A stretch of DNA of 64,000 nt from Xanthobacteraceae bacterium (GTDB lineage: Bacteria > Pseudomonadota > Alphaproteobacteria > Rhizobiales > Xanthobacteraceae). Location of the stretch: the NCBI GenBank assembly GCA_031291475.1, contig JARLIY010000132.1, forward strand, positions 310,001 through 374,000, given 5' to 3'. Below, in pieces: positions 1 through 64,000 of the stretch (the stretch's first letter is position 1; every line of letters starts with the position of its first letter). The notes below the pieces were generated by a model. That model was not told the origin of the DNA. It did not search any database and saw nothing but the letters and a program-made list of their open reading frames with translations. A program made the translations under genes and the position numbers.

Positions 1-2
1 TT

Positions 3-182
3 CTCGATCTTTATCTTGACGCCGTAGGCGACGCCGCGACCGCAAGCGTTGGCGCCTACCAGATCGAAGGACCGGGCATCCAGCTTTTCGAACGGGTAGA
101 TGGCGACTACTTCACCATCCTTGGGCTGCCGCTCATGCCGGTGCTTGATTTTCTGCGCAGGCACGGATGCTTACTCACATGA
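3..182 (+). CDS. maf: Maf-like nucleotide pyrophosphatase, C-terminal fragment (gene truncated by window edge)
   Basis: Hand translation ...[48 protein letters not shown]; stop overlaps the coaE start (ATGA). Confidence 0.8.
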
Positions 183-814
183 GCGCGCAACGTCCCTTCG
201 TCCTTTGCCTGACCGGCTCGCTCGGCATGGGCAAATCGCGGACCGCGAAGTTCTTCGCCGAGGAAGGCGTGCCGGTGCACGATTCGGATGCGGTCGTGCA
301 CGCGCTTTACGAGAGCGAAGCCGCGCCGCTCATCGAGCGGGCGTTTCCCGGAACGACCGCCGGCGGCAAGGTCGACCGCAACAAGCTTGCCGCCACGGTG
401 GTCGGCGACCCCGCCGCGCTCGGGCGGCTTGAAGCGATCGTGCATCCGCTGGTCGCCACCGCGCGGGAGAAGTTCCTCGCCGAAGCGCAAGCCCGCGGCG
501 CGCCCGTTGTTGTGCTCGATGTGCCGCTGTTGTTCGAAACGGGCGCAGAGCGCGGCTGCGACGCCGTCGTCGTGGTCTCAGCGCCGCCCGAGGTGCAACG
601 GCGGCGGGCGTTCGAGAGGCCGGGCATGACCGAGGAGAAGTTCGCCGCGCTCGTCGCCAAGCAGGTGCCGGACGCGGAAAAGCGCCGGCAGGCGGACTTT
701 ATCGTGGACAGTTCGCAATCATTCGAACATGCCCACGCCCAGGTGCGCGACATCCTGCGGGGTGTGGCTAAAATACGGGAAGACGCCGCTGATTCGGACG
801 GCCCGGCGGCTTAG
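179..814 (+). CDS. coaE: Dephospho-CoA kinase
   Basis: [34 protein letters not shown]-loop and CoaE motifs; internal ATG at 179 chosen for the ATGA overlap with maf. Confidence 0.93.
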
Positions 815-838
815 AGCTGCGGACAGCATGGGAGAGCG

Positions 839-1534
839 ATGCGCGAGATAGCGCTCGATACCGAGACCACGGGTCTCGATCCGCTGGACGGTCATCGCCT
901 GGTCGAGATCGGCGGTATCGAGCTGGTCAATCGCATTCCCTCTGGCCAGAGCTTCCACCGCTACTTCAATCCCCGGCGCAGTATGCCGGCGGAGGCGTTC
1001 GCGGTTCACGGCCTCAGCGAGGAATTCCTCAAAGACAAAATGTTTTTCGAGGAAGTGGCGGACGAGTTGCTCGCCTTTCTCGGCGATGCACCTTTGGTCA
1101 TCCACAATGCCGCCTTCGACCTCGGCTTTCTCAATGCCGAGCTCGACCGCGCGGGCCGGCCGCCGATCGGGCGGGAGCGCGTGGTCGATACGCTCTTGAT
1201 CGCGCGGCGCAAGCATCCCGGCGGATCGAACCGGCTCGACGATCTTTGCGTGCGCTACGCGATCGACAATTCCCGGCGCACCAAGCATGGCGCGCTGCTG
1301 GATGCCGAACTCCTTGCCGAGGTTTATGTCGAACTGATCGGCGCCCGCCAGGCGCAGCTCGTTCTTTCCCAGTCGGCGATGCCGGACCACTTGCGCGGCG
1401 AGCCTATTATCGTGCGCCAGCGCCCGGTGCCGCTGGTGGCGACGGTCACCGCGGAAGAACGCGCGGCGCATCGGGCGTTCGTCGCCACGCTGGGCGGGAA
1501 CGCCATCTGGAACGATTACGTCAGTTCGGGTTGA
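839..1534 (+). CDS. dnaQ: DNA polymerase III epsilon subunit
   Basis: [28 protein letters not shown] exonuclease motif [15 protein letters not shown] motif II. Confidence 0.95.
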
Positions 1535-2012
1535 TCGCCTGCGGCGGCGCCCCGGCCTGCGCGGCTGCAAGCCGCTGGCGGTAGAGGCTGACAAAATCGA
1601 TCGGCTCGAGCAGCAGCGGGGCGAAGCCGCCGTTGCGCACCGCCGTGGCGACGATCTCGCGCGCGAAGGGAAACAAGAGCCGCGGGCATTCGATCAGCAT
1701 GATCGGCTGCAGGCTTTCGGGCGGTATGTTCTGGATGCGGAAGGCGCCGGCGAAGACCAGCTCGAAACTGAACAGCATCATGCCCTTGGCTTCGGCTTTG
1801 CCTTCCAGTCGCAAAGTCACCTCGTAATCGTTGCCGCTAATGGGAGCGGCATCGACATTGACCTGGATGTTGATGCTCGGCTGCTGGCCGGTCGGCGTCA
1901 TCGAACGGGGCGCGTTCGGATTTTCGAATGAAAAATCCTTCACGTATTGCGCAAGCACGCCGATTTGCGGCACCTCCGTCTGCGGGAGAGGACCGCCATT
2001 TGTCGTCGACAT
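1521..2012 (-). CDS. secB: Protein-export chaperone SecB
   Basis: [19 protein letters not shown]...[33 protein letters not shown] typical of SecB. Confidence 0.95.
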
Positions 2013-2372
2013 ACGCGTCTCCAGCCCGGCCTGACTAACAAAGGCTGGCTAACACAGGGAAAGCGGGTGAACAATGCCGCTAGCCCCGAGCCGGCGGCGT
2101 CCGCAATCCTCGGCGTCCCGCCCATGTGCGGATGCTGGCCGCCTCGGTTGGCGCAGATTCGACACAAACGGGAACGGTTTCTGCGGTTACAAGGTTGGCG
2201 CGATGGCGGCGATCGTTTAAACTCGATTATGGGCACGCTTTCCGGATAGCGGCCACTGGTTGGTTCCCCGTAGATGCCTACATAGAGCGGGGACCGGGCG
2301 CCACCGCGGTCTCTGCTTGAACCGCAATCGGGATGTGCCGTCCCGTCCTTCGCGACGCCGAGAGAACTGAAC

Positions 2373-3086
2373 GTGTTCGACATTTACACCATCATCTTCC
2401 TGGCGCTCGCGGTATTCATTTTCCTGCGGCTTCGCAGCGTCTTGGGGCAACGGACCGGCCGCGAGCGGCCGCCTTACGATCCGTATGCCACCCGCGACGC
2501 CGTGCGCAGCCCGGTGACCGACAAGGTCGTGGCCTTGCCACCGCGTCCCGCCGAGCCTGCGACCGTGCGCCCGGTCGAGGTCCCGGCAGCCCCGCCGGCG
2601 GACCGCTGGAAGGACGTTGCCGAGACCGGATCGAGCGTGGCGGCCGGGCTCGACGCCATCGCCGCCGCCGACCCGAGCTTCGACGTCAAGCACTTCATTA
2701 CCGGAGCGCGCGCCGCCTATGAGATGATCGTGACCGCCTTCGCTGAGGGCGATCGCCGCCAGTTACGCAATCTGCTCTCGCGCGAGGTTTTTGACGGCTT
2801 CGATGCCGCGATCGGCGAACGCGAGCGGCGCGGTGAAACCGCAGAGACGCGCTTTGTTTCGATCGACGGCTCGACGATCACCGGCGCCGAGTTGCGCGGC
2901 CGCACCACCCAGATCACCATCCGGTTCGTGTCCAAGCTCATTTCCGCGACGCGCGATCGATCCGGAAACGTCATCGAAGGCAACGCCGACAAGGTCACCG
3001 ACGTGACCGATGTCTGGACATTCGCGCGCGACGTTTCCTCACGCGATCCCAACTGGAAGGTTGTCGCCACCGAAGCCGGGCAGTGA
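2373..3086 (+). CDS. Tim44/TimA-family protein
   Basis: N-terminal TM helix then Tim44-like domain (AYEMIVTAFAEGDRRQLRNLLSREVFDGF...); located before mltA. Confidence 0.85.
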   Translation: MFDIYTIIFLALAVFIFLRLRSVLGQRTGRERPPYDPYATRDAVRSPVTDKVVALPPRPAEPATVRPVEVPAAPPADRWKDVAETGSSVAAGLDAIAAADPSFDVKHFITGARAAYEMIVTAFAEGDRRQLRNLLSREVFDGFDAAIGERERRGETAETRFVSIDGSTITGAELRGRTTQITIRFVSKLISATRDRSGNVIEGNADKVTDVTDVWTFARDVSSRDPNWKVVATEAGQ

Positions 3087-4474
3087 GGCCGATGTCGGCC
3101 GGTGCTCGAGCGTTGCTTGTGTTCGCCGCGCTCGCCGGCCTTGCAGTCGCCGCCGCGGCGACCGCGAAAGCCGCCGAGCCGGAACCGATCGTATTTCCCG
3201 ATACCCAGTATGAGCCGGTCGACTGGGCCGATCTCGACGGCTGGGCGAACGACGATCACGCCACGGCGTTCGCCGCCTTTCTCGAAAGCTGCCGGGCATT
3301 GAACGCAAGCCGCCAGCCCGCCTCGACCGCACAGACGGCGACGATCGCGGACGCGCTTAAGGCGGTCTGCGCGCGTGGTTTCGCTGCTGTCCCGCTCGAG
3401 GAGGACGGCGCGCGCAAGTTCTTCGAGGATAATTTCCGGCCGCTGCACATCAGCAAGCTCGGCGATACTGACGGCTTTCTCACCGGATATTACGAACCGA
3501 TCATCGAGGGCTCGCGCGTGCCGACCGGCGAGTTCACGGCGCCGCTCTATCGCCGGCCGCCGAACCTCGTCGTTTCCGGCAAGCGTAAACTCGGCGTTGC
3601 GTTTCCCTCAAAGGGCGTCAAAGTCGGCCGCCGCGTCGGCCGCCGCAAGATCGTGCCGTATTACGATCGCGGCGAGATCGAGGACGGCGCGCTCGACGGC
3701 TGGCATCTGGAAATCTGCTGGCTGCGCAGCCAGCTCGACGTACTGTTCGCGCAGATCCAGGGCTCGGCGCGTATCAGGCTGGAAGACGGCGCCGTCCTGC
3801 GTGTCAATTACGACGCGCATAACGGCTGGCCCTACACGCCCGTCGGCCGCGTGCTTGCCGAACGCAAGGTCATGCCCAAGGACGAAGTGACGATGCAGCG
3901 CATCCGCGACTGGATGGAAACCAATCCGGACACGGCCAAGGATGTGCGGCGGCAAAACAGATCCTACGTCTTCTTCCACATCACCGACCTGGCGAACCAG
4001 GATGAGGCGGTCGGCGGCGAAGGCGTGCCGCTGGTGCCCGGCCGCTCGATCGCGGTGGACCGTTCGCTGCATGCTTACGGCACGCCGTTCTTCATCGCCG
4101 CCGATCTGCCGATTGCCAACGACAAGGCGGGCACGAAATTCCGCCGGCTGGTTTTTGCCCAGGATACCGGCTCGGCCATCGTCGGACCGGCGCGCGCCGA
4201 TATCTATTTCGGCGCCGGCGCCGAAGCGGCGCGGATCGCCGGCCGCATCCGCAATCCGGGTCAATTCGTGATGCTGCTGCCGCGCGAACTCGATCCGGTG
4301 GAGGCGGGGCGCAACACACCGCTGCCGCCGGAGCGTCCGGGCTTTTTTGCGCAATTCACCGCCGGCAGCATGATCGATCCGACCGCGGAGGATGTGCCGC
4401 TGCCGGAGGCAAGGCCTGCCGCCGAGCCGGAGGCGGCGCCGGCGCCAAAGCCGAAATCGCGGCGAGCACCATGA
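3083..4474 (+). CDS. mltA: Membrane-bound lytic murein transglycosylase A
   Basis: FLTGYYEPIIEGS and QDTGSAIVGPARADIYFGAG 3D-domain motifs. Confidence 0.93.
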   Translation: MRPMSAGARALLVFAALAGLAVAAAATAKAAEPEPIVFPDTQYEPVDWADLDGWANDDHATAFAAFLESCRALNASRQPASTAQTATIADALKAVCARGFAAVPLEEDGARKFFEDNFRPLHISKLGDTDGFLTGYYEPIIEGSRVPTGEFTAPLYRRPPNLVVSGKRKLGVAFPSKGVKVGRRVGRRKIVPYYDRGEIEDGALDGWHLEICWLRSQLDVLFAQIQGSARIRLEDGAVLRVNYDAHNGWPYTPVGRVLAERKVMPKDEVTMQRIRDWMETNPDTAKDVRRQNRSYVFFHITDLANQDEAVGGEGVPLVPGRSIAVDRSLHAYGTPFFIAADLPIANDKAGTKFRRLVFAQDTGSAIVGPARADIYFGAGAEAARIAGRIRNPGQFVMLLPRELDPVEAGRNTPLPPERPGFFAQFTAGSMIDPTAEDVPLPEARPAAEPEAAPAPKPKSRRAP

Positions 4475-5028
4475 GCCGGCGGCGTTCTTTGACGGAGGAA
4501 GAGCGCACGCTGTGGCGCGGGGTGGCGCATTCGATCACGCCGTTGCAGCCTTCGCGGCGATCCGCCGCGCCGCCGGCCGGCGAGGATGCCGGCAATCCCG
4601 CCGACGAGGCGCCTCCGCCCGCGCCGCGCTTGCCGGTGCGTCATGAGGTCGCGCCGGCGAACAAAGCCCCGCCGCTCGCAGCGCTCGGGCGGCGGTTCAA
4701 GGGCCGCGTCGCTCGCGGCCGCGAACCGATCGACAGCCGCCTCGACCTGCACGGTTTCACCCAGGGGCAAGCGCATGCGGCATTGCTGCGCTTTCTGCGC
4801 GGCGCGCAAACGGACGGCGCCAAAATCGTGCTGGTCGTCACCGGCAAGGGAAGCACACGCGCGCAACGCGACGCCACGGCCGAGCCCGGCGTGCTCAAGC
4901 GCATGGTGCCGATCTGGCTGGCGCTGCCGGAATTCCGCCCCTTTGTCGTCGGCTTCGAGGACGCGCATCCCGGACATGGCGGGCAGGGCGCCCTTTACGT
5001 CCGCCTGCGCCGCGTGCGCTCGCGTTAA
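4471..5028 (+). CDS. Smr domain protein
   Basis: IDSRLDLHGFTQGQAHAALLRFL and VVTGKGS...PGVLKRMVPIWL Smr motifs; ATGA overlap with mltA. Confidence 0.9.
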   Translation: MSRRRSLTEEERTLWRGVAHSITPLQPSRRSAAPPAGEDAGNPADEAPPPAPRLPVRHEVAPANKAPPLAALGRRFKGRVARGREPIDSRLDLHGFTQGQAHAALLRFLRGAQTDGAKIVLVVTGKGSTRAQRDATAEPGVLKRMVPIWLALPEFRPFVVGFEDAHPGHGGQGALYVRLRRVRSR

Positions 5029-5115
5029 CCAAACTTACTGGAATTCCACGCTCCGGGCACGACACCGTCAAATTCCTCTGCGAAAACGGCGTCCCCGATT
5101 GGAGCGTTGCGAACC

Positions 5116-5262
5116 ATGTCCGAAACCGCCGCCGCCCAGCAGAAATCCGCCACGCGAAACGAAAGCTCGGATCAGCGCATCCTTGCCCAGGTCGATAAGT
5201 GGCTGGCAGTGATCCGCGAAATCAGCGGTGAGCGGGGCACGCAGAGCAATTATCCGCGCTGA
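5116..5262 (+). CDS. Possible 48-aa small protein
   Basis: ATG...TGA ORF MSETAAAQQKSATRNESSDQRILAQVDKWLAVIREISGERGTQSNYPR; below the ORF-track cut-off. Confidence 0.3.
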   Translation: MSETAAAQQKSATRNESSDQRILAQVDKWLAVIREISGERGTQSNYPR

Positions 5263-5267
5263 GAGCC

Positions 5268-5322
5268 GTATCGTCATTGCGAGGAGCCCCAACGGGGCGG
5301 CGAAGCAATCCAATCCGCTCCA
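5268..5322. repeat. Dispersed intergenic palindromic repeat (CGTCATTGCGAGGAGC...GGCGAAGCAATCC)
   Basis: Matches a recognisable intergenic repeat style of alphaproteobacteria; follows a small ORF and precedes the hslU stop. Confidence 0.55.
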
Positions 5323-5326
5323 GTCG

Positions 5327-6631
5327 CTACAGAATAAACCGGCTGAGATCGGCGTTTTTGGCGAGATCGCCGACGTGCTTTTCCACGTAATCGGCGTCGA
5401 TCTTGACCGTTTCGCCCGGCCGGTCGGGCGCGGCGAAGGAGACTTCGTCGAGCACGCGCTCCATCACCGTTTGCAGCCGCCGCGCGCCGATATTTTCCAC
5501 GCTCGAATTGACCGCGACCGCCATGTCGGCAACGGCGTCGATGGCATCCTCGGAGAATTCCAGCGTCACGCCTTCGGTGCGCAGCAGCGCGATATATTGC
5601 TTGATCAGCGAAGCTTCGGGCTCGGTCAGGATGCGCCGCATGTCGTCGCGCGTCAGCGGTTTCAGCTCGACGCGGATCGGCAGCCGGCCTTGCAGCTCCG
5701 GCAACAGATCGGAGGGCTTGGAGATGTGGAAGGCGCCCGAGGCGATGAACAGGATGTGATCGGTCTTCACCGGGCCGTGCTTGGTCGCCACTGTCGTGCC
5801 CTCGATCAGCGGCAACAGATCGCGCTGCACGCCCTCGCGCGACACGTCGGCGCCGATACGGCCGTCGCGCGCGCAGATCTTGTCGATCTCGTCGAGAAAG
5901 ACGATGCCGTTATTCTCCACCGCCTTGATGGCTTCCTGCGTCAGTTGTTCGGTATCGAGCAGCTTGTCGGATTCCTCGTTGATCAGGATGCCGTAGGAAT
6001 CGTGCACGCTGACGCGCCGCGTCTTGGTGCGGCCGCCGCCGAGCTTGCCGAAGATGTCGCCGATGGAGATGGCGCCCATTTGCGCGCCGGGCATGCCGGG
6101 AATTTCAAACAGCGGCATGCCGCCCGACGATTGCACCTCGATTTCGATTTCCTTGTCGTTGAGCTCGCCGGCGCGGAGCTTGCGGCGGAACGCCTCTTTG
6201 GTGGACGGGCTGGCGGCTGGTCCGACGAGGGCATCGATGACCCGATTTTCGGCCGCTTGCTGGGCGCGTGCCTCGACGTCCTTGCGCTTTCGCTCGCGGG
6301 TCTGGGCGATGGCGATCTCGACGAGGTCGCGCACGATCTGCTCGACGTCGCGGCCGACATAGCCGACTTCGGTGAATTTCGTCGCTTCCACTTTAAGGAA
6401 CGGCGCGCCGGCAAGTCTGGCGAGACGGCGCGAGATTTCGGTCTTGCCGACGCCGGTCGGGCCGATCATCAGAATGTTCTTCGGCAGGACTTCCTCGCGC
6501 AGCTTTTCGTCGAGCTGGAGCCGGCGCCAGCGGTTGCGCAACGCGATGGCGACCGCGCGCTTGGCATCCGCCTGTCCGACGATGAAGCGGTCGAGCTCGG
6601 AAACGATTTCGCGCGGGGAAAAATCACTCAT
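5327..6631 (-). CDS. hslU: ATP-dependent protease ATPase subunit HslU
   Basis: [33 protein letters not shown]...[15 protein letters not shown]. Confidence 0.97.
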
Positions 6632-6643
6632 GAACGACGATCA

Positions 6644-7213
6644 TCACGTCTTTATCGTTTCGACGGTCACGTTGCGGTTGGTGTAGACGCAAATGTCGGC
6701 GGCGATGTCGAGGGAGCGCCGCACGATGGCTTCGGCGTCGAGCGGGCCGTCGGCGAGCGCGCGCGCAGCAGCAAGCGCATAATTGCCGCCCGAGCCGATG
6801 CCGACGATGCCGGCTTCGGGTTCGAGCACGTCGCCGGTGCCGGTGAGCACCAGCGACACCTCCTTGTCGGCGACGATCATCATCGCCTCCAGCCGGCGCA
6901 GGAAGCGGTCGGTGCGCCAATCCTTGGCGAGCTCCACCGAGGCGCGCATGAGCTGGCCGCGATATTGCTCGAGCTTCGATTCCAGCCGCTCGAACAGGGT
7001 GAAGGCGTCGGCGGTGGCGCCGGCAAAGCCGCCGATCACGTCGCCGCCGCCAAGCCGGCGCACCTTGCGCGCATTGGCTTTGACGATGGTCTGGCCGATG
7101 GAAACCTGCCCGTCGCCGCCAATGGCGACCACGCCGCCCTTGCGCACGGTCAGGATGGTGGTGCCGTGCAAGGGGGTTGATGTGCCGGATGCGCCGGTAT
7201 CGGAAGGGGACAT
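6644..7213 (-). CDS. hslV: ATP-dependent protease peptidase subunit HslV
   Basis: [39 protein letters not shown]. Confidence 0.97.
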
Positions 7214-7340
7214 GTGCCGGAAAGCCTCGTCTCAGGCATTGATTTAGGAGTTGGCCGCCGGCAATGCAAATGCGCCGCGCGGAAGATTGGCGGAGCGCCC
7301 AAAGCCCTGATAAAAGGCGCTGCGTGCCGCGGAGAACACT

Positions 7341-7934
7341 ATGCGCAAGGCGTTGGTGAAACGGATTACCAAGGAAACCGCCGTCGAGGTTGCGATCAAC
7401 CTTGACGGCGAAGGCCGCGCGTCCGTCGCCACGGGCATCGGTTTTCTCGATCACATGCTCGATCTGTTGGCGCGGCACTCGCGCATCGACATCGACGTCA
7501 AGGCCAAGGGCGACCTGCATATCGACCATCACCACACCACCGAGGATGTGGGGATCGCGCTCGGCCAGGCATTGAAGCAGGCGCTCGGCGACATGAAGGG
7601 CATCACGCGTTATGCCGACGTCCACGTGCCCATGGACGAGGCGCTCACGCGGGTCGCCATCGACATTTCTGGCCGGCCGTTCCTCGTCTTCAAGTCGGAG
7701 TTTGTGCGCGACAAGGTGGGCCCGTTCGACACCGAGCTGGTGCAAGAATGGTTCCAGGCTTTCGCCATCAACGCCGCGGTGACGCTGCACGTCGCGACGC
7801 TTTATGGCACCAACGATCACCATATTGCCGAGTCGTGCTTCAAAGGTTTGGCGCGGGCGTTGCGGAGGGCCGTGGCCATCGATCCGCGCGCCGCGCAGGA
7901 AGTGCCATCGACCAAGGGCACACTCGGCGGCTGA
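7341..7934 (+). CDS. hisB: Imidazoleglycerol-phosphate dehydratase
   Basis: [19 protein letters not shown]...[17 protein letters not shown]. Confidence 0.97.
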
Positions 7935-7997
7935 CCGCTTGCTCGCGCCGCGAGTCGGCGCCGCCGCACTGGATTAGAGCCGCACTGGATCAATGCC

Positions 7998-8489
7998 ATG
8001 TCCGTTTACACCGTTCACGAACCGCCGCTGCGTGTCGCGGAAGCCGCGCCCGATCCGGATCGCTTCGTCTTCGTGCGCGATGGATTCTATTTCTGGGCGT
8101 TTTTGCTCACGCCGCTGTGGATGCTGCGGCACCGCCTGTGGCTGGTGCTGCTGATCTATGTCGCCGTCGCCGCCGGCGTCGACGAAGCGATGTATCTCGC
8201 GGGTCTCGGCACGGCCGCCATCGCGCTGGCGGAGTTCCTCATATCGTTGTTGATCGGCCTTGAGGCGGCGACCTTGCGGCGCTTTTCGCTGAAGCGGCGC
8301 GGTTGGCGCAATGTCGGCGTGGTTAGCGGCGAAGACGTCGAAGACGCCGAGCGGCGCTTTTTCGACGCCTGGGTTCGCAGCGCGCCCGGTCAGCGGCCGG
8401 CTGCCGCCGCACCGTCGGCGCCGCCGCCGCGCGTGACGCCGTCGCCCGACATTATCGGCCTGTTTCCCGACCCGGGAGCAAACCGGTGA
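7998..8489 (+). CDS. DUF2628 domain protein
   Basis: [28 protein letters not shown] motif plus his-operon context. Confidence 0.8.
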
Positions 8490-9136
8490 CCGTAGCTATT
8501 GTCGATTATGGGTCGGGCAATTTGCACTCGGCCGCTAAGGCGTTCGAGCGCGCCGCGCAGGATGCGGGCCTCGACCAGCCGATCGTGGTGACGGCCGATC
8601 CGCGCAAAGTCGCAGCCGCCGATCGCGTGGTGCTGCCCGGCGTCGGCGCGTTCGCCGATTGCAAGAGGGGACTGATGGCCGTTGACGGGATGGCGGCAGC
8701 ACTTGAAGAAACGGTGCGGCAAAAAGGCCGACCGTTCTTCGGCATTTGCGTCGGCATGCAGTTGCTCGCCGAGCGCGGGCGCGAATACGAAGTGACGGAG
8801 GGGCTCGGCTGGATCGCCGGCGAGGTCGATCGCATCACGCCGAACGATCCGAGCCTGAAAATCCCGCACATGGGCTGGAACACGCTCAACGTCGCCCGCC
8901 CCCATCAGCTGGTCGAGGGCCTAAACCTCGGCCCGCAGGGTTTGCATGCCTATTTCGTGCATTCCTACGCATTCAACGTGGCGCAGCGCGGCGACCTGTT
9001 GGCGGAGGCCGATTACGGCGGTCCGCTCACGGCGATCGTGGCGCGCGACAATATCGTCGGCACGCAATTCCATCCCGAGAAGAGCCAAAAGCTCGGGCTG
9101 GCGCTGATCGCCAATTTTCTCAAGTGGAAGCCGTGA
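8486..9136 (+). CDS. hisH: Imidazole glycerol phosphate synthase subunit HisH
   Basis: [43 protein letters not shown]. Confidence 0.97.
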
Positions 9137-9870
9137 TTCTTTTCCCCGCGATCGATCTGAAGGGTGGCGAAGCCGTACGCCTCGAACAGGGCGACATGGC
9201 GCGGGCGACGATTTTCAATCGGGACCCGGCCGAACAGGCCCGCATCTTCGCGGCGCAGGGCTTCGACTATCTGCACATCGTCGATCTCGACGGCGCGTTT
9301 GCCGGTCGGCCGATGAATGCCGCGGCCGTCGATCGCATCCTCGCCGCGGTGAAAACTCCGCTGCAGCTCGGCGGCGGCATCCGCGACCGCGCGACCATAG
9401 AAAACTGGCTCGGCAAGGGCGTCGCCCGCGTCGTCATCGGCACCGCCGCCGTGCGCGATCCGGCGCTGGTGAAGGACGCGGCGAAAACGTTTCCCGGCCG
9501 CGTCGCCGTCGGGCTCGATGCGCGCGACGGCAAGGTCGCTGTCGAGGGCTGGGCGCGGCTCGCGGAGCTTTCCGCGCTCGAGCTTTCGCGGCGGTTCGAG
9601 GATGCCGGCGTCGCCGCTTTGATCTACACCGACGTCGCGCGTGACGGCATGCTCAAGGGCCTCAACCTCGACGCCACCCTCGCGCTTGCCGACGCGGTGG
9701 CGATCCCGGTCATCGCCTCGGGGGGCCTCGCATCGCTCGACGACGTGCGCGCGCTTTTGACGCCACGCGCCAAGAAGATCGCGGGCGCCATTGTCGGCCG
9801 CGCGCTTTATGACGGTCGGCTCGATGCGGCGGTGGCGTTGCAACTTGTTCGCGCGGCGCGAGCGGCGTGA
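9133..9870 (+). CDS. hisA: 1-(5-phosphoribosyl)-5-[(5-phosphoribosylamino)methylideneamino]imidazole-4-carboxamide isomerase
   Basis: GTG start overlapping the hisH stop: [21 protein letters not shown]...[10 protein letters not shown]. Confidence 0.95.
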
Positions 9871-9881
9871 GGCGGCGTGAC

Positions 9882-10658
9882 ATGTTCAAGGTCCGCGTCA
9901 TTCCCTGCCTCGACGTCAAGGACGGCCGGGTCGTCAAGGGCGTCAATTTCGTCAACCTGCGCGACGCCGGCGATCCGGTCGAAGCGGCGATCGCCTATGA
10001 CCAGGCCGGCGCCGACGAGCTGACTTTCCTCGACATTACGGCGAGCCATGAGGATCGCGGCATCATCCTCGACGTGGTGCGGCGCACCGCCGAGGCCTGC
10101 TTCATGCCGCTCACGGTCGGCGGCGGCGTGCGTACGATCGACGATATCCGCGCGCTGCTTTCCTTCGGCGCCGACAAGGTGTCGATCAATACCGCCGCCG
10201 TTGCCCGCCGCGCCTTCGTCAAGGAAGCGGCGGAGAAATTCGGCGATCAATGCATCGTGGTCGCCATCGACGCCAAGAAGGTGTCGAAGCCGCCGCAGCA
10301 GGACCGCTGGGAAATCTTCACCCATGGCGGGCGCAATCCGACCGGGCTCGAGGCCGTCGCCTATGCCCGCGAGGTGACGGCGCTCGGCGCCGGCGAAATC
10401 CTGCTCACCTCCATGGATCGCGACGGCACGCGCCAGGGCTTCGACATTGCGCTCACGCGCGCCGTGGCCGATGCGGTAACGGTGCCGGTCATCGCCTCGG
10501 GCGGCGTCGGCAATCTCCAGCATCTGGTCGAAGGCATTCATGACGGGCACGCGAGCGCGGTGCTGGCCGCCTCGATCTTTCACTTCGGCGAGTATTCCGT
10601 GCGCGAGGCTAAGGAATATATGGCGCGCGCCGGGTTGCCGATGCGGCTCGATCCCTGA
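9882..10658 (+). CDS. hisF: Imidazole glycerol phosphate synthase subunit HisF
   Basis: [34 protein letters not shown]. Confidence 0.97.
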
Positions 10659-10666
10659 TTGGCGCG

Positions 10667-11272
10667 TCAGCCGGAACGCTTCGCCCAGGCGAGCGCGCTG
10701 TCGAGCCGGTCATTGCCCCAGAATAATTCGCCGTCCGCAGTCACGAAGCTCGGCGCACCGAAGATATTCAACCGCTGCGCCTCCGCCGTCTCGGATCGGA
10801 GCTTCTCCTTGACCTCGTTCGATTGTGCGGCGGCGAGCACGGAACCCGCATCCGCCTTGAGGTCCGCAAGGATGGCGCCGATCGTTTCCGGCTCGTCGAT
10901 GCGCCGTCCCTCGGCGAATTCCGCCCAGAAGACGGCGCGGCAAAAGTGCTCTTGCCAGGCCGCATCGCCGGCGGCCGAGGCGACGCGTGCCGCCAGAAGG
11001 CTATTTTGCGGAAACGGCTCCGGGCGGCGGAACGGCAAGGACAAATCCGCGCAAATGCGTTCAAGGTCGCGCCACATATGGCGGCCCTTCGCCGGATAGA
11101 GGTTGAACGGCGACGTGTCCCAGCCCAGAGCTTTGAAGATCGGTCCGAGCAGGAACGGCCGAAATGTGACAGCGACGCCGGCTCGGTCCGCCAGCGGCCG
11201 GATGCGCATGGCCGTGGGATAAGAATAGGTCGAGGCGAAATCGAACCAGAAATCGAGAACGGGCGCGGCCAT
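10667..11272 (-). CDS. 2-hydroxychromene-2-carboxylate isomerase / DsbA-family protein
   Basis: LDFWFDFASTYSYPTAMRIRPLADRAGV...NIFGAPSFVTADGELFWGNDRLD. Confidence 0.88.
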   Translation of the reverse strand: MAAPVLDFWFDFASTYSYPTAMRIRPLADRAGVAVTFRPFLLGPIFKALGWDTSPFNLYPAKGRHMWRDLERICADLSLPFRRPEPFPQNSLLAARVASAAGDAAWQEHFCRAVFWAEFAEGRRIDEPETIGAILADLKADAGSVLAAAQSNEVKEKLRSETAEAQRLNIFGAPSFVTADGELFWGNDRLDSALAWAKRSG

Positions 11273-11378
11273 CGCATCATCCTACCGCCGGCAAGGTTCC
11301 GGGTGAAATGCCGATCGGACAAGGCATATATGATGGCCAGCTCTCCCCGCGCCGGTGGAGAGATGCTAAGGAACGGCG

Positions 11379-11705
11379 ATGGCCGTGTTCACCCTCCAGG
11401 ATCTCGAAAAGCGCGTGCAGGCGCGGGCGCAGGCGACCGCCGAGACGTCCTATACGCGCGCGCTCATCGACAAGGGCGTGACCCATTGCGCCAAGAAACT
11501 CGGTGAGGAAGCGGTCGAGATTGCCATCGCCGCCGTCGCCGAGGATCGCGGCCGCGTGGTCGCGGAGGCCGCCGATCTGCTCTATCATTTGCTCGTGGTG
11601 CTCCACGCCCGGGGCATCGCACTGGCCGAAGTCGAGGCGGCGCTGGCCGAGCGCACGCGTCAGTCGGGGCTCGACGAAAAAGCCGCCCGCAAGGGCGGCG
11701 ATTAA
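11379..11705 (+). CDS. hisE: Phosphoribosyl-ATP pyrophosphatase
   Basis: [42 protein letters not shown]. Confidence 0.95.
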
Positions 11706-11716
11706 AGAGCGACCGC

Positions 11717-12670
11717 ATGGAGCAGCGCACCGAGTCGGATGTCTCGCCGTATCGTGTGTTCTCGCGCGCGGAATGGGCGAGCTTACGCCAAGACACGCCG
11801 ATGACGCTCGAGCCGGCGGAGATCGTGCGGCTGCGCTCCCTGCACGACCGGCTCGACATATCGGAGGTGGAGGAAATCTATCTGCCGTTATCTCGGCTCC
11901 TCTCGCTTTACGTCGCGGCGACGCAGCGGCTGTTTCGCGCGCAACAGGGTTTCCTCGGCACCGAGGACGCCAAAATGCCCTACATCATCGGCGTCGGCGG
12001 CTCGGTCGCCGCGGGCAAATCGACTACCGCGCGCGTGCTCAATGCCCTGCTCACGCGCTGGCCCAATGTGCCCAAAGTCGATCTCATCACCACCGACGGC
12101 TTCCTCTACCCCAATGCCGTGCTCGAGCGCGAAGGCCTGATGGAGAAAAAAGGCTTTCCCGAAAGCTACGACTTGCCGGCGCTGCTGCGCTTTCTGTCCG
12201 ACATCAAGGCCGGCCGACGGCCGGTGCGCGCGCCGGTCTATTCGCATCTCGTCTACGACGTCATCCCCAACCAATGGATCGAGATTGACCGGCCGGACAT
12301 CCTCATTGTCGAGGGCCTCAATGTGCTCCAGGCCGGCCGGCTGCCCAAGGACGGTAAGGCCGTTCCCTTTGTCTCCGACTTTTTCGACTTCTCGGTTTAT
12401 CTCGATGCCGACGAGGGCGTGCTCTTGTCCTGGTATGTCAATCGCTTTTTGGCGTTGCGCGGCACGGCGTTCGCCGATCCGAAATCCTATTTCCACCGCT
12501 ACGCGCGACTATCCGACGCGGATGCAATCGCGACCGCGACATCGATCTGGAACCGCATCAATCTCGTCAATCTGCGCGAGAATATCCTGCCAACGCGGCC
12601 GCGCGCCGACCTGATCCTGAAAAAAGGCGAAAGCCACGAGGTCGAGGAAGTGGCGCTGCGCCGGCTGTAA
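11717..12670 (+). CDS. coaA: Type I pantothenate kinase
   Basis: [26 protein letters not shown]...[13 protein letters not shown]. Confidence 0.96.
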
Positions 12671-12673
12671 ACG

Positions 12674-14269
12674 TTACGCCGCCGCGGCATGCCAACGCTC
12701 GATCTCGGCAAGTTCGGCGTCCAGCCGTTCGGCAACGATACTGCCCCGGCCGAGATAGATCGCGCCTGCTTCGCCGTCGATCGAGAGCCAATCGCCTTCT
12801 TTGATGGCAATCCCCGCGAGTTGCGCGCAACGGCGGGCGACATCGATCGACAAGGTCGTGCAGCCGACGATGCACGGTTTCCCGAGCTGTCGCGCCACCA
12901 ACGCGGCATGGGCGGTGCGGCCGCCGATCGCGGTGACGATTCCCGCGGCGACGGCGAAGCCGCCGACGTCGGCGGTGGTGGTCGCCGGACGCACAAGAAT
13001 GACCGGATCGCCGCTTGCCGCCAGGCGGGCCACGCTTTCCGGATCGAAAGCGGCGCGGCCCACCGCGACGCCGGCCGATGCGCAAATCCCGTGCGCGACC
13101 GGGGCGTCCACCATTATCAGCCGGTTGCTGACGAGTTTGCGTAAATCCACGCCGTCGAGGCGACGCAAGGCTTCCGCCGGCGCGACCCGTCCCTCGTTGA
13201 CGAAGTCGATCGCCAACCGCAGTGCCGCCTGCGGCGTCCGCTTCGCCGCGCGCGTCTGTAGAATCCACAATTTGCCGTTCTCGATCGTGAATTCGACGTC
13301 CTGGATGTCGGCGAAATCCTGTTCGAGCCGCCGCAGCGCTTCGCGCAATTGCCGTCCGATTTCGGGCAGCGAACGGATGATGGCTTCTTCGGTCTCGGGA
13401 TTATGTCCTCCCGACACCACGTCTTCGCCCTGGGATTCGAACAGTACGTCGATAACGGGTCGGGCGGCGCCGGTTGAGGGATCGCGTGAAAACGCCACTC
13501 CGGCTCCCGACGATGCGCCGGCATTGCCGAAGACCATCGCCTGCACCGTGACGGCGGTGCCCTGCAAATCCTCAAGATGTTCGAGCCTGCGATAAGTGCA
13601 GGCGCGATCGCTCATCCATGAGCGAAACACCGCCTGCGCCGCCGACTTCAATTGGTCCATCGGGTCTTCACTCAGCACATGCTCTTCTTCCTCGATGACT
13701 TGCTCGTAGGCGGTTGCGAGGCGTTCGAGGGCTTCGCCATCGAGCGCGCGTTCGCTGCTCGCGTCTTCGGCGGCGACGATTTCGTCGCGCTTGCCGATAA
13801 AGGCGGCAGGATCGATGCCCAGCACTACGGCGCCGTAGCTTTCGAGAAAGCGGCGCCGGCAGTCGCTGGCAAGGTGCGGGTTGCCAGTCATGCGCACCAG
13901 GCCGCGAACGGCCGAAGGCGTGCAGCCGACATTGAGCACGGTATCCAACATTCCCGGCATCGATCGCGCCGCGCCCGAACGCACCGATACCAAAAGCGGC
14001 CGCCACCGGTCGCCGAACCGCCGGCCGGTCGTATTCTCGAGAAACTCGATACCCTCGGTCAGGCCGTCGGCCAGATTGCGGATGGCCGATGCGTCGCCCT
14101 TCACCGTCGCCGCGCAAAGGCTGATCGGCAGCACGAAGGCCGGCGGCACGGGAAGTCCGAGCGCGGCCACGCGCGCCAGGTTGGCCGCCTTTCCGCCTAC
14201 CATGTCCACCGAATATTGTTCGGCCGATCCGTCACCGATGCGCGCGATCTCCATGGTGGCTGCCCTCAA
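12674..14269 (-). CDS. PPDK-like protein with nucleotide-binding and swivelling phosphohistidine domains, lacking the PEP/pyruvate TIM-barrel
   Basis: VGGKAANLARV; VSVRSGAARSMPGMLDTVLNVG; GEDVVSGGHNP; DVEFTIENGKLWILQTRAAKRT; swivel motif GGRTAHAALVARQLGKPCIVG; ends after the swivel domain. Start may be the internal ATG at 14254. Confidence 0.85.
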   Translation of the reverse strand: MRAATMEIARIGDGSAEQYSVDMVGGKAANLARVAALGLPVPPAFVLPISLCAATVKGDASAIRNLADGLTEGIEFLENTTGRRFGDRWRPLLVSVRSGAARSMPGMLDTVLNVGCTPSAVRGLVRMTGNPHLASDCRRRFLESYGAVVLGIDPAAFIGKRDEIVAAEDASSERALDGEALERLATAYEQVIEEEEHVLSEDPMDQLKSAAQAVFRSWMSDRACTYRRLEHLEDLQGTAVTVQAMVFGNAGASSGAGVAFSRDPSTGAARPVIDVLFESQGEDVVSGGHNPETEEAIIRSLPEIGRQLREALRRLEQDFADIQDVEFTIENGKLWILQTRAAKRTPQAALRLAIDFVNEGRVAPAEALRRLDGVDLRKLVSNRLIMVDAPVAHGICASAGVAVGRAAFDPESVARLAASGDPVILVRPATTTADVGGFAVAAGIVTAIGGRTAHAALVARQLGKPCIVGCTTLSIDVARRCAQLAGIAIKEGDWLSIDGEAGAIYLGRGSIVAERLDAELAEIERWHAAAA

Positions 14270-16197
14270 GTCGAAAGGTCCGTGAGCACATGATCGCGCA
14301 GGAGGTGCCCGAAGGCCGCCAGCCGGTCGGTCGAGCGCTCAAGAGCACGCGCGAGTTCGAGAACGGACAATGCCGTTTTGAGATTGAAGTCGCCGCTTAG
14401 GATGATCGCCGTCACCGCGCGTTCCGCCGCGTCGGCCCGGTGTTCGACATCGATCAATCGGCCGACCGCGGCGAGCGCGTCCTCGGTGTCGATGCGATGC
14501 CCCTCGGGAACCTCGGCCGCGGCGGCAACCCCGGTCGCGGCTGCTTCCGTGCCCGCTACTGTCACGGCGCAAAGCTCGGCGAGCGGCTCCAGCAACTCGG
14601 ATGCAACCTCGGCCGGGACCAACGAAGCCACGAAGGCCGCCTGTTCGAGCTCGTCGATTGCGTCCTCCATCTCATTGACCAGATGTTCGATGCCGCGGCC
14701 GGCGCCGAAGCGGGCGATCTCGTTGCGCGCATCCATGACAATTTGGTCGGCTTTCTCCTCGATGCGGCGCGCCCGCTTTGCCAAGGCGGCACTGTCGAAT
14801 GGGCGCTTCGCCGTTCGTTCGCTGACGAAACCGGCGATGCCGGCCGCAATCTCACGCGCCAGACCGACCTGGCGGATCATGACAGCGAGCAGCGTTCGAT
14901 CAACGCGCTGCAGATGCGCAATGAGAGCCGCCTCAATACGGTCCCGCGCCAGCCGGACCGAACTTCCCTGCAGCAACGCTTCGGCGGAGACACGCAGCAC
15001 GGTCTTGAGAAAATCGACGGCGGCTTCGCGCCCCAGCGCGTGATCGAGGCTTTCGCCGAATCCGATACGGGTCGGTGCTGCGTGATGGACCGCCGCCGCC
15101 ACGAGTTCTCCGCCGCCAAGTTCGAGGAAGCCTCTGTGGCCGATGCGATGCTGCGCCGCCCAGGCGAGCACTCGGATCGCATCGGATTTTGATACCCATT
15201 CTCTGAGGACTTTGCGCGCTTTGTTCCAGTCGATCAGAAAGACGAGCGAGGCTCCCACGTTTTCGAGAAAAGCATCGCGGCGGGCGCCGCTGTCGAACGG
15301 CAAGCGCCCGGTGACAAGATAGAAGCCGCCGTCGTCGCCGAGCCCGGTCGAGTTTTTCCGTTCAAGCCCGCTCCACTGAACGGGGAAATTACGAAACAAT
15401 CCGATGAAGAACTTTGCCCGCACCGCGTGCACGTCGGTATAGGTGACGGTCACGGCGTCGGCCTCGACGGCGATCACCACCACATGCGCGTCCGTCTCGC
15501 CGATGTCGTTCTGGATGGTGAGCCGCCCGCCCGACCGCGTCGCGGTCGTCGCCAGCCCGGGATGGCCGAATCTGAGCTTCTCGGTCGCCTCGACCCCGCG
15601 CATGAACGCTTCGACCGCCGGCCGATCCTGCGGCAACAACGCGTAGACGTGCGCGCCAGCGAGCACTTCCTCCGCATGATCGGCGGCAAGCCGGTTGAGC
15701 GCCTTGTGCAGATCCATAATCAGGCGATGCAGGCTGTCGCCGCCGCCATCGCCGTCCGAAATGCTGGTTAGTCTGCCGATTTCCGCGAGCGCGACGTCGT
15801 CGGAAGATTCTAAGGGCCCCGCCTGGATCGCCGCGAGGCGCGCGACCGCCCGGTCCGCCTCCGCTGCGTCGCCGGCTTTGACGGCGCGGATCATGATCGC
15901 CACGTCATCCAGAATCGCGGCGCGGAGGTTGCCGAGCCCGGGCGCCGAAATCCGTTCGCCGGCCGAAAGCGTGGCGCGGTTAACCAGCGTTTCCAACGCC
16001 ACATGATCGATGCCGGCGTCGCGGCATTCGCCGATCAGATCGAAGCGGGCACTCGCCGGGTCGCGCGCATGATTTGCGGCCGCCTGCAAAACGCTCAGCC
16101 GGACCTTCACCCGATCGTTCGCGGCCAAGCCCTCGGCGAGAAGCGATGGCAGCAGCAAATCGGCCTGTCCGAGCTGCTCGATGATTTCGGATTTCAT
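14266..16197 (-). CDS. Large uncharacterised protein with a DUF47/PhoU-like helical C-terminus
   Basis: LAKRARRIEEKADQIVMDARNEIARFGAGRGIEHLVNEMEDAIDELEQAAF resembles DUF47; about 400-aa N-terminal region not recognised; 4-bp overlap with the downstream PPDK-like gene. Confidence 0.65.
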   Translation of the reverse strand: MKSEIIEQLGQADLLLPSLLAEGLAANDRVKVRLSVLQAAANHARDPASARFDLIGECRDAGIDHVALETLVNRATLSAGERISAPGLGNLRAAILDDVAIMIRAVKAGDAAEADRAVARLAAIQAGPLESSDDVALAEIGRLTSISDGDGGGDSLHRLIMDLHKALNRLAADHAEEVLAGAHVYALLPQDRPAVEAFMRGVEATEKLRFGHPGLATTATRSGGRLTIQNDIGETDAHVVVIAVEADAVTVTYTDVHAVRAKFFIGLFRNFPVQWSGLERKNSTGLGDDGGFYLVTGRLPFDSGARRDAFLENVGASLVFLIDWNKARKVLREWVSKSDAIRVLAWAAQHRIGHRGFLELGGGELVAAAVHHAAPTRIGFGESLDHALGREAAVDFLKTVLRVSAEALLQGSSVRLARDRIEAALIAHLQRVDRTLLAVMIRQVGLAREIAAGIAGFVSERTAKRPFDSAALAKRARRIEEKADQIVMDARNEIARFGAGRGIEHLVNEMEDAIDELEQAAFVASLVPAEVASELLEPLAELCAVTVAGTEAAATGVAAAAEVPEGHRIDTEDALAAVGRLIDVEHRADAAERAVTAIILSGDFNLKTALSVLELARALERSTDRLAAFGHLLRDHVLTDLST

Positions 16198-16279
16198 GGC
16201 GCCGCACTCTGCTCAGCAGTCAGCAGAGCAGGTTCAGATGACGCTGTTATTGAGCCAGATCATTCACGCAAATGTCACA

Positions 16280-16301
16280 AACCCCGTATCAGCGCGGGGT
16301 T
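16280..16301 (-). terminator. Stem-loop downstream of the hybrid histidine kinase
   Basis: AACCCCG-N8-CGGGGTT just 3' of the kinase stop (16328) on the minus strand, followed by a T-rich TTTGTGACATTT. Confidence 0.6.
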
Positions 16302-16327
16302 GCCGTGACGGAGCGGGAGGTGCCGAA

Positions 16328-18538
16328 TTATGCCGCGAGCGCGGCGTCCGCCGCCGACGCCAGCGCCGCGGCGAGGCGTTCGCGGTCGAACGGCTTGACC
16401 AGGAAGCCGTCCATGCCGGCGGCGAGGCAGGCCTCGCGGTCTTCGGCGGAGGCGTTTGCGGTCAGCGCCAGGATCGGCGTTCGCGCCGCGCCGCCGTCCG
16501 CTTCGAGGGCGCGGATGCGGCGGGTTGCTTCTAGCCCATCCATGCCCGGCATATGCAAATCCATGAGCACGCGGTCGAAGGGCGTGCCGGCGGCGCGTGC
16601 GGCAAGCCAGGATTCGACGACCGCGGCGCCGGAGGCGGCCAAGGTCGGATGATGGCCGAGCCGGACCAGCAGCGCGCGCGCCAAGAGTGCATTGATCTCG
16701 TTGTCCTCGGCGACGAGAATCGAAAGCCCGCCGCCCGGCCGCGCCGCGCTCGGCGCTTCCGCGGTCTCCATCGCCGCGCCGTGGTCGAAGGCGTCGTCCT
16801 GCGAAAAGCGCGCGGCAAGGGAAGCCGCGCGCACCGGCTTGATCAGATAGCCGGTAAAGCCGGCTTCCTTGAGGGCTGCGAGCTCGTTGCGCATCGCCGG
16901 CGTGACCAGCACGATCCGCCGCTGCACGCTCGACGCGGCGCGCGCCAGGCGCTCGCAGGCTTGCGTGCCGAGCGCGTGATCGACCAGCACGGCGCTCCAC
17001 ATTTGCTCGGGAAGCAGCGCCGCCGCCACGTTGTCGTCGGGAACGATTTTTGTCCGTGCGCCCCAGCGTTGCAGGCGGCGCGCGAGCAAAGACGCTTCCA
17101 TGGCGGCCGGCGCGACGATCAGGATATCGTCGCCGGCAAGATCGGGCACTTTGAGCTCCGGTTCGCCGGCATCGCCGGCGCGCGCCAGCGGAACGGTGAC
17201 GCGGAAGGTGGAACCTTCATCGGGAGCGCTCTCGACCGCGATCGAGCCGCCCATGCTCTCGACGATCCGGTTGGAAATGGTGAGACCGAGGCCGGTGCCG
17301 CCGAATTTTCGCGTCGAGCCGCCGTCGGCCTGCTCGAATTCGAGGAAGATGCGCGCCTGGTCTTCCGAGGAAATGCCGATGCCGGTGTCCTGCACCGTTA
17401 TCGCGATCGCGTCCGCTTCTTCGCCCGGCTCGAGGATGATCGAAACGCCGCCGCGTTCGGTGAATTTGATGGCGTTGCCGGCAAGGTTGAACAGAACCTG
17501 GCGCAACCGCGCGGCGTCGCCGACGACCTGCGCGGGCAGGCGCTCATCGACATAGGCGCCGATTTCCAGCCGCTTGGCCTGGGCGCGCGGACCCAGAAGC
17601 TCGACGGCCTCCTCGACGAAGGCCGCAAGCGGAAACGGCCGCGCCGCCAGATCGAGCCGGCCGGCCTCGATCTTGGAGAAATCGAGCACTTCCTCGATCA
17701 GCGACAAGAGCGTCTCGCCGGAAGTCTTCACCGCGTTGAGATAGGTCGCCTGCTCGGGCGTGAGCGGGGTGTCGCCGAGAAGATCGGCCATGCCGAGGAT
17801 GCCGTTCAGCGGCGTGCGGATTTCGTGCGACACCATGGTGAGGAAACGCGACTTGGCGCGATTGGCCGCTTCGGCTTGGTCACGCGCCTCGGCCAACGCC
17901 CGCTCGGCAAGCACGCGGTCGGTGACGTCGCGGCCGACGCTCTGCATCTCGCTGTCGCCATCGGCGCGGACATTGACCTCGCGCCAGGCGATCCAGCGTG
18001 CACCGGAGGCCGAGGCGATCTTCTGGTCGTAAGCGCGCGCGCCGTCGGCCAGCAGGCTGGTCTCGCCTTGCTCCACCACCGGCAGCGCGAAGGCGGTGCC
18101 GAGCAGCGCTTCGCGGGGCCGTCCGGCGAGCGCGCAGAAAGCGTCGTTGGCGTAAGTGATGGCGCCCGAGCCGTCGCGGCGCACGATCACGTCGTCCTGC
18201 GCCTCGAAGAAGCTCGTGGTGCGCTCTTGCGCTTCGCGGATTTCCCAGTTGCGGTCCGCCGCTTCATCGAGACGCGTCTCGAAGTCGCGCAGCTCGCGCT
18301 TCATGCGGCGGATGCGGGACATGAGGATGCCCATGGCGCCGCACGACGCGCCGAACAGCGAGGCGACGCCGATCGCGAACATGTAGGGGTCGTAGTGGGC
18401 TACCGGCGAGGTCGCTCCGGCGAGGAAGCCGAAAGCCACCGCAAACGACATCGAGATGATGATGGCCGACCGGACCAGAAGCGAGAAGATCCGGCGACCG
18501 ATGATGGAGGGCTTTCCGAGGGCGGCTCGAGGGCGCAT
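16328..18538 (-). CDS. Hybrid sensor histidine kinase (2 TM, PAS, HisKA, HATPase_c, pseudo-REC, REC)
   Basis: FLTMVSHEIRTPLNGILGMADLL H-box; GTGLGLTISNRIVESMGG G-box; C-terminal ILVAEDNEINALLA...VLMDLHMPGMDG receiver. Start placed at the internal ATG. Confidence 0.9.
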   Translation of the reverse strand: MRPRAALGKPSIIGRRIFSLLVRSAIIISMSFAVAFGFLAGATSPVAHYDPYMFAIGVASLFGASCGAMGILMSRIRRMKRELRDFETRLDEAADRNWEIREAQERTTSFFEAQDDVIVRRDGSGAITYANDAFCALAGRPREALLGTAFALPVVEQGETSLLADGARAYDQKIASASGARWIAWREVNVRADGDSEMQSVGRDVTDRVLAERALAEARDQAEAANRAKSRFLTMVSHEIRTPLNGILGMADLLGDTPLTPEQATYLNAVKTSGETLLSLIEEVLDFSKIEAGRLDLAARPFPLAAFVEEAVELLGPRAQAKRLEIGAYVDERLPAQVVGDAARLRQVLFNLAGNAIKFTERGGVSIILEPGEEADAIAITVQDTGIGISSEDQARIFLEFEQADGGSTRKFGGTGLGLTISNRIVESMGGSIAVESAPDEGSTFRVTVPLARAGDAGEPELKVPDLAGDDILIVAPAAMEASLLARRLQRWGARTKIVPDDNVAAALLPEQMWSAVLVDHALGTQACERLARAASSVQRRIVLVTPAMRNELAALKEAGFTGYLIKPVRAASLAARFSQDDAFDHGAAMETAEAPSAARPGGGLSILVAEDNEINALLARALLVRLGHHPTLAASGAAVVESWLAARAAGTPFDRVLMDLHMPGMDGLEATRRIRALEADGGAARTPILALTANASAEDREACLAAGMDGFLVKPFDRERLAAALASAADAALAA

Positions 18539-18751
18539 GGTCCTTTTCCAGCTTGGCACGCCCCCGCGGCCGGCGATCGGAAGCCGCGTCGAGTGCCCGC
18601 TGTTGTCAATGCAGTGACGCCGATTTTGGCCTATGAACTCTTGCGCATCCCTTGCATCTCGCAAGAACGATTGGAGCGAGGGTTGATGCTTTGTTAACAT
18701 TGCCCGGGCCCATGGGCGGCTCGATATCTAAGGCGCGACCGGAGAACGCGG

Positions 18752-19408
18752 ATGGACAAGATGGTGAATGTGAAGCGCTCGCGGGCCAAATCTTCCGGGC
18801 CGGCCGAGTCGGGACGGCCGACGCGCGAAGAGGCGGAGGATGCGGTGCGCGTACTTATCCGCTGGGCGGGCGACGATCCAGGCCGCGAGGGCCTTCTCGC
18901 CACGCCGGGCCGCGTGGTGCGCGCCTACGAGGAATGGTTCGCCGGCTACAAGGATCATCCGCGCGATTATCTCAAACGCACTTTCGAGGAGACCGGCGGC
19001 TATGACGAGGTCGTCGTGCTGCGCGACATCCGCTTCGAGTCGCATTGCGAGCACCACATGGCGCCGATCATCGGACGCGTGCATATCGGCTATCTGCCGC
19101 GCAACCGCGTCGTCGGCATTTCCAAGCTGGCGCGCCTGGTCGAGGTCTATGCGCGGCGGCTGCAGATTCAGGAAAAGATGACCGCCGAGATCGCCGCCTG
19201 TGTCGACGAAGTCCTCAAGCCGCACGGCGTCGCCGTAGTCGCCGAGGCGACGCATCAATGCATGACCACCCGCGGCATCCACAAGTCCGGCGTCACCATG
19301 GTGACCAGCCGCATGCTCGGCGTGTTCCGCGACCATGCCGAGACGCGCCAGGAATTCCTCGCCGCCATCGGTATGCGCGGCGCCATCAACGTCAGCAACG
19401 GCGGGTGA
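18752..19408 (+). CDS. folE: GTP cyclohydrolase I
   Basis: [48 protein letters not shown]. Confidence 0.97.
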
Positions 19409-19426
19409 TTTTCAGCAGCGCAGGAG

Positions 19427-19573
19427 CTAAATCGCCCTTCTGACTTCGTCGGCAAGCGCGCGGTAGGACAACGCCTCGGCGAGATGCACGCGGGCGACTT
19501 TGTCGGCGCCGTCGAGATCGGCGAGCGTGCGCGCGACGCGGTGATAGCCGCGCGCGGAGAGCCGCAAGTACAT
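19427..19573 (-). pseudogene. comM: C-terminal remnant of a ComM/YifB Mg-chelatase-like ATPase
   Basis: Minus-strand translation MYLRLSARGYHRVARTLADLDGADKVARVHLAEALSYRALADEVRRAI* matches the ComM/YifB C-terminus; no upstream body before gshB. Confidence 0.75.
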
Positions 19574-19636
19574 AATCGCCCATCGGCGGGTAGTGTCTCG
19601 CAAACTGAGACAATGCCCATCGGCGGCGACCGCCGC

Positions 19637-20578
19637 CTACTTCCGCTTCGCCTCGATCTTGTCCCAGATCAGCGCCGCGATGTCGGGGCCACCGAGAGAC
19701 TTGATGGCGCGGATGCCGGTCGGCGAGGTGACGTTGATTTCGGTGAGGAAGCCGTCGATCACGTCGATGCCGACGAAGAGGAGGCCGCGCTCGCGTAAAG
19801 CCGGACCGAGACGGGCGCAGATTTCGCGCTCGCGCGCGGTCAGGTCGGTCGCCTTGGGCACGCCGCCGCGCACCATGTTGGAGCGCAGATCGTCGGGCGC
19901 CGGCACGCGGTTGACCGCGCCGGTGAACTCGCCGTCCACCAGAATGATGCGCTTGTCGCCGTCCTTCACCGCCGGCAGGAATTTTTGCACCACCCACGGC
20001 TCGTGGAACATCGTGGCGAACAGATCGTAGAGCGAGCCGAAATTGATGTCCTCGGGCGTGACGCGGAAAACGGCCTCGCCGCCTTTGCCGTAGAGCGGCT
20101 TCATGACGATGTCGCCGTGTTTTGCGCGGAACGCCTTGATGGCCTCGAGATCGCGGGTCAGCAAAGTCGGCGGCATCAAATCGGGAAATTCGGTAACGAA
20201 GATTTTTTCCGGCGCGTTGCGCACATGGGCCGGATCGTTGACCACGAGCGTCTTGGGATGGATGCGCTCGAGCATGTGTGTCGTCGAGATGTAAGCGAGA
20301 TCGAACGGCGGGTCCTGTCGCAGCAGCACGACGTCGAACGAGGTAAGGTCGACATGCCGGGGATCGCCGAGCGTGAAATGGTCGCCGGCCGTGTCGCGAA
20401 CGACCAGCGGGCGCACCGTCGCCGATACCTTGGCGCCGTCGAGGATGAGCCGGTCGGGCGTGTAATAGGAGAGGGGATGGGAGCGGCGTTGCGCTTCCAG
20501 CAGCAAAGCGAACGTGGAATCGCCGCGGATGTTGATCCGCTCGATCGGGTCCATTTGCACGGCGACGTTCAGTGGCAT
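19637..20578 (-). CDS. gshB: Glutathione synthetase
   Basis: [28 protein letters not shown]...[19 protein letters not shown]. Confidence 0.97.
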
Positions 20579-20608
20579 GGGCGTTGGTACCGAAGCGGGC
20601 GGCTCTGT

Positions 20609-21013
20609 TCAACGGCTTGCATCGAAGGCGTTGGCGACGTGCCGGGGGATTCTCCCGGGTGTCACCAATATAACGTCGAAACGGATGTCGTGCCGCGCAT
20701 CCTCCGGGCGGTGGGTGAGCCAAAGCTCGGCGGCGGCGACGATCCGCCGCTTGCCGCGTTCGGTCACGGCTTCCGCCGCGTCGTCGTCGCGGTCGCGCGC
20801 CTTGACCTCGACAAAGACTAAAGCGCGCCGGCGCCGGGCGACGATATCGATTTCGCCGAGCGGCGTTTTCCAGCGCCGCGCCACGATCTGGTAGCCCTTG
20901 GCGATCAGCAACATGGCGTCGCGGCTCTCCACGGACAGGCCGAGCCGGAAGGCCGCGACGCGCCGACGGCGCGGTCCCGCAAGCGGTTCGGCCGGTTCAA
21001 CGCGGCGCGCCAA
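20609..21013 (-). CDS. YraN/UPF0102 family endonuclease-like protein
   Basis: [36 protein letters not shown]; start (TTG 21013) uncertain. Confidence 0.85.
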
Positions 21014-21977
21014 GGTTGGTCTCCCGGTTTTCCTCTTTCGCCAGCACGAGCGCGCGCTGATAGAGCTCCCGGCGCGGCAGCCCGGTCGCGACCGCGACTT
21101 CGCCCACGGCATCCTTGAGCGAAACCCGGCTTAGTGCCCGGCGCAGCAGCGCGTCGGTGTCGCCCGAGCTCGGCCGCTCCGATGCCTTCGGCGGCGCAAT
21201 GACGAGCACGATCTCACCCCGGATTTCGCCCGTGGCGCAGGCTTGCGCCAAAGTCGCAAGCGCGCCGCGGCGGATTTCTTCGTGCAGCTTGGTGAGCTCG
21301 CGGCACAAAGCCGCTTCGCGGGCGCCGAGGCCGGCGGCAAGGTCGGCGAGCGAGGCCGCGACGCGCGGCCCGGTTTCGAACAGCACCAGTGTCGCCGTTT
21401 CGCGGGCAAGCTCGGCAATGCGCGCGCGGCGCGCCGCCTCTTTCGGCGGCAGGAAGCCGGCGAAGAGGAATTGATCGGTCGGCAGGCCGGCGACGGTCAG
21501 CGCCGTCAGCACCGCGGAAGCGCCCGGCAATGCGGTGACCGTGTGTCCGGCTTCCTGGGCGGCGCGCACGAGCTTGTATCCGGGATCGGAAACGAGCGGC
21601 GTGCCGGCATCCGAGACGAGCGCAATGGCGGCGCCTTCGCCGAGCCGGCGCAGAAGCTTCGGCCGCGCCGACGCCGCGTTATGGTCGTGGTAGGGCGTCA
21701 GCGGGGTTTCGATCGCGTAGCGGTCGAGGAGCTTGCGGGTCACCCGCGTATCCTCGCAGGCGATCAAGTCGGCGCCCGCCAGCGTCGCCAGCGCGCGCAA
21801 CGTGATGTCGCCGAGATTGCCGATGGGGGTCGCGACAATGTGCAGACCGGGCGCGATCCTGCCGACGTCGATGGAATGGCCGGCGAGGACATAGCGGCGC
21901 TGGGCGCGATCCTCGGTGCCGGGCGGGTTCGTCTGCCTCATTTCCGGCACCCTAGCGCCGGCCAATGCAGCCGTCAT
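20997..21977 (-). CDS. rsmI: 16S rRNA (cytidine(1402)-2'-O)-methyltransferase
   Basis: [37 protein letters not shown]. Confidence 0.96.
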
Positions 21978-22029
21978 GCCCGCGCCGGATTCTTCATCCT
22001 TTTCGCTTGGTTAACCATTCGCCGCCAGA

Positions 22030-23316
22030 ATGACAGATTGGGGACGCCCTATGGTTCCGCGCGTATTTGCCGTCAGGAGAGCTGCCGTGTCCGCGGAGTT
22101 GCCGGTGATGGGGTCGGCCGCCTTGCCACCACGGCGCCGCTCGCTTGCGGGCGTGATCGCTCTGGCCGGTCTCCTGCTCGCGGCCTGCTCGGGCAATTCC
22201 AGTTACTTCTCTTCGTCGCCCTTCTCGTCGACGCCGCAGCCGGTGGCGGCGCCGCCGGCGCCGGCGACCACGCTCGGCACCGGGCAGGTCAAGGCCGCGC
22301 TCATCCTGCCGCTGTCGGCCGCCGGCAATGCCGGTATCGCCGGCCAGGCGATGCGCAACGCCGCCGAGATGGCGCTCGCGGAATTCAACGCGCCGAATAT
22401 TCAGCTGTTGGTGAAAGACGACGGCGGCACCGCCGAAGGCGCGCGCGCCGCCGCGCAGCAAGCGCTCGATGAAGGCGCCGAGATCATCCTCGGCCCGCTG
22501 TTTGCGCAATCGGTCGGCATCGTCGGGCAGGTGGCGCACACGCGCAACATTCCGGTCATCGCTTTTTCAACCGACGCCAACGTCGCCTCGCGCGGCGTTT
22601 ATCTGCTGAGCTTCCTGCCGGAATCCGACGTCGCCCGCATCGTGCAATATGCCGGCTCGTCCGGGAAACGCTCCTATGCGGCGCTCATTCCCGACAATCC
22701 CTACGGGACGGTGGTTGAAGCGGCCTTCAAGCAGGACGTCGCGCGGCGTGGCGGGCAGGTCGTCGTGATTGAGCGCTATCCGCACGACAAGGCCGCCATG
22801 GCGGGGCCGGTCAAGATCGTCGCCCAGGCCGCCTCGCGCGCCGACGTCTTGTTCATTCCCGACGGCGGCGACGCCGTGCCGGACGTGGCTCAGGGGCTGG
22901 TCGCCAACGGCGTCAACACCAAGAAGATCCAGCTGCTCGGCACCGGCCTGTGGGGCGACGATCCGCGCATCAATTCCACGCCGGCGCTGGACGGCGGCTG
23001 GTACGCCGCTCCCGACGCCGCCGGCTATCGCAATTTCTCCGCCCGCTATACCGCGCGTTTCAAGCAGCCGCCGGTGCGGACGGCGACGCTCGCTTACGAC
23101 GCAGTGGCATTGATCGCGGCGCTGGTGAAGACCCAAGGCCCGCAGCGCTTCTCGGCAGAGGTTTTGACAAGCCCGTCCGGCTTCACCGGCATCGACGGGC
23201 TATTCCGCTTCCGGGCCGACGGCACCAACGAGCGCGGACTTGCGGTGCTGCGGGTGACGCCGTCCGGCGCGCAGACGATCTCGCCGGCGCCGCGCAGCTT
23301 CGGCGCTTCGGGCTAA
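22030..23316 (+). CDS. Penicillin-binding protein activator (LppC-like lipoprotein / periplasmic binding fold)
   Basis: Lipobox LLLAAC; VKAALILPLSAAGNAGIAGQAMRNAAEMALAEF. Confidence 0.88.
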   Translation: MTDWGRPMVPRVFAVRRAAVSAELPVMGSAALPPRRRSLAGVIALAGLLLAACSGNSSYFSSSPFSSTPQPVAAPPAPATTLGTGQVKAALILPLSAAGNAGIAGQAMRNAAEMALAEFNAPNIQLLVKDDGGTAEGARAAAQQALDEGAEIILGPLFAQSVGIVGQVAHTRNIPVIAFSTDANVASRGVYLLSFLPESDVARIVQYAGSSGKRSYAALIPDNPYGTVVEAAFKQDVARRGGQVVVIERYPHDKAAMAGPVKIVAQAASRADVLFIPDGGDAVPDVAQGLVANGVNTKKIQLLGTGLWGDDPRINSTPALDGGWYAAPDAAGYRNFSARYTARFKQPPVRTATLAYDAVALIAALVKTQGPQRFSAEVLTSPSGFTGIDGLFRFRADGTNERGLAVLRVTPSGAQTISPAPRSFGASG

Positions 23317-23320
23317 AACC

Positions 23321-24475
23321 TCACGCCGCCAGATCGGCGACCACCGCGTCGAGCACCGGAAAGCCGGGCAGGCTGACGCGCAGCCGGCCGTCGGCGGTCG
23401 TCTCGACGAGTCCGTGCTCGTGCAGCGCCGCAACCCGCGTGGGGTCGAGCGGCCGTCCGGCCAGCATGGCGTAGCGCGCGGGATCGATGCCTTCGGCAAG
23501 CCGCAGCCCCATCAGCAGGAATTCGTCGGCCATCTCTTCACGCGTCAATTGGTCGTCGGTGACGAGGCCGTGCCCATCGCTTTCGACGCGGGTGAGCCAG
23601 GCTTCGGGGCGTTTCTCGGTTGCCGTGGCGTGGCGGGTGTCGCCGATGTCGAGGCGGCCGTGGGCGCCGGGGCCGATGCCGGCATATTCGTGCGCGCGCC
23701 AGTAAACGAGATTGTGCCGGCACTCGGCGCCGGGCCGCGCGTGATTGGAAATCTCATAGGCTTGCAGCCCGTGGGCGGCACAGACTTCGAGCGTCGTATC
23801 GTAGAGAGCGCGCGCGCTATCGTCGTCGGGGGTCTTGAGCTTGCCGGCCGCATGCAAAGCCGCGAACGGCGTCTCGGGCTCGATGGTGAGCTGATAGAGT
23901 GACAGATGCTCGCCGGCCTCGGCGAGCGCCGCTTTCAGCTCGTTGCCCCAATCCTGCGGCGTCTGCTGCGGCCGAGCGTAGATGAGATCGAAGGAGACGC
24001 GTTCGAACACGCCGCGCGCGATGCCGACGGCATCGAGCGCTTCGCGCGCGGTGTGCAGCCGTCCGAGCTCGGCGAGCGCGCGATCGTTGAGCGCTTGCAC
24101 GCCGAGCGACACGCGGTTGACGCCGGCATCGCGGTAGCCGCGAAAGCGCCCGGCTTCGACGCTGGTCGGATTGGCTTCGAGGCTGATTTCGGCATCCGGT
24201 GCGACCCGCCAATGCCGTGCGATCGCGTCGAGGATGGCGGCGACCGTCGCCGGCCGCATTAGCGACGGTGTGCCGCCGCCGAAGAAGATCGTGGAAACCA
24301 TCCGGCCCGGCGCGCGTGCGGCGGTCGCCGCGATTTCGGCGGCAAACGCGCGCACGAAGCGCGCCTCGTCGATCGGCGCGCGGCGCACGTGGCTATTGAA
24401 ATCGCAATAGGGACATTTCGACAGGCAAAACGGCCAGTGGATATAGACGCCAAAGGCCTGCTCAGTGCTGTTCAA
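23321..24475 (-). CDS. hemW: HemW-like radical SAM protein
   Basis: [23 protein letters not shown] CxxxCxx[14 protein letters not shown] start near 24475 inferred from overlap with rdgB. Confidence 0.92.
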
Positions 24476-25109
24476 GGCAGGCCTCCGCGAGTTGCAAAAA
24501 GGCGCGCGCGCGGTGGGAAAGTCCTTTGCCGCGCGGCGGCAGGCCATGCTTTTCTTCGCTCGGCATCTCGCCGAAGGTGCGGGCGTGGCCGTCGGGCAAA
24601 AACATCGGATCGTAGCCAAAGCCTTGGTCGCCGCGCGGCGGCCAAACGAGCGTGCCGCCGACGCGACCTTCGAATTCCTCCACATGGCCGTCCGGCCAGG
24701 CGACACACAATGCGGAGACGAAATGCGCTCTGCGGCGGTCCGGCGCTGTGGCGCCGCGCTCGCGCAGTCTCTCTTCAATCGTTTCCATGGCGCGGCGGAA
24801 GTCCTTGTCGGGGCCGGCCCAGCGCGCCGAATGGATGCCCGGCGCGCTGTCGAGCGTGTCGACCACAAGGCCGGAATCGTCGGCAAAGGCGGGCATGCGC
24901 GACGCTTTCGCGGCCGCTTCCGCCTTGATGCGGGCGTTGGCGCGGAATGTCATTCCGGTCTCTTCTGGCTCGCTCAGTCCCATGTCGCCTGCTGATATGG
25001 CGTCGATCCCGTAAGGCGCCAGCAATTGGCGCAGTTCCTTAAGCTTACCGGGATTATGCGTGGCAATCACAAGACGGCCGGTGATGCGGCGATGGCCAGC
25101 TCCGCTCAC
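24462..25109 (-). CDS. rdgB: RdgB/HAM1 non-canonical purine NTP pyrophosphatase
   Basis: [55 protein letters not shown] start overlapping the rph stop. Confidence 0.94.
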
Positions 25110-25819
25110 ATCACCGCCATCTTCTGCAGGTCGACCAACTTGGTCACGCCCTTGCGGGCAAGCGCCAGCAAAGTCGTCAGTTGCTCTTCGGAAAACGGCA
25201 CTTTCTCCGCCGTGGCCTGCACCTCGACGATGTTGCCCGAGCCGGTCAGCACGAAATTGGCGTCGGTCTCGGCCTGCGAATCCTCGGCGTAATCGAGATC
25301 GAGCACCGCCACGCCGGCGCACACGCCGCAGGAAATCGCCGCGATATGGTCGCGAAGGACCTCTTGTTCGATCATCTGGCGCGTTTTCATCCAGGCGAGA
25401 CAATCAAACAGCGCAATCCAGGCGCCGGTGATCGAAGCGGTGCGCGTGCCGCCGTCGGCCTGGATCACGTCGCAATCGATGGTGATCTGACGCTCGCCGA
25501 GCGCCTTGAGATCGACGACCGTGCGCAGGCTCCGGCCGATCAATCGCTGGATTTCCACCGTGCGCCCATTCTGCTTGCCGGCGGAGGCCTCGCGCCGAGT
25601 GCGTTCGAGGGTGGCGCGCGGCAGCATGCCGTATTCGGCCGTGATCCAGCCGCGCCCTTGCCCTTTGAGCCAGGGTGGCAGCCGATCTTCGAGCGTGGCG
25701 GTGACGAGCACATGAGTATCGCCGAACCGCACGAAGCAGGAGCCCTCGGCGAACTTCACCACGCCGCGCTCGAGCGAGACGGGCCGCAATTCGTCGGGTT
25801 GTCGGCGGCTCGGCCGCAT
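25106..25819 (-). CDS. rph: Ribonuclease PH
   Basis: [50 protein letters not shown]. Confidence 0.96.
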
Positions 25820-25923
25820 GTCGGCTCCCTTCGCGCTCCCTTGCCGGCGGCGCGCCGGCATTATGAGCCCAGTGTTTTAGGGGCGGGAGGTAGAGCCGAC
25901 AAGGGCAGGCGCAGGAGGGCGAC

Positions 25924-26274
25924 TCATAGACCGATTGCGGCGAGACCGACCACAACGAGCAGCACCACCCATCCAAAATGGCGTCCCCGCGTCGCCCAAG
26001 CGTTGCCGACGGCGCCGAACCCGAATGTGACGATGCTCGTTGCGATGATCCAGTTGCGCGCGGCTTCGGAGCCGAGCCTCGGCGCGGCAACGAGGAGAAT
26101 CGCCAAGCCGATCCACGCAATCGTGCCGAATTGCCACACCAGCCGGATCAACCGTCGCGCCCATTCGGGCTCGATGCGGGCGCGCGCAAAAACCTTGGTC
26201 TCGCCCAGCACCGCGTGCACGACGGCCGCGGCCACAGCCAACAGTCCGGCAACCTGCACGACGAGATCGCGCAT
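25924..26274 (-). CDS. Small integral membrane protein
   Basis: Four hydrophobic helices; divergent from a TetR gene. Confidence 0.7.
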   Translation of the reverse strand: MRDLVVQVAGLLAVAAAVVHAVLGETKVFARARIEPEWARRLIRLVWQFGTIAWIGLAILLVAAPRLGSEAARNWIIATSIVTFGFGAVGNAWATRGRHFGWVVLLVVVGLAAIGL

Positions 26275-26285
26275 TGCGCAACTCC

Positions 26286-26299
26286 ATACAGTCGTGTAT
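26286..26299. promoter_or_regulatory. Putative TetR operator O1 (ATACAGTCGTGTAT)
   Basis: Palindromic arms ATACA/TGTAT; near-identical second copy at 26332. Confidence 0.75.
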
Positions 26300-26331
26300 G
26301 TATCGGATATCATCCTGCTCCCTGAACGTCA

Positions 26332-26345
26332 ATACAGTAGTGTAT
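26332..26345. promoter_or_regulatory. Putative TetR operator O2 (ATACAGTAGTGTAT)
   Basis: Same palindrome, overlapping the TetR start codon at 26344. Confidence 0.75.
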
Positions 26346-26967
26346 GGAAATGCGCGACGATCGCCTGCGGCCGGCAGAATGGGTGAATGCGGGGCTCAAG
26401 GCGCTGGCAAAATCCGGGTTTTCCGCGCTCAAGGCGGACACGCTCGCCAACAGGCTCGGCATCTCCCGCGGCAGTTTCTATTGGCACTTCGCGGATGTAC
26501 CGGCGTTCCACGCGGCCATTCTCCGCCGCTGGCGCGAGATCGCGCTGAAGAACATTATCGACCAGATCGAGGGGGCCGCAGACGATCGCCTGGAAGCGCT
26601 TGCCTATCGTGCGTTTGCGGGCGACACCGGCGTTGAACGCGCCGTGCGCGCCTGGGCTACGGCCGACGCGCGGGCAAGAGCCGCGGTCGAAACGGTGGAC
26701 GCGGAGCGGGTGCGTTATTTGCGCAAATTGTTGATCGATGCCGGCGTTCCGCCCGGCATTGCCGCAACGCGGGCTCGCATCGTGAACTGGTGTTATCTCG
26801 GGTTCGCGCTATCGTCGGATAAATTGGACCGCGATACTTTGAAACAAGTCATCAGGGACCTGTCGCAATTCGCCCGCTCGAAACCCGGCCAATTCCCGGA
26901 CGATGCGCGCGCGCTGCGAGCGGCCGCCCCAAGCGTGCGCCGCACCGCCCGGCGCCCTTCGCGATAG
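26344..26967 (+). CDS. TetR-family transcriptional regulator
   Basis: FSALKADTLANRLGISRGSFYWHFADVPAFHAAIL HTH. Confidence 0.92.
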   Translation: MEMRDDRLRPAEWVNAGLKALAKSGFSALKADTLANRLGISRGSFYWHFADVPAFHAAILRRWREIALKNIIDQIEGAADDRLEALAYRAFAGDTGVERAVRAWATADARARAAVETVDAERVRYLRKLLIDAGVPPGIAATRARIVNWCYLGFALSSDKLDRDTLKQVIRDLSQFARSKPGQFPDDARALRAAAPSVRRTARRPSR

Positions 26968-27090
26968 GTGCCGATGCGCCATTTGGGGGCCGAGCGGACG
27001 GGCGAGGCCTGTTCAGCCTGATTGCCTTGGTCATTGTCTTACCGATAGGTTTGGGTTTGAAACAACCCGCGCCGCTGTCCGGAGCTCATT

Positions 27091-28176
27091 GTGGCCACTC
27101 ATGACCTACCGCTTGCCGCGAGCCAGTTGAGCCTTGGCCAACTCAACGAGCGCTCGCGCGAGATTTTTCGCCAGATCGTCGAGAGCTATCTCGCGACCGG
27201 CGAGCCGGTCGGCTCGCGCAATCTGTCGCGCATCCTACCGATGACCTTGTCGCCGGCCTCGGTGCGCAACGTCATGTCGGATCTCGAGCAGCTTGGTCTG
27301 GTCTATGCGCCGCATACCTCGGCCGGACGGTTACCGACCGAGATCGGGCTGCGATTTTTCGTCGACGCGCTGATGCAGATCGGCGACCTCGCCGAGCACG
27401 ACCGCCGGGCGATCGAGGCGCAGGTCGCGGGTCTGGGCGAGGCAAAGTCGGTCGAAGCCGTGCTGACCGAGGCCTCGGGTCTGCTCTCGGGCTTAAGCCG
27501 TGCCGCCGGCGTGGTGCTCACAGCGAAATCGAACCAGCGGCTCAAGCATGTGGAGTTCGTGCGGCTCGAGCCCGAGCGCGCGCTGGTGGTGCTGGTCGCC
27601 GAGGACGGCCAGGTCGAGAATCGCGTCCTCAATATTCCGGTCGGCTTGCCGACTTCGGCGCTGATCGAGGCCGCCAATTTCCTCAATTCCCGCATCCGCG
27701 GCCGCACGCTGGCCGAGGTCAGGACCGAGATCGAGCAACGGGTCAAGGAGGGCCAGGCCGAACTCGATGAGCTGACGCAAAGGATCGTCGCCGCCGGGCT
27801 CGCCAGCTGGTCGGGCGGCGAACGCGACGAACGCAAGCTCATTGTGCGCGGCCAAGCGCATCTGCTCGAAGATCTCAAGGCGGTCGCCGATTTGGAGCGG
27901 GTCCGCCTGTTGTTCGACGACCTGGAAACGCGGCGCGAAGTCGTCGATCTTCTGGGCCGCGCCGAGCAGGCCGAGGGCGTCCGCATCTTCATCGGCTCGG
28001 AGAACAAGCTGTTCTCGCTTTCGGGGTCGTCGACGATCGTGGCGCCCTACCACGACGCCTCGGGCCATATTGTCGGCGTGCTCGGTGTGATCGGGCCGAC
28101 GCGGCTCAACTATGCCCGGATCATCCCGATGGTGGATTATACCGCCAAGGTAGTGAGCAAGCTGCTCGGGGGCTGA
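27091..28176 (+). CDS. hrcA: Heat-inducible transcription repressor HrcA
   Basis: [81 protein letters not shown] start. Confidence 0.97.
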
Positions 28177-28247
28177 AACCCGGCGGGCCGGACACGCTTG
28201 ATTTATGCCGGCCAAGCCCTGATATCCCGGGCATCAGGTTAAAGGCG

Positions 28248-28853
28248 ATGGGTAAGGATATGACGGACCAGACCGCACGTGCCGAGGACGCGGCAGGCCC
28301 GCCGGACGCCGCGGCGCCGTCCACGGCGCCGCAAGCGGATGCAGCTTCGCTCGCGGCCGAGTTCAAGGACAAGCTCCTGCGCACGCTGGCGGAGATGGAA
28401 AATCTGCGCAAGCGCACCGAGCGCGAGGTCACCGATGCCCGCCTTTACGGGGTGGCTTCGTTTGCGCGCGACATCGTCGCCATCGCCGACAATATGCGCC
28501 GCGCGCTCGACGCCGTATCGCCGGAGCTGCGCGCCAGCGCCGAGGCCGGGGTGAAGGCGCTGATCGACGGCGTCGAGCTGACCGAACGCGAACTCCTCAA
28601 GGCGCTGGAAAAGAACGGCGTGCGCCAGTTCAGCCCGCGGGGCGAGAAATTCGACCCCAATGTTCATCAAGCGATGTTTGAAGTGCCCAACGCTTCGGTA
28701 CCGGCGGGCAGCGTCGTCGAGGTCGTACAACCGGGCTACATGCTCGGCGAGCGCGTTCTCCGCCCGGCGATGGTCGGTGTGTCGAAAGGCGGCCCCAAAT
28801 CCGCGCCAGTGCCGCGGCCGGTCAACGACAACGGAACGGTGGAAGGCTCTTAA
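28248..28853 (+). CDS. grpE: Nucleotide exchange factor GrpE
   Basis: [41 protein letters not shown]...[15 protein letters not shown]. Confidence 0.96.
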
Positions 28854-28869
28854 AGAGCCACGCTAAACT

Positions 28870-29850
28870 TCACTTGTTGTCGATGCTGTCGCGCACCGTG
28901 CGCAAGCGAGCGAGCGCGCCGGTCCAGCCATCGGCGCGCGCGATGCCGACCATTTGCAGATAACCGCCGCTGCCGAAGCGCAGCCACTGCACCACCATCA
29001 CGTCGGCGCCGGTGCGAAGGTCTTTGGCCGCGGCCATGGTCTGATATCCGGACTGGTTGTTGATGCGCAAAGGTTCTGACATCGTGATCTGCACGTCCTT
29101 GATCCCGCCGATCTCGCCAAAAGACTGCCTGGCGAAATTGGCCCGGTCTTCGGGTTCGCGAGGACCGCCGGGCAGCGCGGCGATCAGCAAACGCGCGTCG
29201 AGGCCGCTGTCGGCAGCGGCCTTGGTGGGATCGCCCGGATTGGACGCATCGCCGAGCATCAGCGCGCGGCCGCGGATCACGCCGTCAACGTGGAAGCCGG
29301 CGAGGTCCGTGACCGCGAACGGCAACAGGCTGAGTTCCTCCGCCTCCGGTACGTCCGCGCGCACCGACAGCGTCGCCAGCGCAGCCCGCACCACGCGATC
29401 CGGGTAAACGCTGTCCTGTTCCGGGACTTGCACGGTGACGAGCGCAGTGAGGTCGCTCGCCGACGCCACCAACATCCACTTGCGGTAATGCGTCTTGTCC
29501 GCCACCTGCCGGCCGATGAGCAGAAAGCCCTTGCCGAAACTGAGTTGCATCGCCTCGCGCTTTTCCAGATTTACGCCCTGCTTCTTGAGCGCATCCGTAT
29601 CCAGCGTCTTTTCGATCTGGGAATAGGCGGCCGCGGGAAGCACGGCGATGAGGATCGCGGCATCCTTGGCCGGATCCGAGAAACCGTCGAACACATCGCT
29701 CGCCACCATGCCGCCCGGCGGAACCAGACCAACGCGCGAGCCGGTTGGGAACACCGGGTCGGCCGCGTGCAAAGGCGTTGCCGCGATCGCGCAGGCGAGC
29801 CAAGCGGCGAAGCCGGCGCAAGCGATCGGAAAATGCCTATGGCTTGTCAT
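28870..29850 (-). CDS. Exported hypothetical protein
   Basis: Signal peptide FPIACAGFAAWLACAIAATPLHAADP; no domain recognised. Confidence 0.6.
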   Translation of the reverse strand: MTSHRHFPIACAGFAAWLACAIAATPLHAADPVFPTGSRVGLVPPGGMVASDVFDGFSDPAKDAAILIAVLPAAAYSQIEKTLDTDALKKQGVNLEKREAMQLSFGKGFLLIGRQVADKTHYRKWMLVASASDLTALVTVQVPEQDSVYPDRVVRAALATLSVRADVPEAEELSLLPFAVTDLAGFHVDGVIRGRALMLGDASNPGDPTKAAADSGLDARLLIAALPGGPREPEDRANFARQSFGEIGGIKDVQITMSEPLRINNQSGYQTMAAAKDLRTGADVMVVQWLRFGSGGYLQMVGIARADGWTGALARLRTVRDSIDNK

Positions 29851-30538
29851 GCATAGCCTCCGCGGCGGGCGCCTGCGCCGCCCGGGCAAACGCGCCGCGC
29901 GTGACCCGACGCAATGTTAGATTGATGCGACCGCCCTCCGGTAGCAAGCGCGATGTACCGGGATAGATCCGGTCGACGCCGTGGAAGCAAAGCCGGGCTT
30001 GCCCACCGAGCGTGACCGCGTCGCCGGAATTTAAGCGAAAGGCGCGCGTCGGCTCGCCGCGCCTTAAGCCGCCGACGCGGAAGAGGCAGCTGTCGCCGAG
30101 CGAGATCGAGACCACCGGCGCGGCAAAATCCGCCTCGTCGCGATCCTGGTGCAGTCCCATTTTCGCGCCCGCCCCGTAGAAGTTGATGAGACAGGCCTCG
30201 GGCGGGTCCGGATAGCCGGCGAGCTCGCGCCATATCGCCAGCAGCTCGGCCGGCATCGGCGGCCACGGCCGCCCGGTTTCGGGATGCAACGGTTGATAGC
30301 GGTATCCGTTCTCGTCCGAGACCCAGCCGAGCGGCCCGCAATTCGACATGCGGACGGTAAACGGGCGTCCCGACTTCGGCATCCGCGGGGTGAAAAGCGG
30401 CGCCGCCGCAAAAATGCTGCGCACCGCGGCGAGCAATGCCGCTTGCGCATTGCCGTCGAGATATCCGGGGTGGAAGCGAACGCCCCGGGGCAGCGACTGC
30501 AAGCTCGTCTGGACGCCTTCTTCCATCGCCGGCATCAC
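29837..30538 (-). CDS. alkB: AlkB-type 2OG-Fe(II) oxygenase
   Basis: INFYGAGAKMGLHQDRDEADFAAPVVSISLGDSCLFRVGG HxD motif. Confidence 0.93.
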   Translation of the reverse strand: MMPAMEEGVQTSLQSLPRGVRFHPGYLDGNAQAALLAAVRSIFAAAPLFTPRMPKSGRPFTVRMSNCGPLGWVSDENGYRYQPLHPETGRPWPPMPAELLAIWRELAGYPDPPEACLINFYGAGAKMGLHQDRDEADFAAPVVSISLGDSCLFRVGGLRRGEPTRAFRLNSGDAVTLGGQARLCFHGVDRIYPGTSRLLPEGGRINLTLRRVTRGAFARAAQAPAAEAMHDKP

Positions 30539-30607
30539 CCGTTAAACGCCGCCGCCGGTTTGCCCTCCCAACCGGCTTCCCGACTTCGCTTCGACTTGGC
30601 CTTCCGA

Positions 30608-30638
30608 CTTGCGGCTCGATCACGCCCTCCTATATGAG
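30608..30638 (+). promoter_or_regulatory. Putative alphaproteobacterial RpoH (sigma-32) promoter for dnaK
   Basis: CTTG (30608-30611)-N17-CCTATATGAG (30629-30638) matches CTTG-N17/18-CYTATNTNNG. Confidence 0.7.
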
Positions 30639-30757
30639 CCAAGGGAAATCGCCTGGAAAATGGCGCCAGGCAGGGGGAGACTTGTGAGTGCAAGGGGGTC
30701 GGACCAAGGGCGCCTTTCGGGCCTGCCCGACCTGCCGAAAAAGAGAGGATTAACACC

Positions 30758-32689
<1,932 letters not shown>

Positions 32690-32727
32690 TCCGCGAGGCA
32701 CTCCATGCCGCTGCGACGCGTCAAAAT

Positions 32728-32756
32728 TGCACCCCCAGTGGCAAAACGGGGGTGCA
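32728..32756 (+). terminator. Stem-loop between dnaK and dnaJ
   Basis: TGCACCCCC-N11-GGGGGTGCA, 9-bp perfect stem followed by CATTTT. Confidence 0.7.
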
Positions 32757-32811
32757 CATTTTCGCGGCGGGCGGCTTCTGGGAATGATTGGACGTCATCG
32801 GGCGGGGAATG

Positions 32812-33954
32812 ATGGCCAAGCGCTGCTTCTACGAAGTCCTGTCCGTTGAACGCACTGCCAGCGACGGCGAGATCAAAGCCGCGTTCCGCAAGCAGGCGAT
32901 GCAGCTGCATCCCGACCGCAATCCGGGCGACACCCAAGCCGAGCATCGCTTCAAGGAAATCAACGAAGCCTACGAGATTCTCAAAGACCCCGACAAACGC
33001 GCGGCTTACGATCGTTTCGGCCATGCCGCGTTCGAGCACGGCGGCGGCATGAACGCGGCGGCGCATGGCTTCGGCGCCGACTTCGCCACGACCTTCTCCG
33101 ATATCTTCGACGATCTGTTCGGCATGAGCGGCCGCCGCGCCCGCGGCTCCGGCCGCGAGCGCGGGGCCGATCTCCCCTACAATATGGAAATCTCGCTGCT
33201 CGAAGCCTTTGCCGGCAAGAGCGCGCAGATCCGCATTCCGACGCCAGTCACCTGCGAGGCCTGCTCCGGCACCGGCGCCGAGCCCGGCACCAAGCCGAAG
33301 GCCTGTCCGATGTGCGGCGGCCAGGGCAAGGTCCGCCACGCGCAGGGCTTCTTCACCCTCGAACGCACCTGCCCGAACTGCCAGGGCCGCGGCCAGGTGA
33401 TCGAGAGTCCTTGCGGGTCGTGCGCGGGGTCGGGCCGCGTCATGCGCGAGCGGACTTTGTCGGTGAACATTCCGCCCGGCGTTGAGGACGGCACCCGCAT
33501 TCGGCTGGCCGGCGAGGGCGAGGCGGGCGTGCGCGGCGGGCCCGCCGGCGATCTCTACATCTTCCTGTCGATCGGCTCGCATCCGTTCTTCCAGCGCGAC
33601 GGCGCCGACCTGCATTGCCGGGTGCCGGTCTCGCTGGTGACCGCCGCGCTCGGCGGCGATTTCGAGGTGCCGACGATCGACGGGGGCAAGACGCGGGTGA
33701 AAGTCCCCGAAGGCATGCAGACCGGCCGGCGCTTCCGCCTGCAAGGCAAGGGAATGCCGGTGCTGCGGTCGCGGCAGTCCGGCGACATGTATGTTCAGGT
33801 CGTGGTCGAGACGCCGCAAAAGCTCACCAAGAAGCAGCGCGAGCTCTTGGCCGAGTTCGACCGCCTGTCGTCGACCGAGACCCAGCCGGAATCCTCGGGA
33901 TTCTTCGGCAAGGTCAAGGAGTTCTTGGACAGCTTCGGCGGCGGCGAAGCCTGA
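32812..33954 (+). CDS. dnaJ: Chaperone DnaJ
   Basis: J-domain HPDRNPGD and four CxxCxGxG-type zinc repeats. Confidence 0.97.
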
Positions 33955-34044
33955 CGGCCCACCCGGTCGGGCCGGCGAGCGGCTGGCTTTCGTGCGCCGA
34001 ATGTTCTAAAAAAGGTATTGTTTTGTTACTGTGTGATTGATGCC

Positions 34045-34791
34045 ATGCCGCTTACGGCCCTGCGCAAATTTGAACAGAAGATCGAGCGTCCGCTGCGTAT
34101 CCTCGAACTCAAGAAGAACGTTATCGAGCGTCAGATCGAACGCCAAATACGGATGTTCGAGCGCAAGCGCGATGGCATCGGCAAGAAGATCGAAGAGCGG
34201 ATCCGGCAATTCGAGCGCAAGCGCGGCATCCGCCTCGACGACGAGGTGCGCTTCATCCGCTCCTGGATCGAGCGGCCGCTCAGCATCGGCGCGGTGACGC
34301 CGTCGGGCAAGGTTCTCGCGCGCACCATGGCGCGCTATGTCGATCCGCATAGCGACGGACCGGTCGTCGAATTGGGACCGGGGACCGGGCCGGTGACCGA
34401 AGCCCTGGTACAGGCCGGCGTCGCCCCCTCGCGGCTCGTTCTGGTCGAATTCAATCCGGCCTTTTGCCGGATTTTGCGCGCGCGCTACCCGGACGCCACG
34501 TTGGTGCAGGGCGACGCCTATAGCTTGCGCCGGTTGCTGGAAACGCTCTTGCTGCAACCGGCGGCTGCGGTCGTCTCCGGCCTGCCGCTGGTGACCAAGC
34601 CGATCAAGATGCGGTTGCGGCTCATTCGCGACGCCTTCGATCTGATGTTGCCGGGCGCGCCCTTCGTGCAGTTCACCTATTCGGTGGCCGCCCCCTTGCC
34701 GCGCCGGCTCGGCGGCTTCTCGGTGGAAGCGTCCGAGCGCATCTGGATGAACCTGCCGCCGGCGCGCGTGTGGGTTTATCGCAAGGCCTGA
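34045..34791 (+). CDS. Phospholipid N-methyltransferase-like SAM-dependent methyltransferase
   Basis: VVELGPGTGPVTEALVQAGV SAM motif; VVSGLPLVTKP; charged N-terminal extension. Confidence 0.82.
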   Translation: MPLTALRKFEQKIERPLRILELKKNVIERQIERQIRMFERKRDGIGKKIEERIRQFERKRGIRLDDEVRFIRSWIERPLSIGAVTPSGKVLARTMARYVDPHSDGPVVELGPGTGPVTEALVQAGVAPSRLVLVEFNPAFCRILRARYPDATLVQGDAYSLRRLLETLLLQPAAAVVSGLPLVTKPIKMRLRLIRDAFDLMLPGAPFVQFTYSVAAPLPRRLGGFSVEASERIWMNLPPARVWVYRKA

Positions 34792-34800
34792 CGCTTTACG

Positions 34801-35394
34801 ATGCTTGCTCCGAAAATTCTCGTCATGGCCGGCTCGCTGCGCAAAGGCTCGAGCAATGCGCGGCTTGCGGCGCTCGCGGCCAAGGAGTTGGCGCTCGCCG
34901 AGGCGGACATAACGCGCATCTCGTTTGCGGATTATTCGCTGCCGCTATTCGATGCCGATCTCATGGCCGACAGCGGCCTGCCGCGCGCCGCGGTCGAGCT
35001 CAAGACCATGCTCGCCGCGCATCAGGGCGTGTTCATCGCCAGCCCCGAATACTCGGCCTCGGTATCGCCGCTCGTCAAAAACGCCATCGACTGGGTGTCC
35101 CGCCCTCGCGACCGCAGCGAGGCGAGCTACGCCACCTTCAAGGGCCGGGTCTTTGCCCTCGGCGCCGCCGCCAACGGCGCGGCCGGCGGTCTGCGCGGCC
35201 TCATGGCGCTGCGGCAAGTTCTCGAACTCGGCTGCGGCGCGCTGGTGATCCCGGAGCAGATCAATGTCGGGCGCGCCGCCCAGGCGTTCGACGACATGGA
35301 CAACCTCAAGGAAGAAAGTCTCACCGCAGCGTTGAAAGCGCTGGTGCGCCGGCTTATTGACATGGCCAACCTGATGCCGCGCGCAACGAATTAA
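34801..35394 (+). CDS. NADPH-dependent FMN reductase
   Basis: ILVMAGSLRKGSSNARLAALAAKE; SPEYSASVSPLVKNAIDWVSR. Confidence 0.92.
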   Translation: MLAPKILVMAGSLRKGSSNARLAALAAKELALAEADITRISFADYSLPLFDADLMADSGLPRAAVELKTMLAAHQGVFIASPEYSASVSPLVKNAIDWVSRPRDRSEASYATFKGRVFALGAAANGAAGGLRGLMALRQVLELGCGALVIPEQINVGRAAQAFDDMDNLKEESLTAALKALVRRLIDMANLMPRATN

Positions 35395-35403
35395 GGACGG
35401 CCG

Positions 35404-36111
35404 ATGCCGATTGCCCCGCGCGAGCGCCTGATCGTCGCGCTCGATCTGTCTTCGGTCGAGGAGGCGGCGGCGATGGAGACCCGGCTCGGCGACGCGGTGA
35501 CGTTCTACAAAATAGGCTACCAGCTCGCTTTTGCCGGCGGTCTTTCTTATGCGCGGACGCTGTCGGATTCCGGCAAGCGCGTCTTTCTCGATCTCAAGCT
35601 GCACGACATCGGCAACACGGTGGCGCAGGGCGTCAAAAGCGTGGCGCGGCTCGGCGCGACGTTCCTCACCGTGCATGCTTATCCGCAGACTATGCAAGCG
35701 GCGATGCAGGCGCGCGAAGGCGGCTTGCGCATCCTCGCCGTTACGGTGCTGACCTCCTATGACGACGGCGACCTCAAGGCCGCCGGCTATGAAACGAGCG
35801 TGCGCGAGCTCGCCGCCCGGCGCGCCGCGCGGGCGCGCGATATCGGCATCGACGGTCTTGTCTGCTCGCCCGAGGAAGCCGCAAGCCTGCGGTCGATCGC
35901 CGGGACGAATATGGCGCTGGTGACGCCGGGTATCCGGCCGGCGGGCAGTGCGGCCGGCGACCAGAAGCGCATCATGACGCCTTCTGCCGCCATCGCCGCC
36001 GGCGCTGATTATCTGGTCGTCGGCCGGCCGATTTTGGCGGCGGCCGATCCGCGCGCGGCGGCGCAGGCGATCGTCGCCGAGATCGCCCAGCCAGCAGCGA
36101 AGGAGAAGTGA
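35404..36111 (+). CDS. pyrF: Orotidine 5'-phosphate decarboxylase
   Basis: [36 protein letters not shown]. Confidence 0.97.
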
Positions 36112-36112
36112 C

Positions 36113-36414
36113 ATGGCCAAGGGTTATTGGATCGTGCATGTCGATGTGCACGACGACGAGGGTCACAAACTTACGCGCTCGCCAACCCGGCCATCTTCAA
36201 GAAATTCGGCGGCCGTTTTGTCGTGCGCGCCGGCAAGTTCGAGAGCGTCGAGGGCAGCAACAAGTCGCGTCAGGTCATCATCGAGTTTCCCGATTACGCC
36301 ACCGCGCTCGCCTGTTATCGCTCGCCCGAATATCAGGCCAACATCAAAGTTCGGCAGCCGCATTCGGCGGCGGATTTCGTCATTGCCGAAGGCTACGACG
36401 GCCCGCAGCCTTAG
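36113..36414 (+). pseudogene. DUF1330 family protein, disrupted by a 1-nt deletion near 36170
   Basis: Frame A MAKGYWIVHVDVHDDEGHK, frame B YALANPAIFKKFGGRFVVRAGKFESVEGS...; joined they form a full DUF1330 protein. Confidence 0.8.
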
Positions 36415-36468
36415 AGTTGCTGGCGCAGCCACGCCCCGCTATACCCGCCGCAAGCGGACACGAGGGCC

Positions 36469-37296
36469 ATGGCTGCGGCAAATTCCGATATGCGGCTCGT
36501 TATCGCCGGCGCCGGCGGGCGCATGGGGCGCACGCTGATCCATGCCATCGCCGTCACCAAGGGCGTGACGCTGGCGGGCGCGGTGGAGGCGGCGGATTCG
36601 GCCGTGATCGGCCGCGATGCCGGCGAGCTCGCCGGCCTCGGGCCGAACGGCGTCAAGGTGGTCAGCGATGTCGCGCCTCTGCTCAAGGCCGCCGACGGCC
36701 TGATCGAGTTCACCATTCCGGCGGCGACGCTGGCGCTGGTGGAGTTGAGCGCATCGGCCGGCATTGCCCATATCATCGGCACCACCGGCCACTCGGCCGA
36801 GGAGGAAGCGGTCATCGCCAAGGCGGCGCGCCGCGCACGAATCATTAAATCCGGCAATATGAGTCTCGGCGTCAATCTCCTTGCCGCGTTGGTCAAGCGC
36901 GTGGCGCGGACGCTCGACGAGAATTACGACATCGAGATTCTGGAAATGCACCACAACAGGAAAATCGACGCGCCGTCCGGCACCGCGCTGATGCTCGGCC
37001 GCGCCGCCGCCGAAGGCCGCGGCCTCAATCTCGCCGCCCATTCGGTGCGTGGACGTGATGGCATGACCGGCCCGCGCCGCGCGGCGGATATCGGTTTTGC
37101 GTCGTTGCGCGGCGGCACCGTGGTCGGCGACCATACGGTTATCTTCGCCGGGCCGGCTGAGCGCATCGAGCTCACGCACCGCGCCGAGGACCGCATGATC
37201 TTTGCCCGCGGCGCGCTGCATGCGGCTTTATGGGCGCGCGGCCGGAAGCCCGGCCTCTATTCGATGGCGGATGTGCTGGGGTTGAAGGACATTTGA
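36469..37296 (+). CDS. dapB: 4-hydroxy-tetrahydrodipicolinate reductase
   Basis: [37 protein letters not shown]. Confidence 0.97.
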
Positions 37297-37300
37297 AACC

Positions 37301-37426
37301 CGTCACCCGCGGGCTTGACCCGCGGGTCCATGCTCACTCGCCGTACGTTAGGCGCGGCCGCATGGATTGCCGGGTCATTGTCGTAAAGACGGCGCTTCGC
37401 GCCTTTTGCCCGGCAATGACGAAGGG
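37301..37426. repeat. Intergenic palindromic repeat (CGTCACCCGCGGGCTTGACCCGCGGGTCCATG...TTGCCGGGTCATTG...CCCGGCAATGACG)
   Basis: Self-complementary arms; a related element lies at 38071-38163. Confidence 0.65.
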
Positions 37427-37438
37427 AAAAGGTAAGAA

Positions 37439-38062
37439 ATGAGTGACCGCCTTCTCGTGCTGGTGCGCCACGGCGAAAGCGAGTGGAACAAGAAGAATCT
37501 GTTCACCGGCTGGCGCGACGTGGGCCTCACCGATAAAGGCATCGCCGAAGCGCGCGCGGCCGGGCACAGATTGAAATCAGAGGGGCATCGCTTCGATGTC
37601 GCTTTTACCTCCGCGCTCGTTCGCGCCCAGCTCTCGCTCGATCTCATGCTCGAGCAATTGGGGCAGAAGACAATCCCCGTGCATTGGGACCAGGCGCTCA
37701 ACGAGCGCGACTATGGCGATCTGTCCGGCCTCAACAAGGACGATGCACGGGCCAAATGGGGCGCCGAGCAGGTGCATACCTGGCGGCGCTCCTACGATGT
37801 CGCTCCGCCCGGCGGCGAAAGTCTTAAAGATACCGCCGCGCGCGTCCTGCCCTATTACATCGGGGAAATCCTGCCGCGCGTGCTGCGCGGCGAGGCGGTC
37901 CTCGTCTCCGCCCACGGCAATTCGCTGCGCGCGCTGGTCATGGTGCTCGAGCGTTTGTCGCCGGCGGCGATCGTCGCGCGCGAGATCGCGACCGGCGTGC
38001 CGCTGGTCTACCGGCTCAACGCCGACTCGACGGTGGCCGAGAAGAAGGAGCTGGCGGGGTAA
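37439..38062 (+). CDS. gpmA: 2,3-bisphosphoglycerate-dependent phosphoglycerate mutase
   Basis: [29 protein letters not shown]. Confidence 0.97.
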
Positions 38063-38070
38063 TCGTCTTT

Positions 38071-38163
38071 CGTCATTGTCGGGCTTGACCCGGCAATCCA
38101 TGGAGCGGCGCCGTATTTTCGGGCAGTCAGCATGGACCCCCGGGTCAAGCCCGGGGGTGACGA
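38071..38163. repeat. Intergenic palindromic repeat, related to 37301-37426
   Basis: CGTCATTGTCGGGCTTGACCCGGCAATCCATGG...CATGGACCCCCGGGTCAAGCCCGGGGGTGACG. Confidence 0.65.
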
Positions 38164-38174
38164 GTGGAGGAGCG

Positions 38175-39078
38175 CTACGCCGCGGCGCCGAGCTTGCCGG
38201 CCTCCCAGCCGAGCATGGCGCGCTTGCGCGTCATGCCCCAGTGATAGCCGGTGAGATCGCCGGCCTTGCCGATCACGCGATGGCAGGGCACGACGAAGGC
38301 GATCGGGTTTTTGCCGACCGCGGCGCCGACCGCGCGGGCGGCAGCCGGCGTGCAGACCTTGCCGGCGATGCCCGAATAGGTGGCGAGTCGGCCCATCGGG
38401 ATTTTCAAGAGCGCTTCCCAGACGCGGACTTCCCAATCGGTGCCGATGAGCACGACGCGTAGCGGCTGGTCCTCTTGCCATTGCGACGGATCGAAAATGC
38501 GTTGCGCGATCGGCGCGGTGCGCGCGGCATCGGCGACATAATCGGCCTTGGGCCAGCGCCGCTTCATGTCGTTGAGCGTCGCCTTTTCCTCGCCGGAATC
38601 GGCGAAGGCGAGCCCCGCGAGCCCGCGCTCGGTCGCCATGACCAGCGCCTTGCCGAACGGGGACGGATGAAAGCCGAAACGCACGGTGAGGCCTTCGCCG
38701 CCGGACTTCCATTCGCCCGGCGACATTGCTTCGTGGGTGACGAACAGATCGTGCAGGCGGCCGGGGCCGGACAGGCCCACTTCGTAGGTGGCGTCGAGCA
38801 CGCTTGCGGAATCGCGAAGGAGCTGCCGCGCACCGTCCAGCGTCAGCGCCTGCAGGAAGGCCTTCGGCGTCAGCCCTGCCCAGCGCCGGAACAGATGGTG
38901 CAGCTCGGTCGGGGTGACGCCGGCGGCTTCGGCGATGGTCTCGATTTCCGGCTGCCGTCGCCAGTGGCCGCGGATATGGCCGATGGCCCGGCGCACCACG
39001 TCGTAATCGTCGGCGGCCGCGGCGAGCGGGGTGAGATCGGGCAGGCGATCGGGTGACAGCATGGATGCCTCCATCATT
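38175..39078 (-). CDS. ada: AraC HTH + methylated-DNA-[protein]-cysteine S-methyltransferase (Ada-like, no N-terminal zinc domain)
   Basis: AraC-type HTH (VTPTELHHLFRRWAGLTPKAFLQ) and IAFVVPCHRVIGKAGDLTGYHWG active site. Confidence 0.9.
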
Positions 39079-39132
39079 TGTCCCCATCTAGGCTGCGACG
39101 AACGCCCAAGCCACCCGATTTCTGTACTTCGA

Positions 39133-39254
39133 TTCCCTCCCCCCTTGTGGGGGAGGGTTGGGGGGGGTGGCAAGGTGACGAAAGGGCGTTGCCGAATTTC
39201 GTGAACCTTTCGACCCCCACCCCTAACCCCTCCACACAAGGGGGGAGGGGAAGA
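39133..39254. repeat. Inverted pair of G/C-rich palindromic repeat units
   Basis: TCCCTCCCCCCTTGTGGGGGAGGGTTGGGGGGGGTGG facing CGACCCCCACCCCTAACCCCTCCACACAAGGGGGGAGGGG. Confidence 0.75.
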
Positions 39255-39286
39255 TTCCCTACGCGCAATTCGCCACTCACTATTCC

Positions 39287-39826
39287 CTATTCGCCAAAAA
39301 CCGTCCGTTTCGGCCCGCGCTTGGCTTCGCCGAGTGCGGTCGAAAGCGCCCGCGCAAAGCTCGCTTTCTCGTCCGGCCCCAGCGCCGAAGCGATCGACAG
39401 CCGCCGGCCGCGGGAGACGAGGAACAGCCGCTCGATGCCGAATTCCTCATGCACGATGCGGTCGAGCCGCACCCAGACCGGGTTGAGCGTCCATTCGCGC
39501 ACGCCGCCGCGCGGATTGACCTTGCGCAACGTCAGCTCCGAGGCGGTGACTTTGACCTCCTCATAGGCGCGCGCCGCGCGGAAATTGGCGCGGAACGCGA
39601 CGTAGATCAGCAACACGTCGAGGCCGAGAAAGCCGAAGACCGGCCAGGCGCCGAGCATGAGGAACAACATGCCGGAGACGAAGCTCAAGGCTCCGATGCA
39701 GAGCATGAGGGTGAGGAAGCCGGTCGAGCCGAGCGAGCGGTGCGGCGTGATGGTGGCCGCAAAGATCGTCGGCTCGGCGCCGGGCTCGGCGCGCGGTCCG
39801 GAGAATGTGTCGTTGTCCCGGCTCAT
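39287..39826 (-). CDS. DUF2244 domain membrane protein
   Basis: FAATITPHRSLGSTGFLTLMLCIGALSFVSGMLFLMLGAWPVFGFLGLDVLLIYVAFRANFRAARAYEEVKVT. Confidence 0.85.
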   Translation of the reverse strand: MSRDNDTFSGPRAEPGAEPTIFAATITPHRSLGSTGFLTLMLCIGALSFVSGMLFLMLGAWPVFGFLGLDVLLIYVAFRANFRAARAYEEVKVTASELTLRKVNPRGGVREWTLNPVWVRLDRIVHEEFGIERLFLVSRGRRLSIASALGPDEKASFARALSTALGEAKRGPKRTVFGE

Positions 39827-39847
39827 GCGGCTGACTATACGGGAAAG

Positions 39848-40744
39848 ATGGCGCGGAAAACCACGGCTCGGAAGACCACGCGGCAAAGTCTCAAGCCGGC
39901 GAGTCGAAACCGACCCAGGCGGAGCACCCAATCTGCTCCCTTCCCCCTTGAGGGGGAGGGTCGGGGAGGGGGGTATCGTTCCGCATCCGCGCGGGCGGTC
40001 CGCCTGAAAAAACCCGGCGCGCAGGCCAAGGCCGATGCGAAGGCGGCCCACGGCAAACTGCCGCAATGGACAAAGCCTGAGATCGAGGAGGCGTTCCGCC
40101 GCTTCGCCGCCGCCAATCCCACCCCGCGCGGCGAATTGCAGCACATCAATCCGTACACGCTGCTGGTCGCGGTCGTTCTCTCCGCGCAGGCGACCGATGC
40201 TGGCGTAAACAAGGCGACGCCGGCCTTGTTCAAGCTCGCCGACACGCCGGAGAAGATGGTCAAGCTCGGCGAAGCGCGCGTGCGCGACCTGATCAAGACC
40301 ATCGGCCTTTATCGCACCAAGGCGAAGAACGTGGTCGCGCTGTCGCGCATGCTTGTGGCGGAGCATGTCGGGCAGGTGCCGCACGACCGCGCGGCGCTGG
40401 AAGCATTGCCTGGCGTCGGACGAAAGACCGCGAATGTGGTGCTCAACATCGCATTCGGCGAGCCGACCATCGCGGTGGACACCCACATCTTCCGCGTCGG
40501 TAACCGCACGGGCCTGGCCGTCGGCAAGACGCCGCTCGACGTCGAGATGAAGCTGATGGAGGTCGTGCCGGAACGCTACCGCCTGCACGCCCACCACTGG
40601 CTCATCCTGCACGGCCGTTACACCTGCGTCGCCCGCCGCCCGTTGTGCGAAAAGTGCATCATCGCGGACCTCTGCAAATGGCCGGGCAAAACCGCTTTTT
40701 CCCTACCCTCCTCCCTTGTGGAGGAGGGTAGGGAGGAGGGTTAG
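39848..40744 (+). CDS. nth: Endonuclease III
   Basis: LLVAVVLSAQATDAGVNKAT; LPGVGRKTANVVLNIAFGEPTIAVDTH; C-x6-C-x2-C-x5-C FeS motif. Confidence 0.95.
   Translation: MARKTTARKTTRQSLKPASRNRPRRSTQSAPFPLEGEGRGGGYRSASARAVRLKKPGAQAKADAKAAHGKLPQWTKPEIEEAFRRFAAANPTPRGELQHINPYTLLVAVVLSAQATDAGVNKATPALFKLADTPEKMVKLGEARVRDLIKTIGLYRTKAKNVVALSRMLVAEHVGQVPHDRAALEALPGVGRKTANVVLNIAFGEPTIAVDTHIFRVGNRTGLAVGKTPLDVEMKLMEVVPERYRLHAHHWLILHGRYTCVARRPLCEKCIIADLCKWPGKTAFSLPSSLVEEGREEG
39935..39976. repeat. G/C-rich palindromic repeat unit inside the nth coding frame
   Basis: GCTCCCTTCCCCCTTGAGGGGGAGGGTCGGGGAGGGGGGT, same family as 39133 and 42841; encodes SAPFPLEGEGRGGG. Confidence 0.7.
40700..40742. repeat. Palindromic repeat unit forming the 3' end of nth
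   Basis: CCCTACCCTCCTCCCTTGTGGAGGAGGGTAGGGAGGAGGG; encodes the SLPSSLVEEGREEG* tail. Confidence 0.7.
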
Positions 40745-40784
40745 ATAGTCCGCAGAGGTTCCGTGGAAACGACAAGGAGTTGCG

Positions 40785-41303
40785 ATGTTCACATTGACCT
40801 GGCTGTTCGTCTCGCTGTTGTTCGCCGGCCTCTGGGCCACGCCGGCGCGGGCGGCCGACGAACCGGACCTGATCTTCAAGCGTTCGACAACGTTCAAGCT
40901 CTTAACGCCGAACGACAAGCTTGCGACCTACGGCCTCGACGATCCCGAGGTCGAGGGCGTCGCCTGCTATTTCACCGCCCCCGAGCGCGGCGGCGTGAAG
41001 GGCTGGATCGGCGTTGCCGAACAGGTCTCCGACATTTCGCTGTCGTGTCGGCAGATCGGCCCGATCCGCATCAAGGCGAAATTCCCGCAAGGCGAGGACG
41101 TGTTCCGCACCCGCCGCTCGCTGTTCTTCAAGAAGATGCAGATCGTGCGGGGCTGCGACACCAAGCGCAACGTCCTCGTTTACATGGTCTATTCCGACAA
41201 GCTGATCGAAGGATCGCCGAAGAATTCGACCTCCTCGGTGCCGATCATGCCCTGGGGCGCGAACGACCAGATTCAGAAGTGCGCGGACTTCGTCGAGAAG
41301 TAG
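40785..41303 (+). CDS. creA: CreA family protein
   Basis: Signal peptide; DDPEVEGVACYFTAPERGGVKGWIGVAEQVSDISLSCRQIGPI. Confidence 0.9.
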   Translation: MFTLTWLFVSLLFAGLWATPARAADEPDLIFKRSTTFKLLTPNDKLATYGLDDPEVEGVACYFTAPERGGVKGWIGVAEQVSDISLSCRQIGPIRIKAKFPQGEDVFRTRRSLFFKKMQIVRGCDTKRNVLVYMVYSDKLIEGSPKNSTSSVPIMPWGANDQIQKCADFVEK

Positions 41304-41317
41304 CGGCGTGATCGATA

Positions 41318-41355
41318 TTCCCCTCTCCCCGGTGGCCCCACCGGGGAGAGGGGAA
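41318..41355. terminator. Perfect 18-bp inverted repeat between convergent genes
   Basis: TTCCCCTCTCCCCGGTGG-CC-CCACCGGGGAGAGGGGAA between creA and the cyclase gene. Confidence 0.75.
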
Positions 41356-41390
41356 GTACAACGGGCGATTCAGGTCGGACGATTTCGCTC

Positions 41391-42800
41391 TCACGGAATC
41401 TCATAAACCGCCACTTCGCCGGCGACGCCCTTGAGCGTCACGCTCTGCGGCTCAGGCGTAAGGCCGGCTTTGGCGAGCAAAGCCGCCGATTGCGGATGCT
41501 CGATGACCTGCTTGGTGGCGAAGATCGTGTGCGAGACCGCGAGCCCTTGTACGCGCGCGGCGATGTTGACGGTCTGGCCGAAATAATCGAGCCGGTCGTT
41601 GAGCATGACAGCGAGACTTGGCCCTTCATGGATGCCGATTTTAAGGATGAGATCTTCCTTGCGGGTGTCGACGCCGACGCTGCCGATCGCTTCGCGCATG
41701 GCGAACGCGGCGGCGAGCGCGCGCGCCGGCGTCGGAAACGTCGCCATCACCGCGTCGCCGATGGTCTTGACCACCGCGCCGCCGTTTGCCGCCACGATTT
41801 TGTTGAGCAGCAGAAAATGGTGGCGCACCAGTTCATAGGCGACCAGATCGCCGACGCGTGCGTAGAGCTCGGTCGAGCCCTTGAGGTCGGTGAAGAGAAA
41901 CGTGAGGCTGATGATCTTGAGCCCCTGGTCGACGGCAAGCGTATCGGTGCGATAGAGGTCGCGAAACGTCTGGTTGGTGAAAATACGCTTGGCCGTGAGA
42001 TGCGGCCGGCGCTTGCCGACCAGCTCGTCAAACTTCCGGTTCTCGGTCCAGACTACCGGCAGAGCGCGCCTGGCGGTGCGGTTGGCGACGGTCAGCCGCA
42101 GCGGGCCGGAGCGAAGTTCGGTCGTTGCGGTCGGCTCGCGCGCGCCCTTGAGTACGACGGTCAGCTCCTGGACCTCGGCGGTGCGCTCGGGCGCGACTTT
42201 CATGTAATGGCCGAAATGCGACACCGGGTCGAACAGGATGACCCAGCCTTCCGGCAGGTCGATCGTCACCGTCGCCCGCTCGCCCGGATCGAGCACGCGC
42301 GCGTCGAGGGTGAATTCGGCGATCAGCTTTTCCAGGTCAGCGTCGGAGACGTCGACGGCCGAGCTCCAGAACACCTGCCGGTAATAGTCCCAGAACGGCA
42401 AGGTCTGCGGATCGTGGGCGGCGATTTTGCGCAGGCGCGGGCTCACCGTGAACACGATCTCCACGGTCTCGTCGAGCGAGACCTCGAACGATCGGCTACA
42501 CAGCGAGCAGGCATACGGTTCGCGGTGGACGTCCTGGAGTGTTTCCGTGACATCCAGCACGCCGCGGCAGGACGGGCACAGCACGTCCCAGGCCAGTTCG
42601 AAAATGCCGAGCTTCGCCGCATGCAGGAACGCGGCGATGGTCTTTTCCTCGTCGAGCCCGTACGCGGCGGCGAAGGTGAGCACGTTGATGCGGGCTAGGT
42701 CGCGATCGGCCCCGGAGGTAACGGCCCGCTCCATGGCCGCCGCGGCATCGGCATCGGCCGTCTCGCGCAATGCGGCAAACAGTGTTCGGCTATCGTTCAC
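41391..42800 (-). CDS. Class III adenylate/guanylate cyclase with N-terminal DUF5939-like region
   Basis: SLTFLFTDLKGSTELYARVGDLVAYELVRHHF catalytic motif; KTIGDAVMATFPTPARAL; start (GTG ~42800) inferred. Confidence 0.88.
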   Translation of the reverse strand: MNDSRTLFAALRETADADAAAAMERAVTSGADRDLARINVLTFAAAYGLDEEKTIAAFLHAAKLGIFELAWDVLCPSCRGVLDVTETLQDVHREPYACSLCSRSFEVSLDETVEIVFTVSPRLRKIAAHDPQTLPFWDYYRQVFWSSAVDVSDADLEKLIAEFTLDARVLDPGERATVTIDLPEGWVILFDPVSHFGHYMKVAPERTAEVQELTVVLKGAREPTATTELRSGPLRLTVANRTARRALPVVWTENRKFDELVGKRRPHLTAKRIFTNQTFRDLYRTDTLAVDQGLKIISLTFLFTDLKGSTELYARVGDLVAYELVRHHFLLLNKIVAANGGAVVKTIGDAVMATFPTPARALAAAFAMREAIGSVGVDTRKEDLILKIGIHEGPSLAVMLNDRLDYFGQTVNIAARVQGLAVSHTIFATKQVIEHPQSAALLAKAGLTPEPQSVTLKGVAGEVAVYEIP

Positions 42801-42840
42801 GCGCGCGAGCTTACGCGAAAAACGCGGGGTGAAAATCGTT

Positions 42841-42947
42841 TCCCTCCCCCCTTGTGGGGGAGGGTAGAGGGGGGTGGTCGGGTGGCTCGCTTCCAACATA
42901 AATCGCGACCCCCACCCCCTAACCCCTCCCCACAAGGGGGAGGGGAA
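42841..42947. repeat. Inverted pair of G/C-rich palindromic repeat units
   Basis: TCCCTCCCCCCTTGTGGGGGAGGGTAGAGGGGGGTGG facing CGACCCCCACCCCCTAACCCCTCCCCACAAGGGGGAGGGG. Confidence 0.75.
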
Positions 42948-42954
42948 CAAAAGC

Positions 42955-44667
<1,713 letters not shown>

Positions 44668-44945
44668 GGCAGCAGTCCCCGTTTGTTGCGCTTTATTCGG
44701 CGACGAACAAAGAAATCCCCAACGTTATCCCCACCGCACTGCATCATCCTGCGGATACACGCTTTTCCTTGCTTCACGGCGCCGCCGCGGTATTGTGACT
44801 TCCAGATCGCTCGCGTTTGGTTCGCCGAATGAGAGAGGTCGCCAGAGTCAGGTTGGCCTAGTGTAGAAGCCGCTACCGGCGTCGCACCAAGCGCTGACAA
44901 GATGCTGGTCCCAGCCGCGGTAGCAGCGCTGAGAACGTGACGGGT

Positions 44946-44961
44946 GGGCTTGCGCAAGCCC
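44946..44961. terminator. Palindrome in the ureB-ureC spacer
   Basis: GGGCTTGCGCAAGCCC, perfect 16-bp palindrome. Confidence 0.35.
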
Positions 44962-44990
44962 GCTCGTCATGATTCGTGGAATGCCCTTCT

Positions 44991-45296
44991 TCACAGCTTT
45001 CCCATGATCTCTTGCCGGAAACCGTAAACCGTGCGGGTGCCGGCGAGCGCAACCAGCTTGACTTGGCGCGTCTGGCCGGGCTCGAAGCGCACCGCGGTGC
45101 CGGCGGGAATGTCCAGCCGCATGCCGCGCGCTTTCTTGCGGTCGAATTTCAGCGCCGGATTGGTCTCGAAGAAATGATAATGCGAGCCGACCTGAATCGG
45201 CCGGTCGCCGCTGTTGGCGACCGTGAGTGTCAGGCCTTTGCGGCCCTTGTTCAACTCGATCTCGCCGCTCTTGATGAACATTTCGCCGGGAATCAT
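44991..45296 (-). CDS. ureB: Urease subunit beta
   Basis: [46 protein letters not shown]. Confidence 0.97.
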
Positions 45297-45303
45297 CTGC
45301 GCC

Positions 45304-45606
45304 TCATCGTATCGGCTCATGCACGGTGACGAGCTTGGTGCCATCGGGGAACGTCGCTTCGACCTGAATTTCCGGGATCATCTCGGCGATGCCGTTCATG
45401 ACCTGCGCGCGCGTGACCACATGCGCGCCCTTTTGCATCAGCTCGGCGACGCTGCGCCCGTCGCGCGCGCCCTCGAGGATGAAATCGGAAATGAGCGCGA
45501 CCGCTTCCGGATGATTGAGCTTGACGCCGCGCTCGAGCCGGCGCCGCGCCACCATCGCCGCCATGGCGATCAACAATTTGTCCTTTTCGCGCGGAGTAAG
45601 ATGCAT
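45304..45606 (-). CDS. ureA: Urease subunit gamma
   Basis: [39 protein letters not shown]. Confidence 0.98.
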
Positions 45607-45616
45607 GCTTCGTCCG

Positions 45617-46453
45617 TCAGTTCAGCCAGAGTCGCGGCAATTGCGTGCCGCCGAGCGCCGTCAACACGTCGATGAGATCGCGGCGCAGCGCGGCGCCGTC
45701 GGAAGCGACCAGCCGCGCCAGCGCAAGTCCGTTCCAGGCCGACACGCCGACCTCTCCGGCGAAATCCTTCTCCATCGCGCGGACGGCCGCGATCGCGCCG
45801 TCATCGCCGGGAATTTTGAGCACGCTGGCGATAGCCACGCTGCCGCCGGCAATCGCCCGCTGCCCGAGCTTTTGCGCAACCGCGCCGTCGAGGCGCAGGC
45901 TCTCGGCGAAGGCAAGCTTTCCGCCGACGCGCACCCGCCAGCGATCGAAGAAATGCCCGCGCAGCACCGTTTCACCCATGGCCGAGCGGCCGAAAATGAC
46001 GGCTTCGGCGACCATCAGATCGGCGTCCGGCGCGAGCTCCACGTCGATCGTGCGCCGCAGCCGCGCCCGATCGAACAGGATCGTCTCCTGCGGCAGCCAG
46101 GCGAGCGCGCCGCCCGGCCCGACATCGAACTTAACGTCGATCTCGGTATCCGGTCCGAGCGAGCGGTAGACTTTTTCGGCGGCAGCCGTGGTCACGGTCA
46201 GCCGCGCGCCGGCGCCGACGGCGATATCGATGCCGAAGCGGTCGCCGCCGGTCATTCCGCCGGCAGTGTTGACGATGACGGCATCGAGCGCGCCGCCGGT
46301 CATGCCGTTTGGGAAACGTACGCGCAGCGCGCCGTCCTCATAGACGCGGCCGCGGCGGCTGCCGCCGCCCGCGGCCTTGACCGAAAACGCTATATGGCCG
46401 ACTGCGCGATTGCCGGCGAAAATCTCACCATGCGCCGGCGCATCCGCAAACAC
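45617..46453 (-). CDS. ureD: Urease accessory protein UreD
   Basis: [56 protein letters not shown]. Confidence 0.95.
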
Positions 46454-46485
46454 GTTGGCTCCCCCCGACGCTGATTATTCATCGA

Positions 46486-47181
46486 TCAAATGGCCATCGC
46501 CCGCTTCACGGCGCCTTCGTCGAGATTGGCGCGATCGGAGGCACAGACGACGGCGCCGCGGTCCATGACGGCGAAATAGTCGCCGAGTTCCTGGGCAAAG
46601 TCGAGATATTGCTCGACCAGGATGATGGCGATCTTGCCCAGCGAGCGCAGATAGGCGATAGCGCGGCCGATATCCTTGATGATCGAAGGCTGAATGCCCT
46701 CGGTCGGTTCGTCGAGCAGCAGGAGCCGTGGCCGCATCACCAGCGCCCGCCCAATCGCGAGCTGCTGCTGCTGGCCGCCGGAAAGGTCGCCGCCGCGCCG
46801 CCGCAGCATGTCTTTGAGCACCGGGAAGAGCGAGAATACGTCGTCAGGTATACTCCGGTCTTCGCGTTTGAGCGGCGCAAAGCCGGTCCTCAGGTTTTCT
46901 TCGACCGTCAGCAGCGGAAAAATCTCACGGCCTTGCGGTACGTAGGAGATGCCGCGCCGCGCGCGCTCCGGCGGCCGCAGCCCGGTGATGTCTTCGCCTT
47001 CCCAGGTGATCGTGCCACGGCTCACGGAATGCTGGCCGGCCAGCGCATCGAGCAGGCTCGTTTTGCCGACGCCGTTTCTGCCGAGCACGCAGGTGACCTT
47101 GCCCGGCTCGGCTTTGAGCGACACGCCGCGCAACGTCTGGGCGGCGCCGTAATGCAGATCGATGGCGTTGACATCAAGCAT
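46486..47181 (-). CDS. urtE: Urea ABC transporter ATP-binding subunit UrtE
   Basis: LHYGAAQTLRGVSLKAEPGKVTCVLGRNGVGKTSLLDALAGQ. Confidence 0.95.
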   Translation of the reverse strand: MLDVNAIDLHYGAAQTLRGVSLKAEPGKVTCVLGRNGVGKTSLLDALAGQHSVSRGTITWEGEDITGLRPPERARRGISYVPQGREIFPLLTVEENLRTGFAPLKREDRSIPDDVFSLFPVLKDMLRRRGGDLSGGQQQQLAIGRALVMRPRLLLLDEPTEGIQPSIIKDIGRAIAYLRSLGKIAIILVEQYLDFAQELGDYFAVMDRGAVVCASDRANLDEGAVKRAMAI

Positions 47182-47186
47182 GTTTG

Positions 47187-47948
47187 TTAGCGTCCCAAAT
47201 AAACTTCCACGACCCGCTCATTCGTCGAAACCTGGTCGATGCTGCCTTCGGCGAGCACCGAGCCTTCGTGCAGACAGGTCACTTTGACGCCGAGCTCGCG
47301 CACGAAGGCCATATCGTGCTCGACGACGACGACGGTGCGGTCGCGGTTGATCTCTTTCAGCAGCTCGGCGGTCTGCTGCGTTTCCACGTCGGTCATGCCG
47401 GCGACCGGCTCGTCGACCAGCAGGAGCTTGGGGTCTTGCGCCAACAGCATGCCGATTTCGAGCCATTGCCGCTGTCCGTGCGAGAGGCTGCCGGCAAGGC
47501 GGTCGCGGACGGCGGTCAGGCGAATTGTCGCCAGCAATTCGTCGATGCGCCGGCGCTCGCTCGGGCCTTCCTGCCACCACAGCGTGGCGCGGACGTGACG
47601 GTCGGATTTGAGCGCGAGTTCGAGGTTGTCGGCGACGGTTTGGTTCTGGAACACGGTGGGTTTCTGGAACTTGCGGCCGATGCCGAGCTCGGCGATTTCG
47701 GCCTCGTCGAGCCGCGTGAGATCGTACGAGCCGTCGAACATGACGTCGCCCAAGTCCGGGCGCGTCTTGCCCGTGACTACGTCCATCATCGTCGTCTTGC
47801 CGGCGCCGTTCGGGCCGATAATGGCCCGCATCTCGCCCGGCTCGACGGCGAAGGAAAGATTGTTGAGCGCGCGGAAGCCGTCGAACGAGACGGTGACGCC
47901 ATTAAGATAGAGAAGTGCGGTGGTCAGCGCTTCCATGGCCCACATCAT
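47187..47948 (-). CDS. urtD: Urea ABC transporter ATP-binding subunit UrtD
   Basis: LYLNGVTVSFDGFRALNNLSFAVEPGEMRAIIGPNGAGKTTMMDVVTGKTRPD. Confidence 0.95.
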   Translation of the reverse strand: MMWAMEALTTALLYLNGVTVSFDGFRALNNLSFAVEPGEMRAIIGPNGAGKTTMMDVVTGKTRPDLGDVMFDGSYDLTRLDEAEIAELGIGRKFQKPTVFQNQTVADNLELALKSDRHVRATLWWQEGPSERRRIDELLATIRLTAVRDRLAGSLSHGQRQWLEIGMLLAQDPKLLLVDEPVAGMTDVETQQTAELLKEINRDRTVVVVEHDMAFVRELGVKVTCLHEGSVLAEGSIDQVSTNERVVEVYLGR

Positions 47949-49096
47949 TCCGCCGGCAGCGGCTCCCTCACTCCGTCCTCGGCCGCGGCAGACGCCCGAT
48001 CGCGGCGCAGCGCCGTCCAGTGCCGCCAAGTGCCGACGATGCCGCGCGGCAGAAGCAGCGTCACCAAGATGAACAGCGCGCCCAGCATGAACAACCAATA
48101 AGGGGCGAGGAACCCCGAGGTGAAATATGTCTTGGCGTAGTTGACCAGCACTGCACCGATCACCGCGCCGGAAAGCGTGCCGCGGCCGCCGACCGCGACC
48201 CAGATCACGGCCTCGATGGAATTGGCCGGAGCGAACTCGCTCGGATTGATGATGCCGACCTGCGGCACATAAAGCGCGCCGGCAACGCCGGCCATGCAGG
48301 CCGACAGCGTGAACACGAAGACCTTGTAGGACTCGATCCGGTAGCCGAGGAACCGCGTGCGCGATTCGGCATCGCGGATGGCGAGCAGCACCTTGCCGAA
48401 CTTCGAGGTGATGATGGCGCGGCAGAGGAGAAAGGCGAGCATAATCGCCACGCAGGAGATCGAGAACAGCGCCGCGCGCGTCGTTTCCGCCTGGACGTTG
48501 AAGCCGAGGATGTCCTTGAAATCGGTCAGGCCGTTGTTGCCGCCGAAGCCGAAATTGTTGCGGAAGAAGCCGAGCATCAGCGCGAAAGTCAGCGCCTGCG
48601 TGATGATCGACAGATAGACGCCGGTGACGCGGCTGCGAAACGCGAACCAGCCGAAGACAAAAGCGAGCACGCCCGGCACCACCACGACCATGAGCAAGGC
48701 GTAGGGGAAAAACTGGAATCCGTACCAATAGACCGGCAACTCCTTCCAGTTCAGGAACACCATGAAATCCGGCAGAATCGGATCGGCATAGACGCCGCGG
48801 GTGCCGATCTGGCGCATGAGATACATGCCCATGGCGTAGCCGCCCAGCGCGAAGAAGGCACCGTGACCGAGGGAAAGAATGCCGCAGTATCCCCAAATCA
48901 GGTCGATTGACAGCGCCAGCAGCGCATAGCAGGCGTATTTGCCGAATAGCGCGACCAGGTAGGTCGGTATGTGGAAGGTGGAGGATTCCGGCAGCGCCAG
49001 AGTGAGTATAGGCACGACGATGGCGATCGCGGCGACGACGATCAAAAACAGCGTCGCACCGCGGTCCAGCGAACGGATGAGGATATGCGTGGTCAC
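47945..49096 (-). CDS. urtC: Urea ABC transporter permease UrtC
   Basis: LSIDLIWGYCGILSLGHGAFFALGGYAMGMYLMRQIG. Confidence 0.95.
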   Translation of the reverse strand: MTTHILIRSLDRGATLFLIVVAAIAIVVPILTLALPESSTFHIPTYLVALFGKYACYALLALSIDLIWGYCGILSLGHGAFFALGGYAMGMYLMRQIGTRGVYADPILPDFMVFLNWKELPVYWYGFQFFPYALLMVVVVPGVLAFVFGWFAFRSRVTGVYLSIITQALTFALMLGFFRNNFGFGGNNGLTDFKDILGFNVQAETTRAALFSISCVAIMLAFLLCRAIITSKFGKVLLAIRDAESRTRFLGYRIESYKVFVFTLSACMAGVAGALYVPQVGIINPSEFAPANSIEAVIWVAVGGRGTLSGAVIGAVLVNYAKTYFTSGFLAPYWLFMLGALFILVTLLLPRGIVGTWRHWTALRRDRASAAAEDGVREPLPAE

Positions 49097-49111
49097 GGAT
49101 GCGCTCCGTGA

Positions 49112-49228
49112 ACTCCCTCTCCCCAGGGGGGAGAGGGTTGGGGTGAGGGGGTTCGGCGATGGGGCTTCGATTTCAGGGCCCCGTCACCCGCGCCTTCGGC
49201 GCGACCTCTCCCCACCGGGGAGAGGTGA
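49112..49228. repeat. Palindromic repeat pair between urtB and urtC
   Basis: CTCCCTCTCCCCAGGGGGGAGAGGGTTGGGGTGAGGGGG and CCTCTCCCCACCGGGGAGAGG. Confidence 0.7.
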
Positions 49229-49244
49229 AGAAGATGCATCGTCG

Positions 49245-50855
49245 TCACGCTTCCACCGCCCGGCCCTTCAGGGCGAACATACCCCGCGGCCGCTTCTGGA
49301 TGAACAGGATGATCAGCACCAATATCGCAATCTTGCCGAGCACCGCGCCAGCATAAGGTTCGAGGAACTTGTTGGCGATACCGAGCACGAAGGAGCCGAC
49401 CAGCGTGCCCCAGAGATTGCCGACGCCGCCGAACACCACAACCATGAAGCTGTCGATGATGTAGCCCTGGCCGAGATTGGGGCTGACGTTGTCGATCTGC
49501 GACAGCGCCACACCGGCCATGCCGGCGATGCCGGAGCCTAGCCCGAAGGTTAGCGCGTCGACGCGGCTGGTGCGGATCCCCATCGAGGCGGCCATCGGTC
49601 GGTTCTGCGTCACCGCGCGCATCTCCAAGCCGAAGCGCGTGTAGCGAAGTAGTGCCAGCAACGCGATGAAGACGGCGAGCGCAAAACAGACGATCCACAG
49701 GCGGTTATAGGTGATGGTGATGCCGCCGAGATCGAACGCGCCGCTCATCCAGGACGGATTACCGACATCGCGGTTGTTCGGACCGAACGTCGAGCGCACC
49801 GCCTGCTGCAGGATCAGCGAAAGCCCCCAGGTCGCGAGCAGCGTCTCCAGCGGCCTGCCGTAGAGGAAGCGGATGATGGTGCGTTCGATGACGATGCCGA
49901 TACAACCGGCGACCAGGAACGATAGCGGAATGGCGATCGCCAGCGAATAATCGAATAATGCCGGATTGTGGTTGCGGATCGTCTCCTGCACCACGAAGGT
50001 GACGTAAGCCCCGATCATGACCATCTCGCCATGCGCCATGTTGATCACGCCCATCACGCCGAAGGTGATGGCAAGCCCAATAGCGGCGAGCAACAATACC
50101 GAGCCGAGAGAAATTCCGTACCAGGCGTTCTGCACCGCCTCCCACAGCACAAGACGGTTCTTGATGCCGCCGATCGCCGCGGCGGCGCTTTTCAGGACCG
50201 GCGCCGAGGTATCCGGTGGCAGGCTGGAAAGAAGGCCGAGAGAATCCTGGTCGGCGCGCTGGCGGATTATGTCTACCGCGGCGAGTTTGTCTTCATCGCT
50301 GGCCTTGCCGCTGGACAGTATGATGGCGGCGCGCGCCTCCATCATCACACGCTTCACGCCGGGCTCCTGCTCCTTGGCAATGGCGTTCTCGAGCGTCGGC
50401 AGGACGGCGGCCTGGCGCGATTTGAAAACGGCCTGGGCGGCGTCGTAGCGCGTGCCGGGGTTTTTGACGAGCAGGGTCAGGCCGCCCATCGCGGCGTCGA
50501 TCGCCCCGCGCAACCGATTGTTGAGGCGGACGAGCTCGACATCGGCCGGCGCGGTGCCCACAATTGGTTTTCCCGTTGCGGCGTCGGTCAGCTTGCCGGA
50601 ACCGTCTTTGACGTAGACCGCCTTCTTTTCGGCGCTGAACATCAACTGCCCGTCCTGCAAGGCTCGAACGACGGTTAGAGCCCGCGGATCGCCGCTGGCG
50701 GCAACCTCGTTGATGCCGGTGATGGTCTCGCTGAAATCGTCGGCGGTGAAATGGGCGAGTGCGTCTTCGAGGCTCGCGGCGCGCGCGGCCGTGCCACCCA
50801 GCGCGAAGCTGAAGGCCAATAGGAGAGCGACGAGGCAAGCTCGGCTGAAACGCAT
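49245..50855 (-). CDS. urtB: Urea ABC transporter permease UrtB
   Basis: AIGLAITFGVMGVINMAHGEMVMIGAYVTFVVQE; N-terminal periplasmic domain typical of UrtB. Confidence 0.95.
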   Translation of the reverse strand: MRFSRACLVALLLAFSFALGGTAARAASLEDALAHFTADDFSETITGINEVAASGDPRALTVVRALQDGQLMFSAEKKAVYVKDGSGKLTDAATGKPIVGTAPADVELVRLNNRLRGAIDAAMGGLTLLVKNPGTRYDAAQAVFKSRQAAVLPTLENAIAKEQEPGVKRVMMEARAAIILSSGKASDEDKLAAVDIIRQRADQDSLGLLSSLPPDTSAPVLKSAAAAIGGIKNRLVLWEAVQNAWYGISLGSVLLLAAIGLAITFGVMGVINMAHGEMVMIGAYVTFVVQETIRNHNPALFDYSLAIAIPLSFLVAGCIGIVIERTIIRFLYGRPLETLLATWGLSLILQQAVRSTFGPNNRDVGNPSWMSGAFDLGGITITYNRLWIVCFALAVFIALLALLRYTRFGLEMRAVTQNRPMAASMGIRTSRVDALTFGLGSGIAGMAGVALSQIDNVSPNLGQGYIIDSFMVVVFGGVGNLWGTLVGSFVLGIANKFLEPYAGAVLGKIAILVLIILFIQKRPRGMFALKGRAVEA

Positions 50856-50928
50856 CGCAATGTTCCCGGCCTTGATGCGGGAAGGCGATACGCCGCCTTC
50901 CCGCGAGGTCACTATCACAGCGTCGTCG

Positions 50929-52251
50929 TTACGAGGCGCCGCCGCACTTCTTGGTCACGGTATTGTAGTTGCCGCACTTGAGCGTCACCCAATCGCCAAT
51001 GAGATCTTTCGATCCGGGCAGGTAAGCCGACCAGGCGGCGCCGGGTACTAGCCCCTTGGTCTTCCACACCACGTCGAACTGGCCGTCGGGGCGGATTTCC
51101 CCGATGAAGACCGGCTTGGTGATGTGATGGTTCGGCAACAACTCCGAGATGCCGCCGGTGAGGTTCGGCGCCTTGGTGCCGGGCAGCGCCTCGATCACCT
51201 TGTCGGGGTCGGTGCTGCCGACCTTCTCGACCGCCTTCACCCACATGGCGAAGCCGATGACATGAGCTTCCATCGGATCGTTGGTGGTGCGTTTCGGGTT
51301 CTTGGTGAACTCGTGCCACGCCTTGATGAAGGCCTCATTCTCCGGCGTCTTGATCGACTCGAAATAGTTCCAGGCGGCGAGGTGGCCGACCAGCGGCTTG
51401 GTGTCGAGACCGGCGAGCTCTTCTTCGCCGACCGAGAACGCCACCACCGGGATATCGGTCGCCTTGATGCCCTGGTTTCCGAGTTCCTTATAGAAGGGCA
51501 CGTTGGCATCGCCGTTGATGGTGGAGACCACCGCAGTCTTCTTGCCCGCGGAGCCGAACGCCTTGATCTTGGAGACTTCGGTCTGCCAGTCGGAGAAGCC
51601 GAACGGCGTGTAGTTGATCATGATGTCGTCGGGGCTCACCTTGAGCACGTCCTTGAGGTAAGCTTCGAGGATCTTGTTGGTGGTGCGTGGATAGACGTAG
51701 TCGGTGCCTTCGAGCACCCAACGCTTCACCGAGCCGCCTTCGGAACTCGCGAGATAATCGACGGCAGGGATCGCCTGCTGGTTCGGCGCTGCGCCGGTGT
51801 AGATCACGTTACGCTCGCTCTCCTCGCCCTCATACTGCACCGGATAGAACAGAAGGCTGTTGAGCTCCTTGAACACCGGCAACACTGATTTACGCGACAC
51901 CGACGTCCAGCAGCCGAACACGACGGCGACTTTATCCTTGCTGATCAGCTCGCGGGCCTTTTCCGCGAACAACGGCCAGTTCGAGGCCGGATCGACGACG
52001 ACGGCTTCGAGCTTCTTACCGAGCACGCCGCCCTTCTTATTCTGCTCTTCGATGAGCATGAGCACCACGTCCTTCAGCGTCGTTTCGCTGATGGCCATCG
52101 TGCCGGACAACGAGTGGAGAATGCCGACCTTGATCGTATCCTGAGCCTGGGCGGGCAGTGCCGCCGTTAGGCCAAGGGCAAGACCAGCCGCGGCGGCAAG
52201 CCAGCGGCGGCCCCGTGGTCGCCGTGCGACCACGCCAATGGAGTTGAGCAT
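50929..52251 (-). CDS. urtA: Urea ABC transporter substrate-binding protein UrtA
   Basis: DTIKVGILHSLSGTMAISETTLKDVVLMLIEEQNKKGGVLGKKLEAVVVDPASNWPLFAEKARELI. Confidence 0.97.
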   Translation of the reverse strand: MLNSIGVVARRPRGRRWLAAAAGLALGLTAALPAQAQDTIKVGILHSLSGTMAISETTLKDVVLMLIEEQNKKGGVLGKKLEAVVVDPASNWPLFAEKARELISKDKVAVVFGCWTSVSRKSVLPVFKELNSLLFYPVQYEGEESERNVIYTGAAPNQQAIPAVDYLASSEGGSVKRWVLEGTDYVYPRTTNKILEAYLKDVLKVSPDDIMINYTPFGFSDWQTEVSKIKAFGSAGKKTAVVSTINGDANVPFYKELGNQGIKATDIPVVAFSVGEEELAGLDTKPLVGHLAAWNYFESIKTPENEAFIKAWHEFTKNPKRTTNDPMEAHVIGFAMWVKAVEKVGSTDPDKVIEALPGTKAPNLTGGISELLPNHHITKPVFIGEIRPDGQFDVVWKTKGLVPGAAWSAYLPGSKDLIGDWVTLKCGNYNTVTKKCGGAS

Positions 52252-52311
52252 CGCGATGTCCTCTGTTTGACGCGCGTATCCGGCAGGGCGCCGTTACGCG
52301 AGCGGCAAATC

Positions 52312-52326
52312 GCAAGGAGCGTGCCA
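52312..52326 (-). promoter_or_regulatory. Putative sigma-54 (RpoN) promoter upstream of urtA
   Basis: Minus strand TGGCACG-CTCC-TTGC, exact match to TGGCACG-N4-TTGC, about 60 bp upstream of urtA. Confidence 0.8.
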
Positions 52327-52384
52327 AACAATCACTGATGCTAATCCCTTGGTTTCAGGGCAAGATTCAACTAGGCGGACAATA

Positions 52385-52402
52385 GCGCAATGCGACTTGC
52401 GC
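52385..52402. promoter_or_regulatory. Inverted repeat GCGCAA-N6-TTGCGC, possible enhancer-type activator site
   Basis: Perfect 6-bp arms, 60-75 bp upstream of the sigma-54 motif. Confidence 0.4.
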
Positions 52403-52540
52403 CCATTTTGAATCCGATTCCGAGCCCAATGTCGCCTATTTTTTAGGCTGCAACATAAAAATACCGAGAGAATACTGTTTAAATATTGGGCAGGCCTCGA
52501 GTGCATTGCGCTTCGCCGCCAATCCTGAAAAACAGGGCTC

Positions 52541-52969
52541 ATGGCCAGTTTCGTCAACCGGCGACAATTCACGATCGAATGGGGCTACTGCGACCCGGCG
52601 GGGAACGTGTTCAACAGCCGCTTCTTCGAATTCTTCGACTGGGGGACGTGGGCGCTGTTCGAGAAGGCGCTTGGCGTGCGGCCGGCCGACCTCGCCGGCG
52701 TCTTCGGCATCATCGGCATTCCGCTGGTCGATGCCAGCGCACGCTTCCTTGCGCCCGCCCGGTTCGGAGATGTCGTCGAGCTTTCCTCGCGGGTGAGAGA
52801 GTTCCGCCGCTCGAGCTTCGACATCGAGCACCGGCTGACGGTGAGCGGCAGCCTTGCGGTCGAGGGCCTCGAGACTCGCGTATGGGCCAAGCGTCATGCC
52901 GCCGACCCGTTGCAGATCAAGGCGCAGCCCGTCCCCGAGGAGGTCATCACGCGCTTTCAGGTGCCGTGA
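52541..52969 (+). CDS. 4-hydroxybenzoyl-CoA-type thioesterase (hotdog fold)
   Basis: FTIEWGYCDPAGNVFNSRFFEFFDWGTW with the CDPAG catalytic motif. Confidence 0.85.
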   Translation: MASFVNRRQFTIEWGYCDPAGNVFNSRFFEFFDWGTWALFEKALGVRPADLAGVFGIIGIPLVDASARFLAPARFGDVVELSSRVREFRRSSFDIEHRLTVSGSLAVEGLETRVWAKRHAADPLQIKAQPVPEEVITRFQVP

Positions 52970-53075
52970 ACACGCACGACAAATACTGGCTCGCGTGACC
53001 CCCATCCGATTTGAACGCGGCAGGGGATGCTGATATTAAAATCGGCATAAACAGAAAAGCCGCCGATAGGCCCGC

Positions 53076-53558
53076 ATGGCGCGCATTCTTCAGCTCACGC
53101 TCAACGGCCGCGCCCGCAGCGATGCGATAGCTGAAAACGTTTTGCTGCTGGACTATTTGCGGGAATACGTCGGATTCACCGGAACGAAAACGGGCTGCGA
53201 CGGCGGCGAGTGCGGTGCTTGCACCGTGCTCATCGACGACGAGCCGCGCCTTTCATGTCTCACGCTGGCGGCGCTCGCCGACGGCACGCGCGTCGACACG
53301 GTCGAATCGCTGGTCAGCGACGGCCGCTTGTCCGCGGTGCAGCGCGGCTTCCATGAGAAGCTCGGTTCGCAATGCGGCTATTGCACGCCGGGATTCATCA
53401 TGGCGTCCGCCGGCTTGCTCCGGCGGAATCCGCGGCCGAGCGAAGATGAGATCCGCGAAGCATTAGGCAGCAACATCTGCCGCTGCACCGGCTATGTGAA
53501 AATCATCGAAGCGGTGATGCATGCGGCCGAGCTTCACGCCGCCGGCGTCTCACCGTGA
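53076..53558 (+). CDS. hcrC: 4-hydroxybenzoyl-CoA reductase gamma (2Fe-2S) subunit
   Basis: TGCDGGECGACTVLIDDEPRLSCLTLA; GSQCGYCTPGFIMA; ICRCTGY. Confidence 0.88.
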   Translation: MARILQLTLNGRARSDAIAENVLLLDYLREYVGFTGTKTGCDGGECGACTVLIDDEPRLSCLTLAALADGTRVDTVESLVSDGRLSAVQRGFHEKLGSQCGYCTPGFIMASAGLLRRNPRPSEDEIREALGSNICRCTGYVKIIEAVMHAAELHAAGVSP

Positions 53559-53598
53559 GCGAAACGGGCATCCGGCGTAAGCGGAGCGGACATCTGAA

Positions 53599-55935
53599 AT
53601 GAACGAGATCGTCCCCGCGCATAACATCGGCGGCTATGTGCCGCTAGTGGACGGACCGGAGAAGGTGTCCGGGCGGGCCAAATACACGGCCGATTTCATC
53701 GTGCCGGGAATGCTGGCCGGACGCATCCTTCGCAGCCCTTATTCACACGCCGAAATCCTGGACGTGGATGTTTCCGAAGCGCTGCAATTGCCCGGCGTCA
53801 AGGCGATCGTCACCGGGGCCGATTGCGACAAGGGCTTCGGCGTGCTGCCGATCGCCCGCACGGAATATCCGCTGGCGCGCGAGCGGGTGCGTTATTGCGG
53901 AGAGCCGTTAGCCGCCGTCGCCGCCGTCGATGACGCGACGGCAAAAGAGGCGCTCAAGCGCATCAAGCTCAAGGTCCGCGAACTTCCCGCTTATCATACC
54001 GCGGGTGCCGCGATGGCCCCCAACGCCATCGAATTGCACAAGCACCGGCCGAAGAATATCGAGCGCGATGTTTTTTTTGAGCTCGGCGACGTCGCAGTCG
54101 CGTTCGCCGCCGCCGATTTGGTGCGCGAAGGCACCTATAATTGCGCCGAGGTCTGCCAGAACCAGATGGAGATGCACGCCGCGGTCGCCGACTACGACGC
54201 CGAACGCGACCGCATCACGGTGCATGCCTCGACCCAAGTGCCCTACTACGTGCACCTCATGCTGTCGCACATCCTGGGCATGGACATGTCCCGCATCCGC
54301 GTGATCAAGCCGCATGTCGGCGGCGGCTTCGGTTGCCGCACCGAGACGCTTAACGTCGAGCTGATCGCCGCTCTCCTGGCGCGCAAAGCCGGCGGCTGCG
54401 TGCGCCTGGTGGTCAATCGCGAAGAGACATTTATTACCCATCGCGGCCGGCCGGAAACCGACATTCGCCTCAAGCTCGGCATGCGCAAGGACGGGCGCAT
54501 CACCGCCGTCGAATGCGAATGCATCCAGCGCGGCGGCGCGCATTCGGGCTACGGCGTGGTCACCATCCTTTATGCCGGCTCGATGCTGTACGCGATCTAC
54601 GATCTGCACAACGTCAAATATGTCGGCAAGCGCGTGCTGACCAACACGCCGCCCTGCGGCGCGTTTCGCGGCCATGGCACCGTCGATATCCGTTTCGCCT
54701 TCGAAAGCCTGCTCGACGACATGGCGGGCGCGCTCGGGCTTGATCCCTTTGCCGTGCGCCGCGTCAACCTGTTGCCGGCCGTCCCGAACTTCACCGACAA
54801 CGACCTGATGGTGAACAGCTATGGCTTGCCGGAATGCCTGGATTGGGTCGAGCGCGAGAGCGGCTGGAAGACGCGCAAAGGCAAGCTCGCGCGCAGCAAG
54901 GGCCATATCCGCAAAGGGCTCGGCATGGCCTGCTCGCATTACATCAGCGGCGCCTCAAAGCCGGTAAACTGGACCGGCGAACCGCATGCCACGGTCAAGC
55001 TCAAGCTCGATTTCGACGGTTCGATCGTGCTGCTCACCGGCGCCGCCGAGATCGGGCAGGGCTCCTCCACCGTCCTCGTGCAGAGCGTTGCCGAGGTGCT
55101 CGGGCTCGATCTGTCCCGCATCCGCATCGTCACCGGCGACAGTGACGTGGTGCCGAAGGACAACGGTTCCTATTCCTCGCGCGTCACTTTCATGGTCGGC
55201 AACGCCGCGATCGATGCGGCGAACAATCTCAAGGCCGTGCTGATCGCGGCGGCGGCGCGTAAGCTTGACGCCAAGCCGGGCGAGATCGAGTGCCTGGGCG
55301 AACTCTACCGCGCCGGCGTGCAGGACAAGGGACTGGCCTTCAACGAGGTGGTCACCGAAGCGCTCAAGGATACCGGCACCATCACCGTGACCGGAAACTA
55401 CTCGACCATCCCCGAATCGCACGGCGGCAAGAAATATCGCGGCGCCGCGATCGGCGGCACCATGGGCTACAGCTACTCGGCGCAGGTGGTCGAAGTCAGC
55501 GTCGACGACGAGACCGGCGTGGTCACCGTCGACAAGGTCTGGGTGGCGCACGATTGCGGCAAGGCGCTCAATCGGCTTTCCGTCGAGGGCCAGGTGCAGG
55601 GTTCGGTGTGGATGGGCATGGGCCAGGCGATGAGCGAGGAAGCGGCCTATCACCAAGGCCTCATGCTCACGGCCAATATGCTCGATTACCGCGTGCCCAC
55701 GATCCAGGATTCGCCGCCGATCGAGGTCGGCATCGTCGAAAGCAACGACCCGCATGGGCCGTTCGGCGCCAAGGAAGCCGGCGAGGGCTCGTTGGCGGCG
55801 TTCCTGCCGGCGCTGACCAACGCCATCGCCGACGCCACGGGGCTCCGCTTCAACGACTTGCCGGTGACGCCGGACCGCGTTTTCGCCGCGCTCGAAAAGC
55901 GCGCGCGGGGCCGCAAGGGCAACGGCGGCGCCTGA
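53599..55935 (+). CDS. hcrA: 4-hydroxybenzoyl-CoA reductase alpha (molybdopterin) subunit
   Basis: Xanthine-oxidase-family molybdopterin subunit motifs ([30 protein letters not shown]). Confidence 0.88.
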
Positions 55936-56951
55936 TGGATGCGTTGCCGTCCTTCGATCTCGTCCGCCCGCGGACGCTCGCCGAGTTGATCGAAGCGCGC
56001 GCCGCTTTTCCAGACGGCCGCGTGCTTGGCGGCGGCACCGACTTGATGGTCAACATCCGGCGCGGCATCGTCGCCCCGCCGGTGCTCATCGACATCAATG
56101 GCGTGCGCGAATTACGCGACATCAAGGCGGATGTACGCGGGCTCGAAATCGGCACGGCGGCGACGCTTGCCGCGCTTGCCGCGCATGCAGGCGTGGCGCG
56201 GCATTATCCGGTTGTGGCGCAGGCCGCCGGCCATATCGCCGGTCCCACCCAGCGCAACATGGGAACGGTCGGCGGCAATCTCGCGCTCGACACCCGCTGC
56301 ATTTTCTACAATCAGAGCGAGTGGTGGCGCGAGGCCAACCATCACTGCCTCAAGACCACCGGCGAAATCTGCCACGTGGCGCCGAAAAGCCGCGGCGTGT
56401 GCTTCGCCACGTTCAGCGGCGACCTCGCGCCGGCGCTGCTCACGCTCGACGCCGAGATCGACGTTGCCGGACCCGCAGGACGGCGGACGATGCCGCTCGC
56501 CGATCTCTATATCGGCTATGCGCGCCAGGACGAGCCGGTGACGGAAACCCGCGGCGACGGCAAATTCTTCCTGTCGCTGCGGCACGGCGAGGTGATCGTC
56601 GCGGTCAAGGCCCACAATACGCCCGGCCTGCGCTCGGCCTACGACAAGATCCGCATCCGCAAGTCGATCGAATATCCGGTCACCGGCGTCGCCGTGGCGT
56701 TGCGACGCGACGGCGACACGCTCGCCGATCTGCGCGTCGCCTTCACCGGCACCAATCCGCGGCCGGTGCGGCTTTCCGGAACCGACAAACTGTGCGGCGG
56801 GCCGCTCGACGCGCGCGTATTCGCCGGCCTCGACGCGCTGGTGCGCGACCAGATCATGGCGATGAAAACGACGTTCACGCCCGGCCATTATCGCCGCCGC
56901 GTCGCCGGCGTGCTGGCACGGCGGCTCGCGCAAAAATTATTCGTGTTGTGA
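55935..56951 (+). CDS. hcrB: 4-hydroxybenzoyl-CoA reductase beta (FAD) subunit with extra 4Fe-4S loop
   Basis: GGGTDLMVNIRRG; NLALDTRCIFYNQSEWWREANHHCLKTTGEICHVAPKSRGVCFA: four-Cys loop characteristic of HcrB. Confidence 0.9.
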   Translation: MDALPSFDLVRPRTLAELIEARAAFPDGRVLGGGTDLMVNIRRGIVAPPVLIDINGVRELRDIKADVRGLEIGTAATLAALAAHAGVARHYPVVAQAAGHIAGPTQRNMGTVGGNLALDTRCIFYNQSEWWREANHHCLKTTGEICHVAPKSRGVCFATFSGDLAPALLTLDAEIDVAGPAGRRTMPLADLYIGYARQDEPVTETRGDGKFFLSLRHGEVIVAVKAHNTPGLRSAYDKIRIRKSIEYPVTGVAVALRRDGDTLADLRVAFTGTNPRPVRLSGTDKLCGGPLDARVFAGLDALVRDQIMAMKTTFTPGHYRRRVAGVLARRLAQKLFVL

Positions 56952-56955
56952 CGGC

Positions 56956-58545
56956 CTACGACTCCAATTCGCGCAATTTGAACCGCTGAATCTTTCCGGT
57001 CGCCGTGCGCGGCAAATCGGGGCGGATGTCGATCCAGCGCGGATATTTCCACGGGCCGGCGCAGGTTTTCACGTGCACCCGCAAAGTTTCGAGCAAGCCG
57101 TCGTCGAGCGCATAGCCGTCGCGCAGCACGATGAAGGCCTTCGGCTTGATCAGGCCGTCGGCGTCTTCCTTGCCGATGACGGCGGCTTCGAGCACCGCTT
57201 CGTGCGAAGCGAGCGCCGCCTCGACCTCGAACGGCGACACCCACATGCCGCTGACCTTGAACATGTCGTCGGTGCGCCCGCAATAATGGTAATAGCCGTC
57301 CGCGTCGCGGAAAAATTTGTCGCCGGTATAGGTCCATTCGCCGACAAAGGTGCGGCGGCTTTTTCCGCGCTGGTTCCAATAGCCCTCGCCGGCGGTCGGC
57401 CCGCGCACGATGAGTTCGCCGATCTCGCCGTCGGCAGCTTCGTGGGCCTCCTCGTCGACGATTTTGAGCTCGTAGCCGGGCACCGCCTTGCCGGTGGTGC
57501 CGAAACGCACCGCGCCGGGCTGATTGGAGAGAAAAGTCTGGAACATCTCGGTCGAGCCGATGCCGTCGAGTACATCGACACCCGCCAGGGCGCGCCAGCG
57601 CTCGCCGAGATGTGCCGGCAGGGCTTCGCCGGCGGAGATAGCCAGCCGCAGACGGTCGGAGCCGGCGCCGCGGTTCATGTCCCGATGCGCCAAGAGCGAC
57701 GCATAGAGCGTCGGCACGCCGAAGAAGAGCGTCGGCCGGTGCTGGCGCATGATCTCGAACACCGCCTCGGGCGTCGGCCGCCGCGGCAGCAGCAGGGTGG
57801 TCGCTCCGACCGACATCGGGAACGCCATGGCGTTACCCATGCCGTAAGAGAAGAACAGCTTTGCCGCCGAGAACACGACGTCATCCTCGCGCACGCCGAG
57901 GACGCGTTGCCCCATCAGCCGCGCCGCGGCCATCAGCGTGGTGTGGATGTGCTTGACGCCCTTGGGCTCGCCGGTCGAGCCGGACGTGTACATCCAGAAC
58001 GCAACCTCATCGGACAGCGTCGGCGCCTTGAACACAGTTGACGATCCGCGCGCCGCGAGATCGCTGAAATCGCGCACGTCGCGGCCGCTGTCGGCGAACG
58101 CGGCCTGCTCGTCGGCGCCGGCGTTGACCAGGATCACGGTGCGCAGCCGCGGCAGGCGATCGAGAATTGGCAGAAGCGCTTTGGCGAGCGGGACCGCCGC
58201 GACGATGGCCGAGGCGCGGCTGTCACCGAGGATGTAGGCGTATTGGTCGGCGGTGAGCAGCGTATTGAGCGGCAGCACCACGATACCGGCGCGCACACCG
58301 CCCCAGAACGCGACCGGAAAATCCACGGTGTCGTACAGCAGCAGCGCGAGCCGCTCTTCCGGGCGCAGCCCGAGATCGCGGAGCGCCGCGGCAAACCGGC
58401 AGCTGCGCGCTTGCAGCTCGCCGTAAGTGAGCGAACGATCCGCATCGATGAAGGCGATTTTTTCGCCGAGGCCGCGCGCCACCGGCGTATCGACGAAATC
58501 CGTAACCGCGTTATAGGGCTTGCGCTGCAGCAGGTCGTCCAGCAT
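56956..58545 (-). CDS. Benzoate/4-hydroxybenzoate-CoA ligase family
   Basis: FWMYTSGSTGEPKGVKHIHTTL; DGIGSTEMFQTFLSNQPG; adjacent to hcrCAB. Confidence 0.88.
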   Translation of the reverse strand: MLDDLLQRKPYNAVTDFVDTPVARGLGEKIAFIDADRSLTYGELQARSCRFAAALRDLGLRPEERLALLLYDTVDFPVAFWGGVRAGIVVLPLNTLLTADQYAYILGDSRASAIVAAVPLAKALLPILDRLPRLRTVILVNAGADEQAAFADSGRDVRDFSDLAARGSSTVFKAPTLSDEVAFWMYTSGSTGEPKGVKHIHTTLMAAARLMGQRVLGVREDDVVFSAAKLFFSYGMGNAMAFPMSVGATTLLLPRRPTPEAVFEIMRQHRPTLFFGVPTLYASLLAHRDMNRGAGSDRLRLAISAGEALPAHLGERWRALAGVDVLDGIGSTEMFQTFLSNQPGAVRFGTTGKAVPGYELKIVDEEAHEAADGEIGELIVRGPTAGEGYWNQRGKSRRTFVGEWTYTGDKFFRDADGYYHYCGRTDDMFKVSGMWVSPFEVEAALASHEAVLEAAVIGKEDADGLIKPKAFIVLRDGYALDDGLLETLRVHVKTCAGPWKYPRWIDIRPDLPRTATGKIQRFKLRELES

Positions 58546-58750
58546 GGAGCTGCTTCCCCCTCGTCCCCGCTCCTTGATTTGCCGCGTTCACCCGCGGCCC
58601 GGAGTGGCCCCCGATCGTTGGGCGCATGATAAGCGTTCGCCGCGCGCGGACAAACTGGCGCGCTGACAAAAGCGCGAACGCCGCCGGTTTCGTCCCGGCG
58701 GTCGCCCGCATTATCCCGGTGCGCAAGCGCCGTGGCGGTGCCGAAAGGCG

Positions 58751-59653
58751 TTACGCGCGACGCGTCGGGAAGAGGGAGGCTGGAAAATCCGCGGCATACC
58801 GGCGGCCGCGGTCAGGCGGCCGGTCATCCGGATGCGGTGCAAGATCAGGCTCGACCGCCTTGCGATAGAGATGCCAGGTCGCATGGCCGAGCACCGGCAT
58901 CACCACGGTCAGGCCGAGGAAGAATGGCAGCGAGCCGATCACCAGCAACGCGGCGACGATGAAGCCCCACAATGCCATCGTCAGCGGATTGGCGGCGACT
59001 ACGCGGATCGAAGTGAAAAGTGCGACCGCCGCGCCAACGTCACGATCGAGCAACAGCGGAAAGGAAACGGCGCCGATCGTCAGCGCCACTACGGCGAACA
59101 GGAAGCCGACGCCGGTGCCGACAACAATCAGCGTCCATCCGGCGGATGTGGTGAATACATCGTTGGCGAATTCGCCGATCGAGGCCGGCGCCGCATAGCC
59201 GAAGGCTGCGGTGTAGATCTCTTGAGCGACCGCGAGCCAAATCAGAAAGATCGCCATGAGCAGCAGTCCCAGCGCGAGGATCGCGCCGAACGAAGGCGAG
59301 TACAGCACGTCGAAGGCATGACTGGACGAGGTGTCGAGCCCGGCTTCCCGTCGGCGGCTCAGTTCGTAGAGCCCGATTGCCGCAAACGGTCCGATGAGGG
59401 CGAAGCCGGCGGCGAGCGGAAACGCAAGCGGCAACATGGAATAGCCCGAGGCGAGCGATATGAGCCACAGGCCAAGCAACGGATAAATGATGCACAAAAA
59501 CACGGCGTGGCTTGGCATCGCGGCAAAATCGTCGAACCCGAGCGCGAGCGCCTGAAACAAGTCGGCTGGTCCTACGCGACGGATCGTTGGGCTTACCGGA
59601 TGCGAGCTTGCGCCGACCAGAAGATGTGAAAGAGCCATGGATGCCTCCCTCAA
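58751..59653 (-). CDS. DUF2189 integral membrane protein
   Basis: VGPADLFQALALGFDDFAAMPSHAVFLCIIYPLLGLWLISLASGYSMLPLAFPLAAGFALIGPFAAIGLYELSRRREAG. Confidence 0.85.
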   Translation of the reverse strand: MREASMALSHLLVGASSHPVSPTIRRVGPADLFQALALGFDDFAAMPSHAVFLCIIYPLLGLWLISLASGYSMLPLAFPLAAGFALIGPFAAIGLYELSRRREAGLDTSSSHAFDVLYSPSFGAILALGLLLMAIFLIWLAVAQEIYTAAFGYAAPASIGEFANDVFTTSAGWTLIVVGTGVGFLFAVVALTIGAVSFPLLLDRDVGAAVALFTSIRVVAANPLTMALWGFIVAALLVIGSLPFFLGLTVVMPVLGHATWHLYRKAVEPDLAPHPDDRPPDRGRRYAADFPASLFPTRRA

Positions 59654-59809
59654 CGTATGTTCAATCGGACCGCGGGCCGCGCACCTATGACGGAGGCCGC
59701 GAAGTTTCCACCCGCAGCATCATGACAAAGTCGCGGCCTTAAGGCCACAAACAAGCATTGCCGCAGCCGGGCGATCTCTTCACAAGACAGTGTCTACCAC
59801 TCGAGTTTT

Positions 59810-60028
59810 TCAGTTGTGCGCTGCAACGAGGCTTTCATGCAACCCGGCGTAATCGTAGTAGCCCGGATAATACGGCCCTGGCCCGTCATAATAGTAAGGA
59901 CCCGGCGCGCCGACGCCGATGCCAACGCCGCCCGGCCCAGCATAGACGCCAATCTGAGCCATGGCCGGCACCGCGGTGGCGGTGAAAAGCGTGCCCGCGG
60001 CAACAAGCCCAATTGCGAGTTTCTTCAT
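59810..60028 (-). CDS. Small exported Gly/Pro/Tyr-rich protein
   Basis: Signal peptide MKKLAIGLVAAGTLFTATAVPAMAQ then IGVYAGPGGVGIGVGAPGPYYYDGPGPYYPGYYDYAG. Confidence 0.6.
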   Translation of the reverse strand: MKKLAIGLVAAGTLFTATAVPAMAQIGVYAGPGGVGIGVGAPGPYYYDGPGPYYPGYYDYAGLHESLVAAHN

Positions 60029-60238
60029 CATTAGCCTCCATCGCGGGCTCGTTAAGTTCACCCACTTAGTGGAAAACGCGAAGGGGAAGAATGTTGTTCC
60101 GATTTTTGCGACAAGGTTCCGTTTCAAGAATGTGATGGAACAAGAACACGCATGCCGGCGGTTCCGCGCAAAAAAAGAGCGCCGGAAATTCCGGCACTCT
60201 TGTGAGGAGGTGCAGCAGTCTGCGTTATTTCATGCGCT

Positions 60239-61858
60239 TTAGAAGATTGCCGAGAATGCCCAGTACAGCGTGCCGGAAATGACCATGGCTGCCGGCAGCG
60301 TCAGCACCCACGCCAGCGCGATATTGCGGATGGTCGAGAGCTGCAGTCCGGAGCCGTTCGCCGCCATGGTGCCAGCGATACCTGACGATAGCACGTGCGT
60401 TGTCGATACCGGTAATCCGTAAATGTCCGCGGCGGCGATCGTCGCGGCGGCGGTGATCTCGGCGCAGGCGCCTTGCGCATAGGTCAAATGCGTCTTGCCG
60501 ATTTTCTCGCCGACGGTGACGACGATGCGTTTCCAGCCGATCATCGTTCCGAGGCCGAGCGCGATCGCCACCGATATTTTGACCCAGGTCGGGATGAACT
60601 TGGTCGCCGCATCCAGCGAAAGCTTGTACGAATTCAGCGTTCTCACTTGGTCCGGGGTGAGGTCGCTCTCCTTGTCTTTCATGAGGAAGCGGATCGCTTC
60701 CGAGGCGAGATACATGTCGTTGCGGGCGTTGCCAACACTATCGACCGGCATTCTGGCAAGCGAGCCGTATTTGGTGACTTGGTCGGAAATATCGCGCACC
60801 AGCACGGCCAACGAGGGATAAGTGCCCTCATTGATGCTGTGGCTGGCGACATAGGCGGTTACAGCCGGACGCGGATTGCCGAGCACGCTAAAGCCCGACG
60901 CCTTTTGCTCGATCACGGTGCTCGCGGCCTGCGACCGCGTCGCGAAAATTTGCAACTGGTTGTCGGGCAAGGCGCGGTTGAGCGCATAGGCGGTCGGCAC
61001 GGTTCCGATCAGGATGAGCATGATCAGGCCCATGCCCTTCTGGCCGTCGTTGGAACCGTGGAAGAAGCTCACCAGGGTGCAGGTCAGGATCAGGATGCCG
61101 CGAATCCACCAGGGCGGCGGCTGATCGCCTTTCGGCTCGGCATAAAGCGCCGGAATGCGGATGATGGACCGCAGCAGCAGCAACAAGGCCGCGGCCAGCG
61201 CGAAACCGAACAGCGGCGAAAGCAGCAACGCTTCGCCCACTTCCTTGGCTTTCGCCCAATCGACCCCCGACGTGCCGCTGCGGCCGTGTAGCAGCGCGTT
61301 AGCGATGCCGACACCAATGATCGAGCCGATCAGGGTGTGCGAGCTGGAAGCCGGCAGGCCGAAGGCCCAGGTTCCGAGATTCCAGAAGATGGCCGCGATC
61401 AAGAGGGCGAAGACCATGGCGAAGCCGGCGTGGCTGCCGACTTGCAGGATCAGTTCGACAGGAAGCAGCGAGATGATGCCGAAGGCGACGGCGCCAGAGG
61501 AGGTCAAAACCCCCGCCAGATTGAACAGGCCCGACCAAACCACGGCAAAGTTCGCCGGCAGCGCACGCGTATAGATCACGGTCGCCACGGCGTTGGCGGT
61601 ATCGTGAAAACCGTTGACGAACTCGAAGCCGAGCGCAATCAGCAGCGCGACAAAGAGAAGGAAAAACGGCGCGTAACTCGTAACTTTGGCGCCGGTGGCG
61701 TCGATGTCGGTGTAGATGCTGTAGGCGACGAATAACAGGACGGCCGCGATAACGCCCCCGAAGATAATGCCGGTCAGTGGATTAATGGCGCCGCTAAGGT
61801 CCGGACCCTTACGGGCTGCGGGTTCTATAGAGCCGGGTAATATGGCGGCTTCACTCAT
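60239..61858 (-). CDS. pit: PiT-family inorganic phosphate transporter
   Basis: ALGFEFVNGFHDTANAVATVIYTRAL and STTHVLSSGIAGTM PiT signatures. Confidence 0.95.
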   Translation of the reverse strand: MSEAAILPGSIEPAARKGPDLSGAINPLTGIIFGGVIAAVLLFVAYSIYTDIDATGAKVTSYAPFFLLFVALLIALGFEFVNGFHDTANAVATVIYTRALPANFAVVWSGLFNLAGVLTSSGAVAFGIISLLPVELILQVGSHAGFAMVFALLIAAIFWNLGTWAFGLPASSSHTLIGSIIGVGIANALLHGRSGTSGVDWAKAKEVGEALLLSPLFGFALAAALLLLLRSIIRIPALYAEPKGDQPPPWWIRGILILTCTLVSFFHGSNDGQKGMGLIMLILIGTVPTAYALNRALPDNQLQIFATRSQAASTVIEQKASGFSVLGNPRPAVTAYVASHSINEGTYPSLAVLVRDISDQVTKYGSLARMPVDSVGNARNDMYLASEAIRFLMKDKESDLTPDQVRTLNSYKLSLDAATKFIPTWVKISVAIALGLGTMIGWKRIVVTVGEKIGKTHLTYAQGACAEITAAATIAAADIYGLPVSTTHVLSSGIAGTMAANGSGLQLSTIRNIALAWVLTLPAAMVISGTLYWAFSAIF

Positions 61859-61905
61859 GGAGGGCCGTCATTTGCTCGAAAGGGCCCCAACTTTGCGCGG
61901 GCTAT

Positions 61906-61923
61906 GTGACAGGTAGATGAAAG
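61906..61923 (-). promoter_or_regulatory. Putative Pho box upstream of pit
   Basis: Minus strand CTTTCAT-CTAC-CTGTCAC, 7-4-7 PhoB direct-repeat architecture. Confidence 0.65.
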
Positions 61924-61924
61924 G

Positions 61925-63769
61925 TTAACGGCTCAATTCGTGAAACCGCGCGGTGGTGAGGTCGACGACCTCGACGATGTCGTCTTCGCCGATCGGCAAG
62001 ACGAGCAATCTGACGAATGTGCCTTTATTGGCATTATCGGCGCGATACTCAAATCCGAGCTGCTTGAGCATTTTGACAACCGCTTGGTTGCGCTCAGTCT
62101 TTTGGTAGTTGACCGCGATGGTGCCGCCCGGGCGATCGGCGCTCAACTCCCGCGACAGCCAGGCAAAAAACGCCTGCTCGACCCGCTTGCGCTGGACCCG
62201 GCAGCTCATCATGAACGACTGCAGCCGCGCCAATTGGTGATCGACGACGCACATTCCGATGATGCCGTAGTCGCCAAAACGGTCTTCGCAGCGCAGCACG
62301 TAGGCTCGGTACTTCGAAGACGGCATCATCAGCGCCTGGATATCGTCGCGGGAATACTTGGTCCCAGACACATTGAGCTGATTGGTGCGCTGCGAAAGTT
62401 CATAGGCCCGCTCCGCTTGGCTCCCGGAGAGGTCGGAAATTTCCAGGCGGATTCGGCATTGGCGCAGGAACGTCAGGTAGTCGGCGCCCGAACCGGCAAA
62501 GCTTGCGTGGCGACGTTCCTCGGTCCGGTACATGGCGCGCCGCTTGGCGCTTTCCGGGGTTGCCGGCACGTCGAATAGCGGGCTTGTCAGCAAAGTCGGG
62601 ATATCGCTCGCCGGCAGCACGGTCACTTCGGAGAGCGTCTCGCCGACCTCGCCGCGCTCGAACGGCTGATCGTCGATGAAGACGAACGTATCCAACCCGA
62701 TGTCGAGCAGCTCGGCGATGCGCTTGATCGAGACGCTTTTGGGATCCCACCCGATCTGAGGAAACAGAAAATAATCGCGAATTTTTAACGCCTCCAGCGC
62801 CGCGAGCGTGGCGTCGGGATCGTTTTTGGTGGCGATCGACTGAAGGATACCCCGCCGGTCGAGTTCGACAATGGTAGCCAGGACGACCGGGTCGATGGTC
62901 AGGGACTCGTGGCCGTCTTCGGCAAGCGTGCCGCGCCAGAGCGTATCGTCGAGGTCCCACACGACGCATTTGGCGGTGCGCGTTTTGCGCGCGGACTTCG
63001 CATTGCCGGCAAGCGGCGTCTTGCCGCTCTTGTCTGCGACACGCTGAGGCGTGAAGCGAGCAAAATCGATCAATCCGAAAGTGATCTCGCGATCGATCGC
63101 GTCGCCGACGGGTTCGATTTGAATGAGAAACGGTTTGCGCAGATCGACCAGCGCGGCGATCTCGGCGTATGGCAACTCAAAACGGTTGTAGCCGACTTGC
63201 AGATCGAAGCCCGACTGCAGCAGTCCATTCTCGCTGGCGTCGACGAAAGTGACCGTCAGAGGCAGCGGCGGACCCGATTCAAGCCACGCTTCAACGACAA
63301 ATCCGTCGATGCGCTCCGGGCGCGAAGCGCTTAAGGGGGTGGCTTTCCACCGATTCCAATGTCTGGCGAATCGGGCGTAGATCGCGCGCGAAGGCGCAAT
63401 CGTGTTGATCAGCGAGGAAGCAAAACGGTCCAGACGTTCGCGAAAACGTGCGGCTCGCACCGGAAGGAGCTGGACGGAGCCCGTCCCTTCCAGCTTGGGC
63501 CACTTGCGGAATTTAATCCGGCCGAGCGCGACGGCGCCGACTGCCGCCTGTTCGATGCCGTTGGCAAAGCGACGGCAATGACCATCCCGGCGCGGCGTGT
63601 AAAATGCGCACGACGTATAACAGCTGGGATAAGCGCATTCCGAGCAGTGCTCGCCCCAGACGATCAGGCTTCGCGCCTCGATCCTGCTCGCCAATTCATC
63701 GAACTTCGCCAGTACGTCCGGTGGCAGCAGGATGGTGGCGCGGGTCGTGCTGTCGATGGTCTCGTACAT
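61925..63769 (-). CDS. FkbH-like HAD-superfamily protein with Cys-rich N-terminus and acyltransferase-like C-terminus
   Basis: CVVWDLDDTLWRGTLAEDG and FIDDQPFERGEV; N-terminal WGEHCSECAYPSCYTSCAFYTPRRDGHCRRF. Confidence 0.85.
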   Translation of the reverse strand: MYETIDSTTRATILLPPDVLAKFDELASRIEARSLIVWGEHCSECAYPSCYTSCAFYTPRRDGHCRRFANGIEQAAVGAVALGRIKFRKWPKLEGTGSVQLLPVRAARFRERLDRFASSLINTIAPSRAIYARFARHWNRWKATPLSASRPERIDGFVVEAWLESGPPLPLTVTFVDASENGLLQSGFDLQVGYNRFELPYAEIAALVDLRKPFLIQIEPVGDAIDREITFGLIDFARFTPQRVADKSGKTPLAGNAKSARKTRTAKCVVWDLDDTLWRGTLAEDGHESLTIDPVVLATIVELDRRGILQSIATKNDPDATLAALEALKIRDYFLFPQIGWDPKSVSIKRIAELLDIGLDTFVFIDDQPFERGEVGETLSEVTVLPASDIPTLLTSPLFDVPATPESAKRRAMYRTEERRHASFAGSGADYLTFLRQCRIRLEISDLSGSQAERAYELSQRTNQLNVSGTKYSRDDIQALMMPSSKYRAYVLRCEDRFGDYGIIGMCVVDHQLARLQSFMMSCRVQRKRVEQAFFAWLSRELSADRPGGTIAVNYQKTERNQAVVKMLKQLGFEYRADNANKGTFVRLLVLPIGEDDIVEVVDLTTARFHELSR

Positions 63770-64000
63770 TGTCTTGTTCGCGCTCGCTCGCCGGGGCCAT
63801 GTATAAGGCGGACCCGGTGGCAGGGGTCCTACTAGTTATCGTTAACGCTACCGCGGCAGGCAGCGGCGGCCTTAACCGCAACGGCCAAATCCTGTCCGTT
63901 AACGATCAAAGATCGCTTAATGAAACTCCGATATAAGCATCGCCGTCCCGGCAGTATCGAGCAGAGCGCCTCGGCAGAGGGTTGCGATTTGGCTACGTCC

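Follow-up and report, generated by a model that had tools for sequence, protein, structure and literature searches.

An obligate gene pair was found in the 64-kb stretch of Xanthobacteraceae DNA analysed here (the window), in which a PPDK-derived kinase is encoded directly downstream of a 643-aa partner with a PhoU/DUF47-like C-terminal half. The kinase gene came next after the partner gene in 78 of the 78 loci with room for it, in all 23 genomes holding the partner and on 2 plasmids, and the pairing was kept down to about 34% identity, over two proteobacterial classes. In a set of 61 relatives, members of the kinase subfamily (540-595 aa, 59-69% identity) were confined to the 10 genomes that have the partner; the partner-less relatives held PPDK-type matches of at most 44% identity, leaving aside unrelated swivel-domain genes that matched over very short pieces. 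The paired kinases were monophyletic in the tree (12/12, support 100/99), and the co-conservation on which the first-pass annotation of this DNA had made its proposal depend is complete across the genomes surveyed. We see close to an even chance that the pair forms a self-contained phosphohistidine module, namely an ATP-driven switch in which the partner acts as receiver or gate.

The kinase, PPDK and VadK

The kinase gene (12674..14254, minus strand) encodes 526 aa from ATG 14254, or 531 aa from TTG 14269. Its ATP-grasp (nucleotide-binding) region (13250..14224, minus strand), placed by PPDK_N in Pfam (E 1.6e-40) and by alignment to PPDK structures, carries VGGKAAN, SVRSGAARSMPGMLDT, DVEFTIE and LQTR, and its phosphohistidine swivel domain (12764..13009, minus strand) was recognized by PEP-utilizers (E 2.7e-21) and by motif comparison. 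Solved PPDKs align with the kinase over roughly the first 525 PPDK residues (E 1e-109). In the motif alignment, the ATP-site motifs and the catalytic-His motif GGRTAHAA are unbroken, with both the ATP-binding Arg and the catalytic His intact in this truncated PPDK; the swivel His codon lies at 12910-12908 (His454 in the 531-aa numbering, His449 in the 526-aa numbering), and all 12 clade members sampled have GxRT[A/S]HAA at this His. Pfam detected no PEP-utilizers_C (PEP/pyruvate barrel) in the kinase, and the initial description of a 531-aa frame with PPDK ATP-site motifs and swivel His motif, yet no barrel, is borne out by these domain matches.

With PPDK (TIGR01828) the kinase shares domains 1 and 2, all ATP/His motifs and about 40% identity, but it lacks domain 3 (the PEP/pyruvate barrel), reaches 513 bits against a family cut-off of 843, and does not unite ATP-grasp, His swivel and C-terminal barrel in one chain as PPDK does. 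Homology to PPDK along the entire kinase could point to a PPDK in disguise, with the barrel supplied in trans, or to a decaying PPDK duplicate, a reading that we consider highly improbable. A separate PEP/pyruvate-domain protein completing a split PPDK, named beforehand as a finding that would speak against the proposal, was looked for across the genome and none was found: the three PEP-utilizers_C matches over the cut-off are PPDK (937 aa), PEP synthase (816 aa) and a PtsI/PtsP-sized protein (847 aa), and the lack of any orphan barrel over the cut-off speaks against the split enzyme in this assembly of 172 contigs, where a missing piece is possible. Full-length PPDK-type genes (roughly 860-1000 aa) also coexist in most relatives. 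Moreover, open frames and catalytic motifs are retained at 34-75% partner identity, and the kinase gene is therefore not decaying.

That a truncated PPDK can serve as a histidine kinase has, as a general idea, been published before, for VadK (Rv1127c) of Mycobacterium tuberculosis (EMBO Rep 2026), which autophosphorylates on the equivalent His, interacts with methylcitrate-cycle enzymes encoded nearby, became more soluble on co-expression with its operon partner Rv1126c, and had been put forward as an innovation peculiar to pathogenic mycobacteria and genera related to them (PMC13400623). Both VadK and the window kinase are truncated PPDKs in a two-gene arrangement, with ATP-grasp and His swivel and without the PEP/pyruvate barrel, and the window kinase has 40% identity with a VadK homologue carried by an M. 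avium plasmid. Nevertheless, the partner-kinase pair is a system separate from VadK. The paired kinases form a clade of their own, the M. avium VadK homologue being placed elsewhere with support of 97/97 in a tree that included this homologue and left out Rv1127c itself. The VadK partner is a MarR-annotated protein of about 200 aa, whereas the window partner, a PhoU fusion of 643 aa, is unrelated to it, and the partner gene lies upstream of the window kinase but downstream in the M. avium plasmid homologue. Unlike VadK, the pair has a Pho/FixK-like promoter, and no methylcitrate-cycle genes adjoin it in the window. The pair shows that kinases derived from PPDK have arisen or diverged in at least two lineages, with a dedicated partner for each.

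The phosphorylated kinase might itself bind and tune metabolic enzymes as VadK does, leaving the partner only to assist folding or to regulate, as Rv1126c possibly does for VadK. The autophosphorylation, enzyme contacts and solubility effect reported for VadK, as well as the position of the Bradyrhizobium pair beside phosphoketolase and acetate kinase genes (xfp-ackA), would fit such a role, which we nonetheless judge unlikely: the window partner has no relation to Rv1126c-like proteins (0.5% probability in hhalign), its strongest conservation lies outside the PhoU region and exceeds the needs of a simple chaperone, and most loci are without a conserved metabolic neighbour. The same hhalign value rules out the partner as a distant Rv1126c; a seven-sequence alignment that forced the partner and Rv1126c-like proteins together contained no real homology.

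The partner protein and its possible role

The partner gene (14266..16197, minus strand, 643 aa) and the kinase gene were both confirmed as open reading frames at their positions on the same strand, with the kinase directly downstream. Residues 414-643 (14269..14958, minus strand) form a PhoU/DUF47-like helical domain according to profile and predicted-fold matches. Pfam PhoU_div hit the window partner at E 1.1e-4 and 22.0 bits, under the cut-off of 24.4, and matched 18 of 38 partner homologues (best E 1.7e-7), while a profile search against the PDB matched the C-terminus to PhoU-like 3l39 at E 4.2e-6. In Foldseek the predicted fold reached a target-normalised TM of about 0.7-0.8 against PhoU-like structures (C-terminal model: 3l39, E 1.7e-4; 2iiu, target TM up to 0.80). 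By both PhoU_div fold and sequence profile, the C-terminal half is a PhoU/DUF47 domain, as had been suspected at first sight. Like the DUF47/PhoU_div phosphate-transport regulators (PF01865; 3l39, 2iiu), the last ~230 residues show this fold and conserved acidic E/DxxxD-type motifs (E480xxxD484, D515xxE518, E585xxxD589 and E620xxxD624); stand-alone DUF47-like genes from the same searches encode about 210-330 aa, whereas the window domain is joined to some 410 unclassified residues in a protein that comes with a kinase.

These N-terminal residues (1-412; 14962..16197, minus strand) hold most of the partner's conservation. Pfam searches with the window protein and 38 homologues, as well as PDB profiles, returned nothing for them, and the N-terminal model (pLDDT 88.6) matched no PDB fold at E<0.001 in Foldseek, where the top matches were noise (TM 0.12); the large unrecognised N-terminus of the first description thus stands. 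Two winged helices in the first ~190 residues, drawn from helix/strand order alone, are not claimed. The best-conserved stretch, residues 189-373 (15633-15079, minus strand), contains QNDIGxTDAHV, TYTDVH and LIDWNKARK, has 27% invariant columns versus 7% in the PhoU part, and includes the invariant residues H212, N230, D231, H238, D255, H257, D323, N325, R328 and K329. A domain so strongly conserved and yet unclassified deserves a structure in itself, and from its conservation we would guess that the partner is a phosphoryl acceptor.

Since the same stretch, always kinase-paired, resembles an active site (invariant H/N/D/R/K), we also weighed a two-component small-molecule dikinase, in which the partner N-terminus would bind a metabolite and the kinase phosphohistidine would phosphorylate that metabolite. 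Two-component dikinases passing His-phosphate to small molecules are established, with HpeHI, CreHI and phenylphosphate synthase as precedents, although the division into two proteins falls at another domain boundary there (PMC12167813). HpeHI, CreHI and PpsAB (PMC12167813) resemble the pair in dividing ATP-grasp and phosphohistidine chemistry over two proteins and in a non-pyruvate acceptor, which for the pair is proposed here. However, in those systems swivel and substrate domain are fused (in HpeHI, on the substrate-binding subunit), whereas in the pair the swivel is fused to the ATP-grasp chain. The partner N-terminus is without fold similarity in the PDB search, matching neither a dikinase substrate domain nor another PDB fold, and no consistent catabolic neighbourhood accompanies the pair save xfp-ackA in Bradyrhizobium. 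We regard such a dikinase as doubtful, though worth keeping in mind.

In the self-contained module that we prefer, the kinase would bind ATP and phosphorylate its own swivel His via the PPDK half-reaction, as its intact motifs suggest and as experiment has demonstrated in VadK only. Because the PEP/pyruvate barrel is absent, the swivelling phosphohistidine would be offered to the partner encoded next to it in every locus; the invariant N-terminal domain of the partner may receive the phosphoryl group or gate its use, and the PhoU-like domain may sense or dock.

Gene junction, promoter and neighbourhood

The two genes had been described as overlapping by 4 bp. This requires TTG 14269 as the kinase start; ATG 14254, which stands 11 bp after the partner stop, is likelier, and the overlap is probably a start-codon artefact. 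In the junction survey, a Shine-Dalgarno-like GAGGG (14263..14267, minus strand) overlaps the partner stop 8 nt before ATG 14254, and the nearest ATG/GTG kinase start falls 0-25 bp past the partner stop in 68 of 76 homologous loci, with overlap in only 4. Translational coupling of the pair via the shared stop/Shine-Dalgarno element is plausible.

Upstream of the partner, we searched for FixK/FNR boxes (TTGA/C-N6-T/GCAA) and for Pho boxes (CTGTCAT-like direct repeats with an 11-bp period). The FixK/FNR-like box ATGATCTGGCTCAA (16250..16263, minus strand), 66 bp upstream of the partner ATG, is the only such site scoring >=16 in the window. Boxes scoring >=12 occur in 60 of 74 loci, mostly near -70, with a variant ATGATCTnGC(G/T)CAA whose first-base change is shared by one listed FixK2 box, ATGATCTGGGTCAA (PMC9104804); most alphaproteobacterial loci have a FixK-like box and none of the betaproteobacterial loci does. 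The Pho-box-like direct repeat CATTCAC-GCAA-ATGTCAC (16261..16278, plus strand; 11-bp period, opposite in direction to the gene) is among the 4 sites in the window that score 9.5 or more. Repeats of that score at exactly 11 bp were found in 10 of 13 divergent loci and in 26 of 53 non-redundant core loci, which are related to each other, so that the promoter counts are not independent; most other spacings gave 0-3/13 and 0-4/53, a 15-bp spacing 11/53, and random windows 1.6%. The repeat is imperfect, and in most core loci it is reversed, running in the direction opposite to the gene, and shares positions with the FixK-like box.

These motifs suggest that the pair responds to phosphate and oxygen supply. 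Phosphate status would probably control transcription by way of the Pho box, and oxygen status would probably do so as well, by way of the FixK/FNR box, in Hyphomicrobiales and some further alphaproteobacteria. The link to phosphate sensing proposed at the outset gains independent support from the Pho-box-like repeats and the PhoU fold, at the level of motif and fold. Tentatively, we can envisage a phosphate- and oxygen-regulated His phosphorelay running from a PPDK-derived kinase to a domain of new fold that is fused to a PhoU-like sensor; such a relay would differ from two-component systems and the PTS alike. If true, ATP/phosphate status would be tied to carbon flux via a His-phosphate route distinct from both, and the soil and root-nodule bacteria with the pair offer genetically accessible hosts for studying the principle.

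No conserved operon context was found outside Bradyrhizobium in the loci compared; the other neighbours vary between loci, and therefore the pair itself is the unit. PADLOC gave no defence-system match, and our literature search found neither a paper on a DUF47-PPDK pair nor a mention of bll2514-bll2516 of B. diazoefficiens. The promoter elements upstream of the partner, Pho-box-like and FixK/FNR-like, are new here, as is the adjacency to xfp-ackA in Bradyrhizobium, where the pair comes after these genes in at least 22 loci. By this neighbourhood and by analogy with VadK, the likely output would be carbon/energy metabolism tuned at phosphate or oxygen limitation, with the phosphoketolase-acetate kinase route as an example target. 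Phosphoketolase and acetate kinase are FixK2 targets in B. diazoefficiens, and the box TTGACCTCACGCAA of the Bradyrhizobium xfp-ackA loci is identical to that of bll2518-bll2517, which is FixK2-dependent (PMC9104804).

Anatomy of the kinase and its partner

The partner gene (643 aa; 16197-14266, minus strand) is followed on the same strand by the PPDK-like gene, in whose product Pfam detected the PPDK_N and PEP-utilizers swivel (phosphohistidine) domains and found no PEP/pyruvate barrel, the C-terminal domain of PPDK. Solved PPDKs align with this kinase over about their first 525 residues (E about 1e-109) and motif comparison found its ATP and His motifs intact, all bearing out the barrel-less PPDK proposed in the first-pass annotation. 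The 4-bp gene overlap also claimed there does not stand as the likely arrangement, since it needs a TTG start, and it survives only if that TTG is used. The junction reads ...ACTTGAGGGCAGCCACCATG, and a candidate start ATG lies at 14254 (minus strand), preceded at 8 nt by GAGGG, which overlaps the partner stop. When the first in-frame ATG/GTG was taken as the kinase start at 76 homologous junctions, it lay 0-25 bp past the partner stop in 68 and overlapped it in only four. Judged from these junctions, a kinase of 526 aa is therefore the most likely product, and translational coupling, if any, would operate via the shared stop and ribosome site.

The final ~230 residues of the partner are PhoU/DUF47-like, as had been suspected: the Pfam match, weak in the window protein, is stronger among homologues (18/38, best 1.7e-7), the C-terminal part matches structure 3l39 by profile (4.2e-6), and the AlphaFold2 model (mean pLDDT 87.9) resembles 3l39 and 2iiu in fold. 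For the first ~410 residues, searches of Pfam families, PDB sequences and PDB folds came back empty, so the large unrecognised N-terminus is upheld, and its model is confident (pLDDT 88.6). The strongest conservation of the partner falls within this region; in a 12-sequence comparison reaching down to 34% identity, invariant columns make up 27% of residues 189-373 versus 7% of the PhoU part. Six histidines are likewise unchanged throughout (157, 164, 212, 238, 257 and 354). As sole query against 289 genomes, the N-terminal half retrieved full-length proteins only; ordinary free-standing genes of DUF47 size were also hit by the partner profile, over the PhoU half only.

Pairing, neighbourhood and promoter motifs

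The pairing of kinase and partner is obligate. Scanning a species-level genome collection yielded 80 partner loci, with a short PPDK downstream in all 78 that reach far enough, the remaining two ending inside the partner. Among 61 related genomes, the partner occurs in 10 and the short-PPDK subfamily (at least 59% identity, any length) in the same 10 only, other PPDK-type matches showing about 44% identity or less. Distant pairs (about 33-43% partner identity), from other alphaproteobacterial families and one betaproteobacterial order, are adjacent in 10/10, and distant pairs are also carried by Methylocella tundrae and Aquabacterium olei plasmids. The neighbourhood survey that had been proposed thus established co-conservation, and the pair is real, beyond chance. 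A second short PPDK lies on a 3.5-kb contig of the same genome bin; the 12 codons ahead of it encode SLRDYALSDLST and a stop, matching the partner tail, and hence the contig either holds another copy of the pair or is a contaminant (5% contamination for the bin).

The surrounding genes otherwise vary freely. A hybrid PAS histidine kinase with receiver domains (16328-18700, minus strand), directly upstream of the pair in the window, is not conserved near other copies, except at one Caulobacteraceae locus, where a distant match lies on the opposite strand. In 22 Bradyrhizobium loci, the direct upstream neighbours of the pair are phosphoketolase and acetate kinase genes with the same orientation; a few further loci have the pair just downstream of phosphoketolase alone. 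The box upstream of phosphoketolase, TTGACCTCACGCAA in most of these loci, is identical to that of B. diazoefficiens bll2518-bll2517, whose expression falls about 10-fold once fixK2 is deleted (PMC9104804); the pair keeps a FixK-like box of its own.

Promoter motifs add to what the first-pass annotation had offered. A matrix built from 17 FixK2 boxes (PMC9104804; phosphoketolase box excluded) placed sites scoring at least 12 ahead of the partner gene in 60 of the 74 loci, most of them around -70, versus 4.9% of random 300-bp windows. The box in the window, ATGATCTGGCTCAA (16250-16263), is the sole site scoring at least 16 in 64 kb, and it overlaps a direct repeat resembling the Pho box, which consists of two CTGTCAT-like 7-mers 4 nt apart (PMC3131613). 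In the more distant (divergent) loci, repeats scoring at least 9.5 occur at the exact 11-bp period in 10/13, with 0-3 at other periods and 1.6% in random 200-bp windows; on our reading, some of these promoters resemble the textbook Pho promoter, e.g., L165, CTGCCAT-GAAG-TTGCCAC-N10-TAGCAT. The closer (core) loci, once made non-redundant, carry the 11-bp-period repeat in 26/53, in an orientation reversed relative to the gene; a 15-bp period gives 11, and most of the remaining periods 0-4. Because the core loci are related to each other and the repeat score threshold was set with the results in view, we regard this as strong motif evidence, not proof, for PhoB or FixK control.

Relation to known systems and a possible role

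A truncated PPDK acting as a His kinase, the central idea of the first-pass annotation, is sound in principle and is known biology: M. tuberculosis Rv1127c, called VadK since 2026, is one such truncated PPDK. It phosphorylates itself at the swivel His, has methylcitrate-cycle enzymes as interaction partners and was more soluble on co-expression with its operon partner Rv1126c (PMC13400623). Three things are new here: the partner, the kinase clade and the regulation predicted for the pair. The kinases of the pair are monophyletic (12/12, support 100/99), and GxRT[A/S]HAA surrounds the catalytic His in all 12 sampled members, that Arg occurring in 0/14 other sequences compared. The VadK homologue of an M. 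avium plasmid falls in a clade apart, together with short PPDKs of Rhodococcus (97/90) and a protein from Methylibium (97/97). Rv1126c-like proteins share no homology with the partner of our pair. A VadK-like regulator whose partner stays passive appears improbable.

That the pair is a small-molecule dikinase we consider rather unlikely: divided enzymes such as HpeHI do deliver His-phosphate to a small molecule (PMC12167813), but HpeHI bears the swivel on its substrate-binding subunit, whereas the kinase of the pair carries its own. We tentatively favour, with a confidence just short of even, a reading in which the kinase, by analogy with VadK, would autophosphorylate on the swivel His, the phosphoryl group would be delivered to, or gated by, the partner N-terminal domain, the PhoU domain would sense, and the pair would act on carbon or energy metabolism when phosphate or oxygen is low.

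On plasmids of M. branderi, Diaphorobacter, Rhodococcus and M. avium, a VadK-like kinase and an Rv1126c-like protein adjoin a "PEP-utilizing enzyme", which in M. avium has only a swivel domain (Pfam) and might serve the VadK system as a second phosphohistidine acceptor. The short PPDKs of Azospirillum ramasamyi and Skermanella rosea (568-571 aa), which fall near full-length PPDKs in the tree, have pyruvate kinase beside or near them, and its barrel might in principle substitute for the missing domain. A Methylibium petroleiphilum plasmid (locus L117, 3902-6436) encodes a PPDK-like protein of 844 aa, which has an ATP-grasp and a swivel and no recognised barrel; its gene adjoins bacterial microcompartment genes. 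Finally, the full-length PPDK of the Xanthobacteraceae genome itself reads LPTG in place of the usual LQTR motif, possibly through an assembly error.
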